Source: Salinimicrobium tongyeongense (GTDB taxonomy: Bacteria; Bacteroidota; Bacteroidia; Flavobacteriales; Flavobacteriaceae). From it: a stretch of DNA of 64,000 nucleotides. The notes under the pieces were generated by a model. That model worked only from the letters and a program-made list of their open reading frames with translations. It made no database searches and had not been told where the DNA came from. Made by a program: the position numbers and the translations under genes. Every line of letters begins with the position of its first letter. The first letter of the stretch is position 1. Where the stretch lies: the NCBI RefSeq assembly GCF_026109735.1, contig NZ_CP069620.1, positions 1,426,001 to 1,490,000 of the forward strand, read 5' to 3'. This document shows, piece after piece, positions 1 through 64,000 of this stretch.

Positions 1-918
1 CAGCGAATACTCCTGCATCTGCTCCTTCAAAAGTGCCGAATTACAGAACAATTCTTCGGGCTCATTGTGCTTTATTTCTTCGGAAAGATTTTTAAAAGCT
101 TCTTCGGCTTTGCTGAAAAGCTTATCTATCTGGGAAAACAACAATTCCGGTTCCTGGCTGAAGATTAGCGTTTGATCTGAAATATACCTCAAAAAACTCT
201 CCCGCACCTCCTGAAGCCTTTTGTGCTCCACATTCGGGATCACCGTGATCTTCTTCACCTGATCTGTAGACAACTGCGTCTCCACATCAAAGGTCCTGAT
301 GCTTTCTACCTCATCGCCAAAAAATTCTATCCTGTAAGGCTCGTCATTACTGAAAGAAAACACGTCGAGGATTCCTCCACGCACCGAAAACTCACCCGGC
401 TCTGTAACAAAATCCACTCTTTTGAACTTGTATTCGAACATCACTTCGTTCACAAAGTCGATAGAGAGTTCGTCACCAACCTTGATCTTGAGTGTGTTCT
501 TTTCCAGCTCTTTCCTGGTCACTACCTTCTCAAAAAGGGCATCTGGATAGGTAATTATCAGCGCAGGTTTTTTTCGGGAGTTGATCCTGTTAAGTACCTC
601 TGCCCGAAGCAGCACGTTGGCATTATCGGTTTCTTCCAGCTGGTAAGGACGGCGGTAACTTCCAGGATAAAAAAGCACATTTTTGTCACCCAGCAACTGC
701 TCGAGGTCATTCAGGTAGTAAGCAGCTTCTTCCTTGTCATTGAAAATGAGCAAAAAAGGCTTTTCAGCTTCTTCAAAAGCATTGGCAATAACAAAGGAAA
801 GTGCAGAGCCTACGAGGCCTTTTAACTGCACCTGAGTTCGCGGCAGGGCAAGCGCTTTCCCCAGTTCAAGCTGTAGAGCCGACTGTGCAAAGCTTTGGGC
901 AATAGAAGATTTACTCAA
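1..918 (-). CDS. mfd: Transcription-repair coupling factor Mfd, N-terminal part (runs off the left edge)
   Basis: The minus strand reads MSKSSIAQSFAQSALQLELG and continues open to base 1, giving about 306 residues of the UvrB-like N-terminal module of Mfd. The motif GLVGSALSFVIA matches the degenerate P-loop of that module, and GSYRRPYQLEETDNANVLLR and FSVRGGILDVFSF are typical of Mfd domains 1a to 2. Mfd displaces RNA polymerase stalled at DNA lesions and recruits UvrA. The start must be TTG at 918-916: no ATG lies upstream in frame near the conserved N-terminus. The helicase part lies outside the window. Family assignment is confident; the start codon is inferred. Confidence 0.9.
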   Translation of the reverse strand, partial: MSKSSIAQSFAQSALQLELGKALALPRTQVQLKGLVGSALSFVIANAFEEAEKPFLLIFNDKEEAAYYLNDLEQLLGDKNVLFYPGSYRRPYQLEETDNANVLLRAEVLNRINSRKKPALIITYPDALFEKVVTRKELEKNTLKIKVGDELSIDFVNEVMFEYKFKRVDFVTEPGEFSVRGGILDVFSFSNDEPYRIEFFGDEVESIRTFDVETQLSTDQVKKITVIPNVEHKRLQEVRESFLRYISDQTLIFSQEPELLFSQIDKLFSKAEEAFKNLSEEIKHNEPEELFCNSALLKEQMQEYSL

Positions 919-1041
919 AAAATTTAATTTTTTGCAAAGATAAAGCTTAATGCGCAAAGGCTAAAGAGGGTGAAGTTTAAACAGAAGTTAAAAAAGGAAG
1001 GGATTGGTGAATTGGGGATTGGTGAATTGGAAGGTTTATTT

Positions 1042-1206
1042 GGGCTAAAGCCCTTGTTCTACAATTCCAATGATCCTCCGCCTGAAGGCGGAGGCAATTT
1101 AGAATTCAATCAATTAAAGAATTCATTTTATAATTGTGCTTCACATAAATTGCCACTGGCTTCAGCCAGTGGTTTAAAATCAAAATATAGTCAGGTCTTT
1201 AGCCCA
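1042..1206. repeat. Left palindrome array next to the RAYT gene
   Basis: Three perfect or near-perfect palindromes follow each other: type A GGGCTAAAGCCC at 1042-1053, type B CCTCCGCCTGAAGGCGGAGG at 1075-1094, and type C CCACTGGCTTCAGCCAGTGG at 1153-1172. A degenerate type A (TCTTTAGCCCA) at about 1196-1206 overlaps the end of the transposase gene. B and C are followed and preceded by complementary CAATTTA and TAAATTG, so B to C could fold as one longer hairpin. The same A, B and C units recur on the other side of the gene. Confidence 0.8.
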
Positions 1207-1648
1207 ATTTATCCTCCCCAAAATTTGTGAAATTATAATTCTTTATGAATTCATCATATTCCTCCTGAAATGATTTTTTTGTGTGATGCTCTTCCTGATT
1301 TTTAATATAATCTCTCACAACATTTAGTTTGGATTCCGAAACAGAAACAGCGAAATAATCATTCTGCCATTCAAATTTTTGGGTGGTTAAGTTATTTTTG
1401 TTGATCCAATGGGAAGATTCTCCTTTTATCAAATTAACCACCTTTTGAATGCTTTGATCTACTCCTAATGAAACAAGACAATGACAATGATCTGCATATC
1501 CATTGACAAAGTCTACAAAAATTCCTTTGAATCTTGCATTTTCAGCAATATGCCGCCAAACCTTTTTCCGAATTTCAGGAGAATTAAGAAATGGAACCCT
1601 GTTTTTGGTGCTCCAGACAAAATGAATGTAAACCTTTATGTGAGGCAT
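1199..1648 (-). CDS. REP-associated tyrosine transposase (IS200-like Y1 family)
   Basis: The 149-residue protein starts MPHIKVYIHFVWSTKNRVPF, the usual opening of Y1 (IS200/TnpA-REP) transposases. It has the HUH metal motif as HCH in YADHCHCLVSLG (about residue 53-57) and a candidate catalytic tyrosine in VVRDYIKNQEEHH (about residue 113). The family nicks and rejoins single-stranded DNA at hairpins. Arrays of palindromes flank the gene on both sides, and no IS200 partner gene (tnpB) is present, which points to a RAYT that acts on REP-like repeats rather than a mobile IS. Length is normal for a short RAYT. Activity is not shown. Confidence 0.85.
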   Translation of the reverse strand: MPHIKVYIHFVWSTKNRVPFLNSPEIRKKVWRHIAENARFKGIFVDFVNGYADHCHCLVSLGVDQSIQKVVNLIKGESSHWINKNNLTTQKFEWQNDYFAVSVSESKLNVVRDYIKNQEEHHTKKSFQEEYDEFIKNYNFTNFGEDKLG

Positions 1649-1705
1649 AAAGTTGATCTAATTAGCTGAAGATGAATTTAATAAATTAATCTGAGACAAA
1701 AAATT

Positions 1706-2044
1706 GGGCTAAAGCCCTTATTTTATTCTTTTTATTCTTAATCCTCCGCCTAAAGGCGGAGGCTATTCATAATAAATTTCTCATTTTTGTTGGACCAAAG
1801 CTCTTTTTTCCCATTCCCAATCCTCTGCCTAAGGGCAGAGGCAATTCATAAAAACCTCCTTCTTTTAAATCAAAAGACTTTCATTTCCCATTAAATTGAT
1901 CCCAAAGTTGGGCTAAAGCCCTGTCTTATTTTCAATCCAAATCCTCCGCCTAAAGGCGGAGGCAATTCATAGATTTTGATTTTCATGAATTGCCACTGGC
2001 TTTAGCCAGTGGTTTATAATTTATCCATCTCAGGGCTTAAGCCC
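1706..2044. repeat. Right palindrome array next to the RAYT gene
   Basis: This fills the 453-base gap between the RAYT and the pdeM gene. Units in order: A 1706-1717, B 1743-1762, a decayed A at about 1790-1804, B variant CCTCTGCCTAAGGGCAGAGG 1822-1841, A 1910-1921, B 1943-1962, C CCACTGGCTTTAGCCAGTGG 1993-2012, and GGGCTTAAGCCC 2033-2044. B units are followed by CAATTCAT, and the C unit is preceded by ATGAATTG, so B and C are joined by an inverted repeat. The B variant keeps pairing through compensating changes, which suggests selection for the hairpin. Confidence 0.8.
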
Positions 2045-2101
2045 AATTCCTTTGTCCACAGAAAAGGTCTTGGTTCTAGCCTCTAGGTTCTTGGCTCTTT
2101 T

Positions 2102-2740
2102 TCAATCATTCAAACAAATCACTTCCTCTTTCGTCACCACATACACCTCATCATCTCCCTGCGGAATGAGGATATATTTACCGGTGAACTCACCAAAAGC
2201 CGGCAATATCAATTGATCTTTGGATTTGAAGAAACAGGAGAGCTTCAGGCTTTGGCGGCCCAGGCCGTTGATCTTCACTCCCGGATGGATATGCCCCGAA
2301 AAGTTGAAAAATCCGGCTCTTTCTTCAGGATGATGGGTAAAAAGGAAGTTTTTAAGGACAATTTCAGGGGTAACTTTAACTCCCAGGGCTTCATATTTCA
2401 GCGGAGAAATGATGTCATGGTTCCCTTCCACAAGAATGACTTCCGCAGAAATATTTTTCCGCCATTTTTCAAATAACAGCCATTCTTTGTTGAGCGAGCT
2501 GTGAAAAAGATCTCCCAAAAATGCTATTTTTGAGGGTTCAAAAAAGGCAATTACCTCATTCATTTTCTGAAAATTCCCCTCAATGGCATTTTGGGGTACC
2601 GCACTGCCAAACTTTCGGAAATGCGACACCTTTCCCAGGTGCACATCACTAATCACCAGCAGGTCTTCCTCCTCCCAGAACATAGCCCCGGAAGGATGTA
2701 AAATGAAAGTCTGATTATTAAGAGTCAGTGTTTTTGTCAT
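2102..2740 (-). CDS. pdeM: Ligase-associated DNA repair phosphoesterase PdeM
   Basis: A calcineurin-like metallophosphoesterase of 212 residues. The metal-binding series is visible: ISDVHLGK (D-x-H), FLGDLFHS (GD), VEGNHD (GNHD), FTHHPEE and FSGHIHPG (GHxH). The family (TIGR04123-type) is coded with an ATP-dependent ligase, an Lhr-like helicase and an MBL exonuclease in a DNA-damage response set. The start MTKTLTLNNQ at 2740 is preferred, because the upstream extension in this frame would overlap the helicase and has no family resemblance. The helicase stop codon lies only 8 bases upstream, so the two are probably co-transcribed and translationally linked. Confidence 0.9.
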   Translation of the reverse strand: MTKTLTLNNQTFILHPSGAMFWEEEDLLVISDVHLGKVSHFRKFGSAVPQNAIEGNFQKMNEVIAFFEPSKIAFLGDLFHSSLNKEWLLFEKWRKNISAEVILVEGNHDIISPLKYEALGVKVTPEIVLKNFLFTHHPEERAGFFNFSGHIHPGVKINGLGRQSLKLSCFFKSKDQLILPAFGEFTGKYILIPQGDDEVYVVTKEEVICLND

Positions 2741-2748
2741 TTTTGAAG

Positions 2749-5226
2749 CTACAGGTCGCCCCATTGCGCCATCATTTTTTTGATTCGGTCCTCCAGTTTT
2801 TCTGAAGATAATTTTTCCCGCATCCTGTCGGTGATGATCGGGAAGGCGAAAGGTGTGGGTTTTTCGCATTGTTTCCAAACCAATTTCTGTTCCGAAATGC
2901 GTTCCATGGCCAATCTCAACCTGCCTTCTTCCAACTGATGCTCGAATGTTTCCCTAAACGCCTGCTGAAACAATAAATTGTCCGGCTCGTAATCCCTGAA
3001 AACACTAAACAACAGCTGCGAATTGGACTGCAAATGCTTTGTTTTGATCATCTTGTTAGGAAATCCCGTAAAGACCATACCGGCGATGACCGCAATGTCT
3101 CGGAATTTTCGACGGGCCATTTCGGTCGCGTTCAAACTCTTCTGAAGGTCATCCATCAGATATTCCGCAGAAAAAAGATCATTGTCAAACACCTGCTGCA
3201 TGTTGATTTCCTGATCGGAAAGCAGCTCGAATCCGTAGTCATTGAAAGCCAGGGAAAAAGTAATGGGCGACAGCAGACTTATCCTGTAAGCCAGTAAACT
3301 TGCCATGGCTTCGTGTACGAACCGGCCCTCAAAAGGGTAAAAAATTGCGTGGTAGCCTTCCCGGGTTTTAAAAGTCTCAATGAGGAATTCATCTTTCTTT
3401 GGTATTATGGATTCCCGCTTTTGCCTTTGAAAAATGTTATGCATCGCCTCAAGCTCAGTAGAAGTCTCTGCTGAAGAAGCTTCTTCAATTTCTGAAGCAA
3501 CAAACATTTCCTCCCGCAGCAGCTCACTCATTTGTGCCGAAAAGCTCATCCTGCCTCCTGCCCAGCTGGGGAAACGTGAATTCTTCACCTTCGACTTCTT
3601 CACGATCACCTGCATGTTTTTGATCTGGAACAGCTCCAGGTTCTTTCCGGCAAAAGTAAAGACATCCCCGGGATTAAGTTTAGAAATGAACCACTCCTCA
3701 ATAGTACCAATATATCCTCCGCCCAAATATTTCACCGCCAAAACCGCATCGCTCACGATTGTTCCTATCTGCAGCCGGTGGCGCATGGCAATGGCTCTGT
3801 TATTGACTTTAAAAAGTCCGTCTTCTTCAATTTCTACTTTTTTGTATTCGTCATAAGCCTGCAGCGTCTGACTCCCCTGGGTGATGAAATTCAGCAGCCA
3901 TTCCCACTGTGCTTCGGAAAGCGCCTGGTAACAGAAGGTGGATTTTACTTCCGGCCAGATATCCTTCGGAAAGAACCCGTCGGAAACGGCTAAAGTGGTG
4001 AGATACTGCACCAGAACATCAAAAGAATTCAGGTATGGAATCCGGTCTTCAACCACCGTATGTTTCACTGCTTTTTGTAAGGCTGAAGCTTCAATGAGCT
4101 CCATCGCGTGGGTGGGCAAAAAGTAGATCAGGCTCTCTTCGCCCGGCCGGTGCCCGCTTCGCCCCGCCCGTTGCAGGAATCGGGCCACTCCTTTTGGTCC
4201 GCCAATTTGAATAATAGTTTCAACCGGCGCAAAATCCACACCCAGGTCGAGGCTGGAAGTTGCTACCACTGCCTTTAGCTGCTCATCCCTTATCGCCTGC
4301 TCTACCCAAAGGCGCGTCTCCTTGTTGATACTTCCGTGATGCATGGCCAGTTCCCCGGCAAACTCAGGATATTTCTGAAGTATCCGTTGAAACCAGATCT
4401 CGCACTGCGATCGGGTATTGGTGAAAAGCAAGGTTGTTCTTGACTTCCTGATGATAGGCACCACCTCATCAATGAGGTGCAAACCAAGATGTCCCCGCCA
4501 CGGAAAAGTCTCCATCTTCTCCGGAATGATCGATTTTACCGTGATCTTCTTCTGAATATCTGCCCTTATCAAAACCGAATTCTCAAAAGCCTCAGATCCC
4601 GGTCCCAGCAACACTTCCCTTGCCTCCTGAAGGTTTCCAATAGTAGCCGATATGCCCCATATCTTCATTTTTGGAGAGACAGTTTTTAATCTTGAAAGCG
4701 CGAGTTCAATCTGTACTCCGCGTTTAGTACCCAGCAGCTCGTGCCACTCGTCAATTACGATGGCATTTAGGTCTTTAAAGGTCTTTTCATAGCCTTTGGA
4801 GGAAAGTAGCAGCTGCAGACTCTCGGGTGTGGTGATTAGCAGGTCGGGCATTTGCTTCTTCTGGGCCACACGTAGCTTTTGGGAAGTATCACCGGTACGG
4901 ATGCCTACTGTGAGTCCGCTGCCAATATCCTGCGCAAATCTATTTGCCGCCTGCTCGATCTCTACCGACAATGCCCGCAGCGGCGTGATCCAGATAGCTT
5001 TTAGTCCGGGTTTGTGCTTGGTCTTATAATCGGGATTTTGCCTTATGTAATCTAAAACAATAGGAATCCACAGCGCATAGGTTTTTCCACTTCCGGTGGG
5101 TGCGTTGAGGAGTCCGTGCTTAGCATCCAGAAAGGCGTTCCAGGATTCTTTTTGAAAGGCAAAAGATTTCCAGGACTGCGTTTTGAACCAGTCGTTGGCG
5201 AGTCTTATGAGTTCTCTCTTGTTCAT
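2749..5226 (-). CDS. Ligase-associated Lhr-like DEXH-box helicase
   Basis: An 825-residue superfamily 2 helicase. Walker A is APTGSGKT at residues 42-49, the Walker B box is DEWH at 159-162, followed by GISATIG (motif III), SSLDLGVDF and QRAGRSGHR (motif VI). The C-terminal third matches the Lhr-specific winged-helix and DUF4145-like region. It belongs to the ligase-associated helicase family (TIGR04121-type) that unwinds DNA in the repair set with PdeM and the ligase. The start MNKRELIRLANDW at 5226 is chosen: a 47-residue extension to 5367 would translate the repeat at 5247-5303, which is clearly inserted DNA. Confidence 0.92.
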   Translation of the reverse strand: MNKRELIRLANDWFKTQSWKSFAFQKESWNAFLDAKHGLLNAPTGSGKTYALWIPIVLDYIRQNPDYKTKHKPGLKAIWITPLRALSVEIEQAANRFAQDIGSGLTVGIRTGDTSQKLRVAQKKQMPDLLITTPESLQLLLSSKGYEKTFKDLNAIVIDEWHELLGTKRGVQIELALSRLKTVSPKMKIWGISATIGNLQEAREVLLGPGSEAFENSVLIRADIQKKITVKSIIPEKMETFPWRGHLGLHLIDEVVPIIRKSRTTLLFTNTRSQCEIWFQRILQKYPEFAGELAMHHGSINKETRLWVEQAIRDEQLKAVVATSSLDLGVDFAPVETIIQIGGPKGVARFLQRAGRSGHRPGEESLIYFLPTHAMELIEASALQKAVKHTVVEDRIPYLNSFDVLVQYLTTLAVSDGFFPKDIWPEVKSTFCYQALSEAQWEWLLNFITQGSQTLQAYDEYKKVEIEEDGLFKVNNRAIAMRHRLQIGTIVSDAVLAVKYLGGGYIGTIEEWFISKLNPGDVFTFAGKNLELFQIKNMQVIVKKSKVKNSRFPSWAGGRMSFSAQMSELLREEMFVASEIEEASSAETSTELEAMHNIFQRQKRESIIPKKDEFLIETFKTREGYHAIFYPFEGRFVHEAMASLLAYRISLLSPITFSLAFNDYGFELLSDQEINMQQVFDNDLFSAEYLMDDLQKSLNATEMARRKFRDIAVIAGMVFTGFPNKMIKTKHLQSNSQLLFSVFRDYEPDNLLFQQAFRETFEHQLEEGRLRLAMERISEQKLVWKQCEKPTPFAFPIITDRMREKLSSEKLEDRIKKMMAQWGDL

Positions 5227-5246
5227 ATCATAATTCTGCTCCGGTT

Positions 5247-5454
5247 GGACCCTTCCGTCTCCGCCTTGCGGCGGATCCACCTTCCCTTGACAAGGGAAGG
5301 AGCTATTTGTACTACTATTTAAAAATTCTACTTCACTTTTTAATTTTTCAAACCCACATTCTTCCAAAGGAACAGCAAAGCTGTTCCCAAAAGCTCCCCT
5401 CCTTTTTTCAAGGAGGGGTGGATCCGCGGGAGCGGAGACGGGATGGTCCGTCGC
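5247..5454. repeat. Composite inverted repeat, left of the DUF559 gene
   Basis: Two arms face each other. Arm A at 5247-5303 contains CTCCGCCTTGCGGCGGATCC and the hairpin CTTCCCTTGACAAGGGAAG. Arm B at 5390-5454 is its inverted counterpart, with CCCTCCTTTTTTCAAGGAGG followed by GGATCCGCGGGAGCGGAGAC. Between them lies a smaller palindrome AACAGCAAAGCTGTT at about 5371-5385. The element ends 21 bases before the helicase start and carries the last codons of the DUF559 gene. A second copy lies at 5849-6006. Confidence 0.85.
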
Positions 5455-5812
5455 TCTTAAAATGCCTCTTAATTTCCTCTAACACCCACTCCAGATTCTC
5501 GAACACGCTCCTGTTCTCAAACCGTATTACCTTCAACCCCATCTCTTCGAGCTTTTTGGTCCTTACTGCATCTTTTTCCTCATTTGTTGGATTCATATGA
5601 TATTGCCCGTCAAGTTCCACGACCAGCCTCTCTTTTGCACAGTAGAAGTCAACTATAAAATTCAGCACGCTGTGCTGCCTTCTGAATTTCCTCCCCTCCA
5701 GTTTCTTTTGCTGCAGGTGTGTCCACAGGTAAGCTTCGGCTGAAGTTCCGTTCCCGCGGAGTTTCTTGCGGTAGGGCTCGAGGGATTTTTTGTTGTGGAT
5801 TCTGCGTTTCAT
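5408..5812 (-). CDS. DUF559 endonuclease-like protein inside a repeat pair
   Basis: A 134-residue DUF559 (Vsr/PD-(D/E)xK-fold) protein. The core reads FIVDFYCAKERLVVELDGQYH, giving the acidic pair D...E-x-D of this fold, followed by the typical KKLEEMGLKVIRFEN strand. The family is thought to be nuclease-like, but no substrate is established. The last 14 or so residues (DGPSRLRSRGSTPP) are encoded by the repeat arm at 5408-5454 and are not part of the domain. The gene and its two flanking composite repeats occupy exactly the gap between the ligase and helicase genes of a repair operon, so the unit looks like an insertion. Confidence 0.85.
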   Translation of the reverse strand: MKRRIHNKKSLEPYRKKLRGNGTSAEAYLWTHLQQKKLEGRKFRRQHSVLNFIVDFYCAKERLVVELDGQYHMNPTNEEKDAVRTKKLEEMGLKVIRFENRSVFENLEWVLEEIKRHFKSDGPSRLRSRGSTPP

Positions 5813-5848
5813 TTTGATTGTTATTTTTCAAACGAGAAGCAGCCGTGT

Positions 5849-6006
5849 GACCCTTCCGTCTCCGCCTTGCGGCGGATCCACCTTCCCTTAGCAAGGGAAG
5901 GAGCTTTTGGGCTGCACCTTTGGTGCAGCTGTACAATACAAAAAGCTCCCCTCCTTTTTTCAAGGAGGGGTGGCTCCGCGGAAGCGGAGACGGGGTGGTC
6001 CGTCGC
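5849..6006. repeat. Composite inverted repeat, right of the DUF559 gene
   Basis: Second copy of the element at 5247-5454. Arm A is 5849-5907 and arm B is 5942-6006; arm A differs from the left copy at only a few positions (TTAGCAAGG against TTGACAAGG). The centre carries a different short palindrome, GGCTGCACCTTTGGTGCAGC at 5910-5929. It ends 10 bases before the ligase stop codon. The high identity of the two copies suggests recent duplication or continuing gene conversion. The hairpins followed by T-runs could also act as terminators. Confidence 0.85.
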
Positions 6007-6015
6007 AGCACAATC

Positions 6016-7605
6016 TCACTTCGGGATCAACTGCTTCAATTCTTCTATTGTATTTGCTTCTTCGATCTTCTTGTCCTGCCTCCACCTCAATATTCTGGGG
6101 AACCTTGTTGCCACCCCGCTTTTATGTCGACTGGATTCGGCGATACCTTCGAATGCGATTTCGAAAACCAGCTCAGGTTTTACGGAGCGAACCGGGCCGA
6201 AACGTTCCAGCGTGTTTCTCTTTATCCAGGCATCTACCTGGCGGAATTCTGCATCTGTAAGTCCGGAGTAGGCTTTGGCAAAGGTCACCAGCTCATCACC
6301 CTGCCACAGGGCGAAAGTGTAGTCGGTAAAGAGATTGGAGCGGCGGCCGTGGCCGCGCATGGCGTAGGTGAGTACGGCATCTACGGTCAATGGCTCCACT
6401 TTCCATTTCCACCAGTCGCCTTTTTTTCTGCCAACAAGATAGGGCGAATCCCAGCGTTTCAGCATCAAACCTTCGCTCTTCACCTCTCTTGCCCTTTCCC
6501 TTTCGGCAGTTGCCTCTTCCCATTTGTTAAAGGAAATTGTTTTTGAAAGGTGAAAAGGAGAATCTGCTGTTTCGGCGATTGAATGCAGTTGCTCCAGGAT
6601 CTTTCTGCGTTCCAAAAATGGCAAATTCCTGATGTCTTTTCCCTCCCACTCCAACAGGTCGTAAGCCTTCAGGATCACCGGCGTCTTTTTCAGCAGGGCT
6701 TTGGAAACAGTTTTACGGCCAATGCGGGTTTGCAGGTCGTTGAAGGTACCAATATCACCTTCCGGAAAAGGCAAAATTTCGCCATCTATCACCGTTCCGT
6801 CGGGAATGATCCTCAAAAATGCCGAAAACTCAGGGTATTTATCAGTCACCAGTTCTTCTCCCCTGCTCCATACATAGATCTCCCTATTTCTTATCACCAC
6901 CTGCGATCGTATTCCGTCCCATTTGTGCTCTGCACTCCAATCGGATGGATCACCAAGATCTTCGGGCGCACCTTCAATGGCATAGGCCAGATAAAACGGA
7001 TAGGGTTTGGAAAGAAAATCCTCCTCATTCTCCTCTAAAATGAGCTTTTGAAAGGAAATTTTCTGAGGATCCCAATCTCCCATCAGTTTATACGCCAGCA
7101 CATCTTCATCTATTTCCGTAGCTTTGGAAAGGGCACGGGTCATCAACTTCTGACTTACGCCAATCCTGAAACTTCCGGTAATGAGTTTAGTGAAGACGAA
7201 ACGCTCGTAATAATTCAGGGCCGCCCAGTTCTCGTGCAGGTAAGCTTTCTTTTCAGTTTCGGTTTTACTCTTTAAAGCAATGACTTCCTCCAGGTACTGG
7301 GTCAGGCTTTTCTCGCTTGATTCTTCGGCAGGGGGAATGACCAAAGCAATGGTTTCAGCCAAATCCCCAACGATGTGATAAGATTCTTCAAACAGCCAGA
7401 GAGGGATATTTGCCAGCTCTGCGGCAAAGTTACGCAGCAAAGTGGTATTCACGGGTCGCGGCGGACGGCGGTGCGAGAGAATGGCGATTGCCCACACCTT
7501 ATCTTTGTTAGGCACACGCTGAAAATAGCGCGTCAATGCCGCCACCTTCACATTGGTTTTGTTGGTGCTGTCAAGTTCCCTTATGAGTGCTGCAAATTCC
7601 TCCAC
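6016..7605 (-). CDS. ATP-dependent DNA ligase of the ligase-associated repair set
   Basis: A 529-residue ATP-dependent ligase. The nucleotidyl-transfer motif KxDGxR is EHKWDGIR with K228 as adenylated lysine; motif IIIa-IV regions IYVWSRGEE and VIDGEILPF, and motif V GLMLKRWDSPY and KWKVEP follow. An N-terminal all-helical DNA-binding domain (about 1-200) and a C-terminal OB-fold complete the plan of the bacterial family TIGR04120. It would seal nicks in the repair pathway with the helicase and PdeM downstream. The DUF559 repeat unit separates it from the helicase, so the transcript now has to pass two large hairpin elements. Confidence 0.93.
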   Translation of the reverse strand: MEEFAALIRELDSTNKTNVKVAALTRYFQRVPNKDKVWAIAILSHRRPPRPVNTTLLRNFAAELANIPLWLFEESYHIVGDLAETIALVIPPAEESSEKSLTQYLEEVIALKSKTETEKKAYLHENWAALNYYERFVFTKLITGSFRIGVSQKLMTRALSKATEIDEDVLAYKLMGDWDPQKISFQKLILEENEEDFLSKPYPFYLAYAIEGAPEDLGDPSDWSAEHKWDGIRSQVVIRNREIYVWSRGEELVTDKYPEFSAFLRIIPDGTVIDGEILPFPEGDIGTFNDLQTRIGRKTVSKALLKKTPVILKAYDLLEWEGKDIRNLPFLERRKILEQLHSIAETADSPFHLSKTISFNKWEEATAERERAREVKSEGLMLKRWDSPYLVGRKKGDWWKWKVEPLTVDAVLTYAMRGHGRRSNLFTDYTFALWQGDELVTFAKAYSGLTDAEFRQVDAWIKRNTLERFGPVRSVKPELVFEIAFEGIAESSRHKSGVATRFPRILRWRQDKKIEEANTIEELKQLIPK

Positions 7606-7694
7606 GCGAGTTAATTATTTAATGCCATTACGCTGATTACTCAATATTTTTTAATAATTAAAACCTACTGAAGCCTTCTATAAGAGCCTACACC

Positions 7695-9029
7695 TCATTC
7701 CACGGCCTCAAGAATTTGTTTCAGAAAGACGTTCAGGTCAAATTCGGGATGTTCTGCAAGGCCAAAGCGCACCACCACAAGATCGCGTGACGGAATGATG
7801 AACACGTGCTGCCCCTGAAAACCGTTTGCCGAAAACAGGTCTTTTGGTACATCAGGATAGATTTTGCCTGCATTTAGCCAGAAATGGCCGCCGTAAAGGC
7901 CATCAGAACCCGCAACAGGCCGAGTGGTGTAATCTATCCATTCCTGAGACAGAATTTGCTCAGCATTCCAGTTTCCATTGTTGAGGTACAGCAAGCCAAA
8001 TTTCGCCCAATCGCGCGCATTTGCCCACGAATAAGACGATCCCACATAATGGCCAGCCATATCGGTCTCCAGAGTCATGGAATACATTCCTATCTTGTCG
8101 ATAAGCTGAGCATACCAAAAATCGAAGTATTCCTGGTGGGAATTAAACTGGTTTCGGATATATGCCGAAAGCAAATTTGTAGTTCCCGAAGAGTAATTCC
8201 AGATGCTGCCGGGCTGCCCCAGCAACTCCTTATGCAGCTGCACTTCGCTCATGTCGTCGGCCAGAAAGAGCATTTTGGTCACATCCGAAATTTTCGTGTA
8301 ATCTTCCTCCCATTTGAGTCCGCTGCTCATGTGCAGCAGGTGGTTGAGCGTGATTTTGGCCCGCTCGTCGGCTGCCCATTCAGGAAAAAGCACATCATCA
8401 CTTAAGGAAATCCTGCCCTGCCTGGCCAGCACGCCTAAAACGGCACTGGTAATACTTTTGGTCATAGACCAGCCCAGGAATTTTGTGCCTTCATCAAATC
8501 CCGGGGCATATTTTTCTGCTAAAAGCCTGTCTTTGTACAAGACCACCACCGCCCGGGTTTTATTCTCCCCAAAAAAGGCATTTTCGAGAGCCAGTTCCAG
8601 CTGCTGGTAATTAACTTCAGGAAACACAGTATCTACAGGCTCTGCGTTGCCATAAGGATAAGCGAGGCTGGAAAAGGGCTGTTGTCGCCGGGGTTTTGCT
8701 TCCGGCAGGTCATCGCGGCCCGCATCTTCGGGCAGCAGCACGCATCCAAGGCCGGGGTTGTACATGGCAGTGCGCTTTTTCAGCCCAAAAACCCTTGATG
8801 AAGCTGACCTGGCTTCAGGATTGATCTCGTATTCGGCTAAATTTACGGGGCTAAAATCATTGTCCTGAGAAACCACGCTCTGCGCAGTTCTACCGGCCTC
8901 ATAGACACAGGAACACATATTTTTAGCGGCAAATCCCGTAATAAGGTTAAGCCGCGGGTAATATATATACGCCACAACTCCAAAGCCGAGAAAAAACAGC
9001 ACAAGAATAACCGGAAAGATCTTTTTCAT
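7695..9029 (-). CDS. Serine hydrolase, class C beta-lactamase fold, membrane-anchored
   Basis: The 444-residue protein begins with a hydrophobic segment (residues 4-24) that can be a signal anchor. The catalytic SxxK is SMTK at 188-191, the second motif is WNYSSGTTN, and the third region GFQGQHVFIIP lies near the end. This is the beta-lactamase/penicillin-binding (AmpC-like, COG1680) family, which includes esterases, D-amino peptidases and transpeptidase-like proteins. There is no sign of true antibiotic resistance. The extra region of about 150 residues before the domain, with a CSC motif, is not recognised. Confidence 0.85.
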   Translation of the reverse strand: MKKIFPVILVLFFLGFGVVAYIYYPRLNLITGFAAKNMCSCVYEAGRTAQSVVSQDNDFSPVNLAEYEINPEARSASSRVFGLKKRTAMYNPGLGCVLLPEDAGRDDLPEAKPRRQQPFSSLAYPYGNAEPVDTVFPEVNYQQLELALENAFFGENKTRAVVVLYKDRLLAEKYAPGFDEGTKFLGWSMTKSITSAVLGVLARQGRISLSDDVLFPEWAADERAKITLNHLLHMSSGLKWEEDYTKISDVTKMLFLADDMSEVQLHKELLGQPGSIWNYSSGTTNLLSAYIRNQFNSHQEYFDFWYAQLIDKIGMYSMTLETDMAGHYVGSSYSWANARDWAKFGLLYLNNGNWNAEQILSQEWIDYTTRPVAGSDGLYGGHFWLNAGKIYPDVPKDLFSANGFQGQHVFIIPSRDLVVVRFGLAEHPEFDLNVFLKQILEAVE

Positions 9030-9073
9030 AAGGTGTATTGGGATCTTAAATATAAAAGTAAAATCCCTTACCT

Positions 9074-9184
9074 CCCAAAAATGGCATTTCTGACCGCTGT
9101 TTTTTTCTGAATTTATGCGGAAGAGTATTTAGTTTCTGCTGAAATTTCCTACAGAATTTCTAATCGTAAAATGTCATTTTTGAG
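9074..9184. terminator. Two palindromic cores downstream of the transporter gene
   Basis: The 210-base gap between the transporter stop and the serine hydrolase start holds two copies of the palindrome family discussed in the findings: CCCAAAAATGGCATTTCTGA at 9074-9093 and AAAATGTCATTTTTGAG at about 9168-9184. They lie downstream of the transporter on the minus strand, where a terminator is expected. The outer stems are weak here, so termination is only an inference. Confidence 0.4.
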
Positions 9185-9239
9185 TCTGAAGCTTCAGAAA
9201 CAGATGAAAATTAACTTCCGAAGAAAACATTTTTATACT

Positions 9240-10862
9240 CTACAAAATGTAGCTAAGCACCTGGGTAAAGATGATGATGGCGACCAGGGCAAAGGGGTAA
9301 ACGGTGGCGTAGGCTACCTGCGGACCTTCGCTGCTCGTCATGGAATCTACCGCGCTTAGGCCGGGAGTGCTAGTCATACCCCCGGTTAAAGCCCCCAGGA
9401 CAGACAAAAAGTTCATTTTAAGAATGATCCTGGCCACCAGCACGACGATGATCATGGGGATCAAGGTAATTGCCGCGCCAATGGCAAAGAGGCTTAAGCC
9501 GTATTCCTGGATGGTGGGCCCCAGCTGGCTACCCGCAGAAAGCCCTACGGGAATGAGGAAAAGCAGGAGGCCAAACTGCCGTAAAATATGATTTCCGGTA
9601 CCCGGAAGGTTCCATAAAATGGGCCCTGTTTTTCCAATCCGGCTCAATATGAGGGCTGCAAGTAAAACGCCGCCCGTAAGCCCCAGTGAGAAGGAACTGC
9701 CTACGGGAAGCGGCACTTCAATGGCCCCAATCATTAAGCCGATGAGAATGCCCAGGGCAACCGGCAGGAAACTGGTGGTTTCAACTTCTTTCATGCTATC
9801 GCCAAAAAGAAGGCTAAGGCCGTTCACGTTGCCGCGGGTAGAAGAAATGAACAAACGGTCGCCAAACCTCAGCTTGACCGAGGGCCTCGCCGGCAGGTCA
9901 ATGCCTGCCCTTCTAATGCGTGTTACCGTGGCTTTGTAGTTCTCCCTCAGGTTGAGTTCCCCCAGGGTTTTATTGACCACATTCCGCTTGGAAATGACAT
10001 ACCACCTCACTTCGAACATACCACTTTCGGGGATTTCGATATCTGTGGGATTCCCCAAAAGCAATTCCACTTTTTTGAGGGCTTCGCTGGTGCCTACAGC
10101 CCTTACCACGTCACCCTTCCGAAGAACAAGATCGGCCGCAGGTGGAATGGAGGTCTCATTGGCCCTCATGACCCGTGAAATATTCGCCTTGGTCATCATC
10201 CTGATATCCAGCTCCCTAATGGTCTTGCCGTTAGCATTTTCGTTGGTCACCATAAAATTCTTATGGCCCACCTCGGGGATTTTGGTTTGGGTTTCTTCAA
10301 TGTATTTCTGCTCTTCCCGGGCCATATTGGTGGCAAATATCTTAGGAGCAAGCCTTACAAAAAGGATCACTCCAATAACTCCAAACGGATAAGCAATCCC
10401 GTAACCGATAGACGCCAGAGACGAGCCGGTAGCTTCAATGGCAGCTGCCAGACCGGGTGTACTGGTGAGCGCACCCGAAAATAGGCCTACAGAGATCCTA
10501 TAATCTATATCTAAAACAAGTGCCAGGACCAGGGTGGTAAGAGCACCGGCCAAAACGGTCAAAAAAGCCATGCTAATAAGCTTTCTTCCCTGAGATTTAT
10601 ATACCTCAAAAAAGGTGGGGCCGGCCTGCATGCCTATGGTGAAGATAAACAGCAAAAGCCCTATTTGCTGAATAATTCCGGGAAACGCAAACTCCACACC
10701 CTGGGAGAACATGGCATAGCCGTAGAACATTGCCACAAAGATCACTGCCGAAGTATCGAGCGACAAACCTTTGTAGGAGGCTTTTCCCAGGATGATCCCT
10801 ATGCCTATAATTATAAAAAGAGCTACATAATCTGTGCTCAGAAAATCGAGAAGTGAAGACAT
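9240..10862 (-). CDS. AspT/YidE/YbjL-type transporter with two RCK-C domains
   Basis: The 540-residue protein has two blocks of about five membrane helices (residues 10-180 and 360-540) that flank two TrkA-C (RCK-C) domains (about 197-272 and 283-355). Both halves carry the duplicated signature GxLTSTPGLAAAIE / GGMTSTPGLSAVDS. This is the plan of the aspartate:alanine exchanger family; most members are of unknown substrate. It follows pflA on the same strand. A link with fermentation through dicarboxylate or amino acid exchange is possible but not supported beyond position. Confidence 0.88.
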   Translation of the reverse strand: MSSLLDFLSTDYVALFIIIGIGIILGKASYKGLSLDTSAVIFVAMFYGYAMFSQGVEFAFPGIIQQIGLLLFIFTIGMQAGPTFFEVYKSQGRKLISMAFLTVLAGALTTLVLALVLDIDYRISVGLFSGALTSTPGLAAAIEATGSSLASIGYGIAYPFGVIGVILFVRLAPKIFATNMAREEQKYIEETQTKIPEVGHKNFMVTNENANGKTIRELDIRMMTKANISRVMRANETSIPPAADLVLRKGDVVRAVGTSEALKKVELLLGNPTDIEIPESGMFEVRWYVISKRNVVNKTLGELNLRENYKATVTRIRRAGIDLPARPSVKLRFGDRLFISSTRGNVNGLSLLFGDSMKEVETTSFLPVALGILIGLMIGAIEVPLPVGSSFSLGLTGGVLLAALILSRIGKTGPILWNLPGTGNHILRQFGLLLFLIPVGLSAGSQLGPTIQEYGLSLFAIGAAITLIPMIIVVLVARIILKMNFLSVLGALTGGMTSTPGLSAVDSMTSSEGPQVAYATVYPFALVAIIIFTQVLSYIL

Positions 10863-10894
10863 TGTGATCTTATTTTGATGTTTTGAACTATTGA

Positions 10895-10924
10895 AAAATT
10901 CCTGTCAAAAATAGCTTTTTCAGG
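10895..10924 (-). terminator. Weak hairpin downstream of pflA
   Basis: In the gap between pflA and the transporter the minus strand can form CCTGAAAAAGC-TATTTTTGACAGG followed by AATTTTTC. The stem is imperfect, so this is at best a partial terminator. Its inner part resembles the AAAAATGNCATTTTT family. Confidence 0.35.
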
Positions 10925-10974
10925 AAGCGTTTTTTAGCTGAAGCCGATTCAAATTTCTTCGGAAATTTCCGGAA

Positions 10975-11763
10975 TCAGTTTACCCGCACTTCCCGGAAGT
11001 ATTTTCTGAAAACAGCAGCGGTATTTTCGAGGGTTTCAGCGTTTGGCGGGCTCACATCCTTCAGCTTGTATTCCATGCCAAGGGCTTCCCATTTGTGCAC
11101 CCCCAGTTGGTGATAAGGCAGAATTTCTATACGCTCAATAGTCTTGTAATCTTTAAAATGCCTGCCCAGCTCGTGCAGGTGTGCTTCCTGGTCACTCCAG
11201 CCGGGAACCAGCACATAGCGCAGCCACATGGGTTTACCGGTACTTTCGCGGTATTCGGCGATTTTGAAGGTGCTTAGATTGGAGAGGCCGGTGAGTTTTT
11301 TATGCCATTCGTTGTTAAAATGCTTCACATCGAGCATCAGCAAATCGGTCACATCGAGCAGGTCTTTAGCCTGCTGGTCTATTACGCGCCCATTGGAATC
11401 AAGCACCGTATTGATACCTTCCTGGTGCAGCCTTTCAAAAAGCTTTTTAAGGATAGCGCGTTGCAGCAAAGGCTCCCCTCCCGAAACCGTTACGCCTCCC
11501 TTATTGCGAAAATAGGGCTTCTGTTTTATCGCCCGCTGCACAATTTCCTCTATATTTAAAAAATGGCCTCCCTTTACATCCATGGTATCGGGATTGGCGC
11601 AGTAAAGGCAACGAAACTGGCAGCCCTGTACAAATACGACCAGTCTTATTCCGGGGCCGTCGTGGGTACCAAAAGATTCTATGGAATGTACCCTAAGTTG
11701 TTCAGAATCTGGTGCGTTTAATTGTGCTACTTCCTGTTTAACCAAAGATCCATCCTTTATCAT
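10975..11763 (-). CDS. pflA: Pyruvate formate-lyase activating enzyme
   Basis: A 262-residue radical SAM enzyme with the cluster motif CxxxCxxC at C48, C52 and C55 (GCQFRCLYCANPD) and the SAM-binding GGEPLLQ. The opening SIESFGTHDGPGIRLVVF is typical of PflA. It uses S-adenosylmethionine to make the glycyl radical on PflB, which is coded just upstream on the same strand with 98 bases between them. Length agrees with the 240-260 residues usual for the family; the first 25 residues are an unconserved extension. Confidence 0.95.
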   Translation of the reverse strand: MIKDGSLVKQEVAQLNAPDSEQLRVHSIESFGTHDGPGIRLVVFVQGCQFRCLYCANPDTMDVKGGHFLNIEEIVQRAIKQKPYFRNKGGVTVSGGEPLLQRAILKKLFERLHQEGINTVLDSNGRVIDQQAKDLLDVTDLLMLDVKHFNNEWHKKLTGLSNLSTFKIAEYRESTGKPMWLRYVLVPGWSDQEAHLHELGRHFKDYKTIERIEILPYHQLGVHKWEALGMEYKLKDVSPPNAETLENTAAVFRKYFREVRVN

Positions 11764-11789
11764 AGCATTTCATTTTTGGGAAATTAGTA

Positions 11790-11836
11790 AAAAAGATCAG
11801 GAGATTTCGTTTTGGGGGTACCTGAAATCTCCTGAT
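11790..11836 (-). terminator. Hairpin terminator between pflB and pflA
   Basis: Inverted arms of 13 bases, ATCAGGAGATTTC at 11796-11808 and its complement at 11824-11836, enclose a 15-base loop. Read on the minus strand, the stem is followed directly by a run of T. It should reduce but perhaps not abolish read-through from pflB into pflA, which fits the much lower need for the activating enzyme. Confidence 0.75.
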
Positions 11837-11861
11837 GCTCAATTAAAAACTCAATCCTAAA

Positions 11862-14099
11862 CTACATTCTTTCGTGGAAGGTTCTTGCGATCACTTCCAG
11901 TTGGTGGGCTTTTGACAGCCTTATAAAGTTTACCGCATAGCCGGAGACCCTAATGGTCAACTGAGGATAATTTTCGGGGTGCTCGTAAGCATCCATCAAA
12001 GTTTCGCGGTTAAGCACGTTCACATTAAGGTGGTGGGCATTGAGGCCAAAGTAGGCGTCAAGCAGGCCAACCAGGTTTTCAATTTGCCCTTCCCTGTCGC
12101 TTCCCAAAGATTTGGGAACTATAGAGAAGGTGTTGGAGATCCCGTCCTGGGCATCCCTGTAATCTAATTTGGCAACCGAGTTCAAAGAGGCTATGGCACC
12201 GTGTTCATCGCGGCCGTGCATTGGGTTTGCACCGGGGGCAAAGGCTTCACCTTCTTTTCTTCCATCGGGGGTGGCACCGGTCTTTTTACCATACATCACA
12301 TTGGAAGTGATGGTGAGCAAAGAGAGTGTGGAGACTGCGTCTTTGTAACACTTGTGCTTAGCAAGTTCCTGAGAGAAGAATCGGGTGATCTCCCTTGCAA
12401 TGCTGTCTACCCTTTCATCGTCGTTACCAAACTTCGGATATTCCCCTTCTACTTTGAAGTCTACAGTAAGCCCTTCTTCATTGCGGATAGCTTTAACTTT
12501 TCCGTATTTAATGGCCGAAAGTGAATCGGCAATGATAGAGATTCCGGCAATTCCGTAGGCCATGTCAATACCGGGATCGGAATCTACGAATGCCAGCTGG
12601 GCTTTCTCATAGTAGTACTTATCGTGCATGTAGTGGATGATGTTCATGGTCTTGGAATACACCCTGGCCACTTCAACCATCGACTTTTTGAAGTTTGACA
12701 TTACCTCTTCATAATCGAGATACTCGTTTTGCAGCGCAGGAATTCCAGCCAGTAAAGCCTGTCCTGAATGCTCTTCCCTGCCCTGGTTAAGTGCCATTAA
12801 CAGCGTTTTTGGAAGGTTTACACGGGCTCCAAAGAACTGTATCCTTTTTCCTAATTCCTGGTAGGAAACACAACATGCAATTCCGTAATCGTCTGAACCT
12901 CTTACCAGCCTCATCAAGTCGTCATTCTCATATTGAATTGAAGAAGTATCTATAGAGACCTGGGCACAGAATTTTTTGAAGCCTTCAGGCAGATCCTGAG
13001 ACCAGAGTACGGTTAGGTTAGGCTCGGGAGAAGGCCCCAGGTTATAAAGAGTTTGTAAGAACCTGAAAGAAGTTTTGGTCACTTTTGTTCTTCCGTCTTC
13101 AAACTGCCCGCCAATGGCTTCGGTTACCCAGGTTGGGTCGCCCCCAAAGATTTCGTCATAGGCTTCAGGGCGCAGGTGCCTTACCATTCGCAGTTTCATC
13201 ACGAATTGATCAATAAATTCCTGGGCTTCTTCTTCGGTTATCAAACCTTCGGTAAGATCTCTTTCAATATAAACATCAAGGAAAGAAGAAACGTTACCAA
13301 GAGACATAGCCGCGCCATCCTGCTCTTTTACAGCGGCAAGGTAGGCCATGTACACCCACTGTACAGCTTCACGGGCATTTTGGGCAGGCCTTCCAAGATC
13401 AAGACCGTACATAGCTCCCATTTGCTTGATATCTTTAAGGGCAACTATTTGATCTGTGATCTCTTCGCGAAGGCGTATCTTGTGTTCGGTCATTTCTCCA
13501 TCCACAAGTCGCTTATCTTGTTCTTTAGCTTCAATAAGGCGGTCTGTCCCATAAAGGGCAAGCCGGCGGTAATCTCCAATGATCCTGCCACGGGCGTAGT
13601 TATCGGGCAGGCCGGTAAGGATTCCTCTTGAGCGATAATTTCTAATTTCATCATCGTATGCAGCAAACACAGCGTTGTTATGATCTTTGGTATAATCAAA
13701 GATTTCTTTAACACGCTGTGTTACCTGCTGACCTTTTTCGGCCACAGCACCTTCTACTACACGAAATCCGCCAAAAGGCTTCATGGCTCTTTTTAAAAGC
13801 TCGTTGGTTTGTAAACCTACAATTACCTCAAGATCTTTATTGATGTAACCCGGGCCATGACTGGTGATGCCCGAAATAGTTTCAGTATCTATCGCCCTGC
13901 AGCCGTTTCGCTCCCGCTCCTCTTTCATGGCAGCGAGGCATATTTGCCACAGCGTTTTAGTTCTCTCTGTAGCACCGGCGAGGAATGAATCATCACCGTA
14001 ATAAGGGGTCACATTAAGGGTCACAAAATCCCTCACATCAATTTTCCTGGTCCAGGTTCCTTCGCGGAACTCAAGTACTTCCTGAGATAACTTCAGCAT
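11862..14099 (-). CDS. pflB: Formate C-acetyltransferase (pyruvate formate-lyase)
   Basis: The 745-residue protein converts pyruvate and CoA to acetyl-CoA and formate. The catalytic cysteine pair is C409-C410 in [10 protein letters not shown], and the glycyl-radical site is G720 in RVSGYAVNF near the C-terminus. Length matches E. coli PflB (760). The enzyme is oxygen-sensitive when activated, so the cell can probably ferment or live microaerobically. A palindrome that fits an FNR/CRP site lies about 96 bases upstream, and an OFA-family transporter gene lies upstream on the same strand. Confidence 0.97.
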
Positions 14100-14194
14100 C
14101 TTTTTTTGATTTTATTGAAGAGTATACTTGTTACAAATGCTGCTCTTCAATTTTAATTACAGCACAAATTTCCCTCAGAAAAGCAGCTTTTTTT

Positions 14195-14208
14195 ATGATA
14201 AAAATCAT
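14195..14208. promoter_or_regulatory. FNR/CRP-like palindrome upstream of pflB
   Basis: ATGATAAAAATCAT is a perfect palindrome (ATGAT-N4-ATCAT) and differs from the FNR consensus TTGAT-N4-ATCAA only in the outermost bases. It lies 96-109 bases before the pflB start, and a lone TTGAT half-site follows at 14254-14258. Oxygen control of pfl by FNR is established in other bacteria; that this site serves here is an inference. Confidence 0.45.
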
Positions 14209-14367
14209 ATTTCAACCCGCCCCCGGCACCCCGAATAGCTTCAATCGTTTTAGTTGATAACAATATGAAACTACAACGTTTTAGGGCAGGATCAAATTTT
14301 CGCTTTCGCAAAAAATGCTCTTAAAAATTCAGATTTCTTCGGAAATAATGCTGAAAATCAAACAGGG

Positions 14368-15645
14368 CTAGCTTTCAGAAGAGGAAACAACTGCAGCTTG
14401 AACTGCGGCAGCAGATTTTTCTTCAACAACTGAAATTTTCCTGATATCCCGGCGAATGAGCATGGAAAGCAAAAAAGCCACCACCAGCAGGCCCGAGAAA
14501 ATGTACAGGGTAGAATTGTAGCTGCTGGAAATAGAACGCGCCCAGGCAGCCAGTAGCGGCCCGGCCATACCAGCCGCCGCCCAGGCGGTGAGGGTATACC
14601 CCAGGATAATCCCCAGTTGTTTAGTGCCAAAAAGGTCTTTTATAAAGGCGGGTACAGTGGCAAAACCTCCGCCGTAGCAGGAAATGATCACAAACACAAG
14701 CAGCTGAAACACCCACGCATTGGTTACCTGTGGCAATATCAAAAAGGCAATGATCTGCACTATAAAAAAGCAGCTAAAGATATTTGGCCGCCCAATGGCG
14801 TCTGAAAGCGAAGCCCAGCCAATGCGGCCCAGGCCGTTGAACAAGCCCATTACTCCCACCATAGTGGCTGCAGCGACCGCTGTTAATCCGGCAAACTCCT
14901 GTGCCATTGGCGATGCCGCCGAAATAATGGCAATTCCGCAGGAAATATTGATAAAGAACATGAGCCAAAGCAGCCAGAACCTCCTGGTCTTTACCGCCTC
15001 TCCTGCCGTAAGCTGAACAGGGTTTTGCACTACTTTCTCTGCCTCTTTTGCCTCCTGGCCGGGAGACCAGTTGGCCGGAGGTAAAGAAATATAGAGGGAA
15101 GACAAAAGTATTACCACAAAATATATACTCCCCATTAAGTAAAAAGTATTTGCAATGCCAATGGCTTCTATAAGGAAAACGATCAACGGACTGCTTATAA
15201 GCGCTGCAAAGCCAAAGCCCATTACCGCCATACCGGTTGCAAGGCCGGGTTTGTCTGGGAACCATTTAATGAGTGCCGAAACCGGTGTAATATACCCCAG
15301 CCCCAATCCAATCCCGCCTAAAAGGCCATAGAAAAGGTAAAGCAGGTAGATAGATTCCAGTTCTATGGCAAGACCCGAGCCGGCAATTCCCGCTCCAAAA
15401 AGTACGGCGGTAAGAATACCCGATCTCCCGGGACCGTTCTTTTCCAGGAAATGCCCCAGGAAAGCAGCTGAAATTCCCAAAAAGAATATCGCAAGGCTAA
15501 ACGTGAACTGCGTTTCTTTTAAATCCCATCCCAGCTGTTGGGTAAGCGGCGTGGTATATACGCTCCACGCATAAACAGAACCAATTGAAAGATGCATGCC
15601 AACTGCAGATGCGGCAATGAGCCAGCGGTTTTTTACTTTTCCCAT
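14368..15645 (-). CDS. OFA-family major facilitator transporter
   Basis: A 425-residue protein with 12 predicted membrane helices. The opening NRWLIAASAVGMHLSIGSVYAWSVYTTPL and the segment GLGYITPVSALIKWFPDKPGLATGMAVMGFG are typical of the oxalate/formate antiporter (OFA) family. Members carry oxalate, formate, lactate or pyruvate. The position upstream of pflB suggests a monocarboxylate, perhaps formate or lactate, but the substrate is not visible. The start MGKVKNRW at 15645 is chosen over 15699, because the upstream 18 residues are not conserved in type. Confidence 0.82.
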   Translation of the reverse strand: MGKVKNRWLIAASAVGMHLSIGSVYAWSVYTTPLTQQLGWDLKETQFTFSLAIFFLGISAAFLGHFLEKNGPGRSGILTAVLFGAGIAGSGLAIELESIYLLYLFYGLLGGIGLGLGYITPVSALIKWFPDKPGLATGMAVMGFGFAALISSPLIVFLIEAIGIANTFYLMGSIYFVVILLSSLYISLPPANWSPGQEAKEAEKVVQNPVQLTAGEAVKTRRFWLLWLMFFINISCGIAIISAASPMAQEFAGLTAVAAATMVGVMGLFNGLGRIGWASLSDAIGRPNIFSCFFIVQIIAFLILPQVTNAWVFQLLVFVIISCYGGGFATVPAFIKDLFGTKQLGIILGYTLTAWAAAGMAGPLLAAWARSISSSYNSTLYIFSGLLVVAFLLSMLIRRDIRKISVVEEKSAAAVQAAVVSSSES

Positions 15646-15798
15646 GAAATAGAGAATTAAAAGAGAAATTTTTGGCAAAATAAACAAAGGCATCCACAAT
15701 AAAACATGACATGAGTCAGCCGCGAGTAATTGTTCCAGGGATTACCGACACTTTTGCCGGGAAATCTCTAATTTTGCAGCCGCTAAATACGCTTACAA

Positions 15799-16194
15799 AT
15801 GACAGCAGAAGAAGGAAATTCTAAATCGCACGAACCTCAGCTATACTCAAAAAGCCTCATCTTGATCTTTGCGCTGCTTTTTTCTACCATTTTTGCCGCT
15901 GTCCTGCTCATGTCAAACCTCAGAACATTGGGCAAGAAGAAAGAATCGGGCTGGGTACTGCTCTTTGCCGTTGTTTATCTATTTACCACTGCGCTGCTCA
16001 TGCAGGCCCTTAGCCTCTCCCCGTCAATGACGGCCATCGCTAACGTGATTGGTGCCGCAATTCTCAACGAATTCTTCTGGAACAAATTCATTGGTCGCGA
16101 CCTGCAATACCACAAGAAAAGCTGGATCAAGCCAATCCTCATTGCGGTAGGCATCGCCCTGCTGCTGTTCTTTTTCTTAATGGGCAGCATGTAA
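15799..16194 (+). CDS. Small membrane protein of unknown function
   Basis: A 131-residue protein with about four hydrophobic segments (20-40, 51-70, 75-92 and 109-128) and a short charged N-terminus. I do not recognise a family; SLSPSMTAIANVIGAAILNEFFWNKFIG is vaguely like drug/metabolite transporter-type helices. A TAATTTTG box at 15769-15776 fits a flavobacterial -7 element 22 bases before the ATG. The gene is divergent from the OFA transporter and convergent with the exonuclease gene. Confidence 0.7.
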   Translation: MTAEEGNSKSHEPQLYSKSLILIFALLFSTIFAAVLLMSNLRTLGKKKESGWVLLFAVVYLFTTALLMQALSLSPSMTAIANVIGAAILNEFFWNKFIGRDLQYHKKSWIKPILIAVGIALLLFFFLMGSM

Positions 16195-16277
16195 TTTCTT
16201 CAGAAGTTTTTTCCTTTCAGGTGAACATTACTATACTGGATATTGGATATCATTTTTTTCTGACCACTGACCACTTT

Positions 16278-17318
16278 TTATCCATCTTCATTTTCATCCT
16301 GCTTTGTGTTCATCTCTGCCAGCTCTCCTTCATACTGGGTTTCGGCGGTGCGGGCGTCGTAACCCTGTTCATTTAAAAACCGGCTGAAGATCTCAGAATA
16401 TCCGTGGGTACAGATCACCCGCTCGCAACCTGTTGCTTTGATGGATGACAACAATCCCTGCCAGTCGCAATGGTCAGAAAGTACGAATCCGCGGTCTACT
16501 GCCCGGCGGCGGCGTGCACCACGAAAAGCCATCCAGCCACTGGCCATTCCGGTTTCAAAAGGCACCATTTTCCTGATCCAGGTACTGCCGTGGGCGCTGG
16601 GCGGTGCGAGCACCATTCCGCCTCTTAATTCGTTCTTTTTTGTTTCCCGTGTTATTCTTGTCGTTTCAGGAAGTTCGGCAAAAGGCCGCACTACTTCGGT
16701 CATATTCTCTATGGCGCCGTGGGTGAAGATCCTGCCGATTGATGGATTTAAAAACTTTAGGAGCCGCTGGGCTTTCCCAAGGGAGTAGCCAAAAAGGACA
16801 GAGGTTTTACCTTCTGCCCGGTTTTGCCGCCACCAGCTGTTAATATCGTTCATCACCTGCTGCTGCGGCAGCCACTTAAAAGCCGGAAGCCCAAAAGTGC
16901 ATTCGGTGATAAAAGCCTGGCATTTTACAGGTTCAAAAGGCGTTGCCAGCCCGTCGTCTTCAGTTTTGTAATCGCCGCTAAAAACCCAGACCTCACCTTT
17001 GTGTTCTACCCTCACCTGGGAAGAGCCAATAATATGGCCGGCCGGAAAAAGCGAAAATTTCACGTTGTTAATAACGAAGGTCTCCCCGTATTCCTTTCCG
17101 GAAACCTGAATTTCTCCAAGCCGGTGTTTTATAATGGGAACATTGTTGTGGTGGGTGATGTACTGCTTATGCCCCCATCGGGAATGATCGGCGTGGCCGT
17201 GGGTGATGATCGCCTTGTTTACGGGCTTCCACGGATCGAGGTAAACACCCGCAGGCTCGCAGTAGATCCCTTTATCATCAAAGCAAAGCAGGGGTTTTTT
17301 CTGATTTTTGAGCGGCAT
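16278..17318 (-). CDS. Ligase-associated DNA repair exonuclease (MBL fold)
   Basis: A 346-residue metallo-beta-lactamase-fold nuclease with the metal motif HGHADH (H40-G-H42-A-D44-H45) and later SGDYK and LSDHCDW, as in the beta-CASP RNA/DNA-processing group. It matches the ligase-associated exonuclease family TIGR04122. This family is normally coded beside the ligase, helicase and PdeM; here those three lie at 2.1-7.6 kb, and unrelated genes fill the 8.7 kb between. The gene stands alone between a small membrane protein and a TerB-like gene. Confidence 0.9.
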   Translation of the reverse strand: MPLKNQKKPLLCFDDKGIYCEPAGVYLDPWKPVNKAIITHGHADHSRWGHKQYITHHNNVPIIKHRLGEIQVSGKEYGETFVINNVKFSLFPAGHIIGSSQVRVEHKGEVWVFSGDYKTEDDGLATPFEPVKCQAFITECTFGLPAFKWLPQQQVMNDINSWWRQNRAEGKTSVLFGYSLGKAQRLLKFLNPSIGRIFTHGAIENMTEVVRPFAELPETTRITRETKKNELRGGMVLAPPSAHGSTWIRKMVPFETGMASGWMAFRGARRRRAVDRGFVLSDHCDWQGLLSSIKATGCERVICTHGYSEIFSRFLNEQGYDARTAETQYEGELAEMNTKQDENEDG

Positions 17319-17414
17319 AAATTCAAGTTAGTATTTTTTGTGCAGGGCAGCTGTGGCATTAGGAAAAAATTAAAACTGGAAATGCCCTTTTTAAAGGCTT
17401 AGCGATTGCAGCGG

Positions 17415-17500
17415 TTAGCTTTTGGGGCGGCTTTAGCGCCTCAAAACTATGAGCGAAAAGCGCGGCCACCGCCTTTTTTGGCGGGGGAAAGCCCCAAAGA
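17415..17500. repeat. Structured GC-rich intergenic element
   Basis: TTTGGGGC at 17421-17428 pairs with GCCCCAAA at 17491-17498, and inside lies a second hairpin CCGCCTTTTTTGGCGG at 17469-17484. The stretch is much richer in G and C than its surroundings. The nested-hairpin plan resembles dispersed palindromic elements of flavobacteria, but no second copy is in this window. It sits between two divergent genes. Confidence 0.4.
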
Positions 17501-17550
17501 CATCAAAAAATAAAGCTGTAATTTGCTATATTTGAGTAAAATATTGTGCT

Positions 17551-17976
17551 ATGTCATTTTCAGATCTTTTTGGAACCGGGGAACACCTCAGGAATCTTGG
17601 GCATTTTGCCGCTATTGTAAACCTTGCTGCCGCCGATGGGCCAATAAATGCCAAAGAAGAGGCGCAGTTAAAGCGTTTTGCCACCAAACTGGATATTGCG
17701 GAAGATGAATATATGAAGGTGCTGCAAAACCCCAACGCTTTTCCCATTCACCCGAACAATTCGGTTGAAGGACGGCTGGAGCGACTTTATGATTTGTTCA
17801 GGATCATTTATTCAGACCATGATATTGAAGAGCAGGAAGTGGGCCTTCTTAAAAAATATGCCATTGGCATAGGTTTTTCTCAAAAAGTGGCCGAAGACAT
17901 CATAAAGCGTTCTATGGAGATCTTTAGCGGGATGAGCTTTGATGACTACCGCTACCTGCTTAACAGGGAAAAATAA
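17551..17976 (+). CDS. TerB-like protein
   Basis: A 141-residue helical protein of the TerB superfamily. The pattern FAAIVNLAAADGPINAKEEAQLKRFA is the typical acidic first half (AADG-I-E), and LFRIIYSDHDIEEQEVGLLKKYA repeats it in the second half. TerB domains bind metal and occur in stress and membrane-linked systems; no other ter gene is nearby, so tellurite resistance should not be assumed. A TATATTTG box lies at 17527-17534, 17 bases before the start. Confidence 0.8.
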   Translation: MSFSDLFGTGEHLRNLGHFAAIVNLAAADGPINAKEEAQLKRFATKLDIAEDEYMKVLQNPNAFPIHPNNSVEGRLERLYDLFRIIYSDHDIEEQEVGLLKKYAIGIGFSQKVAEDIIKRSMEIFSGMSFDDYRYLLNREK

Positions 17977-18029
17977 GACCGCTTTGCATCAAGAGACAAG
18001 AATCAAGACTATTGTCTGGAAAATTTCTT

Positions 18030-18048
18030 CCAAAAATGACATTTTTGG
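18030..18048. terminator. Palindromic core between convergent genes
   Basis: CCAAAAATGACATTTTTGG is a perfect inverted repeat around one central base. It lies between the stop codons of the TerB-like gene and fbp, where a two-way terminator is expected. Only 9 base pairs can form, so strength is uncertain. Member of the family described in the findings. Confidence 0.5.
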
Positions 18049-18056
18049 ACCTTTAG

Positions 18057-19067
18057 TTATTCAGGGTTTTTGGCCATGAATTCTTCGGCTTTTTCTACCA
18101 TTTCTTTATTTCCGCAGAAGAAAGGAGTGCGCTGGTGCAGTTGGGTGGGCTCAATATCCAAAACCCGCCTGAAGCCGTCGCTTGCCTTGCCGCCGGCCTG
18201 TTCGGCAATAAAAGCCATGGGATTACATTCGTACAGCAACCTTAGTTTGCCTTTTGGCGCATTGGAAGTGGTGGGATAGAAATAGATTCCGCCTTTGATC
18301 ATGTTGCGGTGGAAGTCGGACACCAGCGAACCTATATACCTCGAGGTGAAAGGCCTATCATCTTTTTCTTCCTGGCAATATTTAATGAATTGTTTTACGC
18401 CCTTTGGAAAGTGCACGTAATTCCCTTCATTCACCGAATAAATACTTCCTCTTTCGGGAAATTTCATATCGGGATGAGAAAGGTACCAAGAGCCAAGGGC
18501 CGGGTTAAGGGTAAAGCCGTTCACGCCGTGCCCGGTGGTATAAACGAGCATCGTGGAGGTGCCATACACAATGTAGCCCGCAGCCACCTGCTGGCTCCCC
18601 GGCTGCAAGAAATCTTCTAGTTGAACGGGAGTGCCTATAGGGCTAACGCGGCGGTAAATGGAAAAAATGGTTCCCACGGAAACATTCACATCAATATTTG
18701 AACTTCCGTCAAGCGGATCCATCAACACCACATATTTATTCTTGTGATCTTGTTTCTGGCCTGAAATGGTAATAAATTCTTCAGATTCTTCGGAAGCAAT
18801 TCCGCAGACAATCTCACGGTTGGTAAGGGTTTGTATAAATTTTTCATTGGCGTAGACATCCAGCTTTTGCTGGTCTTCCCCCTGCACATTGGTCTCTCCT
18901 GCTGCGCCGGTAATATCTACCAGTCCGGCTTTGTTCACCTCGTGGTTCACCACTTTTGCGGCAAGCCTGATGGAGTTAATCAATCTGGAAAGTTCTCCCG
19001 AAGAAAAGGGAAATTCGGCCTGATTTTCAATAATAAATTCGCCTAATGTCTGATTTTTCTTGACCAT
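18057..19067 (-). CDS. fbp: Fructose-1,6-bisphosphatase, class I
   Basis: A 336-residue FBPase of gluconeogenesis. The metal and phosphate motif [10 protein letters not shown] is at 117-126, preceded by [10 protein letters not shown] (Mg-binding E) and followed by [16 protein letters not shown]. Length fits class I. The start [11 protein letters not shown] at 19067 is preferred over 19097. A clear promoter stands upstream (TTG-17-TAGTTTTG, 19095-19122), which gives a leader of about 22 bases and excludes the longer start, since that would overlap the promoter. Confidence 0.95.
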
Positions 19068-19094
19068 TGAAGTTGAAAATGTGCTTGTACCAAA

Positions 19095-19122
19095 CAAAAC
19101 TAAAGGAAATTATTTTAAGCAA
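19095..19122 (-). promoter_or_regulatory. fbp promoter
   Basis: On the minus strand TTG (complement of 19120-19122) is followed after 17 bases by TAGTTTTG (complement of 19095-19102). This matches the Bacteroidota vegetative consensus TTG-N17-23-TAnnTTTG. The transcript would start about 20 bases before the fbp ATG. Confidence 0.65.
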
Positions 19123-19185
19123 CTACAACGATTTCGTAATTTAATCTTAAAATCAAATCTCTATTTTTGCAGGCAAATCACAGCT

Positions 19186-19668
19186 ATGAACACCACTATT
19201 CGAGACGCAGGAAAAGAAGATATGCCGGCAGTGCTGGAGTTGATCAAGGAACTGGCAGCTTTTGAGAACGAACCCGATGCGGTGATCACCACTGTAGAAA
19301 CCCTGGAAAAAGAAGGATTTGGCGAGCATCCGCTCTTCCACGTTTTTGTGGCCGAGGTAGACGGCAAAATTGAAGGAATGGCCCTCGTATATTACCGTTT
19401 CTCTACATGGAAAGGCCGTACCCTGCACCTCGAAGACCTTATTGTACGCGAAGAAAAACGCGGCACCGGCCTGGGGAACGCGTTGTACAAAAGGGTGATA
19501 GAATATGCCAAAGCCCAGGGTTTAAAACGAGTTGAATGGGTGGTGCTGGACTGGAACCAGCACGCTATAGATTTCTACGCGCGAAGCGGTGCCAATATTC
19601 TGAAAGACTGGTACACAGTGCAGATGGATGAGAACGGCATCACCAAATACATAGAGACAAACGCATGA
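19186..19668 (+). CDS. GNAT acetyltransferase, diamine acetyltransferase-like
   Basis: A 160-residue GNAT protein with the acetyl-CoA loop KRGTGLG at about residue 92-98 and the C-terminal block LDWNQHAIDFYARSGA. The segment FSTWKGRTLHLEDLIV resembles the spermidine/spermine and thialysine acetyltransferase group (SAT-like). The start MNTTIRDAGKED at 19186 is chosen, as a longer frame would run into the fbp promoter. TATTTTTG at 19162-19169 fits a -7 box. The stop overlaps the aspartokinase start by ATGA, so the pair is probably translationally coupled; lysine-pathway or amine acetylation is only an idea. Confidence 0.82.
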   Translation: MNTTIRDAGKEDMPAVLELIKELAAFENEPDAVITTVETLEKEGFGEHPLFHVFVAEVDGKIEGMALVYYRFSTWKGRTLHLEDLIVREEKRGTGLGNALYKRVIEYAKAQGLKRVEWVVLDWNQHAIDFYARSGANILKDWYTVQMDENGITKYIETNA

Positions 19669-20915
19669 AAGTTTTCAAATTTGGGGGTGCATCTGTAAAG
19701 GATGCCGGCGGGGTAAAGAATGTGCTGCAGGTATTAGAAACCGAAGGAACCGCTGAAAAACTCGTGGTAATTTCGGCCATGGGCAAAATGACCAATGCGC
19801 TTGAAGTAGTGGTAAATGATTACCTCCAAAAAGGGGATTTTAAAAATGCGCTTCAACCCGTGAAAGAATTTCACCGGGAAATTATGCTGGAATTGTTCGG
19901 ACACGGTGAGCATCCGGCTTTTGCTTCGGTAAGAGGATTATTCCAGGGTTTGGAAAATTTTCTTCAGCACAACCGCTCTGCCAATTACGATTTTGTGTAC
20001 GACCAGGTGGTGATCTATGGAGAGTTGCTCTCTACCACGATTGTGAGCTCATACCTTTCTTCCTGCGGAATAAAGAACGACCTGCTCGATGCCCGTAACT
20101 GCATACGCACCGACAATACTTATCGCGATGCGCAGGTAGAGTGGGAAGAGACCCAGGCGCAGATCACGGCCGTGGTAAACCGGAAAACGCTTAGCATCAC
20201 CCAGGGTTTTATTGGGGCCGATGCCAACAACTTCTCAACAACGCTTGGGCGCGAAGGCAGTGATTACACAGCCGGGATTTTCGCCTACTGCCTTAATGCC
20301 GAAAGTGTGACCATCTGGAAAGACGTGCCCGGCGTGTTAAATGCCGACCCCCGGGTATTTGAAAATGCGCAGCTGCTCGATCATATTTCTTATGAAGAAG
20401 CCATAGAACTGGCATTTTACGGCGCTTCGGTGATTCATCCCAAGACACTTCAGCCATTGCAGCGCAAGGAAATTCCGCTGTACGTGAAATCGTTCCTGAA
20501 CCCGGCAAACCCCGGAACTGCGGTTAAGAAAGGACAGCCCATACTTCCGAAGCTGCCCTGTTTTATCGTCAAGAAAAACCAGGTACTTATCTCTTTATCT
20601 TCCCTAGATTTTTCATTTATCCTGGAGAAAAACATCAGTGAGATCTTCAGCCTTTTTCATAAATATCAAATAAAGGTGGATCTTATTCAGAACTCTGCCA
20701 TCAGTTTTTCAGTTTGTATTGACAATAAATTTAATAACTTAGAAAAGTTAATAAGCCATTTAAAGGCCACTTTTAGGGTGAATTACAACACTGGCGTGTC
20801 GCTTTACACGATTCGGCATTTTGATGAGAACGCAGTGGCGACGCTGGAGAAAGACAAAAAGGTGCTTCTCAAGCAAATCACCCGGGAAACCGTTCAGCTT
20901 GTAGCCATACCCTAG
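19665..20915 (+). CDS. Aspartate kinase (monofunctional)
   Basis: A 416-residue protein beginning MKVFKFGGASVKDAG, the KFGG(A/T)S nucleotide-binding signature of aspartokinases. The middle part SITQGFIGADANNFSTTLGREGSDYTAG contains the aspartate-binding and catalytic residues, and two ACT-like segments form the last 120 residues. It makes aspartyl phosphate, the first step to lysine, threonine, methionine and diaminopimelate. Unlike the bifunctional ThrA, no homoserine dehydrogenase part is attached. It overlaps the GNAT gene by 4 bases. Confidence 0.92.
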   Translation: MKVFKFGGASVKDAGGVKNVLQVLETEGTAEKLVVISAMGKMTNALEVVVNDYLQKGDFKNALQPVKEFHREIMLELFGHGEHPAFASVRGLFQGLENFLQHNRSANYDFVYDQVVIYGELLSTTIVSSYLSSCGIKNDLLDARNCIRTDNTYRDAQVEWEETQAQITAVVNRKTLSITQGFIGADANNFSTTLGREGSDYTAGIFAYCLNAESVTIWKDVPGVLNADPRVFENAQLLDHISYEEAIELAFYGASVIHPKTLQPLQRKEIPLYVKSFLNPANPGTAVKKGQPILPKLPCFIVKKNQVLISLSSLDFSFILEKNISEIFSLFHKYQIKVDLIQNSAISFSVCIDNKFNNLEKLISHLKATFRVNYNTGVSLYTIRHFDENAVATLEKDKKVLLKQITRETVQLVAIP

Positions 20916-20939
20916 TTTTTAACTTTTAATAAAATTTAA

Positions 20940-22769
20940 ATGGGAATTGTAAGTGCAAAAGAAGTTGCCAGAGTGATGAATTTGGACAAATTCGGAATTT
21001 TGGGAACCTCTATGGGATGGATAGTTCTTAAAACTACCAAGCTTTCGGTCATCAACAAGGAATACGACAAGCGCAAAGACATGAGCGCGCCCCAATTCAT
21101 TGATTCTATTCTGAAAGCTTTTGAAATCAACTTCGAAATCCCCGAAGAAGACCTGAAGCGCATCCCAAAAACAGGGCCTTTTATTACCATTTCAAACCAC
21201 CCCTTAGGCGGTATTGACGGTATGATACTCCTGAAGCTCCTGCTTTCAAGGCGTGAGGATTTTAAAGTGATTGCAAATTTCCTGTTGCAGCGAATCGAGC
21301 CTTTACAGCCATACATTATGCCAGTAAATCCTTTTGAGGAGCACAAGGAGGCACAGAGCAGCACCAAAGGCATCAAAGAGGCCATTTTACACCTCAAAGA
21401 CGGCAAACCGCTTGGCATTTTTCCCGCAGGCGAGGTCTCTACCTATCGCGACCATAAAATGATCGTTGACCGGCCCTGGGATCCAGCCGCCATTAAACTT
21501 ATCCAGAAGGCAAAAGTGCCGGTGATCCCCATTTATTTTCACGCGAAGAATAGCACCTTCTTTTACCGGCTCGCATCAATAAGTGACATTCTTAGAACCG
21601 CCAAGCTTCCCAGCGAGATGTTGTCACAAAAGAAGCGCAAGATCAAAGTACGGATTGGAAATGCCATTCAGCCGCAGGATATTGAAGATATTACAAGCAT
21701 TGAAGCGCTCACTGCTTTTTTACGCCGAAAGACTTACATGCTGGCAAATGCCTTCGAAAAAAAGCCATTTTTGAAAGGTATTCCCAAAAATTTTAAAATT
21801 CAGAAGCCTCCCAAAAAGATTGTTGAAGAGACCCAACTGGATCTAATGCTGGAAGAGGTGGAGACCTGCCGAAAACTCGACAAGCGGCTCCTGGAAAGTA
21901 AAAATTACGAAGTCTTTCTCGCAAAAAAAGAGATCATTCCCAATATACTAAAGGAAATTGGAAGATTAAGAGAAATTACCTTTAGAGCGATTGGCGAAGG
22001 CACCAACATGTCTACAGATCTCGATAATTTTGACGATTACTACTACCACATGTTCCTGTGGGACAATGAGGCCAACAAAATAGCCGGGGCTTACCGAATG
22101 GGCATGGGAGCCGAGATCTATGAAGAATTCGGGATTCAGGGCTTTTACCTGCAGGACCTTTTCAGGTTTGAACCCGAACTGCATAAAATGATGAGCGAAT
22201 CTATTGAAATGGGAAGGGCTTTTATCACCGGCGAATATCAACAGCGGCCCATGCCCCTGTTCCTGTTGTGGAAAGGCATTGTGCACTGTACGCTGCGTTT
22301 TCCAAAGCACAAATACCTTATTGGCGGGGTGAGCATCAGCAATAAATTCTCCAATTTCTCAAAATCGCTCATGATAGAATTCATGAGGTCGCATTACTAC
22401 GATCCTTATGTGGCGCAATACATTAGGCCGAAAAAGGAATTTAAGGTTAAGCTGAAAGACGTGGACAAAGATTTTGTGTTTGATGAAACCCAGTCTGACC
22501 TCAACAAGTTTGACCGCTTCATTGATGAACTGGAACCCGGAAGCCTGAGACTTCCGGTACTTATCAAAAAATACATCAAGCAAAACGCAAAGGTTGTGGC
22601 ATTCAACGTAGACCCCTTGTTCAATGACGCGATTGACGGACTCATGTACATTCGCATTGCCGATCTTCCTGAAAGCACCGTGCGGCCGGTGATAGAAGAA
22701 TTTCAACAGGAGCTGGAGCGCAAGGTTACCGAAATGCGCAAAAAGGAGCAGCAGGCTGAACAAGAATAG
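20940..22769 (+). CDS. olsF: Bifunctional lipid acyltransferase, OlsF-like
   Basis: A 609-residue protein with two parts. The N-terminal half (about 1-290) is a PlsC-type O-acyltransferase with NHPLGGIDG (H87...D93) and IFPAGEVS. The C-terminal half (about 310-600) is an OlsB/hemolysin-like N-acyltransferase with GAYRMGMG and LFRFEPEL...SIEMGRAFI. This fusion is known as OlsF in Flavobacterium johnsoniae and Serratia, where it makes ornithine lipids; relatives GlsB/GlsA in Bacteroides make glycine lipids. The amino acid head group here is not visible. It lies 24 bases after the aspartokinase gene. Confidence 0.8.
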   Translation: MGIVSAKEVARVMNLDKFGILGTSMGWIVLKTTKLSVINKEYDKRKDMSAPQFIDSILKAFEINFEIPEEDLKRIPKTGPFITISNHPLGGIDGMILLKLLLSRREDFKVIANFLLQRIEPLQPYIMPVNPFEEHKEAQSSTKGIKEAILHLKDGKPLGIFPAGEVSTYRDHKMIVDRPWDPAAIKLIQKAKVPVIPIYFHAKNSTFFYRLASISDILRTAKLPSEMLSQKKRKIKVRIGNAIQPQDIEDITSIEALTAFLRRKTYMLANAFEKKPFLKGIPKNFKIQKPPKKIVEETQLDLMLEEVETCRKLDKRLLESKNYEVFLAKKEIIPNILKEIGRLREITFRAIGEGTNMSTDLDNFDDYYYHMFLWDNEANKIAGAYRMGMGAEIYEEFGIQGFYLQDLFRFEPELHKMMSESIEMGRAFITGEYQQRPMPLFLLWKGIVHCTLRFPKHKYLIGGVSISNKFSNFSKSLMIEFMRSHYYDPYVAQYIRPKKEFKVKLKDVDKDFVFDETQSDLNKFDRFIDELEPGSLRLPVLIKKYIKQNAKVVAFNVDPLFNDAIDGLMYIRIADLPESTVRPVIEEFQQELERKVTEMRKKEQQAEQE

Positions 22770-22843
22770 CCAAATTGCCCGAAGCCCTTTGGAAATGGCC
22801 TTTTTGATGCTTATCTTGCTATTTCAGAAAATAAAAGCGACAA

Positions 22844-23494
22844 ATGGAAAAGATTTTAATAGTTGGAGCAACCGGAAGTACAGGAAAAAGAATTATCGAA
22901 ATCCTGAACAACAGCCAGAGTTTTGAACCGGTGGCCATGATAAGAAAAGAGGAGCAGAAAGAGATTTTTGACGATATGGAGGTGAAGTGGGTATTTGCCG
23001 ACCTTGAGCAGGACGACCTTAGCCCTGCGCTAAAAGGTATTGACAAAGTGATCTTTGCTGCAGGTTCGGGCAGTAAAACAGGCCCCGACAAGACCACAGA
23101 AGTTGATGAAAAAGGCGCCATAAAAGTGATAGATGCCGCAAAAAAGGCAAAAGTGAAGAAGTTTATCATGCTTAGCGCCATGGGGGCCGATGAACCTTCA
23201 CAGCACGAGAAACTGGAACACTACCTGAAGGCCAAAGCCACCGCCGATAAGCACTTAAAAGAAAGCGGACTAAACTATACCATAGTGCGCCCGGGAGGCC
23301 TTACCGACGATATGGGTACAGGCAGGGTGAAAATTTCAGAAAAACTGGACTCTTTAGGTGAAATACCAAGAGACGACGTGGCATTTCTCCTCATCATGTC
23401 GCTAGCCGATCCTTTGGTGAAGAACATGAGCTTTGAGGCTGTAGAGGGAGAAGAGCCCATTAAATCGGCTATGATAGAGCTGAGTCAGTCATAA
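22844..23494 (+). CDS. NAD(P)-binding atypical short-chain reductase
   Basis: A 216-residue Rossmann protein with the nucleotide loop GATGSTGKRI at residues 8-17 and the conserved VRPGGLTDDMGTG. It belongs to the SDR_a5/YwnB-like NAD(P)H-binding group, which often lacks the YxxxK catalytic pair; here the HYLKAKATAD segment carries Y-x-x-x-A, so activity of the classical kind is doubtful. The substrate is unknown. It precedes the YwbE gene by 35 bases. Confidence 0.82.
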   Translation: MEKILIVGATGSTGKRIIEILNNSQSFEPVAMIRKEEQKEIFDDMEVKWVFADLEQDDLSPALKGIDKVIFAAGSGSKTGPDKTTEVDEKGAIKVIDAAKKAKVKKFIMLSAMGADEPSQHEKLEHYLKAKATADKHLKESGLNYTIVRPGGLTDDMGTGRVKISEKLDSLGEIPRDDVAFLLIMSLADPLVKNMSFEAVEGEEPIKSAMIELSQS

Positions 23495-23529
23495 TTACTT
23501 CGGAAAAATATCAATCAAAAAGCACATTT

Positions 23530-23730
23530 TTGAAACCTACAAGAAAGGAGATTGTTCCCGGAAGCCGTGTGGCCATAGTTCAGAAGCAGGATCAGCGATC
23601 TGGCCGACTTACCTATGGCTACGTGGCTGACATACTCACCAAATCGCCCATGCACCCGCACGGCATAAAGGTGAGGCTGGAAACAGGCGAAGTAGGAAGA
23701 GTTCAGAAAATTGAGGATTCACTGGTATAA
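23530..23730 (+). CDS. YwbE family protein, TTG start
   Basis: A 66-residue protein of the YwbE/DUF2196 family: GSRVAIVQKQDQRSGRLTYGYVADILTKSP and HPHGIKVRLETGEVGRVQ match the family over its whole length. Function is unknown; the fold is a small beta-barrel-like domain. No ATG is available before the conserved part, and the natural length is reached with the TTG at 23530. Confidence 0.85.
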   Translation: MKPTRKEIVPGSRVAIVQKQDQRSGRLTYGYVADILTKSPMHPHGIKVRLETGEVGRVQKIEDSLV

Positions 23731-23799
23731 TCAATTCACATTGATCAGTTAACAATATTCAGCCTTAATTCGTAATTCCAGTAACGTGCTAATCTCTTC

Positions 23800-23880
23800 T
23801 GTTCTTTTCCCATTGATGAAAAAGAACCAAAAAATCTAGGCTTACGAAAATGTTGCTAAAATTTTCGATAGGCCGTTGGT
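23800..23880. repeat. Probable relic of a dispersed Bacteroidota intergenic repeat
   Basis: The segment TTGATGAAAAAGAACCAAAA followed by an AAATCTAGGCTTACGAAAA-type stretch resembles the widespread Bacteroidota intergenic repeat that reads roughly TTGAT-CAAAAGAACCAAAAATCAAGG. It also contains an imperfect hairpin, CGAAAATGTTGCTAAAATTTTCG at about 23848-23869 in part. It lies between convergent genes and may serve as a terminator. The comparison is from memory, not from a search. Confidence 0.35.
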
Positions 23881-23900
23881 GATGTAAAACGGAAGAATTT

Positions 23901-25112
23901 TTAAACCGTTTCAAGATCCTGATATGATTTGATACGCTGGGAATTGATGATAATAAGTAGCATCAACACAAAAATTCCGGCCATAATATGTTCAAAACCC
24001 ACACCGGCGTCCATTAGCAATCCCACCACCAGTGGTCCTAGAGCGGTACTTATCACCGAAAACATTGTAAAAACGCTTCTTATCACCCCCATCTTCCCGG
24101 TGCCGTAGAGTTCGGCTATGAGAGCGGTCTTAACAGTTCCCGAGACTCCCATGGTAATTCCGGCGGTGACCAGAAAGATAAGTGCCCCAAGAATGCTATC
24201 CATAAAAGCAAAAGGCAGAAGCCCCAGGTTTACAGGAATGAGGTAATATCTAAAGAGCTTTCGGGCGGTAAATTTATCAACCCACAGCCCTCCGAATAAT
24301 GAAAAGAGAAAGCGGGTAACGGCATATACCGTAAAAAAAGTAGCGTACAACTGAATTGACCAGCCTTTGTTTTCAACAAAAACGTACTGATAAAAGAAAA
24401 TGGCCGTAGCCGAAAAACTAAGTATAAAACTCGCCGGCATCATTACGCCAAACCTTCGGTCTAATACCACCGATCTATAATCTTTTAGCAGTGCAAAGGG
24501 CGAGGGGCTCCCCTCTTTAGAAAGCTCCCGGTCAAAATTATCGAGCCTATTAAACTTCAGCCTAACAAGGTAAAGGAGCAGGAAAATCCCGCTTGCAATT
24601 GCGGCAACTCGCCAGTCAAACCAACTTATTAAAAAGGCAATAATAAGCGGAAAAACAGCTTCCCCCACAGAAAAACCCAGGGATGAAAAGCTGAGGGCTT
24701 TCCCCCTGTCGGCCACAAATTGTTTAGACATGATGGTCATGCTAATATGCGTGAGCAGGCCCTGCCCCGACAATCGCAGGCCGGTAATGGCAAGGATGAG
24801 CAGCAGGATATTTTCTGAAACGCCCAATAAAATACTGGAGAGTGCCAGGGCGGCCACAGTGCAGGCAGTAACCTTTTTTACCGGCTTGTGGTCTACCGTA
24901 TGGCCTACCGAAAGCATGATAAAAGAGGCAGCAACGGTACAGCCAGCGTAAATGGCTCCAAAAGCACCTTCCGAGATTTGAAAGGACCTGATGATCTCGG
25001 GCACGTAGAGCGAAATAAGGAAGGTTTGCCCAAAGCCCGACAACAGCGTGAGCAGCCAGCCAAAGCTTACCGTCCTGAAATTCCCTTTTAGAAAGTAAAA
25101 ATAATCCTTCAA
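23901..25112 (-). CDS. Major facilitator superfamily transporter
   Basis: A 403-residue protein with 12 predicted membrane helices. The loop after helix 2 reads GHTVDHKPVKKV, a variant of the MFS signature, and GLWVDKFTARKLFRY is the matching loop of the second half. It resembles the MFS_1 exporters and nitrate/monocarboxylate-type carriers, but the substrate is not recognisable. It stands alone between the YwbE gene (convergent) and the hydroxyacid dehydrogenase gene. Confidence 0.8.
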   Translation of the reverse strand: MKDYFYFLKGNFRTVSFGWLLTLLSGFGQTFLISLYVPEIIRSFQISEGAFGAIYAGCTVAASFIMLSVGHTVDHKPVKKVTACTVAALALSSILLGVSENILLLILAITGLRLSGQGLLTHISMTIMSKQFVADRGKALSFSSLGFSVGEAVFPLIIAFLISWFDWRVAAIASGIFLLLYLVRLKFNRLDNFDRELSKEGSPSPFALLKDYRSVVLDRRFGVMMPASFILSFSATAIFFYQYVFVENKGWSIQLYATFFTVYAVTRFLFSLFGGLWVDKFTARKLFRYYLIPVNLGLLPFAFMDSILGALIFLVTAGITMGVSGTVKTALIAELYGTGKMGVIRSVFTMFSVISTALGPLVVGLLMDAGVGFEHIMAGIFVLMLLIIINSQRIKSYQDLETV

Positions 25113-25242
25113 AATGCCTTTTTTGAGCCTGCAAAGGTATGGCCTTATTCTCGCAGGGAAAAGGTTTTTGCTAGGATAAGCTCATGAGCTGACCGTACTA
25201 TAGAATTAAATTGGGGAGACAACCCAGGGTTGTCTGTACAGA

Positions 25243-26190
25243 TCATAGGTCCTTGAAATGATCTATGATCTTTTGAGCTATAGTATCTGCCAGCTTTTTG
25301 TGAGATTCCACTGTCCAGCCAGCAACATGCGGACTAAGCAGCACATTTGGCATCACCAATAACTGCTGCAGGGCTTCCGGCATTTCTGCACCTTCAGAAA
25401 AAAGGCTTTCAAAAGAGCTTTTTTCGTACTCCAGTACATCGAGACCTGCACCCAGGATCTTTTTAGAATGAAGGGCTGCAACGAGGTCTTCGGTCACCAC
25501 ACTTTTTCCGCGGGCGGTATTGAGCAGCCAGAAAGGTTTTTCAAAAGCTGTGATAAAATCTTTGTTCAACATCTTATTGGTCTGGGGAGTCCAGGGTGTG
25601 TGCAGGCTCACCACATCGCATTCCTTTTGAAACTTCTCTAAGGAAACCTGTTCTGCAAACTCATCTCCCACCCCTTCCAAAATGTCATAACAAAGCACTT
25701 TTACATCAAACCCCTGAAATTTTTTGGCAAAGGATTTCCCCATATTTCCGTAGCCAATGATACCCACTGTTTTACCTTCCAGTTCCAATCCGCGGTTGGC
25801 TTCCCGGTACCACAATCCTTCCCGCACCTGCCTGTCGGCCTGATTTAGTTTATTAAAAAGGGAAAGCAGCATTCCCAGGGCGTGTTCACCAACGGCATTG
25901 CGATTACCTTCGGGCGCCGAAAAAAGCTTCACTCCTTTTTGTTCAGCATAATCTACATCTATACTTTCCAGGCCTGCGCCAACACGGGCAATGAACCTAA
26001 GGTTGGGAGCCGCATCGAGAAATTCCCTGCCAATGTGGAACCGGCTTCTAATCACAATACCGTCATAGAGATGCTGGTTTTCCAGGATCTCCTGTTCACT
26101 TTGGGTATAGGCTTCTATATTCTGGTGCCCTGCTGCTTCAAGTTGTTGTAGTAAAACAGGATGATTAGAATCGGCGTGAAGAATGGTCAT
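25243..26190 (-). CDS. D-2-hydroxyacid dehydrogenase
   Basis: A 315-residue NAD-dependent dehydrogenase of the SerA/LdhA group. The Rossmann motif is GIIGYGNMG at about 142-150, the substrate arginine is in LLNTARGKSV, the acidic residue in GLDVLEYE, and the catalytic histidine in LSPHVAGWT. Phosphoglycerate dehydrogenases of Bacteroidota look similar, but there is no ACT domain and no ser gene nearby, so glyoxylate/hydroxypyruvate reductase or another 2-hydroxyacid is equally possible. A cupin gene lies 5 bases upstream of its start, on the same strand. Confidence 0.85.
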   Translation of the reverse strand: MTILHADSNHPVLLQQLEAAGHQNIEAYTQSEQEILENQHLYDGIVIRSRFHIGREFLDAAPNLRFIARVGAGLESIDVDYAEQKGVKLFSAPEGNRNAVGEHALGMLLSLFNKLNQADRQVREGLWYREANRGLELEGKTVGIIGYGNMGKSFAKKFQGFDVKVLCYDILEGVGDEFAEQVSLEKFQKECDVVSLHTPWTPQTNKMLNKDFITAFEKPFWLLNTARGKSVVTEDLVAALHSKKILGAGLDVLEYEKSSFESLFSEGAEMPEALQQLLVMPNVLLSPHVAGWTVESHKKLADTIAQKIIDHFKDL

Positions 26191-26195
26191 GAAAA

Positions 26196-26561
26196 TCAGA
26201 TTTTTGGATAGTCAGATTGGGTAAGGCTGTTTTGTACATCCCCGGTGTGTTTAGTGCTGAGTTTTTCGAAGAGCATAATATGTACTTCTTCCCCATTTTT
26301 GGTCATGGGGCAGTGTTTTACTCCTTTGGGAACAATGATGATCTCCCCTTCCCGTACAGTCTCGGTGCGATCTTCAAACTGAAGATATAAAGTACCTTTT
26401 ATTACCTGAAAGAGCTCGTCTTCGTCGTCGTGCTTATGCCACACAAATTCATCTTTTACCTTTGCCACGAGCACCTGCATATCGTTCACCACTCCAATTT
26501 GCCGCGGATGCCAGTGACTGCTGAAGCTCTGTAGTTTTTCCTTTAGATTTATTGTTTTCAT
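26196..26561 (-). CDS. Small cupin-domain protein
   Basis: A 121-residue single-domain cupin. The first metal motif is WHKHDDEDELFQVIKG (H-x-H...E) and the second is GEIIIVPKGVKHCP (G...P...H). Proteins of this size are often sensors or mutases of small molecules. The start MKTINLKEKLQ at 26561 is chosen because the longer frame adds a hydrophobic stretch that is translated intergenic DNA. It is in an apparent operon with the hydroxyacid dehydrogenase. Confidence 0.85.
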   Translation of the reverse strand: MKTINLKEKLQSFSSHWHPRQIGVVNDMQVLVAKVKDEFVWHKHDDEDELFQVIKGTLYLQFEDRTETVREGEIIIVPKGVKHCPMTKNGEEVHIMLFEKLSTKHTGDVQNSLTQSDYPKI

Positions 26562-26686
26562 CTTCCAAAGATAAAAGTAAAATGAGAAAAAACTTCCGCA
26601 GATTATATTCGCAGAACATAAATTATAAGCTGCAATTAAATGGCTTAAGGAAGGAAAATAAATTGTAGATTTATAAAAAAAGAGCA

Positions 26687-26899
26687 ATGGAAACTTTAAG
26701 AGTCGACATTATCAATCCAAAAGCTAAGAAAATTCTAAAAGAGTTAGCTGATCTCAATCTAATTAAAATTAAAGAAGAAAAAAAATCAGATTTTTCCAAA
26801 CTTGTAAAAAAAATAAGATCTAAGCCCGTTGAGAATATCAATCTTGAAGAGATAACCAAAGAAGTTGAAAGCGTGAGAAATTCACGATATGAAGAATAA
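26687..26899 (+). CDS. Putative antitoxin of a PIN-domain pair
   Basis: A 70-residue charged protein (METLRVDIINPKAKKILKEL...) with a likely helical fold. It overlaps the PIN gene by 11 bases on the same strand, the usual arrangement for antitoxins paired with COG1569-type PIN toxins. DNA-binding residues are not recognisable. The A+T content is higher than in neighbouring genes, in agreement with transfer. Confidence 0.6.
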   Translation: METLRVDIINPKAKKILKELADLNLIKIKEEKKSDFSKLVKKIRSKPVENINLEEITKEVESVRNSRYEE

Positions 26900-27282
26900 G
26901 AGAATAATTCTGGACACCAACATCTGGATTAGCTTTTTAATTTCTAAAAATTATACTGAAATAGATAACCTAATCTTAACAAGCAGGTTTACTTTATTAT
27001 TCTCCAATGAATCTTTAGAAGAATTTATTGAGGTAGTGAACCGGCCAAAATTTAAAAAGATCTTTTTTAAATTTATTTGATCAATATGCGGAGTTAATAG
27101 TAATTCAATCTAATACGCATATTTGCCGGGATCCAAAAGATAACTTCCTCCTCGATTTAGCCATTGATGGAAAAGCTGATTTTCTAATTACCGGTGATAA
27201 GGATCTATTAGTAGTTGGAAAAATATCAGGAACTCAAATAATCACTTTTCAGGATTTTCTAAAAAAAATAACTTCAGATTAA
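26889..27282 (+). pseudogene. PIN-domain toxin gene broken by a frameshift
   Basis: The first frame gives MKNKRIILDTNIWISFLISK, with the PIN aspartate D9, but stops after 63 residues at 27080. The next frame continues with LFDQYAELIVIQSN, ICRDPKDNFLLDLAIDGKADFLITGDKDLL and FQDFLKKI, the conserved second half with the acidic residues. A run of six T at 27063-27068 is one base too long (or two too short) to join the halves. Joined, the protein would have about 130 residues, normal for putative toxins of the COG1569 PIN family. A sequencing error cannot be excluded. Confidence 0.75.
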
Positions 27283-27352
27283 TTTACAGGCATACTTACT
27301 TCAATTACTACCTCACAATACACTACAAAAATTCAGAAAGTTCTTTTCTAGC

Positions 27353-28705
27353 TTAAAATCCTAAGATTAACTTGGCTATCGTGAAATAAATAAGGATCCC
27401 GAAAATGTCGTTGCTGGTGGTAATAAAAGGCCCGGTGGCCATGGCAGGATCTATCCCGAACCTGTCTAAAATAATGGGCACAAAGGTACCTATGAGCGAA
27501 GCAATTACGATCACCGAGATAAGCGAAATTCCTACCGTAAGCCCAAACCAGAAATCAAAACCCAGCAGGAAAATACCGCCAATAATAAGCAGTAATGCCA
27601 GCGCCGAGCCGTTTAAAAGGCTTAATAAAATTTCTTTGATAAGCCGGTTTAGCAGCGAACCGCTAAGGCTTTGATTTGCCAGACCCTGCAGCACAATGGC
27701 CGAAGACTGCACCCCCACATTTCCCGCCATTGCCGCAATAAGCGGCACAAAAAAGAAAAGGGCGGCATGCTCCTGCATGGCGGCATCAAAAGTGCCCAGC
27801 ACCGTCACAGACACAAACCCTCCAAAAAGGGCCAGAATGAGCCAGGGCAATCTCGCCCGGGTGAGCCGCAGGATGGAATCATCGGCCTCTACATCTTCAG
27901 AAATACCGGCTGCGAGCTGGTAATCCCTTTCGGCTTCATCCCGAATAAAATCCACGATATCATCAATGGTCACCCGGCCTACCAGCCGGCCCATCTCATC
28001 TACCACGGGAATAGCTTCCAGGTCGTACTTCTGCATGATGCGGGCAACCTCCTCGCCTTTGGTATGCACCGTCACATAATCTACCTTATCTATATAAACG
28101 TCGCTAATATTTGCCTTGCTGGAGGCCGTAAGCAGGTCTTTAAGAGACAGCCTCCCCTTCAGCTTCCCCCTGTCATCTACTACATAAATGGAATGTACCC
28201 GGGTGACGTTTTCGCCCTGGGCCTTCATTTCGGCGAGAGAGCCGGTTACGCTCCAGTTCTCATTTACCTTCACCAGCTCTTTGGCCATGAGCCCCCCGGC
28301 CGAATTCTCATCGTAGCGCAGCAGCTCTACAATATGCTCGGCGTGTTCTTCATCTGAGATTTCCTGGATAACTTCCTGTTTTCTTTCTTCGGAAAGTTCG
28401 GCGATGATATCGGCTGCATCATCGGTATCCATATTTTCGAGCTCCTCGGCAATCTCTTTGGCCGACAGGTTGTCGAGAATGCGCTCTCTCATGTCTTCCT
28501 CAAGCTCCATAAGGGCTTCGGAAGTCTTGGTGCTGTCTAGCAGCTTTATGATATAGGTGGCTTGGTCAAGCTCCAGCTCGTGGATGATCTCGGCAATATC
28601 GGCGTGGTGTACCTCATCCAGCAGCTTCAGGAGCTCGTCATCGCGCTTCTCTTCAATAAGAAGCTGAATATGCTCAATATATTCTTCGCTTACCTCAAAT
28701 TGCAT
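27353..28705 (-). CDS. mgtE: Magnesium transporter MgtE
   Basis: A 450-residue protein with the MgtE plan: an acidic helical N-domain (residues 1-125), a CBS pair (about 130-250), and five membrane helices at 280-450 with the pore sequence [16 protein letters not shown] and the closing [19 protein letters not shown]. It is a Mg2+-gated channel of the inner membrane. The start [12 protein letters not shown] at 28705 is chosen over 28732; it overlaps the end of rsmA by 11 bases, indicating coupling. Confidence 0.94.
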
Positions 28706-29537
28706 AAGGCTGGATCTTTTGTGTGAGTTCAATGAAACGGGCGGTGCTCAGCTGCTCCGGCCGCAGGTCAAAGATAGCATCTTCTTTAATATTATCGGGC
28801 AGGTCAAAGACCTTAAGACTGTTGCGAAGGGTTTTTCTTCGCTGCTGAAAAGCGGTTTTTACCACCCTGAAGAACAACTTTTCATTTACGGGCAGGGAAA
28901 AATCTTCTTTCCGTCTAAACCGCAGCACGCCACTGTCTACTTTTGGAGGCGGATTAAACACTGAAGGCGGCACGGTAAACAGGTACTCGGCCTCGTAGAA
29001 TGCCTGTACCAAAACTGAAAGTATCCCGTAGGTCCTGCTGCCTTCCTTTTCGCAAATACGCTGCGCCACTTCTTTCTGGAACATGCCCGAAAATTCCGGG
29101 ATATACTCCCGAAGCTCCAGCATCTTAAAAACAATCTGGCTGGAAATGTTGTACGGGAAATTGCCAATTATGGCGAACTGATCCTGCTTAAAGATCTCGC
29201 TGAGATCGTACTTCAAAAAGTCCTTTTCATGGATCTTTCCCTCAAGGGCGGGGTAATGTTCATTTAAATAAGACACACTTTCGGTGTCTATTTCTATTAC
29301 GTGAAGATCGGTATCCTTTTTCAGCAGATATTTGGTGAGCACACCCATTCCCGGGCCAATTTCGAGCACATGAGGATATCCCGAATAACCCAGCGTGCCG
29401 GCAATCCTTTCGGCTACAGATTCATCGGTCAAAAAATGCTGGCCAAGGTGTTTCTTAGCCTTCACATCCCCTTCCTGATGGCCGGGCGCAGTATTATTGT
29501 GGCGGTTCCCACCTTTTTTATGGTAATTTTTTTTCAT
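28695..29537 (-). CDS. rsmA: 16S rRNA dimethyladenosine transferase
   Basis: A 280-residue KsgA family protein. [12 protein letters not shown] opens the domain, the SAM motif is [15 protein letters not shown], and the catalytic NFPYNIS follows. It dimethylates two adenines at the 3' end of 16S rRNA. The first 25 residues are a basic, low-complexity lead ([20 protein letters not shown]) that may not be translated, but no better ATG is present before the domain. It is followed by mgtE and preceded by the DUF4286 gene on the same strand. Confidence 0.93.
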
Positions 29538-29551
29538 GGGTAACGTAATTT

Positions 29552-29860
29552 CTACTGCTCGCTCACAACTTCAAGCTCTGTTCTGAAAGCAACAAATTTC
29601 CCTTCAAAAATGGCAGATTTTCTTCTTAATCTTTCGGCGTCTTCTTCGTAATAACGCTGCAGCATTTGCCTGTTTTTGGCAGTAAACTGAACAGAATAGG
29701 TTATCCCGCCCATTTCCTCGTTCACCAGTACCCTGGTCATAAGGGCTTTAATGAATTTTTTGGTGTTGAGCATTTCGGGGATGTGTTCATTTTTCATCCA
29801 CTCCACCCACTTTTCGTGAACGTCTTCCTGGATGTTGACGGTAACATTATAGATATACAT
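29552..29860 (-). CDS. DUF4286 family protein
   Basis: A 102-residue protein starting [22 protein letters not shown], with [10 protein letters not shown] and YSVQFTAKN, which matches the Bacteroidota family DUF4286 along its full length. The fold is probably a ferredoxin-like (dimeric alpha-beta barrel) domain. Function is unknown. It lies between the TPR gene and rsmA, 14 bases before the latter, a common neighbourhood in flavobacteria. Confidence 0.88.
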
Positions 29861-29909
29861 AGACTGTAGCTTCTTTAGAAAAATAAGGGAGTTTTAACTG
29901 AATAAAACC

Positions 29910-31694
29910 TTATTCAATCTCGTCTCCCCGAAGTTGCCTGAATTTTTTCCGGGCATCGACAAAGTAAATACTATCGGCGTAATTAAAGATAATTTTTTCA
30001 TAAAACTCCCGGGCTTTCTGCGGTTGTTCCAGTTTTTGGACATAAAGTTCGGCCAGGTAGTAGTGGGCGTTGTCTCCCAAAATGTCATTCTGGTAATGCG
30101 TTATAAGCCTGAGGTAATTCTCTTCGGCTTTCTTATACTGCCCGGTTTGTTCAAAGAGTTTTGCCTGCTTTAAAAGGGCATCGTCTTCTATACTTTCACC
30201 TCTATGGGCGGCCAGCACACTATCTAACAACTTAATGGCTTCTCTTTCCCGCTCCTGAAAAGCCAGTAAATCGGCACGGGCATATTTTTTGAGCGCCGCC
30301 CGGGTAGTGTCTTCCCGGGAATTCTCGTTAATCAACAAACTGAGTTCCATAGCATCATTTGCGATCAATTGCGAGGTAGCCGATTTTAAAACATCCAACT
30401 GAATGTTCGCCCACTCAAAATCTCCTTTGTAATAGCTGGTTTTTGCCACCTTGAACCTGGCCATTTGTGCAACAACATCATTTTCTATGAGATTTTGCAC
30501 CTGCGAATAGTAGATCAGGGCCTGGTTGAACTTCTCATCGAGCACAAGTATATCGGCCAGTGCCATCTTTAAGGCGGCTTCCTCGAATTCTTTCAGGTCG
30601 CGGTCAAGAAAATCCCGCAGCACTTTTTCTGCTGTTGGGATCTCTGCCTGCTTAAAGGCGAGAAAATTCGCATAATCTATGTACAGGGACAGCATAGCCG
30701 GACCATTCCCATAGGTGTCAAAAAGGGCATTATAGCCCTGCTTTATTTCTGAAAATTGTTCCTTCGGAAGTGTTTGCTGAAGAATGTTCAGGCGCAGCTG
30801 GTGTGCCTGAAGTTTCAGGTCCTGGTTTGGAGCTTCAGCAATAATAAAATCTAGCACATCAAGTGCGGTTTGCAGCTGCCCTTCTTCCCGGGCCATTACC
30901 GTAAGCCTTAAAATAGCTCCCAAACCTTCATTAGACCTGCGGTAAATGGCTTTTTCCTGCTGAAAAGCCTTCTGATATTCTTTTTGCTGAATGAACAACC
31001 AGCTCAACATATTGTTATAAAGAATATTCTGGTCTTCCTGAAGCCTTTTCAGCAATAATTTCCTGAAAGTGATGTTGGCCTCATTAGCGGGATCATCGGT
31101 AATGAACTGCCCGTAAATGCGGCTTACGCCTGGCAAAAGATCGGGGTTGTTTCCCAGCACGTCTATATAGTTACTAAACATCTTCTCTATCTCCCCCTGT
31201 TCGCCGTAAAGCCTGGCGAGCTGGATGTTGTATTCGGCATCGGGGTTCATTTTCATCCCCAGCTCATAAGCCGTTACGGCCTTGTCGAGTTTGCTGTATT
31301 TCTCAAAAGCCCTGGCTATGGGAAATGCGTAATTGGGCCTTGATTCTATTGCCTTTAAAGCTTCATCGTAAAATTTGAGAGCCTGCTCAGATTTCCCCTG
31401 CAATTCAAAGTTATGGCCCAGCTCCACGAGGTAATGTGGCGCATTGGCAGTATTGTTCACCCTTTCCTTGAGCAGCCTTTCTGCCTCAGAGTATTTTTCA
31501 AGTTGCTGATATGTGGCAATGAGCCCGTAGAAAAATGAGGAATTATCTGGCTCCTGGTCTAGAAGCTTCTCGTAGATGTTTTCGGCTTTTTCAAATTCCC
31601 CCCGGTCAAAGTAATTGCGGGCCAGCTGCTCAGACTGAGCAAAACCGGAAACATGCGCGCAAAGAAGAATGAGAAAGAAGTAGAGGGAACGCAT
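29910..31694 (-). CDS. Exported TPR-repeat protein
   Basis: A 594-residue protein with a signal peptide (MRSLYFFLILLCAHVSGFAQ) and many tetratricopeptide repeats, e.g. ARNYFDRGEFEKAENIYEKLL at the N-terminus and a further set close to the C-terminus (QTGQYKKAEENYLRLITHYQ). The repeats suggest a scaffold in the periplasm or at the outer membrane. No catalytic domain is visible. The start at 31694 is chosen because it begins the signal peptide. It lies between serS and DUF4286 on the same strand. Confidence 0.85.
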   Translation of the reverse strand: MRSLYFFLILLCAHVSGFAQSEQLARNYFDRGEFEKAENIYEKLLDQEPDNSSFFYGLIATYQQLEKYSEAERLLKERVNNTANAPHYLVELGHNFELQGKSEQALKFYDEALKAIESRPNYAFPIARAFEKYSKLDKAVTAYELGMKMNPDAEYNIQLARLYGEQGEIEKMFSNYIDVLGNNPDLLPGVSRIYGQFITDDPANEANITFRKLLLKRLQEDQNILYNNMLSWLFIQQKEYQKAFQQEKAIYRRSNEGLGAILRLTVMAREEGQLQTALDVLDFIIAEAPNQDLKLQAHQLRLNILQQTLPKEQFSEIKQGYNALFDTYGNGPAMLSLYIDYANFLAFKQAEIPTAEKVLRDFLDRDLKEFEEAALKMALADILVLDEKFNQALIYYSQVQNLIENDVVAQMARFKVAKTSYYKGDFEWANIQLDVLKSATSQLIANDAMELSLLINENSREDTTRAALKKYARADLLAFQEREREAIKLLDSVLAAHRGESIEDDALLKQAKLFEQTGQYKKAEENYLRLITHYQNDILGDNAHYYLAELYVQKLEQPQKAREFYEKIIFNYADSIYFVDARKKFRQLRGDEIE

Positions 31695-31772
31695 CTGCAA
31701 GTGTTTTGAGTAAAGATAAGAAAATGCCCTTTTTAGCACCTGAAAGAGAGGGATTTATTCTATTAAAAGCAA

Positions 31773-31805
31773 AGACCTCACAGGTTTGAAAAATCTGTGA
31801 GGTCT
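31773..31805 (-). terminator. Terminator hairpin downstream of serS
   Basis: AGACCTCACAG at 31773-31783 and its exact complement at 31795-31805 form an 11-base stem with an 11-base loop, 21 bases after the serS stop on the minus strand. Stems reading GACCTCACAGG are common in intergenic regions of flavobacteria. There is no long T-run. Confidence 0.65.
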
Positions 31806-31826
31806 CAAAATATTATGCCACTTTTT

Positions 31827-33098
31827 TTAATCAATCATATCAAAACCGGTATAAGGCACCAGCACATCGGGCACCTTAATTCCCGCCGGGGTCTGGTAGT
31901 TCTCAAGGATTCCTGCCAGTACACGTGGCAGGGCAAGGGCACTTCCGTTAAGGGTATGTGCCAGCTGCTTGGAACCATCGGCCGATTTGTACCTCAGTTT
32001 TAACCTGTTGGCCTGGAAAGTTTCGAAATTTGAACATGAACTTATCTCCAGCCAGCGATCCTGCGCCGTAGAGAAGACTTCAAAATCATAGGTAAGAGCC
32101 GAGGTAAAGCCAATATCACCTCCGCATAACCTCAAAATGCGATAGGGCAGCTTTAAATCCCTGAGTATATTCTTTACCTGCTCTACCATCTGGTCAAGAG
32201 CGGCATAAGAATTTTCGGGTTTCTCTATTCTCACTATCTCCACTTTATCAAACTGGTGAAGACGGTTTAGCCCTCTAACATGCGCGCCGTAAGACCCCGC
32301 TTCCCTTCTAAAACAGGGCGTATACCCGGTACAGGCAATGGGAAGGTCGTTCTCGTTGAGCATATCATCGCGGAACATATTGGTAATAGGAACTTCTGCC
32401 GTAGGAATAAGATAGAGGTTATCTTCGGTGACATGGTACATTTGCCCTTCTTTGTCGGGCAACTGCCCGGTTCCGTAACCAGAAGCCTCATTCACCATAA
32501 GCGGCATCTGGAACTCTGTATAACCAGCCGCCACGTTCTTATCTAAAAAGTAAGAAATAAGGGCTCGTTGCAGGCGTGCACCTTTTCCCTTGTACACAGG
32601 GAAACCGGCGCCGGTGATCTTATTTCCGAGCTCAAAATCTATGATGTCGTACTTCTTTGCCAGCTCCCAGTGCGGCAGGGCATCGCTGGCCAGCTGCGGC
32701 ACTTCCCCCTCGCGAAAAACTTCTTCATTGTCTTCTTCGGAAGCCCCTGCAGGAACAAGCTCATTCGGAATATTTGGAATGTTGTAAAGGTGCCTGTTAA
32801 GAGCCAGGGTGGTTTCGGCAAGCTTTTCTGAAAGTTCTTTGGCAGCCTCCTTCAATTCTAAAGTTTGCTGCTTCAGCTGATTCGCCTTCAGGTGCTCTCC
32901 TGTTTTAAAAAGCATTCCTATCTCCTTGGAGAGACGGTTTGATTCGGCTAATTTCTCGTCGAGCGTGGCTTGTGTGGAACGACGGGTTTCATCAAGCTCA
33001 AGCACTTCAGAAAAAACTTCTTCAGCATCAAAATTTCTCTTTTTCAAGGCTTTAATATATGCCTCCTTGTTGGCCCTGATATTGGCTACCTGTAACAT
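31827..33098 (-). CDS. serS: Seryl-tRNA synthetase
   Basis: A 423-residue class II synthetase. The N-terminal coiled-coil arm that grips the long variable arm of tRNA-Ser spans about residues 25-105; motif 2 is CFRREAGSYGAHVRGLNRLHQF and motif 3 lies in [20 protein letters not shown]. The start MLQVANIRANKEAYI at 33098 agrees with the family; the longer frame adds a hydrophobic stretch that is not part of the enzyme. Confidence 0.97.
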   Translation of the reverse strand: MLQVANIRANKEAYIKALKKRNFDAEEVFSEVLELDETRRSTQATLDEKLAESNRLSKEIGMLFKTGEHLKANQLKQQTLELKEAAKELSEKLAETTLALNRHLYNIPNIPNELVPAGASEEDNEEVFREGEVPQLASDALPHWELAKKYDIIDFELGNKITGAGFPVYKGKGARLQRALISYFLDKNVAAGYTEFQMPLMVNEASGYGTGQLPDKEGQMYHVTEDNLYLIPTAEVPITNMFRDDMLNENDLPIACTGYTPCFRREAGSYGAHVRGLNRLHQFDKVEIVRIEKPENSYAALDQMVEQVKNILRDLKLPYRILRLCGGDIGFTSALTYDFEVFSTAQDRWLEISSCSNFETFQANRLKLRYKSADGSKQLAHTLNGSALALPRVLAGILENYQTPAGIKVPDVLVPYTGFDMID

Positions 33099-33367
33099 AG
33101 ATCTAATATTTGGATTTGCGCAAGCGTATTTCTTCCGCCAGAAAAGCAAAAGTAACAAAAGCCCCGTAAACATTTGATCTTCCCAACCAAGAGATAATAA
33201 AAATGTTCTCCCAGCTTTCATCCCGGTGAGAATTTTGTCGCCTTAAACTTTTGCGCTGGCACAACTTCATGCCTACCTTTGTTAAAACAACTTTTCGGGC
33301 ATCTTTTAGTGATAAAAATGCTGAAGAATGTTTGTAACCAATTTTATTTCACTTCAAGCCACAACAT

Positions 33368-33934
33368 ATGACTTTTGAACAATACCGCAGGCACTTTGAA
33401 ACTATAAAAGACACGCCTTTAGAGCAGCAGAAAGCTCCCTATGATAAGGAAGATTACCTCAACTATACAAAACTGAACTGGTCTCGCATGAACCGCTGGC
33501 TGAAGACCGGGAAGATCACGGCTGACTTTCAAAATGCCCTTCAGCAGATACACCAACCCCAGCAGTGGATTGTTATAACAGAACCCTGGTGCGGGGATGC
33601 AGCGCATATTACGCCCTTTCTGGAACTTGCAGGCCGTGAGAACCCCATGATTAGTGTTTCGTATGAGCTTAGGGACAGTGAACCGTTCAGGATAGAAAAT
33701 TACCGCACCAATGGCACGCTCTCTATCCCTAAGCTTATCATACTCGATGAAAATGGAAATGACCTCGCCACCTGGGGGCCACGCCCGGCCGAATGCCAGA
33801 AAATTTTTGAAAAATTAAAGGCTGAAAAAGCCACTTTTGAAAAGATCAAGGAAGAAATCCAGCAATGGTACAATTCTAACAAAGGGCTGGAGATTCAGAA
33901 GGAATTAGCTCTTCTGGTCAAGGAAATTGTGTGA
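33368..33934 (+). CDS. Thioredoxin-fold protein with a single active-site cysteine
   Basis: A 188-residue protein. The central part VITEPWCGDAAHITPFL has the thioredoxin position WCxxx with only one cysteine (C75; A78 where the second would be). The cis-proline region is GTLSIPKLIILDENG. The group is known from Bacteroidota and Bacillota as a thioredoxin-like family; its function is unknown. It cannot be a normal disulfide reductase without a second cysteine. The gene is divergent from serS and ends at a strong terminator. Confidence 0.8.
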   Translation: MTFEQYRRHFETIKDTPLEQQKAPYDKEDYLNYTKLNWSRMNRWLKTGKITADFQNALQQIHQPQQWIVITEPWCGDAAHITPFLELAGRENPMISVSYELRDSEPFRIENYRTNGTLSIPKLIILDENGNDLATWGPRPAECQKIFEKLKAEKATFEKIKEEIQQWYNSNKGLEIQKELALLVKEIV

Positions 33935-33959
33935 AAAAGGAAAAATTTCAGGTTAAATT

Positions 33960-34008
33960 AAAGACCGGGGCAGGGTGATTTTCTTCCCTCTCCGGTCTTT
34001 TCTTTTTC
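33960..34008. terminator. Two-way terminator
   Basis: AAAGACCGG at 33960-33968 pairs with CCGGTCTTT at 33992-34000, extended inside by GGCAGGG against CCCTCTCC with small mismatches, followed by TTCTTTTTC. It lies between the convergent thioredoxin-like and HTTM genes. Confidence 0.75.
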
Positions 34009-34015
34009 CTGAATT

Positions 34016-35365
34016 CTACTTACTGCTGCCAGGGAATTCTTCATCTTTTTCCTCATTATAAGGCAGGATCCAGTCGTGATGTTCAAAATGCTTCCATTCT
34101 TCGGCTGCGAGATCAACTTTAGGGTCTATGAATGGCTTGTATCGCCTCCTGTTCACGCTTACCCTGCTGTCTACATACACCTCCACCTCTTTTCCTTCCA
34201 GTTCATATTCTTTTTCGAGGCGTTGGGCAAATTGCCAGATCATATCGGGTTTTGAACCCAAAGCCCGCTGTTGTTTTGCTGAAAGGTAATCTTCATTCTG
34301 AATATAGATCGTGTCTTTAGGCTTTGCCTTATCTACCACCTTAAACCTGATCTGGCCAGATTTTGACCTCAACATCATACGCCAGCTAAGACGATGACCT
34401 TCTTCGGTCCACAGCACGTCATCTTTGAAGAACCAGTGCCTTACAGGCAAGGCCGCCTGCACCAGCAGCCAAATTGCCATAAAACCAACGATCAAATTCC
34501 GGTTTTTGGGGACTTCTACTTCAGCTGCGGAATAATGTGGCTTTTTCCATAGAAAATACCTGTTGATGTTTTCCGTAGAAAAAAAGAAAATGGTAAAAGC
34601 CAGCGCGAGGTAAGGAAAAATGCCAATGTGAAAAATGAAGCTGTTGAAGAGGTGAAAGAACACAGCTGCCAAAAATGCCAAAATTCGGGTGCGTTTCCAC
34701 AGCAGTAGCGGGATGATGAGCAGGTCAAAAAAGAACCCGAACCAGGCAATGGTATGGTGTACCCAGGGCTGCTGAAGGAAATCTCCTACCAGCCAGTAAT
34801 GTTTTCTTGCAGCCATTAATATTCCCGGAAGGGTCGCGTCAAACCAGTCGGGGTAGATCTTGGCCACCGCCGCGTAGGTATAGACAATCGCCATTTGAAC
34901 CACCAGCAGGACCCAAACCCAGCGTGGCATACTCAGTTTTTTCAAGGCCGGGTTAATACGCACATCAACCGAAGCATACCTGTGTGCAGGGAGGAGGCTC
35001 ATCAAAAAGCACAGCAGCATTAAGAGGTAGTAGTGGTTGTTGTAGGATGATTTCTGCATCAGGTAAACAGCGGCCCACATTACTGTATACACCAGGATAC
35101 TGAACCTGTATTTGAACCCGAGCATTACAAAGATGCCAAAAAGCCCCATTACCGCATAGTACCAGAGCATGCCGTTGCCCGGCAAAGGCTGCAGAAATTC
35201 AAAGCCGATAAAATTAAAAGTGAATTCGGGTTCAATAAACACTCTTCTTACCCAACCAGTAAAGATTGCACCAAAAGCTTCAATGGCCAACAATGCCCCA
35301 AATAATATCCTGAACACGATAAGTGCCGAATTATCTATGCGGGTAAAAAGCCATTTATTGAGCAT
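34016..35365 (-). CDS. HTTM-domain membrane protein (gamma-carboxylase-like)
   Basis: A 449-residue protein with an N-terminal membrane part of about eight helices (residues 15-290), including FEFLQPLPGNGMLWYYAVMGLFGIFVMLGFKYR and the W-x-A-A-K-x-Y segment YTYAAVAKIYPDWF. The rest is a soluble C-terminal domain. The HTTM (horizontally transferred transmembrane) family is related to vitamin K-dependent gamma-carboxylase, but bacterial members have no proven reaction. The start overlaps the end of ribF by 11 bases. Confidence 0.85.
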   Translation of the reverse strand: MLNKWLFTRIDNSALIVFRILFGALLAIEAFGAIFTGWVRRVFIEPEFTFNFIGFEFLQPLPGNGMLWYYAVMGLFGIFVMLGFKYRFSILVYTVMWAAVYLMQKSSYNNHYYLLMLLCFLMSLLPAHRYASVDVRINPALKKLSMPRWVWVLLVVQMAIVYTYAAVAKIYPDWFDATLPGILMAARKHYWLVGDFLQQPWVHHTIAWFGFFFDLLIIPLLLWKRTRILAFLAAVFFHLFNSFIFHIGIFPYLALAFTIFFFSTENINRYFLWKKPHYSAAEVEVPKNRNLIVGFMAIWLLVQAALPVRHWFFKDDVLWTEEGHRLSWRMMLRSKSGQIRFKVVDKAKPKDTIYIQNEDYLSAKQQRALGSKPDMIWQFAQRLEKEYELEGKEVEVYVDSRVSVNRRRYKPFIDPKVDLAAEEWKHFEHHDWILPYNEEKDEEFPGSSK

Positions 35366-36293
35366 AATTGTCGCGAATATACTGGTGACTAAAAGCCTCG
35401 TCCTGCTTCATGGCAATTTTTAATGCCTCTACCGAATCAAATTTTTTCTCGTCCCTTATCCGGGTGAGAAGTTCAATAGAAAGCTGTTTTCCGTAAAGGT
35501 CTTTACTGAAGTCAAAAAAGTTGGTTTCAATGGTCTTTTCGGTACCGCCCACAGTGGGGTTTGTTCCAATGCTCATCATCCCAAACACCATCTCGCCATC
35601 AATTTTTGATCTCACCACATAAACGCCATTTTTGGGAATTAGCTTGTAGTTTTCCTTTACTTCAAGGTTGGCAGTGGGAAATGAGAACTCGGTTCCCAAA
35701 CCCTTACCCCTCACCACAGTTCCTGCCAGGGAAAAGGGGTAACTAAGGTAACGGTTGGCCTTCTCAACCCTTCCTTCCAAAAGGGCATTCCTGATCTTTG
35801 TAGAACTCACCGCCACGTCTTCAACGTCCTGCTTGGAGATCTCCTCTACCTCAAAATTGTATTCTTCCCCAAAAGCCCTCAGGTCGTTAATATCGGCAGT
35901 GCGGTTTCGCCCAAAACGATGGTCATAACCAATGATCACTTTTTTGGCTTTGAGCTTATGCACCAGGATGTCCCTCACAAATTCGCGTGCCGAAAGCCTT
36001 GAAAACTGCTGAGTGAAAGGATGAACAATTAGGTGGTCTATCCCGCTTTGTTCCAGGATATCCTTTCGTTCTTCTATGGTATTGATAAGTTTAATATCGG
36101 CATCCTTTTGAAGTACCATCCTCGGGTGAGGGAAAAAGGTAAGTATAGCCGACTCCAGATTCCCGGCTTTTGCTGTATTTACCAGCCTTTGAATTATTTT
36201 TTGATGCCCTATGTGTACCCCGTCAAAAGTACCTATAGTGACTACTGTATGATGCTTGCTGTGAAAAGCGTGTGCTCCTTTGTGTTCTTCCAA
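35355..36293 (-). CDS. ribF: Bifunctional riboflavin kinase/FAD synthetase
   Basis: A 312-residue RibF. The FAD synthetase half begins VVTIGTFDGVHIGHQKII with the nucleotidyl-transfer motif GxFDGxHxGH, and continues VIIGYDHRFGRNR. The riboflavin kinase half contains GTVVRGKGLGTEFSFPTANLE. It makes FMN and then FAD. It is preceded by pth with a 9-base gap and followed by the overlapping HTTM gene. Confidence 0.95.
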   Translation of the reverse strand: MEEHKGAHAFHSKHHTVVTIGTFDGVHIGHQKIIQRLVNTAKAGNLESAILTFFPHPRMVLQKDADIKLINTIEERKDILEQSGIDHLIVHPFTQQFSRLSAREFVRDILVHKLKAKKVIIGYDHRFGRNRTADINDLRAFGEEYNFEVEEISKQDVEDVAVSSTKIRNALLEGRVEKANRYLSYPFSLAGTVVRGKGLGTEFSFPTANLEVKENYKLIPKNGVYVVRSKIDGEMVFGMMSIGTNPTVGGTEKTIETNFFDFSKDLYGKQLSIELLTRIRDEKKFDSVEALKIAMKQDEAFSHQYIRDNYAQ

Positions 36294-36302
36294 GACTTAC
36301 TG

Positions 36303-36926
36303 CTATTTCCCGTTAAAGGTATTCATTGTGTTATTAATGCCCGCCGTGCCAAAAGATCTTATCACTTCAGCCGATTTCTCCAGGCGTTCGGGCAGCATTT
36401 TATTTTCCTCTTCCTCCCATTCTCCCAGCACATAATCTACCTGCCTGCCTTTAGAGAAGGCGTCACTAATGCCAAAACGAAATCGGTTATAGGCCGTGGT
36501 TCCCAGCTGCGCCTGAATATCCTTTAGACCGTTGTGCCCGCCATCGCTGCCTTTGGTTTTTACCCTAATGGTGCCAAAAGCGAGGTTGAGATCATCGGTA
36601 ATGACCAGCAGGTGCTCCAGAGGGACTTTCTCCTTCTGCAGCCAGTAATTTACTGCTTTCCCGCTTAGGTTCATATAAGTGGAAGGCTTTAGCAGAATAA
36701 ATGTGCGGCCTTTAAATTTATAGGTAGCTATATCTCCCAGCTTTTGGGATTCAAAAGTAAGTCCTTCTTTTTCCGCCAGAAAATCCAGGATCTTAAACCC
36801 GATGTTGTGGCGCGTATTGTGGTATTTGGGGCCAATATTTCCCAGACCCACAATGAGAAATTTTTTCATAGTAGGAATTTCTTCTTTAGGTGTTTTTGCT
36901 AACAATCTTCCAAAAAAGGATAGCAT
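36303..36926 (-). CDS. pth: Peptidyl-tRNA hydrolase
   Basis: A 207-residue protein; the domain begins MKKFLIVGLGNIGPKYHNTRHNIGF with the catalytic histidine in TRHNIG. DDLNLAFGTIRVKTKGSDGGHNGLK is the second signature. It frees stalled tRNAs from peptidyl-tRNA. Two starts are possible: 36926, which adds LSFFGRLLAKTPKEEIPT, and 36869 (MKKFLIVG), which is the conserved one. The longer form is given because nothing excludes it; 36869 is about equally likely. It pairs with rplY upstream. Confidence 0.93.
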   Translation of the reverse strand: MLSFFGRLLAKTPKEEIPTMKKFLIVGLGNIGPKYHNTRHNIGFKILDFLAEKEGLTFESQKLGDIATYKFKGRTFILLKPSTYMNLSGKAVNYWLQKEKVPLEHLLVITDDLNLAFGTIRVKTKGSDGGHNGLKDIQAQLGTTAYNRFRFGISDAFSKGRQVDYVLGEWEEEENKMLPERLEKSAEVIRSFGTAGINNTMNTFNGK

Positions 36927-36944
36927 GTGCGACTTTTTGGTAAA

Positions 36945-36976
36945 AATAAAAAAAGCATCCCGATTTGGGATGCTTT
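36945..36976 (-). terminator. rplY terminator
   Basis: AAAGCATCCC and GGGATGCTTT form a 10-base stem with a 5-base loop at 36952-36976; on the minus strand it is followed by a long T-run. It lies 26 bases after the rplY stop, so pth likely relies on read-through or its own promoter. Confidence 0.88.
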
Positions 36977-37001
36977 ATATTCTGATAAGAAGTCTGGAAG
37001 C

Positions 37002-37625
37002 TTATTCAGTTTCGTTAACTTCTGTTGCAGGTACTTCGTCTTCTGCAGTTTCTTCTTCATCATCGGTATCGGCGATAACGTTACGAGAAGTTCTAACCTG
37101 GCAAACCACAGTGTTATCTGGGTGCATGATCTTGAAGTTATCACTTTTCAATGCAGTAACGTAAAGTTTGTTACCAATTCTTAAAGGAGTAATATCGGCT
37201 TCGATAAAATCTGGAAGATTTCCCGGAAGACCTTTTACCCTCATGCGGCGAAGGTTAAATCTCAATACCCCACCATTCTTCACACCACGGGCAACACCTG
37301 TAGTATGTACAGGGATTTCCATAGTGATTTCTTTGTCTTCAAAGATCTGGTAGAAATCTATATGCAAAATTGCATCGGTTACCGGGTGAAACTGGATATC
37401 CTGCAGTACAGCATTGAATACCTCGCCTCCTTCAAGCTTAATCTCTACAGTGTGAACATCTGGCGTGTATACCAGGCTTTTAAAAGCAATTTCTTCAGCT
37501 GCAAAATGCAATGGCGCGTCTCCCCCGTATAATACGCAAGGAACCTGTCCAGCATTACGTAGGGCTTTTGTAGCTTTCTTGCCCACGCTTTCTCTTTTAG
37601 ATCCGTTGATCGTAATTGATTTCAT
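37002..37625 (-). CDS. rplY: 50S ribosomal protein L25/general stress protein Ctc
   Basis: A 207-residue protein of the long (Ctc-type) L25 family: N-terminal L25 domain (1-90, [28 protein letters not shown]) and C-terminal Ctc domain (95-190). It binds 5S rRNA. The tail of about 20 residues is strongly acidic ([21 protein letters not shown]). A -7 element TACTTTTG is seen at 37645-37652, with the start 20 bases downstream. Confidence 0.95.
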
Positions 37626-37644
37626 TGTTAAAAATTTTAGGCTG

Positions 37645-37652
37645 CAAAAGTA
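37645..37652 (-). promoter_or_regulatory. rplY -7 element
   Basis: The minus strand carries TACTTTTG, an exact TAnnTTTG match, 19 bases before the rplY ATG. No convincing TTG -33 box lies at the usual distance. Confidence 0.4.
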
Positions 37653-37797
37653 AATCTTTTTTTGAGCTAATAAAAGCTTCGCGCCTAATTATTTATAACG
37701 AAAGATTCCTGGCAGCAATAGCTGAATATTAAAAGTCGGGAATTTAAAATCTTAGAAAGGCTGCCCGTACTTCTAGCTTCTAAAATCTACCTCCTGC

Positions 37798-38739
37798 TTA
37801 CATGATGAATTTTGAACTTATCGACCTGTTGTTGTGGACCCGGCTCATCACATCTGCAAACAAATTGGCGCAGGTAACCACGCGTATCTTGTCGCTTTTT
37901 CTCTTTAGCGGGATTGAATCGGTAACGATAAGCTCCATCAGTTTTGAGTTCTCAATGCGCTCATAAGCTTCCCCCGAAAGTACAGGGTGCGTACAAATGG
38001 CCCGCACGCTAAGGGCACCCCTTTCCATCATCAAATCGGCAGCCTTGCTTAGAGTTCCGGCGGTATCTACCATGTCATCTACAAGCACCACGTTGCGACC
38101 TTCAACATTTCCAATCAATTCCATATGGGAGATCACGTTGGCCTTGATCCTTTGTTTGTAACAAATTACCACATCGCTTTCCATAGCTTTTGAATAGGCG
38201 TAAGCTCTTTTGGAGCCACCCATATCTGGTGATGCAATAGTGAGGTTTTCGAGGTTGAGGCTTCGCAGGTAGGGCAAAAATACGGTAGACGCAAACAGAT
38301 GATCTACGGGTTTCTCAAAGAAGCCCTGAATCTGGTCTGCATGCAGGTCCATGGTAATGATTCGGGTAGCCCCGGCAGTTTCGAGCATCTTTGCGATAAG
38401 TTTGGCGGCAATAGGCACGCGTGGCTTGTCTTTTCTGTCCTGCCTGGCCCAACCGTAGTAAGGAATTACCGCTGTAATATGCCTTGCCGATGCCCTTTTT
38501 GCAGCATCGAGCATCAGTAACAATTCCATAAGGTGGTCAGAACCCGGGTGGGTAGATCCTATAATAAAGACTCTTGATCCTCGTACAGATTCTTCAAAAG
38601 AAGGTTGAAATTCGCCATCACTATAAGTAGAAGTGATAACATTCCCCAATTTAGAGCCATAAGATTCGGCTATTTTTTCGGCCAGATCACGGCTTTGATT
38701 ACAGGAAAAGATTTTTACTGCGGTAGTAACTTCAGGCAT
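37798..38739 (-). CDS. prs: Ribose-phosphate pyrophosphokinase
   Basis: A 313-residue PRPP synthetase. The PRPP-binding site is VVLVDDMVDTAGTL, the flexible loop carries YYGWARQDRKDKPRVPIAAKL, and DLHADQIQGFF is the divalent metal signature. The product feeds nucleotide, histidine and tryptophan synthesis. The start MPEVTTAVKIF at 38739 is chosen; a TAAATTTG -7 box (38764-38771) lies just upstream and overlaps the longer alternative start at 38766. Confidence 0.96.
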   Translation of the reverse strand: MPEVTTAVKIFSCNQSRDLAEKIAESYGSKLGNVITSTYSDGEFQPSFEESVRGSRVFIIGSTHPGSDHLMELLLMLDAAKRASARHITAVIPYYGWARQDRKDKPRVPIAAKLIAKMLETAGATRIITMDLHADQIQGFFEKPVDHLFASTVFLPYLRSLNLENLTIASPDMGGSKRAYAYSKAMESDVVICYKQRIKANVISHMELIGNVEGRNVVLVDDMVDTAGTLSKAADLMMERGALSVRAICTHPVLSGEAYERIENSKLMELIVTDSIPLKRKSDKIRVVTCANLFADVMSRVHNNRSISSKFIM

Positions 38740-38763
38740 GTTGTGTTGTTTGTTGTTGCCCTG

Positions 38764-38771
38764 CAAATTTA
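38764..38771 (-). promoter_or_regulatory. prs -7 element
   Basis: The minus strand reads TAAATTTG, an exact TAnnTTTG match, 24 bases before the chosen ATG. Its position inside the longer reading frame supports the start at 38739. Confidence 0.4.
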
Positions 38772-38851
38772 GAAATTAAATTTGTGGGTGGGAACCGGCA
38801 AAATTACTTTTTGAGAAATAACGAAAAAGTAAAAAAGGCATAGCCTGAAAA

Positions 38852-38892
38852 AAAACTTCCTCTCAAAAATGGCATTTTTGAGAGGAAGTTTT
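38852..38892. terminator. Perfect 20-base-arm hairpin after the sigma/barrel operon
   Basis: A 41-base perfect inverted repeat: 20-base arms around a single central G. The outer half is AAAACTTCCTCTC and the inner half is the recurring AAAAATGGCATTTTT core. It lies 25 bases after the stop of the barrel-like gene (minus strand), so it is the likely terminator of the sigma operon. T-runs exist on both sides, so it could work in both directions. Confidence 0.85.
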
Positions 38893-38916
38893 GGAATAGA
38901 TTTAGCTAAGCCCCTG

Positions 38917-40179
38917 TCAAAACCTGTAACTGAAGCCCGAATACAACCCAAAAAAGTGAGGTTTTTGCCCGTTACTGTCCTTAAAAGTGTTCATTTGAAA
39001 CTTGAGCACAGGTTCCAGGCTTAATTGCAGCTGTTTGGACAGGTTATAGCCAAGGCCAAGGCCAATATTCGTGGTATAACTGAGTTTATTCATCCGGTTT
39101 GCCCCTCCAAGATCGGCCTCTTCGCCGGGAAGGGCCAGTAAAAGGCTGTTTTCTTCGAGAAAAAGCACACTTCCGCCGCCTATAATCCCCAGTGAAAACT
39201 GGTCGTCTACCACCAAATATTCAAGTTCAAGGGGAACCTCCAAAAATCCCATTTTTTGATGCAGCGTACCGTTAGAAGGGGAAGCAAGCGTTGTGGCATT
39301 CATCATTTTCATGCCATAAGATGAAATTTTGGCCACCTCGTTGAACGAAACCTCCCGGGTATTGTACTCAAGGCTCAGCTTGTTAATGCCGCCCCTAATG
39401 TTGATATTTTCAGAAACCGCGTAAGCCACGCTCAGCCCGTAAGAGAAGGTCACCTCCCCCGAAGCTTCTTTTTCTGAAAAGCCTCTGTTCACCACGTTCC
39501 CGTTTCCGAAGTTATTAAAATACACGGGGGCCACCCTTGTACTCAGTTTAAATTTCTGCTGAAAATTGTCATTTTTGGAAGCTATTTCAGGCTCTTCCTC
39601 TTTAGACAGGTTCAAAGCCGCAGCAAGATCTGCTGAAGCACCCGGCCCCTGAATTTCTTCGGAAGTTTTCTCCTCAGGAACTTCCTGATTTTCAAAAACT
39701 TCAGCTACTTCGGCCTCTTCTGTGAGCTGCAACTGCCTATTGGCAATTGCGTAATTTCCTGAAGTATTTTTGCCGGCTTCAGCTTTAACTTCAGGTTTTA
39801 CTTCAGCAATAATTTTCTGCCTGTCTATAAGCTCATGCTGTATGATCAAGGCCTGCAAAAGGATTTGGGATTGCTGCATCACTTCCCGGAAATTCTCGGA
39901 AGCAGTTTCGGGCTCAAAATTGAATTGCCCCGGCTCAAAAACAACCTGCACGCCATTTTCATTTTCAGCAAAATTTGAAGTTGGCGGGTAGAGCATCAAA
40001 ATGAGAGCGACCAGTGCGGCCACCCCGGCCAGCGGCACCCAAAGCGGGACCAGCCTTCTTTTTGCCTTTTTTGTCGGGAGCTGAGACAGGATATTTTCCC
40101 AGGAACCTTCGGGCGGAGGCATTTTTGCCCCCTCAAAGCGACGCCGGTAAATTTTGTCTATGTCCTTCTCCATTTTCAT
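38917..40179 (-). CDS. Membrane-anchored protein with a C-terminal barrel-like domain, partner of an ECF sigma factor
   Basis: A 420-residue protein in three parts. Residues 1-42 form a cytoplasmic, charged segment (DIDKIYRRRFEGAKMPPPEGSW). One membrane helix follows at about 44-64 (VPLWVPLAGVAALVALILMLY). Then comes a low-complexity acidic stretch and, from about 215, alternating strands typical of an outer-membrane beta-barrel (PF13568-like), ending in GLYSGFSYRF with the terminal F. The 4-base overlap with the sigma gene suggests it is the regulator of that factor. How one chain can hold an inner-membrane helix and a barrel is unclear. Confidence 0.75.
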   Translation of the reverse strand: MKMEKDIDKIYRRRFEGAKMPPPEGSWENILSQLPTKKAKRRLVPLWVPLAGVAALVALILMLYPPTSNFAENENGVQVVFEPGQFNFEPETASENFREVMQQSQILLQALIIQHELIDRQKIIAEVKPEVKAEAGKNTSGNYAIANRQLQLTEEAEVAEVFENQEVPEEKTSEEIQGPGASADLAAALNLSKEEEPEIASKNDNFQQKFKLSTRVAPVYFNNFGNGNVVNRGFSEKEASGEVTFSYGLSVAYAVSENINIRGGINKLSLEYNTREVSFNEVAKISSYGMKMMNATTLASPSNGTLHQKMGFLEVPLELEYLVVDDQFSLGIIGGGSVLFLEENSLLLALPGEEADLGGANRMNKLSYTTNIGLGLGYNLSKQLQLSLEPVLKFQMNTFKDSNGQKPHFFGLYSGFSYRF

Positions 40180-40718
40180 ATAGATTTAAGGAAATTCCCC
40201 CGGTTGTGACGCTTTATGCTCTCTCGTAACTTGTAGCGGGCACGCGCGAGGTTTGATTTTGAAGTCCCTTCAGAAATCCCCAACATTTTAGCGATCTCCT
40301 TGTGAGAATGTTCTTCCATTACGTAAAGGTTAAAGACGAGCCGGTAGGCTTCGGGCAGTTCCTGGATTATTTTGATCAGGAAATCCAGTGACAGGTTCTG
40401 GTCATCAAGCTCCTCTTCAGCTTCTTCAGAAATTTCGCCGGTAATGCTAAGGTGGAGCCCGTTCTTTTTGCTCTTTTTGATGGCGGTGTTAATGACCAGT
40501 CGCGTCATCCAGCCTTCAAAACTGCCTCTTCCGCTAAACTGGTCAATTTTCTGAAAAATTTTCACAAAGCTATCCTGCAACAGGTCTTTTGCCTGCTCGT
40601 AATTCCCCGAATATTTAAGGCAGAGCACGAAGAGCTGTTCCGAATATTTTCGGTAAAGCTCCTCCTGCGCCTTTCTATCCTGTTGTTTACAAAGCCGAAC
40701 TAGTTCCTTTAGACCCAC
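40176..40718 (-). CDS. ECF-type RNA polymerase sigma factor
   Basis: A 180-residue sigma-70 family ECF factor. Region 2 covers YSEQLFVLCLKYSGNYEQAKDLLQDSFVKIF (about 25-55), and region 4 covers ELPEAYRLVFNLYVMEEHSHKEIAKMLGISEGTSKSNLARARYKL (about 115-160), with the helix-turn-helix in the second half. It should direct transcription of a small regulon under control of the downstream membrane protein. The signal is unknown. Confidence 0.9.
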   Translation of the reverse strand: MGLKELVRLCKQQDRKAQEELYRKYSEQLFVLCLKYSGNYEQAKDLLQDSFVKIFQKIDQFSGRGSFEGWMTRLVINTAIKKSKKNGLHLSITGEISEEAEEELDDQNLSLDFLIKIIQELPEAYRLVFNLYVMEEHSHKEIAKMLGISEGTSKSNLARARYKLRESIKRHNRGNFLKSI

Positions 40719-40751
40719 AGGAAATTTATGTTGGTTCTTTAATGTTCAAAT

Positions 40752-41210
40752 TTATTCCTGGGGAGTTGCAGGCTCTTCTTCGCCAACCGGCACAACTACC
40801 TCATCATAGACGCTTTCGCCATCTACATCAACCCCTGTCCAAAGATAAAAAGTGTAAGGTTGATCACTGTCAACTCTCATGGAAAAAGAACCTTCAACCT
40901 CAAGATCATCTTCTTCTAGGTTACAGGTAGTTTGATTTGCAGGGCGCGAAGCCACTCCTCCTACATAAATTTTCCTTCTTTCCGCTTCTCCACTCCCTTC
41001 TCTCATTGCCTGTACACCAATTCCTGTATGGCAGGCATCTGGAAGCAGGTAGGTGATCTTGATATCGTAGAGTTTGTCTTTTTCAAAAAACTCGGGAAGT
41101 GTGGTGTCAACTACTTCAGCCAAAACCTGTACAGTTCCGGGACCGTCGTCATCAACGTCACAAGCGGTTAACGATAAAGCTGCAATGAATAAGAAAAGAA
41201 ATTTTTTCAT
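40752..41210 (-). CDS. Small lipoprotein of unknown function
   Basis: A 152-residue protein with a lipoprotein signal peptide MKKFLFLFIAALSLTAC (lipobox LTAC, C17) followed by DVDDDGPG, an acidic stretch usual for flavobacterial lipoproteins. The mature part is acidic and beta-rich, without a family that I recognise. It contains three further cysteines. It lies upstream of the ECF sigma gene on the same strand, 33 bases away, so it may belong to the same operon. Confidence 0.75.
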   Translation of the reverse strand: MKKFLFLFIAALSLTACDVDDDGPGTVQVLAEVVDTTLPEFFEKDKLYDIKITYLLPDACHTGIGVQAMREGSGEAERRKIYVGGVASRPANQTTCNLEEDDLEVEGSFSMRVDSDQPYTFYLWTGVDVDGESVYDEVVVPVGEEEPATPQE

Positions 41211-41444
41211 GTTTTTTGTTTTAAATTGTTATTTACCCTTATGACCTTCATTTTCTAAAAGGTTGCGTATTATTTTCAAAAAATATTCCTGGTCACAATT
41301 TTAAGAGCATATTTTCGATGTTGTTTCTGTGCGTTCTTTCTGAAAAAAGAAAAAACCTGCTCCCAAAACGGCATTTTAAAGTAGCTGGCTGTTCAGTTTT
41401 GACCGATGCAGTTTTATGCCTGCAACTTTTTTACCAGAAATCTA

Positions 41445-41473
41445 TTTGCTTAACACAAAAATTATTATTTTTG
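41445..41473 (+). promoter_or_regulatory. tRNA-Leu promoter
   Basis: TTTG at 41445-41448, 17 bases, then TATTTTTG at 41466-41473: an ideal match to the Bacteroidota vegetative promoter. The tRNA begins 10 bases later. Confidence 0.75.
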
Positions 41474-41483
41474 CCTCCCGTTT

Positions 41484-41565
41484 GCCTTGGTGGCGGAATT
41501 GGTAGACGCGCTGGATTCAAAATCCAGTTTCTTCGGAAGTGTGGGTTCGATTCCCACCCAAGGTA
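41484..41565 (+). tRNA. tRNA-Leu (anticodon CAA)
   Basis: The 82-base sequence folds as a class II tRNA: acceptor GCCTTGG pairing with CCAAGGT, D-arm with GGTAGACGC, anticodon stem CTGGA/TCCAG around loop TTCAAAA (anticodon CAA), a short variable arm TTTCTTCGGAAGT, and the T-arm GTGGG-TTCGATT-CCCAC. The discriminator is A, as for leucine. CCA is not encoded. It has its own promoter and a terminator directly after. Confidence 0.97.
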
Positions 41566-41569
41566 CAAA

Positions 41570-41596
41570 AGCTCATCTCAGGATGGGCTTTTTTTA
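41570..41596 (+). terminator. tRNA-Leu terminator
   Basis: AGCTCATC at 41570-41577 pairs with GATGGGCT at 41582-41589 (one G-T pair), followed by a run of seven T. Confidence 0.85.
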
Positions 41597-41674
41597 TTGT
41601 AATTACGTTCTATTGATGCACCGGCTTTGCCCATCTTGGGCAGAAATCGTATTTTCGGCGCTTATCTTTATCTT

Positions 41675-42262
41675 ATGTCGCAATTCTGGTTGTATTTTCA
41701 GTTAGGTCTGGAACATGTTCTGGACTGGAATGCTTATGATCATATCCTCTTTCTCATCGTTCTTGTCGCCTCTTTTTCTTTTCTCACCTGGAAAAAGGTG
41801 TTCTGGCTGGTGACCATATTTACCCTGGGACACATGCTTTCCCTCTTTCTCTCGGTGTACAAAATCGTGCTGGTAAACACCACGCTGGTTGAATTTTTGA
41901 TCCCGGTAACCATCCTGGCCACTGCAATTTTCAACATGATCAACTCAAAGAAGAAAGAGAACAAGAACAACGTGAGCCTGCTTTATTTTAGCACGGCTTT
42001 CTTCGGAATTATTCACGGCCTGGGTTTTTCTTCATATTTCAAAATGATTGCTTCGGGGAGCGACAGCCTTTTTCTGCCTTTGCTCGAATTTGCGCTGGGC
42101 ATTGAAGCCGCCCAGATCATCGTTGTACTGGCTGTGCTCCTGCTAAGCTTCCTGTTCCAGAATGTGCTGCAGGTATCGAGGCGAGACTGGATCTTGGTAG
42201 TTTCGGCAATCGTAATAGGAATTATACTTCCTATACTGAAGGAAAATTATCTGGCACTTTAA
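41675..42262 (+). CDS. HupE/UreJ-like membrane protein
   Basis: A 195-residue protein with six or seven membrane helices. The conserved block GLEHVLDWNAYDHILFLIVL and FTLGHMLSLFLSVY and FFGIIHGLGFSSYF carry the histidine residues typical of the HupE/UreJ group. The group is linked with nickel or other metal movement where it lies near hydrogenase or urease genes, but here no such gene is nearby. The start MSQFWLYFQL at 41675 agrees with the family. Confidence 0.85.
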   Translation: MSQFWLYFQLGLEHVLDWNAYDHILFLIVLVASFSFLTWKKVFWLVTIFTLGHMLSLFLSVYKIVLVNTTLVEFLIPVTILATAIFNMINSKKKENKNNVSLLYFSTAFFGIIHGLGFSSYFKMIASGSDSLFLPLLEFALGIEAAQIIVVLAVLLLSFLFQNVLQVSRRDWILVVSAIVIGIILPILKENYLAL

Positions 42263-42370
42263 AATTTAACTTCTTTCTATTCATTTAATTCCTGCCATGC
42301 AATAAATTAGTAAAGCCCAAAGTTTCAGCAGCTTAAAAAGCTTCCTATATTGCAGGCGTATTTTACAACT

Positions 42371-42802
42371 ATGCAAAAAATAAAGCAGCTTAAGTTTGAC
42401 CGGGCTTATTTAAGGATCGCCAGGGAATGGGGTAAACTTTCTCACTGTAACCGCAAACAGGTTGGCGCGCTTATTGTGAAGGATAGAATGATAATTTCTG
42501 ACGGGTATAACGGCACCCCCACCGGTTTCGAAAATCCGTGTGAAGACGATGAAGGCTACACCAAGTGGTACGTTTTGCACGCCGAAGCCAACGCCATTTT
42601 AAAGGTGGCCGGCAGTACCCAGTCCTGCAAAGGGGCAACACTGTACATCACGATGTCCCCCTGCAAGGAATGCAGTAAGCTCATACACCAGTCGGGCATT
42701 ACCCGTTTGGTTTATAACATAGACTACAAAGACAACTCGGGGCTCGATTTTTTAAAGAAAGCCGGGGTCGAGATAGAACAAATAACAAAACTTGAGGGTT
42801 GA
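42371..42802 (+). CDS. dCMP deaminase
   Basis: A 143-residue deoxycytidylate deaminase of the ComEB type. The zinc ligands are in HAEANAIL (H-A-E) and PCKEC (C-x-x-C), and NGTPTGFENPCEDD is the substrate loop. It makes dUMP for thymidylate synthesis. The start MQKIKQLKFDRAY at 42371 is preferred to 42350. The stop overlaps the TTG start of the next gene (TTGA). Confidence 0.92.
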   Translation: MQKIKQLKFDRAYLRIAREWGKLSHCNRKQVGALIVKDRMIISDGYNGTPTGFENPCEDDEGYTKWYVLHAEANAILKVAGSTQSCKGATLYITMSPCKECSKLIHQSGITRLVYNIDYKDNSGLDFLKKAGVEIEQITKLEG

Positions 42803-44403
42803 GAAACAGCAATAAAAAATATTTACCATTACTACTGGGCTTTGCCTGTGCCATTGGAGTGTTACTGGGCGCCGCTCTCGATTTTTCCAGCTACAATTCG
42901 GGCGCCTTCTTAAAACCGAACCAGAAAAAGGAAAAACTGGCGCGGCTTATAGACTACATTGAATACGAATATGTAGACGATGTAGATATGGACAGTATTG
43001 TAGATGTTACGGTAAATGAGATCCTCACAGACTTAGATCCGCATTCCGTCTACATTCCGCAGGAAGAATACGTAGACCTAAGTGCCAGTATGAAAGGGGA
43101 TTTTGTGGGCATTGGGGTGAGTTTCAGGAATATTAACGACACTATTGCAGTTATTCAGACTATTGAAGGCGGGCCAAGTGAAAAAGTGGGCATCAAAGGA
43201 GGAGACAGGATCCTTTATGCCAACGGGGAGCCGCTTTTTAATTCCAATATAAACGAAGATTCCATCACCAGTAAATTAAAAGGAGAGGAGAACACGCGGG
43301 TTCTTCTTAAAGTACACCGAAAAGGAGTGCCCAACCTGCTCGAGTTTGATGTGAAGCGCGGAAAAGTTGCCCTTAAAAGTGTAGACGCGGCTTATATGTT
43401 AACGGAAGATCTTGGCTACATTAAAATTAACCGCTTTGCTGAATCTACCTATGAAGAATTCAAAAGCGGGCTTCTTAAACTGAAGAAAAAAGGGGCTAAA
43501 AAGATTGCACTTGACCTGCGCGATAACCCGGGCGGCTATCTCGCCGAAGCTACCAGGATTGTAGATGAGTTCCTACCGCAAGACAAGCTGGTGCTCATCA
43601 CCAAAAACAAGAAAGGGGCCATAGAGAAGACCTTTGCCACCAAAGAAGGAAATTTTGAAGAAGGAGGACTCTATGTGCTCATCAATGAGAATTCGGCTTC
43701 GGCCAGTGAGATTATCGCCGGAGCCCTGCAAGATAACGACAAGGGGACCATTGTAGGCCGAAGGTCTTACGGAAAAGGCCTTGTTCAGCGGGAAATGGCT
43801 TTGGGCGACGGCAGCGCCGTGAGACTTACCATAGCCCGGTATTACACCCCCACCGGGAGATCTATTCAGCGCCCCTACTCCAATGGCAGCGAAGAGTATT
43901 TCGCCGATTACCTTAACCGTTATAAAAACGGCGAACTGGTTAGTGCCGACAGTATACATGTAGCCGATTCCCTGCGATACGTTACACCCGGCGGAAAGGT
44001 TGTTTACGGCGGCGGCGGTATCATTCCCGATATTTTTATTCCTAAAGACACTAACTTTGAAAAGCAAAGCCTCAACCTGATGCTTAGAAATGGCTATATG
44101 GACAGCTTTATTTTTGAAGTTCTTGAAAAGGACCGGAAATTTTACAACGCCTTAAGTTTTGAAGACTTTATGCAGAAAGAATTGATCACCAAAGCTACTG
44201 TTGAAGAATTCAGGGCATTTATGAAGCGGGAGAATTTTGATATGCGCTTCAGGGAATACGTTCCCACCCTTAAGCTCTACCTGAAAGCGGCTATGGCCCA
44301 GCAATTATTTGGCAGCACCGCCTTTGAGCAGATCCTCAATGAAGAAGATCCTGCAGTAGAGAAAGTTATAGAACTTTCTACCGCCCGAAAATTTAAAAAT
44401 TAA
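42799..44403 (+). CDS. S41-family C-terminal processing peptidase, TTG start
   Basis: A 534-residue protease anchored by an N-terminal hydrophobic segment (residues 8-28). A PDZ domain spans about 85-170 (DFVGIGVSFR...GGDRILYANGEP). The S41 catalytic serine is in NENSASASEIIAG and the lysine in RRSYGKGLVQ. It is expected to cleave proteins at their C-termini in the periplasm. The only fitting start is TTG at 42799, which shares its last two bases with the stop codon of the dCMP deaminase gene, so re-initiation is likely. Confidence 0.92.
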   Translation: MRNSNKKYLPLLLGFACAIGVLLGAALDFSSYNSGAFLKPNQKKEKLARLIDYIEYEYVDDVDMDSIVDVTVNEILTDLDPHSVYIPQEEYVDLSASMKGDFVGIGVSFRNINDTIAVIQTIEGGPSEKVGIKGGDRILYANGEPLFNSNINEDSITSKLKGEENTRVLLKVHRKGVPNLLEFDVKRGKVALKSVDAAYMLTEDLGYIKINRFAESTYEEFKSGLLKLKKKGAKKIALDLRDNPGGYLAEATRIVDEFLPQDKLVLITKNKKGAIEKTFATKEGNFEEGGLYVLINENSASASEIIAGALQDNDKGTIVGRRSYGKGLVQREMALGDGSAVRLTIARYYTPTGRSIQRPYSNGSEEYFADYLNRYKNGELVSADSIHVADSLRYVTPGGKVVYGGGGIIPDIFIPKDTNFEKQSLNLMLRNGYMDSFIFEVLEKDRKFYNALSFEDFMQKELITKATVEEFRAFMKRENFDMRFREYVPTLKLYLKAAMAQQLFGSTAFEQILNEEDPAVEKVIELSTARKFKN

Positions 44404-44404
44404 G

Positions 44405-45013
44405 CTAGTTGATCTTATCGTGCACTTTGGTGTGCTCCCCTCCATTCCAGAGAGTGAGGATATCGGTTGCTACTGCCGCACCACTGCCGCAGGCAATCGC
44501 ATACTGGCTCCTGTGACCTGCCAGGCTTCCTGCCACATATAAACCCGAGCGCACCAGGTGATCGTCGTTGAACAGCTGTATCCTCTCTTTTGAAGTTTTT
44601 GCTTTCTTATGCGGAATGATATACTGGTCAAGCCCTTCTATAGTAAAAGGCCGGGCATAACCTGTAGCGATCACCACAGTTTTAGAGAAGTAAGAGTTTT
44701 TATTTGTAGAAATTTCGAACTTACCTTCCAAAAATGCTATTTTCAACACCTTTTCTTTCTGAATAATTTCCACTTCCGGATAAAGCCTTTCAAGCTGTTC
44801 AAGCCCTGAAGAAAGAATGTCTTTACCGGCAGTACCCGAAGGGATTCCCAGAACATTGTTTAACCGGGCACTTGAAAGATGCGAAGCCCGCTGATGTGCT
44901 ATAAGACCCACTTTTTTACCGGCGGCAAAGTCTTTCGATAACCCAGAACCCAAAACAAGGGCACAGGAAAGGCCTGCAGCCCCACCCCCTATGATAAGCG
45001 CATCAAACACCAT
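44405..45013 (-). CDS. FAD-dependent oxidoreductase, thioredoxin reductase-like but without the CxxC
   Basis: A 202-residue flavoprotein. The FAD motif is IIGGGAAGLSCAL at about 8-20, and IATGYARPFTIEGLD and YVAGSLAGH follow. It resembles a thioredoxin reductase lacking the NADPH domain insert and the CxxC pair, so it cannot work in the classical way. The group is known in flavobacteria as a short NAD(P)/FAD oxidoreductase. The start overlaps the stop of the upstream membrane-protein gene by one base (TAATG). Confidence 0.78.
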   Translation of the reverse strand: MVFDALIIGGGAAGLSCALVLGSGLSKDFAAGKKVGLIAHQRASHLSSARLNNVLGIPSGTAGKDILSSGLEQLERLYPEVEIIQKEKVLKIAFLEGKFEISTNKNSYFSKTVVIATGYARPFTIEGLDQYIIPHKKAKTSKERIQLFNDDHLVRSGLYVAGSLAGHRSQYAIACGSGAAVATDILTLWNGGEHTKVHDKIN

Positions 45014-45210
45014 TACTCGCCACTCTTCTTTGCAATGGCCCGTGACATGAGAAGAATGACCATGAGAACCACCACAATACTTGAGGCAAGTATGCCTATA
45101 AGCGCAGTTTTACTATCCCCCGAAAAGGCATTTTCAAGATCTAAAAAAGTCGCATTGTATATAATAAGGCCCACGGCCAGTACGATTAAAATGTAGATGA
45201 GGGCTTTCAT
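45013..45210 (-). CDS. Small two-helix membrane protein
   Basis: A 65-residue protein with hydrophobic segments at 3-20 and 36-57. It overlaps marC by 4 bases and the flavoprotein gene by 1 base, so it is translated between them in one operon. I recognise no family. Confidence 0.7.
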   Translation of the reverse strand: MKALIYILIVLAVGLIIYNATFLDLENAFSGDSKTALIGILASSIVVVLMVILLMSRAIAKKSGE

Positions 45211-45788
45211 AGGAAAAGGCTCTTAATATTTGTAGCGAAAAGTTTTACGGCAATTGCCAAAAGAATGACCCCAAAGATCTTCCGGATCACGCTTATGCCC
45301 TGTTTCCCCAGGAAGTTTTCAATTCTACCCGAAGATTTAAGGACGATATATACAAAAATAGTATTTATAACAATGGCAGCAATAATATTAACAGTAGCAT
45401 ACTCGGCACGCAGGGAAAGTATTGAGGTCATGGTACCGGCACCCGCAATTAGCGGGAACGCCAGGGGCACCACTGCCGAAGTTTCAGGCGCATCATCTTT
45501 GTAAAGCTGAATTCCCAAAATCATTTCGAGGGCCAGGAAGAACAGGATAAATGCCCCTGCCACTGCAAATGAATTCACATCTATACCTATCAGGTTCAGG
45601 ATCTCTTTCCCTAAAAACAGAAAAGCAATCATCAAAATTGCGGCAACTATGGTCGCTTTTTCACTCTGAATGTGTCCCGCTTTCTTCCGAAGATCAATAA
45701 TTATAGGAATACTCCCAATAATATCAATCACCGCAAAAAGGATCATACTGGCGCTGGCTATTTCCCTGAAGTTTAATTCCATATTCAA
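45207..45788 (-). CDS. MarC-family integral membrane protein
   Basis: A 193-residue protein with six helices. FAVIDIIGSIPIIIDL, VAGAFILFFLALEMILGIQ and VPLAFPLIAGAGTMTSI match the MarC/NAAT family. MarC was once linked with antibiotic resistance, but that is not supported, and the role is unknown. It begins a three-gene operon with overlapping ends. Confidence 0.9.
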   Translation of the reverse strand: MNMELNFREIASASMILFAVIDIIGSIPIIIDLRKKAGHIQSEKATIVAAILMIAFLFLGKEILNLIGIDVNSFAVAGAFILFFLALEMILGIQLYKDDAPETSAVVPLAFPLIAGAGTMTSILSLRAEYATVNIIAAIVINTIFVYIVLKSSGRIENFLGKQGISVIRKIFGVILLAIAVKLFATNIKSLFL

Positions 45789-45898
45789 AAACTAGCTCGC
45801 AAAAGTACTCTGAATTGACAGAAAATACGAATTATACCGCGAAAATTTTAACAGGATCACCCCTGAAGTTAAGTGCCTGAAAAAATTATCTTTGCAGC

Positions 45899-46477
45899 AT
45901 GTTTCAGCTTGGAAAAACTATAGTATCTGAAGAAATCCTGAAAAAGGATTTTGTGTGTAACCTTTCGGCCTGTAAAGGAGCCTGTTGTATCGCCGGAGAT
46001 GCGGGCGCACCTTTGGAAGAGGCCGAAACCCACATCCTGGAAGACATTTATCCACTCGTTAAACCTTATCTTCGAAAAGAAGGCATTGCAGCCATTGAAA
46101 AGCAGGGCACCTCAGTTATTGGCGAAGATGGTGAATACGAGACCCCGCTTATAGATGGGGCCGATTGTGCTTATGTCACTTTCGATAAAAAAGGCACGGC
46201 CCTTTGCGGAATTGAAGAAGCTTACAACCAGGGGGATATTAAATGGAAAAAACCCGTTTCCTGCCACCTCTACCCGGTACGCACACAGGATTATTCCGAG
46301 TTTTCTGCCGTGAACTATCACCACTGGTACATTTGCGACGATGCCTGCACTTTGGGAAAAGAACTTCAGGTGCCTGTATACAGGTTCGTAAAGGAAGCTC
46401 TTATCAGAAAATACGGTGAAGACTGGTACGCTGAACTTGAAAAAGTAGCCGAAAACCTGAAAGAACAGGAAAAATAG
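45899..46477 (+). CDS. DUF3109 cysteine-rich protein
   Basis: A 192-residue protein starting MFQLGKTIVSEEILKKDFVC, with the cysteine cluster CNLSACKGACC at 20-30, then CAYV, CGIEEAY, SCHLYPVR and CDDACTLGK. This is the YkgJ-like iron/zinc cluster family (DUF3109) of Bacteroidota. Function is unknown. A TATCTTTG box ends only 4 bases before the ATG, so the message could be nearly leaderless. Confidence 0.88.
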   Translation: MFQLGKTIVSEEILKKDFVCNLSACKGACCIAGDAGAPLEEAETHILEDIYPLVKPYLRKEGIAAIEKQGTSVIGEDGEYETPLIDGADCAYVTFDKKGTALCGIEEAYNQGDIKWKKPVSCHLYPVRTQDYSEFSAVNYHHWYICDDACTLGKELQVPVYRFVKEALIRKYGEDWYAELEKVAENLKEQEK

Positions 46478-46769
46478 GTTCTTAAGGAGAATAAACTTCA
46501 GCCCTGGAGAAAGCTGGTTTTTGAAATAATCCCATTCATCTAAAGAATGGCACCGGCACTTTGCGCTTTCCTGCCATCTGCAGGCATTTTCAGCTCAACA
46601 AAGTCAAACCCCATATACCTGCCTGAAAATAAATGGCTTAGACTTTGACCGCATAAGGATTTTTTTTATTTTCGTAATTCGTTCTGCCACTTTTACTTCC
46701 CTCAGGCAGAGCCCTTTTCCCCGTTTTTAATTTTTTTTACAGCCTGTAATCACTTAAAAACATAGCATT

Positions 46770-47600
46770 ATGAAAAGATTCATCCATTTAATTCTTGCAA
46801 TTATCTTCATGGCCGGCACCACCACAGCTGAAGCCCAGTTTTTCAAAAAGCTTAAAAAGAAGGTAGAAGAAAAAGTTGAAGACGCAGCAATAAAAAACGT
46901 GTCTGACAAAGCCGCTAAAGAAACCAATAAGTCTTTAGACAACCTTTGGGCAAAACAACTCGAGACCTCCAATTATTCCATGGGAATGAACATGGTTGAC
47001 CCTTCAGAAATTCCCGACAGCTATAATTTTGACTGGAAATATACCCTCCAGATGAACACTTCGGAAGGAACAATGGATATGGTATATCACATTAAGGAGA
47101 ATGCTCCATATGTAGGGATAAAAATCCCGCAGGCAGAGAATATGCTTAGCGTACTCGATAATAAAAGGAATATGACCGTGCTCTACATGAATTCTGAAGG
47201 CAACAAAATGGTGATGGCCACCCGTTTTGATGTTTCTGAAGAAAATATGGAGGCAGACACACCTTATGATGAAATGAAGTTTGAAAAGATTGGCAAAAAG
47301 ACCATTTTGGGATATGAATGCCAGGGCTATAGTTCCGAAAATGATGAAAATGTCTTTACATTTTACGTGACCGATGAGACCGGACTCAGTTTTAGCGATT
47401 TCTTTCAGAAAAACCAGAAAAACATCCCTGAAGGCCTGGACGCCGACTGGATTAAAGACGGAAAGGGGTTAATGATGGAAATGCAGATGAAAGACAAGAA
47501 AAATCCTGAAAAAAATGTGAGCATGCTATGCACGGGGATTGAGAAACAAGCCTTTTCCATTAACACTTCAGACTACCAAAGTATGGGCGGAGGCAGATAA
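46770..47600 (+). CDS. Exported DUF4412 protein
   Basis: A 276-residue protein with a signal peptide (MKRFIHLILAIIFMAGTTTAEAQ) followed by a very basic-acidic helix (FFKKLKKKVEEKVEDAA). The rest is methionine-rich and matches DUF4412 (VYHIKENAPYVGI, KTILGYECQGYSS). The role is unknown. It stands alone; the 292 bases before it hold no gene that I can see. Confidence 0.85.
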   Translation: MKRFIHLILAIIFMAGTTTAEAQFFKKLKKKVEEKVEDAAIKNVSDKAAKETNKSLDNLWAKQLETSNYSMGMNMVDPSEIPDSYNFDWKYTLQMNTSEGTMDMVYHIKENAPYVGIKIPQAENMLSVLDNKRNMTVLYMNSEGNKMVMATRFDVSEENMEADTPYDEMKFEKIGKKTILGYECQGYSSENDENVFTFYVTDETGLSFSDFFQKNQKNIPEGLDADWIKDGKGLMMEMQMKDKKNPEKNVSMLCTGIEKQAFSINTSDYQSMGGGR

Positions 47601-47661
47601 AATAATCTCATTCCCAGATATTTCTTCTGTTTTTGCTAAATTGAAGTGGTAAATAAGATAT

Positions 47662-48741
47662 ATGAAAAACAGAAGAACATTCATCAAAACGTCCGGGCTT
47701 TTTCTTGCATCCAGCTTTTTGCCCGTCACCACATTTTTAGGGTCTACCCGAAAGAAAAAACTCGGAGTTGCCCTCGTGGGCCTGGGCGGCTACAGCACCC
47801 ATCAACTGGCTCCTGCCCTGCAGGAAACCCAATACTGTGAGCTACGCGGCATTGTAACCGGCAGCCCCGAGAAGATCCCGCGCTGGCAGGAAAAATACAA
47901 CATCCCCGATGCTAATGTTTACAATTACGACACTATGCACCAAATTGCCAATAATGACGATATTGATGTAATTTACATTGTGCTGCCCAACTCCATGCAT
48001 GCCGAATACACGATTAAAGCTGCCAATGCCGGCAAACACGTATGGTGTGAAAAACCAATGGCCATGAATGCCGAAGAGTGCCGCCAAATGATAGAAGCCT
48101 GCGAAAAGAACAAAGTCAAACTCGCCATAGGCTACCGGCTTCAGCATGAAAAGAACAACCGCATCATGATGAAATGGGCCGAAACCACGCCTTACGGGCC
48201 CATGCAGGAAGTAAAAGCCGCAGCCGGTTTCTACAACAGCAATCCCGGCTGGCGTGCAGAAAAGGAAATGGGCGGCGGCGCCATGTACGACATGGGCGTT
48301 TACCCGCTAAACACATCCCGTTACACAGTAGGCAGGGAGCCTATTGCTGTTTCGGCGAAAAGCCACACCACCCGCGACCAGCTTTTTAAGGAGGTTGATG
48401 AAAGCATGGAGTTCACCCTCGAATTTCCCGACGGAATTGTGGCCAACTGCCGCACCAGTTTCGGGGAAAACATGAACAACCTGGAAGTGACCTGCAGCAA
48501 TGGCTCGTACTACCTGCAACCTTTCCAGACGTACACCGGCGTAAAAGGAGGCACCAGCGACGGTAAAATCCTTGAGCCGTTCGGGAAGAACCAGCAGGCC
48601 GTGCAGATGGACGACGATGCGCTGGCAATACTCCATGACAAGCCCATGATGGTGCCCGGGGAAGAAGGTTTGAAGGATATTGTTGTTCTTGAAAAAATCT
48701 TTGCATCGGCAGCAAAAAATGGGCAAAGGCTGAAAATATAA
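47662..48741 (+). CDS. Tat-exported Gfo/Idh/MocA oxidoreductase
   Basis: A 359-residue protein. The N-terminus MKNRRTFIKTSGLFLASSFL carries a twin-arginine motif (NRRTFIK) and a hydrophobic region. The Rossmann motif GLGGYSTHQLAPAL follows at about 41-54, and the catalytic lysine is in CEKPMAM. It resembles glucose-fructose oxidoreductase and other periplasmic sugar dehydrogenases that carry their NADP into the periplasm folded. The sugar substrate is not known. Confidence 0.88.
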   Translation: MKNRRTFIKTSGLFLASSFLPVTTFLGSTRKKKLGVALVGLGGYSTHQLAPALQETQYCELRGIVTGSPEKIPRWQEKYNIPDANVYNYDTMHQIANNDDIDVIYIVLPNSMHAEYTIKAANAGKHVWCEKPMAMNAEECRQMIEACEKNKVKLAIGYRLQHEKNNRIMMKWAETTPYGPMQEVKAAAGFYNSNPGWRAEKEMGGGAMYDMGVYPLNTSRYTVGREPIAVSAKSHTTRDQLFKEVDESMEFTLEFPDGIVANCRTSFGENMNNLEVTCSNGSYYLQPFQTYTGVKGGTSDGKILEPFGKNQQAVQMDDDALAILHDKPMMVPGEEGLKDIVVLEKIFASAAKNGQRLKI

Positions 48742-48745
48742 GCTT

Positions 48746-48763
48746 CCAAAAATGCCATTTTTG
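48746..48763. terminator. Palindromic core after the Gfo/Idh gene
   Basis: CCAAAAATGCCATTTTTGA starts 5 bases after the stop codon. It belongs to the AAAAATGNCATTTTT family; the outer stem is short, so termination is only likely. Confidence 0.45.
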
Positions 48764-48996
48764 ACATCTGTTTCTGAAGAACTTCAGGAAGACCTTTTTT
48801 TGCTTCTTCGGAAAATTTAAAGGGCTAATGAACTAGCTCACAAAAGCATATACTGAAGCCGTTTTTCTGACTTCCGCAGAAGAATACTTGTATTATTAAA
48901 AAAAAATGTTAAAAATATTTCTGAAGCTGTAAGAAAACTCTTTACTTTAAGTTCAAATTTGACAGCGCTCAAAAAGAGCCGTCCAAATTCACTTTT

Positions 48997-49959
48997 ATGG
49001 CTAGCTTAGAACCCATTTTACAGGAAAACAAAGACAGATTCGTGATTTTTCCGGTGAAGCATCACGACATTTGGGACTGGTATAAAAAAATGGAAGCCAA
49101 TTTCTGGACTGCAGAAGAAATTGACCTGCAGCAGGATCTGAACCACTGGAACACTAATTTGGGTACCGGTGAAAGAAATTTCATCAAACATATACTTGCC
49201 TTTTTTGCCACTTCACATGCAGTTCTAAGGGAGAACCTGGCCAAAAACTTCGTGAATGAAGTTCAATACCCCGAAGCCAGGTCCTTCTACGGATTTCAAA
49301 TAAGCAGGGAGAATATCCATTTTGAAACTTACTCCCTGCTTATAAACACCTACATCAAAGATGAACAGGAAAAAACCGCCTTTTTTAAAGCTTCCGCCCA
49401 TCAGAAGAAAAATATGTGGGCGCAAAAATGGGGAAAATCCAGTTCTTTTGCCGAAAGGCTAATTGCTTTTGCAGCGATTGAAAAAATCTTCTTTTCAGGG
49501 GCTTTTTGTTCCATCTTTTGGCTTGGGAAGCAGGGACTCCTGCCTGGCCTTTACCTCGCCAGCCAACTTGTGGCAAGGGATAAAGGTGTTCAATCAGGTT
49601 TTGGGGCCCACCTGCACAACAAGCATCTGGTGAACAGGCTGCCAAAAGAGCGTAGAAGGGAGATTATTCTTGAAGCCCACAACCTGGAACGAGAATTCAT
49701 TACAGCAAGCTTCCCCAATGAGCTTATGGGAATGAAGTGCGAATCACTACTTCATTACCTCGAGTCTGATACCGACCAACTACTGCTTCAGCTGGAATGC
49801 ACAAAAGAATTCGGAACAGAAGACCCGTTAAGTCCTATGGATCCAGATAGCCTTCAGGAGAAAACCCATTTCTTAGAAAAAAGAGTGGGAGCGTTCAAAA
49901 ATGCGGGTACCACAAACAAAGAACCTGAACCCTTCCGCAGCAAAAATCAGGAATCCTGA
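48997..49959 (+). CDS. Degenerate ribonucleotide reductase beta-like protein (R2 fold with lost metal ligands)
   Basis: A 320-residue protein clearly related to class I ribonucleotide reductase beta subunits (ILQENKDRFVIFPV, FWTAEEIDL, FIKHILAFF, NEVQYPEARSFYGFQ). E105, H108, Y112 and E162 of the active site remain. Three expected metal ligands are changed: H74 for Asp (TSHAV against the usual ASDGI), K196 for Glu and Q199 for His (RDKGVQ against RDEGVH). The C-terminal tail, which in true subunits ends in an acidic -F peptide that docks on NrdA, is replaced by a basic-polar tail. No nrdA lies nearby. The frame is intact, so it is probably a functional non-canonical or pseudoenzyme paralogue, next to a dGTPase. 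Confidence 0.85.
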   Translation: MASLEPILQENKDRFVIFPVKHHDIWDWYKKMEANFWTAEEIDLQQDLNHWNTNLGTGERNFIKHILAFFATSHAVLRENLAKNFVNEVQYPEARSFYGFQISRENIHFETYSLLINTYIKDEQEKTAFFKASAHQKKNMWAQKWGKSSSFAERLIAFAAIEKIFFSGAFCSIFWLGKQGLLPGLYLASQLVARDKGVQSGFGAHLHNKHLVNRLPKERRREIILEAHNLEREFITASFPNELMGMKCESLLHYLESDTDQLLLQLECTKEFGTEDPLSPMDPDSLQEKTHFLEKRVGAFKNAGTTNKEPEPFRSKNQES

Positions 49960-50005
49960 AGTTTTTCAGGATAATTACGCGATTTAAACCTGAAATTAGA
50001 AAAGC

Positions 50006-50034
50006 AAGCAGTTGCGGGAACCGCCTGCTTTTTT
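50006..50034 (+). terminator. Terminator after the NrdB-like gene
   Basis: AGCAGTTGCGG and CCGCCTGCT form a bulged stem with a GAA loop, followed by TTTTTT. It separates the R2-like gene from dgt, which has its own promoter overlapping this hairpin. Confidence 0.7.
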
Positions 50035-50044
50035 GCTATTTTTG
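50012..50044 (+). promoter_or_regulatory. dgt promoter
   Basis: TTG at 50012-50014 and TATTTTTG at 50037-50044 are separated by 22 bases, within the flavobacterial range. The dgt ATG follows 25 bases downstream. Confidence 0.5.
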
Positions 50045-50068
50045 AGGCTTCAGGAAAAAACTTCGAAC

Positions 50069-51412
50069 ATGATGAACTGGGAGCAGCTGCTTTCGCTTAA
50101 AAAAGCAGGAGACACGAACAAAAGATTACGAAAAGAACAAAATGCGACCCGCTTAGGATTTGAAGTAGATTATGACCGCATCATATTTTCTTCGGCTTTT
50201 AGAAGTTTACAGGATAAAACGCAGGTAATCCCGCTTTCAAAGACAGATTTTGTACATACGCGGCTCACCCACAGCCTTGAAGTATCGGTAGTGGGGCGTT
50301 CCCTGGGGCGCCTGGCCGGGCAAAAGATCCTGGAGAAACACCCGCAGCTGGAAAAGACCCATGGCTACCAGATGAACGATTTTGGGGCCATTGTTGCCGC
50401 TGCCGCCCTGGCGCACGATATTGGGAATCCGCCTTTTGGGCATTCGGGGGAAAAGGCCATTGGAGAATACTTCAGCAATGGCAATGGGAGGCGTTTCCGG
50501 GAGTTGCTTACTGCTGAAGAATATGAAGACCTTACCAAATTTGAAGGAAATGCCAACGGTTTCAAGATCTTAACGGAAGACAAACCCGGTATACCTGGGG
50601 GCATCAGGCTTTCTTATGCCACTTTGGGAGCTTTTATAAAATATCCGAAGGAATCCCTTCCGCATAAACCCACCGCACGCATAGCCGATAAGAAGTTCGG
50701 GATATTTCAGTCTGAAAAAGCCTTTTTTGAAGAGGTAGCCAATGAACTGGGACTTATTTCCAGCGGCAGCGGCAAAAACCTGAGCTACTACAGGCACCCC
50801 CTCGCTTTTCTTGTTGAAGCGGCCGATGATATTTGCTACACGATCATTGATTTTGAAGACGGCATCAACCTGGGGCTCATCCAGGAAGAATATGCGCTGG
50901 AGTACCTCATCAACCTGGTGAAAGATTCTATCATCACAAAAAAGTACCACAACCTGCAAACCCGCGCCGACAGGCTGAGTTACCTAAGGGCCCTGGCCAT
51001 TAATACGCTGCTCACCGAGGCTGTGGAAATTTTTATGGACAACGAGGAGGCCATCCTAAAAGGGGAATTTCACGAAGCCCTTTTTGACAGGAGTAAATAC
51101 GAAGCCCAGATCACTGATATCATTAAAATTAGTATTGATAAAATTTACCAGAGCGAAGAAGTGATTAGCAAGGAAATTGCTGGTTACCAAATGCTTTCTC
51201 ATTTGCTGGACACTTACACCGCCGCCTTACTGCCCGAAAACGGGAAACAGACAAATTACAACAAACTCGTTCTAAAATTAATTCCCGAAGCCCATCATTT
51301 TGAAGACCTTGGGGTGTACGACAAGCTTATCAAGATTTGCAGTTATATTTCTTCATTAACAGACAGTAAAATAGTGTCGTTGTTCAAAAAATTCAAAGGC
51401 CTTAAAATTTAA
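50069..51412 (+). CDS. dgt: dGTP triphosphohydrolase
   Basis: A 447-residue HD-domain hydrolase. Metal residues are in HTRLTHSLEVSVVGR and in AHDIGNPPFGHSGEKAI; the start region RLGFEVDYDRIIFSSAFRSLQDKTQV is typical of Dgt. It splits dGTP into deoxyguanosine and triphosphate. The start MMNWEQLLSLKK at 50069 is used; the longer frame translates the upstream terminator. It lies immediately after the R2-like gene, which suggests a link through dNTP pools, though the terminator and promoter between them separate the transcripts. Confidence 0.93.
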   Translation: MMNWEQLLSLKKAGDTNKRLRKEQNATRLGFEVDYDRIIFSSAFRSLQDKTQVIPLSKTDFVHTRLTHSLEVSVVGRSLGRLAGQKILEKHPQLEKTHGYQMNDFGAIVAAAALAHDIGNPPFGHSGEKAIGEYFSNGNGRRFRELLTAEEYEDLTKFEGNANGFKILTEDKPGIPGGIRLSYATLGAFIKYPKESLPHKPTARIADKKFGIFQSEKAFFEEVANELGLISSGSGKNLSYYRHPLAFLVEAADDICYTIIDFEDGINLGLIQEEYALEYLINLVKDSIITKKYHNLQTRADRLSYLRALAINTLLTEAVEIFMDNEEAILKGEFHEALFDRSKYEAQITDIIKISIDKIYQSEEVISKEIAGYQMLSHLLDTYTAALLPENGKQTNYNKLVLKLIPEAHHFEDLGVYDKLIKICSYISSLTDSKIVSLFKKFKGLKI

Positions 51413-51465
51413 TTTTTTGTAATTTGCAGAATAGCTTTCTTCGGAAGTCATTTACCTTTCCCTTT

Positions 51466-54297
51466 ATGAATAAACGATTACTTTTTGTACTTCCGGTCGT
51501 TCTGTTTGCTGCCGTTTTTGGACTTTACCTGGGTTGTGAGAACACTGCACCTTCTGAAATTTCAGAATTAAGAGAAAGGCATGAGCATTTTCTGAAGCAG
51601 AACAAGCCCACCAAAGATAAAGGCTTCTCACGTCTTGAAAAGATCAAAAAAGGCCTGCCCCCAAAGAAATATTACGAGGAAATGGAGTACCTCACCATGA
51701 ATCCTGCTTTGGGATATCCGGAACCTCATAAAGTAAGGGCGCTGCATGAGCAGCTTCAAAAACAAAGGCAAAGCAGGAGTTTTGTCAAAGCTCCGGGAGA
51801 CAATGAGCAGCACCCATGGATCTCCCGCGGCCCCAACAATGTGGGAGGCCGTACAAGGGTTTTGCTCTTTGACCCAAATGATGCCTCGGGCAACCGGGTG
51901 TTTGCCGGTGCCATAAGCGGCGGGCTGTGGGTCAATGACAATATTACCCGTGAATCTTCTCCCTGGAAGCAGGTAGAAGGCTTGCCGGCCAATTTGAATA
52001 TATCGTGCCTCACGGTAGACCCACGGAATCCTGATATCTGGTATGCAGGTACAGGAGAACAATATACCGGCGGAGACGTAGTGGGAACGGGCGTTTACAA
52101 AACTACAGATGCAGGCCAGACCTGGAGTAAAGTGCTTGATGTAGAAGAGTTTTCAGAAACAGGAAGCGGCACCAACATTCGGGCCATTGGAGGCGTTTAC
52201 TACATCAATGACATAGAAGCCTGGGATAATGGCAGCAGCACCGAAGTCTTTATTGGCGTCTCCACCCATCTGTATGCCAATGCACAAAATCCGCAGAATT
52301 TGCTGGGCTTTTTTGAAAGGGGGCTTTACCAAAGTAAAGACGAAGGGGCTTCCTGGAACAAGGTCCTTGAAGAGGAGTCTTTTAACGACTTTGAAACAGA
52401 TGCAGCAGGGAATGTATGGGTTTCAACTACCTATTCGCCGGGCGAGGAGAATTCTTTTGGCGGAAAGATCTTCAGGCGCGAAAAAGAGGCAAATACGAGC
52501 TGGTCTCTGGTGACCACCATTCCCAATGTTTACCGCACCGAAATAGAAGCTTCAGCCATAAATCCTGAAAAATTTTACATTCTTGCTGAAGACCAGTATG
52601 AAGAAGCCTCGCTTTGGGTGACCACAAATGCTTTTCAGAATATTTCCCGGCTGAATGAACCCAACGATGCCGATCTTGATATTCCTCCAGATGATTTTGC
52701 CCGCGGACAGGCATTTTACAACCTGATGATTGAATCTGATCCTACCAACGATGATATTGTCTACGTTGGCGGAATAGACCTCTTCAGGTCAACAACAGGG
52801 GGAAATTCATGGGAACAGATCTCTAAATGGTCTAATAATGACAACCTTGATGAGTTGCCTGTTTCGGAAGTTCACGCAGACCATCATGTGATGAGGTTTA
52901 AACCCGGCAATACCAACCAGGCGATCTTTGGGCATGACGGCGGGGTTTCTTTTGCCAGCGATCTTTCAGCAGCAAGCACTTCGAAAGTATTCATCACTCC
53001 CGAAACCGACTATATCACCACACAATTCTACTCTGTTGCCGTGGCGCCTGCTTCCTTTGCAACCGGAGATTACTTTTTGGGGGGCACCCAGGATAACGGC
53101 ACCCTCTTGATTGAAAGAGGAAACCCCACTTCTATAGGAATTTTGGGTGGCGATGGTGCACATTCCTTTTTTGACCAGGTAGACACAAAGTACCTCATCG
53201 CAAACCTGGTATATAACGACCTTATCATTCTTTACAGTTACGACAAAGAGGGTTTTGCACTTATAGCCAACAATGAGGACAGGGACGGGTTCTTTATAAA
53301 TCCGCAGGCCCTAGATTCCAATCTGGATGTGCTGTTCTCCAATGGGCCAGAAGGCGTGCTTTACAGGTATGATAAGCTTACCCGACTTCCGCTTCTTGAC
53401 GATGACGGCATTCAACAGGACTCTCCCGTTGCACCAAGAGTTTCGCTTAAAAATGGCATTTTAGACAGTTCAATAAGTGCCCTCACGGTTTCCCCTTTTT
53501 CAACCCAAAGCAGTACGGTGCTGCTGGGGCTTACCAACTCCAAACTCCTTAAAGTGGAGAATGCCCACGGCGCTCCCGAAAATGCCACCTGGAAAGAGAT
53601 CACCGGACCCGGATTCATTGGAAGTATTTCGGATGTGGAATACGGTGAAACTGAAGATGAAATTTACGTAAGCTTTTACAATTACGGGGTAAAAAGTATA
53701 TGGTATACTTCAAATGCCGGTGCAGCTAAGCCCACCTGGACAAGTAAGGAAGGCAACCTTCCCGATCTTCCCGTACTTTCCATTCTTCACAACCCGATTA
53801 ACGAAGACGAGGTAATTATTGGCACTGAACTCGGAGTTTGGGCCACCGAAAATTTCACCAGCAGCCAACCCGTCTGGGCACAGTCTTATAATGGAATGAG
53901 CGACGTGAAAGTGACCGACCTGGATCTCAAAAAGGGCAATAATGTTGTCTATGCTGCGTCTTACGGGCGCGGGATCTTTTCAGGTCAATTCAAAACGGCC
54001 AAAGAAGAAGCTGAGGAACGCGGAGAAGTTGTAGTTGAAGAGAACCTGATTGTGGTAGATCCCACTGTTTCTGGCGGAAATTTTCAGATTGTATCGGGAG
54101 AGGACATAGCAGATATGGAAGCTTACGTCTACAATCTTCAGGGTAAACTGATCCAGGTTGTAAAGCAGCCCCTTACAGCCAATGAACCCATTGATGTTAA
54201 TCTTGTGACTGAAGCTTCAGGAGTATACCTGTTTAAGATCACGGGTGCCGGAAAAACACAGGTTCAGAAAGTAATTAAAGTTAAGGACCTGGAGTAA
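51466..54297 (+). CDS. Large secreted protein with BNR/Vps10-like repeats and a T9SS sorting domain
   Basis: A 943-residue protein. The N-terminal hydrophobic segment MNKRLLFVLPVVLFAAVFGLYLGC is signal-peptide-like and ends with a cysteine (LYLGC), an imperfect lipobox. The body contains many sialidase/BNR-type repeats (GVYKTTDAGQTWSKV, GLYQSKDEGASWNKV, DLFRSTTGGNSWEQI), as in exo-alpha-sialidase or Vps10-like beta-propellers. The last 85 residues form a type A sorting domain (VYNLQGKLIQVV, GVYLFKI). It is probably exported and attached to the cell surface or secreted. No catalytic residues are recognised. Confidence 0.85.
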   Translation: MNKRLLFVLPVVLFAAVFGLYLGCENTAPSEISELRERHEHFLKQNKPTKDKGFSRLEKIKKGLPPKKYYEEMEYLTMNPALGYPEPHKVRALHEQLQKQRQSRSFVKAPGDNEQHPWISRGPNNVGGRTRVLLFDPNDASGNRVFAGAISGGLWVNDNITRESSPWKQVEGLPANLNISCLTVDPRNPDIWYAGTGEQYTGGDVVGTGVYKTTDAGQTWSKVLDVEEFSETGSGTNIRAIGGVYYINDIEAWDNGSSTEVFIGVSTHLYANAQNPQNLLGFFERGLYQSKDEGASWNKVLEEESFNDFETDAAGNVWVSTTYSPGEENSFGGKIFRREKEANTSWSLVTTIPNVYRTEIEASAINPEKFYILAEDQYEEASLWVTTNAFQNISRLNEPNDADLDIPPDDFARGQAFYNLMIESDPTNDDIVYVGGIDLFRSTTGGNSWEQISKWSNNDNLDELPVSEVHADHHVMRFKPGNTNQAIFGHDGGVSFASDLSAASTSKVFITPETDYITTQFYSVAVAPASFATGDYFLGGTQDNGTLLIERGNPTSIGILGGDGAHSFFDQVDTKYLIANLVYNDLIILYSYDKEGFALIANNEDRDGFFINPQALDSNLDVLFSNGPEGVLYRYDKLTRLPLLDDDGIQQDSPVAPRVSLKNGILDSSISALTVSPFSTQSSTVLLGLTNSKLLKVENAHGAPENATWKEITGPGFIGSISDVEYGETEDEIYVSFYNYGVKSIWYTSNAGAAKPTWTSKEGNLPDLPVLSILHNPINEDEVIIGTELGVWATENFTSSQPVWAQSYNGMSDVKVTDLDLKKGNNVVYAASYGRGIFSGQFKTAKEEAEERGEVVVEENLIVVDPTVSGGNFQIVSGEDIADMEAYVYNLQGKLIQVVKQPLTANEPIDVNLVTEASGVYLFKITGAGKTQVQKVIKVKDLE

Positions 54298-54300
54298 CTG

Positions 54301-55269
54301 TTAAAAAGAATACACCACTCCCACTCCCAGTAACTGCTTGAACTGGACTTTTGGGCCGCCGGTCTCGAGTTCCCCATCGCCGTCTAGATCCTGCTTGAAC
54401 TTTACGTCATCGTCATATTTTAGATGAGAGCCCACGTTGGCCTTTACGTAATCGTTCACCTGCAGGTCGAGATTGAGTTCCCAGTCAACATCTATATTTC
54501 CGAACTGGTTGAGATAATCGGAATATAAGCGCAGACTGTTATTGAGGTCTATATTGTCAAAGATCTTCTTCGAAAATGCACTGCTCACCAGGAAGCCCAG
54601 CTGCGTTCTCACTTTTTCCCCTTCGTCAATGATATTTCCCTCCTCATCTCTCACAGCCGGCGAAACCCCGAACATCCCTTCATTTGCCAGCCGTTGGTCT
54701 AACACAAAAGTCGATTTTTGGGTAACCGGAGAGATATACACGGTAAGGTCTTCTTTTGGGGAAGAATATTCACTTCCTACCCCTACAAAAGCATAACCCG
54801 GGGCCATAAATTTAGAAATTGGGGTCTCGGTGTTGGGATACCTGTACCCGAAAGAGAGCTGCGTGTTAAATGTAAATTTAGCCGAATAATACCAATTGGA
54901 AACCGAATCTCGCCGGTACCCGAAATTGGAGTTGATCTCTAGGTTATCTTCTGTCTTTCGAAGTTCCCTGCCTTCCTGCGCGTTAAATCCATATTTTACT
55001 GCAAGGGTCGAATTCCAGTTTAAAAGTTCTTTCTGGTATTTCCTTCCGAAGAGTCCGTGGAGCAGGGCAGAAAAAGAATTGTTACCACCCGAGTTCCAGT
55101 TGATAAAAGCTACTTCATTCAGGTTCACCCCAACTTTATTGGTATTTTTCCAGTAGTTGATCTTTTCATTTACCACTTGAGTGGTATCAACAGCTGTGGT
55201 ATCTCTTTCGGTACTAAAGCCCAGCAGGCTAAACAGTAAAAACGGGAGGCTAATGAGGAACTTGTGCAT
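54301..55269 (-). CDS. Exported DUF3078 protein
   Basis: A 322-residue protein with a signal peptide (MHKFLISLPFLLFSLLGFS). The family block NTNKVGVNLNEVAFINWNSGGNNSFSALLHGLFGRKY matches DUF3078, and the rest is a series of beta strands ending LLGVGVVYSF, as in outer-membrane barrels. The function is unknown. Its start shares a base with the dxs stop, and its stop lies 3 bases from the stop of the converging T9SS gene. Confidence 0.87.
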   Translation of the reverse strand: MHKFLISLPFLLFSLLGFSTERDTTAVDTTQVVNEKINYWKNTNKVGVNLNEVAFINWNSGGNNSFSALLHGLFGRKYQKELLNWNSTLAVKYGFNAQEGRELRKTEDNLEINSNFGYRRDSVSNWYYSAKFTFNTQLSFGYRYPNTETPISKFMAPGYAFVGVGSEYSSPKEDLTVYISPVTQKSTFVLDQRLANEGMFGVSPAVRDEEGNIIDEGEKVRTQLGFLVSSAFSKKIFDNIDLNNSLRLYSDYLNQFGNIDVDWELNLDLQVNDYVKANVGSHLKYDDDVKFKQDLDGDGELETGGPKVQFKQLLGVGVVYSF

Positions 55270-57056
55270 TATTTTAATTTTCTGAGCAGGCCGCTAAGAC
55301 ATGCCTTAATACTTTCAACGTCAATTTTTGATTTTTCTTGTAATTCTTCCACTTTTCCGTGGTCTGTAAATTGATCGGGCAGGCCCAGGGCGGTAATTGG
55401 GAGCTGATGATCGTGCTGCTGGGCAAATTCCATCACCGCCGATCCTGCCCCGCCTTTAATTACGCCGTCTTCTACAGTAACTAGCATTTTATAGCCAGCC
55501 ATGATCTCGTGCAGCAGCCCTTCGTCTAAAGGTTTTACAAACCGCATATCAAAGTGACCGATGGCTTCAGGTTCTCCCAGGTCGTGCAGTACTTTTTCAA
55601 CATTTTTACCAATAGAGCCAAAGCTAAGCACGGCAATAGCACTTCCTTCCTTCAGCTTTCTAGCTTTTCCGAAGCCAATCTCTTCAAATGGCAACTTCCA
55701 GTCTTCTACAAAACCCCTGCCTCTTGGGTAACGTATGGCCAGGGGGTGGTTCAACTTCCCGGTTTGGGCAGTGTACAGCATATTTCTAAGCTCCACCTCA
55801 TCAAGAGGTGCAAAGATCATCATATTAGGGATACAGCGCAAATAAGCAATATCAAAACTACCGTGATGAGTAGCGCCATCTTCGCCTACGAGCCCTGCCC
55901 TGTCAAGACAAAATACTACCGGCAAATCCTGGATCGCCACATCATGTATCACCTGATCGTAAGCCCGCTGGAGAAAAGTGGAATAAATAGCACAATAGAC
56001 CACAAAACCCTGGGTGGCCATCCCGGCGGCAAGAGTCACGGCATGCTGCTCGGCAATTCCCACGTCAAAAGCCCTGTTTGGAAAAGCCTGCATCATGTAT
56101 TTGAGCGAACTGCCTGTTGGCATGGCGGGGGTAATTCCAATGATCTTTTCGTTCTTTTCGGCAAGCTCCACCAGGCTTAATCCAAACACATCCTGAAATT
56201 TGAGCGGCAGCTTACTGGCATCATAAGGCAGCAACTCCCCGGTTTCAGGAAAGAATTTACCCGGGGCGTGATATTTCACCTGGTCTTCTTCAGCTTTTTT
56301 CAGGCCTTTCCCTTTAGTGGTGATCACATGAAGAAACTTGGGGCCTTTTATTTTCTTAAGCACTTCAAAAGTTTCCAAAAGGCTTTTTAGGTCGTGCCCG
56401 TCTACCGGGCCAAAATATTTAAAGTTGAGCGCTTCCACGATATTATCCTGCTTCGGCTTATAGCCAACCCGCGCTTTTGTGAGATAATTCTTTAAAGCTC
56501 CCACACTGGGGTCAATTCCAATGGCATTGTCGTTGAGAACGATCAAAAGGTTAGCATTGGTTACCCCGGCATGGTTCAAACCTTCAAAAGCCATCCCGCT
56601 GGCGATAGAAGCATCGCCTATCACGGCAATATGCTGCTTCTCATTATCGCCTTTTAAACCCGAAGCCAGTGCCATGCCCAATGCGGCCGAAATTGAGGTG
56701 GATGAATGCCCCACCCCAAAAGTGTCATATTCGCTTTCGCTTCTTTTTGGAAAGCCGCTGATGCCGTTAAGCTGCCTGTTTGTATGAAAATTCTCTCTTC
56801 TGCCGGTAATGATCTTGTGCCCGTAAGCCTGGTGCCCCACATCCCATACCAGCAGGTCTTCTGGTGTATCAAAAACGTAATGCAGGGCCAGCGTAAGTTC
56901 TACAACCCCAAGGCTGGCGCCCAGGTGGCCTTCTTTGGAAGCAACGATCTCAATAATGAATTTCCGCAATTCTGCGGCCAGCTGCGGAAGCTTTTCAGGA
57001 GCAATTTTCCGAAGATCTGCAGGAGAATTAACGGTATCGAGAATAGTTTTTGCCAT
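55269..57056 (-). CDS. dxs: 1-deoxy-D-xylulose-5-phosphate synthase
   Basis: A 595-residue thiamin-diphosphate enzyme. GDASIASGMAFEGLNHAG and NLLIVLNDN form the ThDP site, ASKEGHLGASLGVVELT is the N-terminal signature, and the transketolase-like domain with DVGIAEQHAVTLAAGMA and DRAGLVGEDGATHHGSFD follows. It is the first enzyme of the MEP isoprenoid pathway. The start MAKTILDTV at 57056 is preferred to 57065. TACCTTTG (57063-57070) lies just before it. Confidence 0.95.
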   Translation of the reverse strand: MAKTILDTVNSPADLRKIAPEKLPQLAAELRKFIIEIVASKEGHLGASLGVVELTLALHYVFDTPEDLLVWDVGHQAYGHKIITGRRENFHTNRQLNGISGFPKRSESEYDTFGVGHSSTSISAALGMALASGLKGDNEKQHIAVIGDASIASGMAFEGLNHAGVTNANLLIVLNDNAIGIDPSVGALKNYLTKARVGYKPKQDNIVEALNFKYFGPVDGHDLKSLLETFEVLKKIKGPKFLHVITTKGKGLKKAEEDQVKYHAPGKFFPETGELLPYDASKLPLKFQDVFGLSLVELAEKNEKIIGITPAMPTGSSLKYMMQAFPNRAFDVGIAEQHAVTLAAGMATQGFVVYCAIYSTFLQRAYDQVIHDVAIQDLPVVFCLDRAGLVGEDGATHHGSFDIAYLRCIPNMMIFAPLDEVELRNMLYTAQTGKLNHPLAIRYPRGRGFVEDWKLPFEEIGFGKARKLKEGSAIAVLSFGSIGKNVEKVLHDLGEPEAIGHFDMRFVKPLDEGLLHEIMAGYKMLVTVEDGVIKGGAGSAVMEFAQQHDHQLPITALGLPDQFTDHGKVEELQEKSKIDVESIKACLSGLLRKLK

Positions 57057-57062
57057 AAAAAA

Positions 57063-57091
57063 CAAAGGTACATTTTGAAATCGTATTTTTG
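57063..57091. promoter_or_regulatory. Back-to-back -7 elements for dxs and tadA
   Basis: The minus strand carries TACCTTTG (57063-57070) 6 bases before the dxs ATG, and the plus strand carries TATTTTTG (57084-57091) 3 bases before the tadA ATG. Both match TAnnTTTG. If they are used, both messages would be almost leaderless. Neither has a good TTG at the normal distance. Confidence 0.4.
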
Positions 57092-57094
57092 AAT

Positions 57095-57544
57095 ATGCAA
57101 TTAGTTTTTGACGACGTTTATTTTATGCGGAAAGCCCTTGAAGAGGCGCAGCAGGCTTACGAAAAAGGGGAAATTCCCGTTGGGGTTGTGATTGTGGCCC
57201 AGGAAAGGATCATTGCCCGCGGACACAATCTCACCGAACTGCTGAACGATGTAACGGCCCACGCCGAAATGCAGGCCATCACCTCGGCTGCGAATTTTTT
57301 AGGCGGAAAATACCTGCTCGACTGTACCATGTACGTGACTCTGGAACCCTGCCAAATGTGTGCCGGCGCCCTTTACTGGAGCCAGATATCAAATTTAATT
57401 TTTGCTGCTTCCGATCCTGAGAGGGGCTACAGAAGCATGGGTGCAAAACTCCACCCAAAAACAAAGGTCAAAAGTGGCATTTTAGAAGAGGAAGCTTCGC
57501 AGCTCCTGAAGCGGTTTTTTATTGAAAGAAGGAATTTGAATTAG
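57095..57544 (+). CDS. tadA: tRNA(adenine34) deaminase-like nucleoside deaminase
   Basis: A 149-residue zinc deaminase. The metal sites are THAEMQAI (H-A-E) and LEPCQMCAGAL (PCxxC), and the opening DDVYFMRKALEEAQQAYEKGEIPVGVVIV is TadA-like. TadA turns A34 of tRNA-Arg into inosine; other nucleoside deaminases have the same motifs, so this is the most probable role. ATG at 57095 is used instead of the TTG at 57089. Confidence 0.87.
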   Translation: MQLVFDDVYFMRKALEEAQQAYEKGEIPVGVVIVAQERIIARGHNLTELLNDVTAHAEMQAITSAANFLGGKYLLDCTMYVTLEPCQMCAGALYWSQISNLIFAASDPERGYRSMGAKLHPKTKVKSGILEEEASQLLKRFFIERRNLN

Positions 57545-57745
57545 AGGAAAGAGCCAAGAAACAAGAGCCAAAAATTAAGATTTAATTATTACTGTGTAGC
57601 TCTGGGGCCTTTACTCCGGGCGTCCTACCCTTAATGCCGCTCCTCCGGAGCTCTTTGCAGCATCAATTTAAGAGGACAGAACCAGGAGACACGACTGTAG
57701 AAGGTAACCCTTTCAAAGTTTTAAATCCTGAAAGAATTAAAAAAA

Positions 57746-57780
57746 GATCCTCTTCAAAAATGCCATTTTTGAAGAGGATC
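57746..57780. terminator. Two-way hairpin terminator
   Basis: A 35-base perfect inverted repeat with 17-base arms (outer part GATCCTCTTC, inner part the AAAAATGCCATTTTT core) lies between the converging tadA and GH16 genes, 20 bases after the GH16 stop. A run of A on one side gives a T-run on the minus strand. The 200 bases before it contain no gene; a GC-rich patch at about 57600-57660 is noted in the findings. Confidence 0.85.
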
Positions 57781-57799
57781 TCTGGCTAACTCAACCTGC

Positions 57800-58678
57800 T
57801 TACTTCGTGATCAAGACCCAATCGATAAGCACTTCGGCTTTACCCGATTTTATCAGTTCTACGGTAGATGAAGGCAGTCCGTTGTAAGGTTCTTCCACTC
57901 CGTTGGTCTTATAGGGATATGCGCCACCCAGCGCCAGATTCAGAATAAGGTATTTTGGGTTGTCAAAAGCCCATTTTCCGTAGTGTTCTACCATGGGTTT
58001 GGTCACCCTGTAGATCAACCGGCCGTCAACTTTGAAATCGAAACCTTCGGGAGTCCAGTCTACAGCATACACATGCCAGCCGGTAACATCTTCCCCTTCG
58101 GGAAAAAAGTATTTGTTCACCAGCGGGGTTTCGCCTGAATATCCGGGGCCGTGAAGGGCCACCCCAATCCAGTCTGTTTCACCCACATATTCCATGATGT
58201 CAATTTCACCAGTTTCGGGCCAGTTGCCCCCACCAAGGGCCCAAAAAGCCGGCCAGTAACCCGCGCCTTTTGGCAACTTCATCCTGGCAGCTGCCGTACC
58301 ATAGGTGAACATCACTTTATCCCGGGTGTTGATCCTTCCGGAGATAAAATCGAAATTATTGCCTTTATAGTTGATATAATTCGGGCTATAATGGGCTTTG
58401 AGAACCAGCGCATCTTCAACTCCCCCTGCTTTGGCACCTTTTACGGTAAAAACAGTGGCCGAAGAATCAATGTAGATTTGCTGTTCATTGTTCACCCAAA
58501 AGTCGGTGCCCTGCACATTCCATTTTTGGCGGTCGAGGCTGGTTTCAGCAAAATCGTCAAAGAAAAGTGTGTCTTTTTGAACTTTTGCACCTGCCTGCTG
58601 TGCAAAAAGATTCCCTCCTGCAGAGATCATTACTCCCAGAAGAATATTTTTTAAATTTTTTGTGTATATCTTTTTCAT
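57800..58678 (-). CDS. GH16 endo-beta-glucanase (laminarinase-like)
   Basis: A 292-residue exported protein with a signal-like segment (KNILLGVMISAGGNLFAQ). The GH16 catalytic motif is GEIDIMEYVG (E-x-D-x-x-E), with YWPAFWALGG before it and the family segment GWHVYAVDWTPEGFDFKVDG after it. It should cut beta-1,3- or mixed-linkage glucans such as laminarin. It is the last gene of the polysaccharide-utilisation block, after GH3. The start MKKIYTKN is used. Confidence 0.92.
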   Translation of the reverse strand: MKKIYTKNLKNILLGVMISAGGNLFAQQAGAKVQKDTLFFDDFAETSLDRQKWNVQGTDFWVNNEQQIYIDSSATVFTVKGAKAGGVEDALVLKAHYSPNYINYKGNNFDFISGRINTRDKVMFTYGTAAARMKLPKGAGYWPAFWALGGGNWPETGEIDIMEYVGETDWIGVALHGPGYSGETPLVNKYFFPEGEDVTGWHVYAVDWTPEGFDFKVDGRLIYRVTKPMVEHYGKWAFDNPKYLILNLALGGAYPYKTNGVEEPYNGLPSSTVELIKSGKAEVLIDWVLITK

Positions 58679-58695
58679 TCTTAATGTAGGGTTCA

Positions 58696-58734
58696 AAAAT
58701 GGTTTTCAAAAAGGTCATTTTTGAAAACCATTTT
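58696..58734. terminator. Hairpin between GH3 and GH16
   Basis: Two 17-base arms (AAAATGGTTTTCAAAAA and its complement) with a 5-base loop begin one base after the GH3 stop codon. It should end or attenuate the upstream operon before the last GH16 gene. The T-rich tail reads GAACCC on the minus strand, so a terminator without a strong T-run or an mRNA stabiliser is possible. Confidence 0.7.
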
Positions 58735-58735
58735 G

Positions 58736-61009
58736 TTAGTTGAGTCGGAAGCTTTCAGTTTTAAGGTCCCTGGAATTACCACCTATCATCACCTGGAATT
58801 CTCCAGGTTCTGCAGCCCATTCTTTATTGGCATTGTAAAATTTCAGCAATTCGTTTGATATGGTAAAGCTCACCTGTTTTGTCTCTCCCGGTTGCAGTTC
58901 TACCAGTTCAAAACCTTTCAATTCTTTAACCGGCCTGGTAGTACTGGCCACCATGTCTCTGAGATACAGCTGCACCACCTCTTTCCCGGCTTTTTTTCCG
59001 GTGTTGGTAACAGGCACGGTGACCGTTAATGACTCCTGCGGATTCATTTCTTCTGAAGAAAGTTCTAAATCGCCATATTCAAAAGTGGTGTAACTAAGGC
59101 CGTAACCAAAGGGGTACAGGGCTGTTTTCTCTTCATCGGTATAGGCTGAATAAGTAACATCTGTAGGATTGGAAGGGCGACCGGTATTTTTCTGGTTGTA
59201 ATACAGCGGCTCCTGGCCCACAGCTCTTGGGAATGACACCGGAAGTTTAGCTGAAGGATTGTATTTTCCGAAGAGCACATCGGCAATGGCGTTACCGCTT
59301 TCGGTACCCAGTTGCCATGCCACCACAATCGCGGGAATATTCTGGGCGGCCCAGGAAATCTCTAAAGGACGGCCATTTTGGAGTACCAGCACCACATTTT
59401 TGTTCACCTTGTAAACTTCCTGCATAAGTTCCTGCTGCACGCCCGCCAGGCCAATATTCACCTGACTTCTGCCTTCGCCGCTTTGAAACGCATCTTCACC
59501 AAGGGCAAGGACCACTAAATCGGCTTTTTTTGCAGCATCAATAGCGGCTTTAAATCCGGATTTGTCGGTAGTATTGATCTTAAGAGGCTTCAGGAAGGAG
59601 CGTTCTCCCATACCGAGATCGGCTCCCTTAGCGTAGGTGATCTTCACATTGTTACCCACAGCGCTTTTCAAACCTTCGAGTATGGAAACTGCGGAATTCG
59701 CTTCTCCCTGGGCTCTCCAGTTACCAATGGGCGTGTCTTTATCGTTCGCCAGCGGACCTATAACAGCGATATTTTTTACTGAAGAGGCTATAGGCAATAG
59801 GTTTTTATCATTTTTGAGGAGTACAATTGACTTTTTTGCCACATCTCTTGCCACAGCCCTATGCTCCTTCAGGTTGAGCTGTTGAGCCATTTGAGGATTG
59901 GAATAGCGGTAGGGATCTTCAAAAAGCCCCAGTTTGAATTTCACCCGAAGAATCCTTTTAACAGCAGCGTCAATTAGTGCTTCATCAACTTTTCCGGAGG
60001 TAACCAGTTGAACAAGTCCGTTTTCATAGGCCCCACCTTCCATATCCATGTCACTTCCGGCTTTTACCGCGATTTCGGCGGCGTGGGTAAGATCTTCAGC
60101 AAAACCGTGGTTTATCATTTCGGCAATTGAGCCCCAGTCGGAAACTATGAACCCGTTCCAGTCCCAGTCACCTTTAAGGATTTCTCTCTGGAGCATTTCA
60201 CTTCCGGTTGCGGGGGTACCGTCAAGATCGTTAAAAGAGTTCATGAAAGTAGCAACCCCTGCAGCCGCAGCAGCCTTAAAAGGAGGTAAGATGGTATTGT
60301 GGAGTTCGTTATCGCCTACGTGAACGGTGTTGTAATCACGGCCTGCTTCAGCAAAACCATAACCGGCAAAGTGCTTGGCAGTGGCGGCGATAGTTGCAGG
60401 ATTGGAAAGATCTTCGCCCTGGTAGCCTTTAATCTTTGCTTCGGCCACACGGGAGGTGAGAAAGGGATCTTCCCCGGAACCTTCCATTATGCGCCCCCAA
60501 CGGGCGTCACGGGAAATGTCTATCATAGGCGCGAAAGTCCAGTTTACGCCATCGGCCGCTGCTTCGAGGGCAGAGATACGGGCAGTTTCTTTCATCGCCT
60601 CCAGGTCCCAGCTTGCAGTTTCGCCAAGCGGAACAGGGAAGATGGTCTTGTAACCATGAATGACATCATAGCCAAACATGAGCGGAATCTTGATCCTGGA
60701 ATTTTCCATGACCAGCTTTTGGGCCTCCCGGGTGGCTTCTACCGAAAGAACGTTGAGCATGGAACCCACAAGGCCCTTTTTTAGCTGTTCTTCCCGGTAC
60801 TGGTTTTGATTTCCGCTGGCAGGGCCGGTAAGGTCCCAGGTCCCGCTATACTGCACCATTTGCCCCACTTTTTCTTCAAGGGTCATGATGGAGAGAAGGG
60901 AGTCGATTTTTGTTTCTACGTTTTCAACAGAGCTTTTGATTCCGGAGTTTTGGGCAGATGCCATAGAGATCCAGAAAAGGCTAAAGAAAACTATATTTAT
61001 TTTTTTCAT
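58736..61009 (-). CDS. bglX: GH3 beta-glucosidase
   Basis: A 757-residue exported beta-glucosidase: signal peptide MKKINIVFFSLFWISMASAQ, GH3 N-terminal barrel with the nucleophile aspartate in FIVSDWGSI, the KHFAGYG loop, the second alpha/beta domain (VVLALGEDAFQSGEGRSQVNI), and a fibronectin III-like end (VTVPVTNTGKKAGKEVVQLYL). It resembles BglX and probably releases glucose from laminari-oligosaccharides produced by the GH16 enzymes. It is in the middle of the glucan operon. Confidence 0.94.
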   Translation of the reverse strand: MKKINIVFFSLFWISMASAQNSGIKSSVENVETKIDSLLSIMTLEEKVGQMVQYSGTWDLTGPASGNQNQYREEQLKKGLVGSMLNVLSVEATREAQKLVMENSRIKIPLMFGYDVIHGYKTIFPVPLGETASWDLEAMKETARISALEAAADGVNWTFAPMIDISRDARWGRIMEGSGEDPFLTSRVAEAKIKGYQGEDLSNPATIAATAKHFAGYGFAEAGRDYNTVHVGDNELHNTILPPFKAAAAAGVATFMNSFNDLDGTPATGSEMLQREILKGDWDWNGFIVSDWGSIAEMINHGFAEDLTHAAEIAVKAGSDMDMEGGAYENGLVQLVTSGKVDEALIDAAVKRILRVKFKLGLFEDPYRYSNPQMAQQLNLKEHRAVARDVAKKSIVLLKNDKNLLPIASSVKNIAVIGPLANDKDTPIGNWRAQGEANSAVSILEGLKSAVGNNVKITYAKGADLGMGERSFLKPLKINTTDKSGFKAAIDAAKKADLVVLALGEDAFQSGEGRSQVNIGLAGVQQELMQEVYKVNKNVVLVLQNGRPLEISWAAQNIPAIVVAWQLGTESGNAIADVLFGKYNPSAKLPVSFPRAVGQEPLYYNQKNTGRPSNPTDVTYSAYTDEEKTALYPFGYGLSYTTFEYGDLELSSEEMNPQESLTVTVPVTNTGKKAGKEVVQLYLRDMVASTTRPVKELKGFELVELQPGETKQVSFTISNELLKFYNANKEWAAEPGEFQVMIGGNSRDLKTESFRLN

Positions 61010-61023
61010 TTTGGTAATTAAAT

Positions 61024-61049
61024 TCCAGGGGGCGAAAGATCCCCCTGGA
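61024..61049 (-). terminator. Stem-loop between the GH16 lipoprotein and GH3 genes
   Basis: TCCAGGGGG at 61024-61032 and CCCCCTGGA at 61041-61049 make a strong 9-base stem with an 8-base loop. Only a weak T-rich tail follows, so it is more likely a processing or attenuation point inside the operon than a full terminator. Confidence 0.55.
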
Positions 61050-61072
61050 TATGATTAAAGAAGTGGCTAAAA

Positions 61073-62737
61073 TTATTCTTCTGCCTGAAACACCTTGATG
61101 TAATCTATGATCAAGGAAGATTCTGAAAAAGCAGGATCTATTTCCCCTCCGAAATTTCCTCCCATAGCTACATTCAGGATAAGGAAGAAGTCCTGGTTAA
61201 ATGGAGAGTCTGCAGAATTTTCATAAGTATGGTAAACTTCATTGTCTACAAGAAATACTATTCTTTCTGGGCTCCACTCCACGGTGTAGAGGTGAAATTC
61301 ACTACTCACTCCTTCAACCGTGGTGGTACCACCATCGGCATTACCGCCGGAACGCCCAGCGTAATGAAGTGTTCCGTGAATTGTATTCTGGTCATTCCCC
61401 ACGTGTTCCATGATATCGATCTCACCACTGTCTGGCCAGCCTACTTCATTAAAATTCGATCCCAACATCCATATTGCCGGCCAGGTGCCGGCACCTTCGG
61501 GTAATTTAGCTCTGGCTTCTACCCTACCGTATTTAAATTCGAAATTATCTTTTGTTGTGATCCTGGAAGAAGTGTAATTAAAACCATTGGATGCTTCTGC
61601 TTTGGCTGTGATAACCAGGTTTCCATCAACCACTTCGGCATTCTCTGTGGTATAGTATTGTTTTTCCTGATTTCCCCAGCCATTTTCTCCATTTCCTGTT
61701 TCAAAATTCCAAATGCTGGTATCCAAAGATCCAGATTCGAAATCCTGTTCCCAAATGAGTTTGTTATATTCAGTTTCGAAATCTTCCGGCTCCTGAGCTC
61801 CTTCTTCTTCAGAAGTAAGGACAAACCACCAGTCAAATTCTCCATTACCATCGGTAGATTTAAGCATCAATTCATTGGCAACAGAGCGATCAAATATTTC
61901 ATAGGTATGATCGCCACCAATGTAGTAGCCAATAAATCCGGTTCCGGTCAGGTTAAGGGTTTCTACACCACCGGGTGCTGAGATCGTCCAGTTCTCGGTA
62001 TAATCTGTATATGGAATATTTAATACATCTGCTCCATCTACAGTACAACCATCTTCTTCACTACATGACGCACCTAATTGATCTACCAGGTTTATCCTTC
62101 CAAATACAGTTCCGGTTGGATCTTGGGTTGGATCGTCATTTGTTGCATCAACGATGTGGGTGAATGTTCCATCTGCATTGAAGATATAACGATCATCATA
62201 CATGCCGGTTCCAGCTTTACTATCAGGCGGGGCACTGTACCATTCTACAGGAGTTGTTCCTCCTACGGGGCCTAATCCGAAATGACCTGGGGCAGAGGCT
62301 TTAATACGCCATTCTTTACCTATTAATTTTTCAATTAATTCGGCCGGTGGCTCATAGGTTACGAGTACTTCTACTTCCACAGGGGTTGAAGTGGCAGTAC
62401 CACCGGGACCATAGGCTACAACAGTAACTGTGTGTACGTTAGTTCCAATTTTAGAAAATTGGTGGGTGTAAGTACCATTTGATGCAGTTCCCGAACTTCC
62501 ATTTTCAAATATGTACTTGTAAGTCATAGCTCCATCTGCAGATGCATTAAACACTACTTCCCCAGAACCGTCTCCATGCGGCATATCTGTGCTTTGTCCC
62601 ACAACCTCTGTAGAAACACTAAGGTTTTTTGGGCTTGTGAGCTCTCCGAATTCGAAATCTTCTTCAGCACAACCCACTGCAAGAACAGAGAGAAGAAGGA
62701 TGAAGAATATGTTCTTTATTTTTAAATTATTTTTCAT
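61073..62737 (-). CDS. GH16 lipoprotein with a PKD-like domain
   Basis: A 554-residue lipoprotein: lipobox LLSVLAVGC followed by acidic AEEDFEF, which sends it to the cell surface. A PKD-like domain lies at about 45-130 (GSGEVVFNASADGAMTYKYIFENG), a middle region of unknown fold at about 135-320, and a GH16 domain at about 330-554 with GEIDIMEHVG and WPAIWMLGSN. Such proteins bind and cut glucan at the surface. It precedes the GH3 gene in the laminarin-type operon. Confidence 0.9.
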   Translation of the reverse strand: MKNNLKIKNIFFILLLSVLAVGCAEEDFEFGELTSPKNLSVSTEVVGQSTDMPHGDGSGEVVFNASADGAMTYKYIFENGSSGTASNGTYTHQFSKIGTNVHTVTVVAYGPGGTATSTPVEVEVLVTYEPPAELIEKLIGKEWRIKASAPGHFGLGPVGGTTPVEWYSAPPDSKAGTGMYDDRYIFNADGTFTHIVDATNDDPTQDPTGTVFGRINLVDQLGASCSEEDGCTVDGADVLNIPYTDYTENWTISAPGGVETLNLTGTGFIGYYIGGDHTYEIFDRSVANELMLKSTDGNGEFDWWFVLTSEEEGAQEPEDFETEYNKLIWEQDFESGSLDTSIWNFETGNGENGWGNQEKQYYTTENAEVVDGNLVITAKAEASNGFNYTSSRITTKDNFEFKYGRVEARAKLPEGAGTWPAIWMLGSNFNEVGWPDSGEIDIMEHVGNDQNTIHGTLHYAGRSGGNADGGTTTVEGVSSEFHLYTVEWSPERIVFLVDNEVYHTYENSADSPFNQDFFLILNVAMGGNFGGEIDPAFSESSLIIDYIKVFQAEE

Positions 62738-62748
62738 GTTTCTTCTGT

Positions 62749-64000
62749 TTAATTATGAAAGTATATATTGGTCACATACACATTAGCTGTTCCAGTAGGT
62801 GTAGCTGAAAAGATGAGCTGTGAAATATGTTCGCGTGTGGTGAGATTTGTGAAATCTGACAATGGAATATCCACGCTCACCCATTGGTTTTGTTCGGGGT
62901 TTTCTATAACCACTTCATGTTCGGTATTATCACCGCCCTCTTCATATACTCCGTTTGGACCAAAATCTACCAGCTTAACTTTAAAACTGGTCGCATTTTC
63001 GGTATAGAATTCCACATGCATGTGGGTCATATTGGTAATATCCAATTGGTTTACCACAGTTTCAATTCCAACAAAGTCTAAATTTGTGTAGTGTTTGGAT
63101 AATTTACCCTCATATGTTACCTCCTCATAATTTGCATCAGACCAGTGTGTTCTCCAGGTATCGACTACAACATCATCTGCAACATCACTGAAAATGGATA
63201 TATAGGAGGTTTCTCCGGTTTGTAACTTTTGTATATCATCCAGATAGAATGTTCCTGCTGAATTTCCGGGACCATCTATAAAAATAGTCATGGTAGCATA
63301 TTGACCTGTAGGAACAAAGGCTTCACCTACTCCCTGGGATCCATCGATGTAGCTTTTCACGGCATCTGTACTAAAATTGAAGCTGAGTTCCTCCCAACCG
63401 GCACCTCCGTGGTTAGCCACCACTTCTGTCTGCCGTTCTCCATTAAAACCTCCTTCGAACTTTAAAAGAACAGGAAGAGCAACATCTGACCACAATTTCA
63501 TCGTGATCGTTTTGTTATCGCCACTAAAATCTGCCGGCTCTTCAAGATTAAAGGAAGTACCTTCCCAGGCATTTCCGGCATTTGTAAGTGCCCCAACCAT
63601 GGTAGTAGAAGTATTGGCTCCAGATTTATCCGGATTTGTAACCACCTCAAAGGAAACCCCACCAAAAACTGCAGGGGAGTAGTTTATAGCACTACTATCA
63701 AAAGTAACAGGTAGTTTTAATGGTTCGAGGTTTGTTAACCTGATGTCATCAAAGTAGAAGGAAGTACCTTCTCCTGTATTTCCGAAGTCATGGAACACGA
63801 TCACCCTGTCGTAATCAACAGAAGGATCAAAGGCTGCATAGCTACTCAGGTCAAAAGTCATCTCTTCCCATTCCCCGGTTGTGGTTGTATTGGAGATCAC
63901 TTCAACAAATACTGTAGGATTTCCATTTGCATCGGGCTCAGAACCTGAATCTTCAATTTTAAATAGTACAGGGACCCCTGCTTTAGGGGGCCAGGCTTTC
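62749..64000 (-). CDS. Surface glycan-binding-type protein, C-terminal part (start beyond the right edge)
   Basis: The minus-strand frame is open to the end of the window: codons before the internal GTG at 63900 continue (VPVLFKIEDSGSEPDANGNP). At least 416 residues are visible. Two similar carbohydrate-binding-like modules occur: EWEEMTFDLSSYAAFDPS...SFYFDDIRLTNLEP and GWEELSFNFSTDAVKSYIDG...TFYLDDIQKLQ. A different beta-sandwich follows (THWSDANYEEV to the end). No catalytic site is visible. Its place before the GH16 lipoprotein suggests a surface glycan-binding protein of the locus. Confidence 0.7.
   Translation of the reverse strand, partial: KAWPPKAGVPVLFKIEDSGSEPDANGNPTVFVEVISNTTTTGEWEEMTFDLSSYAAFDPSVDYDRVIVFHDFGNTGEGTSFYFDDIRLTNLEPLKLPVTFDSSAINYSPAVFGGVSFEVVTNPDKSGANTSTTMVGALTNAGNAWEGTSFNLEEPADFSGDNKTITMKLWSDVALPVLLKFEGGFNGERQTEVVANHGGAGWEELSFNFSTDAVKSYIDGSQGVGEAFVPTGQYATMTIFIDGPGNSAGTFYLDDIQKLQTGETSYISIFSDVADDVVVDTWRTHWSDANYEEVTYEGKLSKHYTNLDFVGIETVVNQLDITNMTHMHVEFYTENATSFKVKLVDFGPNGVYEEGGDNTEHEVVIENPEQNQWVSVDIPLSDFTNLTTREHISQLIFSATPTGTANVYVTNIYFHN

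Follow-up and report, generated by a model that had tools for sequence, protein, structure and literature searches.

The 64,000-nucleotide stretch of DNA analysed here (the window; Salinimicrobium tongyeongense, NZ_CP069620.1, positions 1,426,001 to 1,490,000) carries a gene for the small subunit (R2, NrdB) of class I ribonucleotide reductase that stands without nrdA. The features of the locus, some of them shared with a second genus of Flavobacteriaceae (g50, described below), are as follows.

48997..49959, + strand: orphan nrdB (R2) gene of a probable pseudoenzyme; uninterrupted ORF, 320 aa
49018..49110, + strand: best-kept segment, residues 8-38, from comparison of 14 degenerate rows
49216..49218, + strand: CAT, H74, replaces the ligand Asp (D74H); codon in DNA
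49582..49584, + strand: AAA, K196, replaces the ligand Glu of E-x-x-H (E196K); common to 13 of 13 g50 homologues
49591..49593, + strand: CAA, Q199, replaces the ligand His of E-x-x-H (H199Q); codon in DNA
49960..50036, + strand: site of the missing nrdA (about 2.6 kb in locus L014), from comparison with L014
50014-50028, + strand: terminator-like stem of 5 pairs between nrdB and dgt, from the terminator scan
50069..51412, + strand: dgt, dGTP triphosphohydrolase (PRK01096, 447.5 bits, cut-off 439); next gene in 13 of 13 g50 loci too

The orphan protein scored 270.8 bits against the Pfam family Ribonuc_red_sm (cut-off 33.6) over nearly its full length, and its nearest relatives were NrdBs about 65% identical to it and encoded in the canonical locus, in agreement with the initial annotation, which had taken it to be derived from NrdB. 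Among the matches listed, its best matches in named genomes belonged to Salinimicrobium and Gillisia; the scan comprised the best 80 matches, from which very near records may be missing. The NCBIfam beta-subunit profile gave 109.7 bits against a cut-off of 309, and since a canonical relative (177.2 bits) also fell below, such cut-offs decide nothing here. With the R2lox profile the scores were 29.9 bits for the window protein and 44.6 for the canonical relative, against a cut-off of 194.

The metal-ligand and tyrosine columns were assigned by aligning the protein with human and mouse R2 and consulting the ligands listed in the accessible text of PMC3824934. All 110 other matching ORFs from the loci fetched by then (those of the best 80 named records, plus 30 further loci) read D-E-H-Y-E-E-H in these seven columns. 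The window protein retains E105, H108, Y112 and E162, as well as W37 and D195, but three of the six ligands of a functional R2 are replaced (H74, K196 and Q199); with Y112, E105, H108 and E162 still present, it may hold a single metal ion. At the C-terminus the canonical ...KISFDADF has become ...RSKNQES, that is, the NrdA-docking tail is gone. The codons thus bear out the three replacements, the four kept positions and the lost tail that the initial annotation had reported. Its picture of three altered codons in an otherwise conserved protein, however, held for those codons only: the change is far larger, with 66% identity to the NrdB of the nearest relative, whereas among six Salinimicrobium records NrdB identity is 94-99%. 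Likewise, the intact end-to-end alignment it described proved right as to the uninterrupted frame, but against the nearest relative it is broken by an in-frame gap of four residues after residue 132. Since the 34% divergence extends across the whole gene, and the genome is assembled as one contig (3.51 Mb, rated 100% complete), the replacements do not look like read errors at three codons. Judged by its ligands, cognate NrdA and tail, the window protein is a class I R2 by descent and not by function.

The window is collinear with its nearest relative, S. profundisediminis MT39 (locus L014), where the order is nrdB-nrdA-dgt with a full-length nrdA; in the window it is nrdB-dgt. Eight neighbours are 79-97.9% identical between the two loci (two being truncated at the locus end), and the dGTPase is 97.5% identical, compared with 66% for NrdB. 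The promoter scan of the window stayed at chance level (2 found, 2.0 expected), and 6 terminator-like sites were found where 2.0 were expected. Profile searches of the complete window genome found no canonical-type NrdA and no second NrdB of the same type. PF02867 matched only a class II reductase, NrdJ (NrdJ_Z, 486 bits, cut-off 400), and a short NrdA, and the one other Ribonuc_red_sm gene encodes a remote short NrdB (E 0.04 by sequence) that adjoins this short NrdA and in which the first E-x-x-H and the tyrosine align. Thus, where the initial annotation had asked for a complete nrdAB, the genome yielded only this short remote pair and NrdJ. Its suggestion that the protein regulates the true enzyme finds no support, given the deletion of nrdA at the locus and the failure of the searches to find a same-type NrdA or second NrdB; the same absence of nrdA from locus and genome makes it unlikely that a functioning class I enzyme uses the protein as a metal-free R2. 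What we favour among its three readings is the pseudoenzyme.

Among 12 genomes of the genus, canonical NrdA was found in 9, an NrdJ match in 11 and short NrdA in 6; the three lacking canonical NrdA are the window genome and two assemblies of 74-75% completeness. With 6 carriers among these 12 genomes, the short NrdA has a patchy distribution. In the window genome, the short nrdA-nrdB pair (L010, 4-1262 and 2414-5119) lies near two ORFs that, by eye, resemble parts of transposases. In genome G002 (contig 5, 112079-112560), fragments matching the end of a short NrdA and the start of an NrdB lie side by side in short open frames, which may represent a second, broken copy.

When 397 family genomes were searched with the window protein, 295 matched at E 1e-50, and the two weakest matches both came from g50. 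Altered-ligand NrdBs were found in 13 of its 15 genomes, in every case with dgt as the next gene and with no nrdA match in the stretch; the 7 of 13 loci with longer stretches share the gene order DUF3109, DUF4412, NrdB, dgt and have no nrdA. None of these copies carries the H-K-Q set of the window for which the initial annotation had proposed an orthologue search, but all 13 are homologues at the same locus with altered ligands, and the Glu to Lys change in E-x-x-H is common to all 14 degenerate copies (window and g50). Ten copies (g50B) read E-E-H-Y-K-K-H, that is, two Glu to Lys changes plus Asp to Glu. The last is a mild change and may leave room for a single metal ion, and the accessible part of PMC3824934 describes Glu at the ligand-Asp position in R2c and R2lox. 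The other three (g50A) read Q-E-Y/H-F-N-K-H; two rows have four of the six ligands altered and the third row has three, and all have Phe instead of the radical Tyr. A tyrosyl radical is therefore excluded in g50A, to judge by these columns, and unlikely in the other copies. The acidic docking tail is lost in all 13, although g50A still ends ISFK/RTDL. The g50 dgt is 81-84% identical to those of Gramella, Christiangramia and Gillisia.

As to large subunits, the 15 g50 genomes hold no canonical NrdA, NrdJ in all 15 and short NrdA in 13; in the remaining two, G064 (100% complete, in the g50A clade with Phe) and G439 (61%), NrdJ is the only PF02867 match. In G438, two short NrdA copies of equal score lie near the two ends of contig 1 (12558-13904 and 4704151-4705497), which is either an assembly overlap or a duplication. 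Two g50 genomes, both 99% complete, lack nrdB: dgt and DUF4412 are in place and a tblastn search for remnants came back empty. The gene is thus dispensable.

These findings bear on two ways in which the protein could still serve a reductase. It could be a working metal-free R2 that converged with class Ie and serves the short NrdA or NrdJ. The lysine resembles that of class Ie (K237 and Lys213 in the available texts of PMC11846895 and PMC8902622, respectively), Y112, W37 and D195 are retained in the window protein, and a short NrdA is present in the window genome. However, the docking tail is absent, the short NrdA already has its adjacent NrdB with an aligning first E-x-x-H and tyrosine, and G064, whose clade has Phe for Tyr, holds no class I large subunit by PF02867; moreover, class Ie, as far as those accounts go, keeps the Asp and loses three Glu, whereas the window protein loses the Asp and keeps two Glu. 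We consider such an enzyme highly improbable. Alternatively, the protein could act like yeast Rnr4, pairing with another R2 of the same cell and stabilizing it. Rnr4, too, is of the eukaryote-like R2 type and, in the part of PMC2704937 available, is described as lacking three iron-coordinating residues and as required to activate Rnr2. A helper of this kind is very doubtful, because no intact same-type R2 was found in the window genome (the only other R2 is the remote one, E 0.04) and in G064 PF02867 found no class I large subunit that it could serve.

How widely NrdB has degenerated in the family was judged from a mixed profile run over 396 genomes (237 genera, the window's own excluded), of which 296 matched at E 1e-8. 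Matched rows reached E about 1.8e-172 or better, except in three g50 genomes and in G194, G114 and G139, the first of these a partial copy with intact ligands and the other two contig-end pieces; a local estimate puts the window protein at about 4e-159 in this profile. By score, then, and fragments aside, only g50 departs from the canonical copies, on a scale where loss of one or two ligands would stay hidden. Phages (122 records), plasmids (90) and viral contigs (12) held nothing above 60% identity to the window NrdB.

In the protein tree the 14 degenerate rows grouped together, with branch support of 30/76 and a warning of long-branch attraction. Constraining the window row with Salinimicrobium and Gillisia was not rejected (p-AU 0.343), and once the g50 rows were taken out, the window row fell nearest Flavobacterium and Myroides, with low support. 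By identity, the window NrdB is at 64-65% to Salinimicrobium and Gillisia and at 32-40% to g50. At sites changed in both, it has the g50 residue in 16-27% of cases for the ten g50B rows and in 13-15% for the three g50A rows; the same measure gave 11-35% for 14 control rows (3 canonical, 11 viral), at fewer sites (17-66 versus 77-85). An apparent excess of shared residues over the BLOSUM62 expectation (19 of 82 seen and 7.1 expected for g50B; 10 of 78 and 6.7 for g50A) was removed by these control rows. Since the identity is nearer to Salinimicrobium and Gillisia, the context is that of Salinimicrobium, and residues are not shared with g50 in excess, two independent origins of degenerate NrdB, one in the window and one in g50, are favoured by the comparison; the Glu to Lys change would then be parallel.

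We next consider selection. A branch model of the nrdB codons, run on the dgt tree of nine taxa (one inner branch with support 49), gave an omega of 0.22 on the window branch and 0.015 elsewhere. Fixing omega at 1 on that branch was worse by 30.2 log-likelihood units, and an equal omega throughout by 33.7, in a fit that hit the upper bound for the window branch. For dgt the window branch (0.0175) and the rest (0.026) were alike. As synonymous positions are almost saturated and the fit makes the nrdB branch four times as long as that of dgt, the value of omega is approximate; its placement above the background and below 1 is more secure. Random mutation to a mean identity of 65% left the frame free of stops in only 2 of 500 draws, and the window nrdB had none of the signs of a pseudogene (omega near 1, stops, frameshifts). 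The codons thus indicate that the window nrdB is under purifying selection, much weaker than that on working NrdB, and the contention of the initial annotation that the gene had not simply decayed is upheld by the omega of 0.22 and the intact frame.

Within g50, the nrdB copies had median pairwise omegas of 0.129 (all 3 pairs) and 0.117 (40 of 45 pairs, dS under 1.7); for dgt in the same rows the medians were 0.036 (3 pairs) and 0.024 (32 of 45 pairs). The 13 copies are all open from their own ATG, at pairwise dS often above 1.

At four-fold sites the flanks of the window gene are nearest to L014 (0.28-0.48 different), while nrdB is 0.62 from L014 and nearest to L012, at 0.49. Over 48997-49956, L014 is as distant at silent sites as far relatives are, and the allele may have been exchanged. 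These distances suggest that either silent change was accelerated too, or the window allele predates the split and was exchanged.

A separate sign of decay was seen in genome G090, where contig 196 (L177) carries, at about 1500-1617, a remnant of the start of nrdB of about 28-38 codons with a stop inside. The assembly consists of 670 contigs with 8% contamination, and the profile finds no full nrdB copy in it. The remnant shows true decay of nrdB.

The simplest reading of the orphan gene would be that of a relic, drifting under relaxed selection since nrdA was lost and with a frame as yet unbroken. Omega values of 0.22 (window) and about 0.12 (g50) are indeed far above the 0.015-0.036 of working NrdB and dgt; at 5-15 times those values, relaxation may explain part of the change. 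Loss of the gene in 2 of 15 g50 genomes and the stop-bearing remnant in G090 would fit such drift, as would the branch lengths: with omega fixed at 1, the window branch amounts to 0.99 neutral changes per codon, near the 0.82 of dgt, instead of the 3.28 of the free fit. Yet that same fixed omega costs 30.2 log-likelihood units, the gene has neither stop nor frameshift at 66% identity, when neutral draws seldom stay open, and the g50 copies remain open at their large dS. We regard mere drift as unlikely.

The model of the window protein has an R2-like predicted fold with a mean pLDDT of 67 (residues 1-41 and 272-320 under 50), and that of g50B a mean of 79. Their best fold matches are human and mouse R2, with 1sms and 1jk0_B among the Foldseek matches. 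Residues 8-38 keep 13 of 17 canonical-invariant residues in all 14 degenerate rows, compared with 21 of 181 elsewhere (p = 1.8e-8, for a segment picked after seeing the data). This conservation fits a binding surface, but may reflect folding alone, in a part of the window model that is of low confidence.

We therefore propose, with a probability of about 0.62, that the window protein is an NrdB-derived metal-free pseudoenzyme that has kept the R2 fold and acts through binding a partner. In the best reading of the comparisons above, two genera, probably independently of each other, would have lost nrdA and retained the protein for a function other than catalysis. The sequences show an nrdB-nrdA-dgt locus from which nrdA is missing, in a genome with NrdJ and the short NrdAB pair, and a remaining nrdB that has lost three of six ligands and the docking tail with its frame intact; g50 shows a like outcome at the same locus, with different ligand replacements but an identical Glu to Lys. 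With the R2 fold predicted to be retained, we infer that the lysine forms a salt bridge with E105 that occupies the vacated metal site, which would keep the helical bundle stable without metal, and that the protein would act by binding a partner and not by making a radical. The role is perhaps control of the dNTP pool; the partner is a guess, and the first candidates would be dNTP-pool proteins of the carriers, namely NrdJ and the adjoining dGTPase.

More tentatively, and with less than even confidence, the NrdB scaffold might have been recruited at least twice independently, metal-free and outside class I, through the same Glu to Lys change. The boldest form of this proposal is an anti-phage decoy, an inactive R2 that would pair with a phage NrdB of the same eukaryote-like type and spoil phage nucleotide synthesis. 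Tenacibaculum phages Larrie (57.8% identity) and pT24 (55.2%) encode this NrdB type, as do 12 viral contigs (D-E-H-Y-E-E-H in 11 of 11 read), the host has no such enzyme of its own to harm, and rapid change and patchy presence would suit a decoy. The neighbouring dgt, however, is far below the cut-off for anti-phage dGTPases (170.7 versus 400), and a decoy is a long shot.

The window NrdB belongs to the same family and locus as canonical Flavobacteriaceae NrdBs (Salinimicrobium, Gillisia, Aquimarina), being 65-66% identical to those of Salinimicrobium, and differs from them in lacking three ligands, the docking tail and an adjoining nrdA. The nearest precedent is yeast Rnr4 (Y4), although it serves a working R2. 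As described in the accessible text of PMC2704937, it is an R2 paralogue minus three iron-coordinating residues, a likeness by number, and it differs in working with Rnr2 and R1, where the window genome yielded no same-type partner. The apicomplexan R2_e2 (PfR4) resembles the window protein as a long-branch R2 that lost the radical Tyr in several species; unlike it, R2_e2 keeps the iron ligands, and binding of PfR4 to R1 and R2_e1 has been reported (PMC3824934, available sections). Class Ie R2e proteins (QSK/VPK) are, in the accessible portion of PMC11846895, likewise metal-free R2s with a lysine in the emptied site, but they arose from class Ib R2, keep the Asp and form a reductase with R1 and NrdI. 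From the Q-S-K or V-P-K set the window NrdB has only the K, and its nearest relatives are NrdBs at 65% in the canonical locus, not class Ib NrdF. R2lox has the R2 fold and no R1 partner. We take the class Ie lysine to sit at the position of E196K, judging by its spacing to the tyrosine in NrdF. On that footing Glu to Lys is apparently seen a third time in class Ie (PMC11846895 and PMC8902622, from their available texts). R2lox, for its part, differs from the window NrdB in keeping its metal ligands (PMC3824934, same sections).

The part of the literature searched, mostly outside subscription journals, contained no report of an orphan ligand-less bacterial NrdB, nor, in its available texts (PMC8463856 and PMC3161108 included), of an R2 kept without a large subunit. 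Genes of this kind still exceed the Pfam R2 cut-off without the ligands, which is a warning for annotation. The metal-less or non-canonical R2s described in the sources available either support reduction (class Ie) or accompany a normal R2 (Rnr4, and R2_e2 is thought to). If selection maintains an R2 in a genome that yielded no matching large subunit, its fate would be unlike any of these, and a carrier with NrdJ alone makes this testable; and the Glu to Lys change in g50, the window and apparently class Ie may point to a recurrent way of filling the cavity so that the bundle survives.
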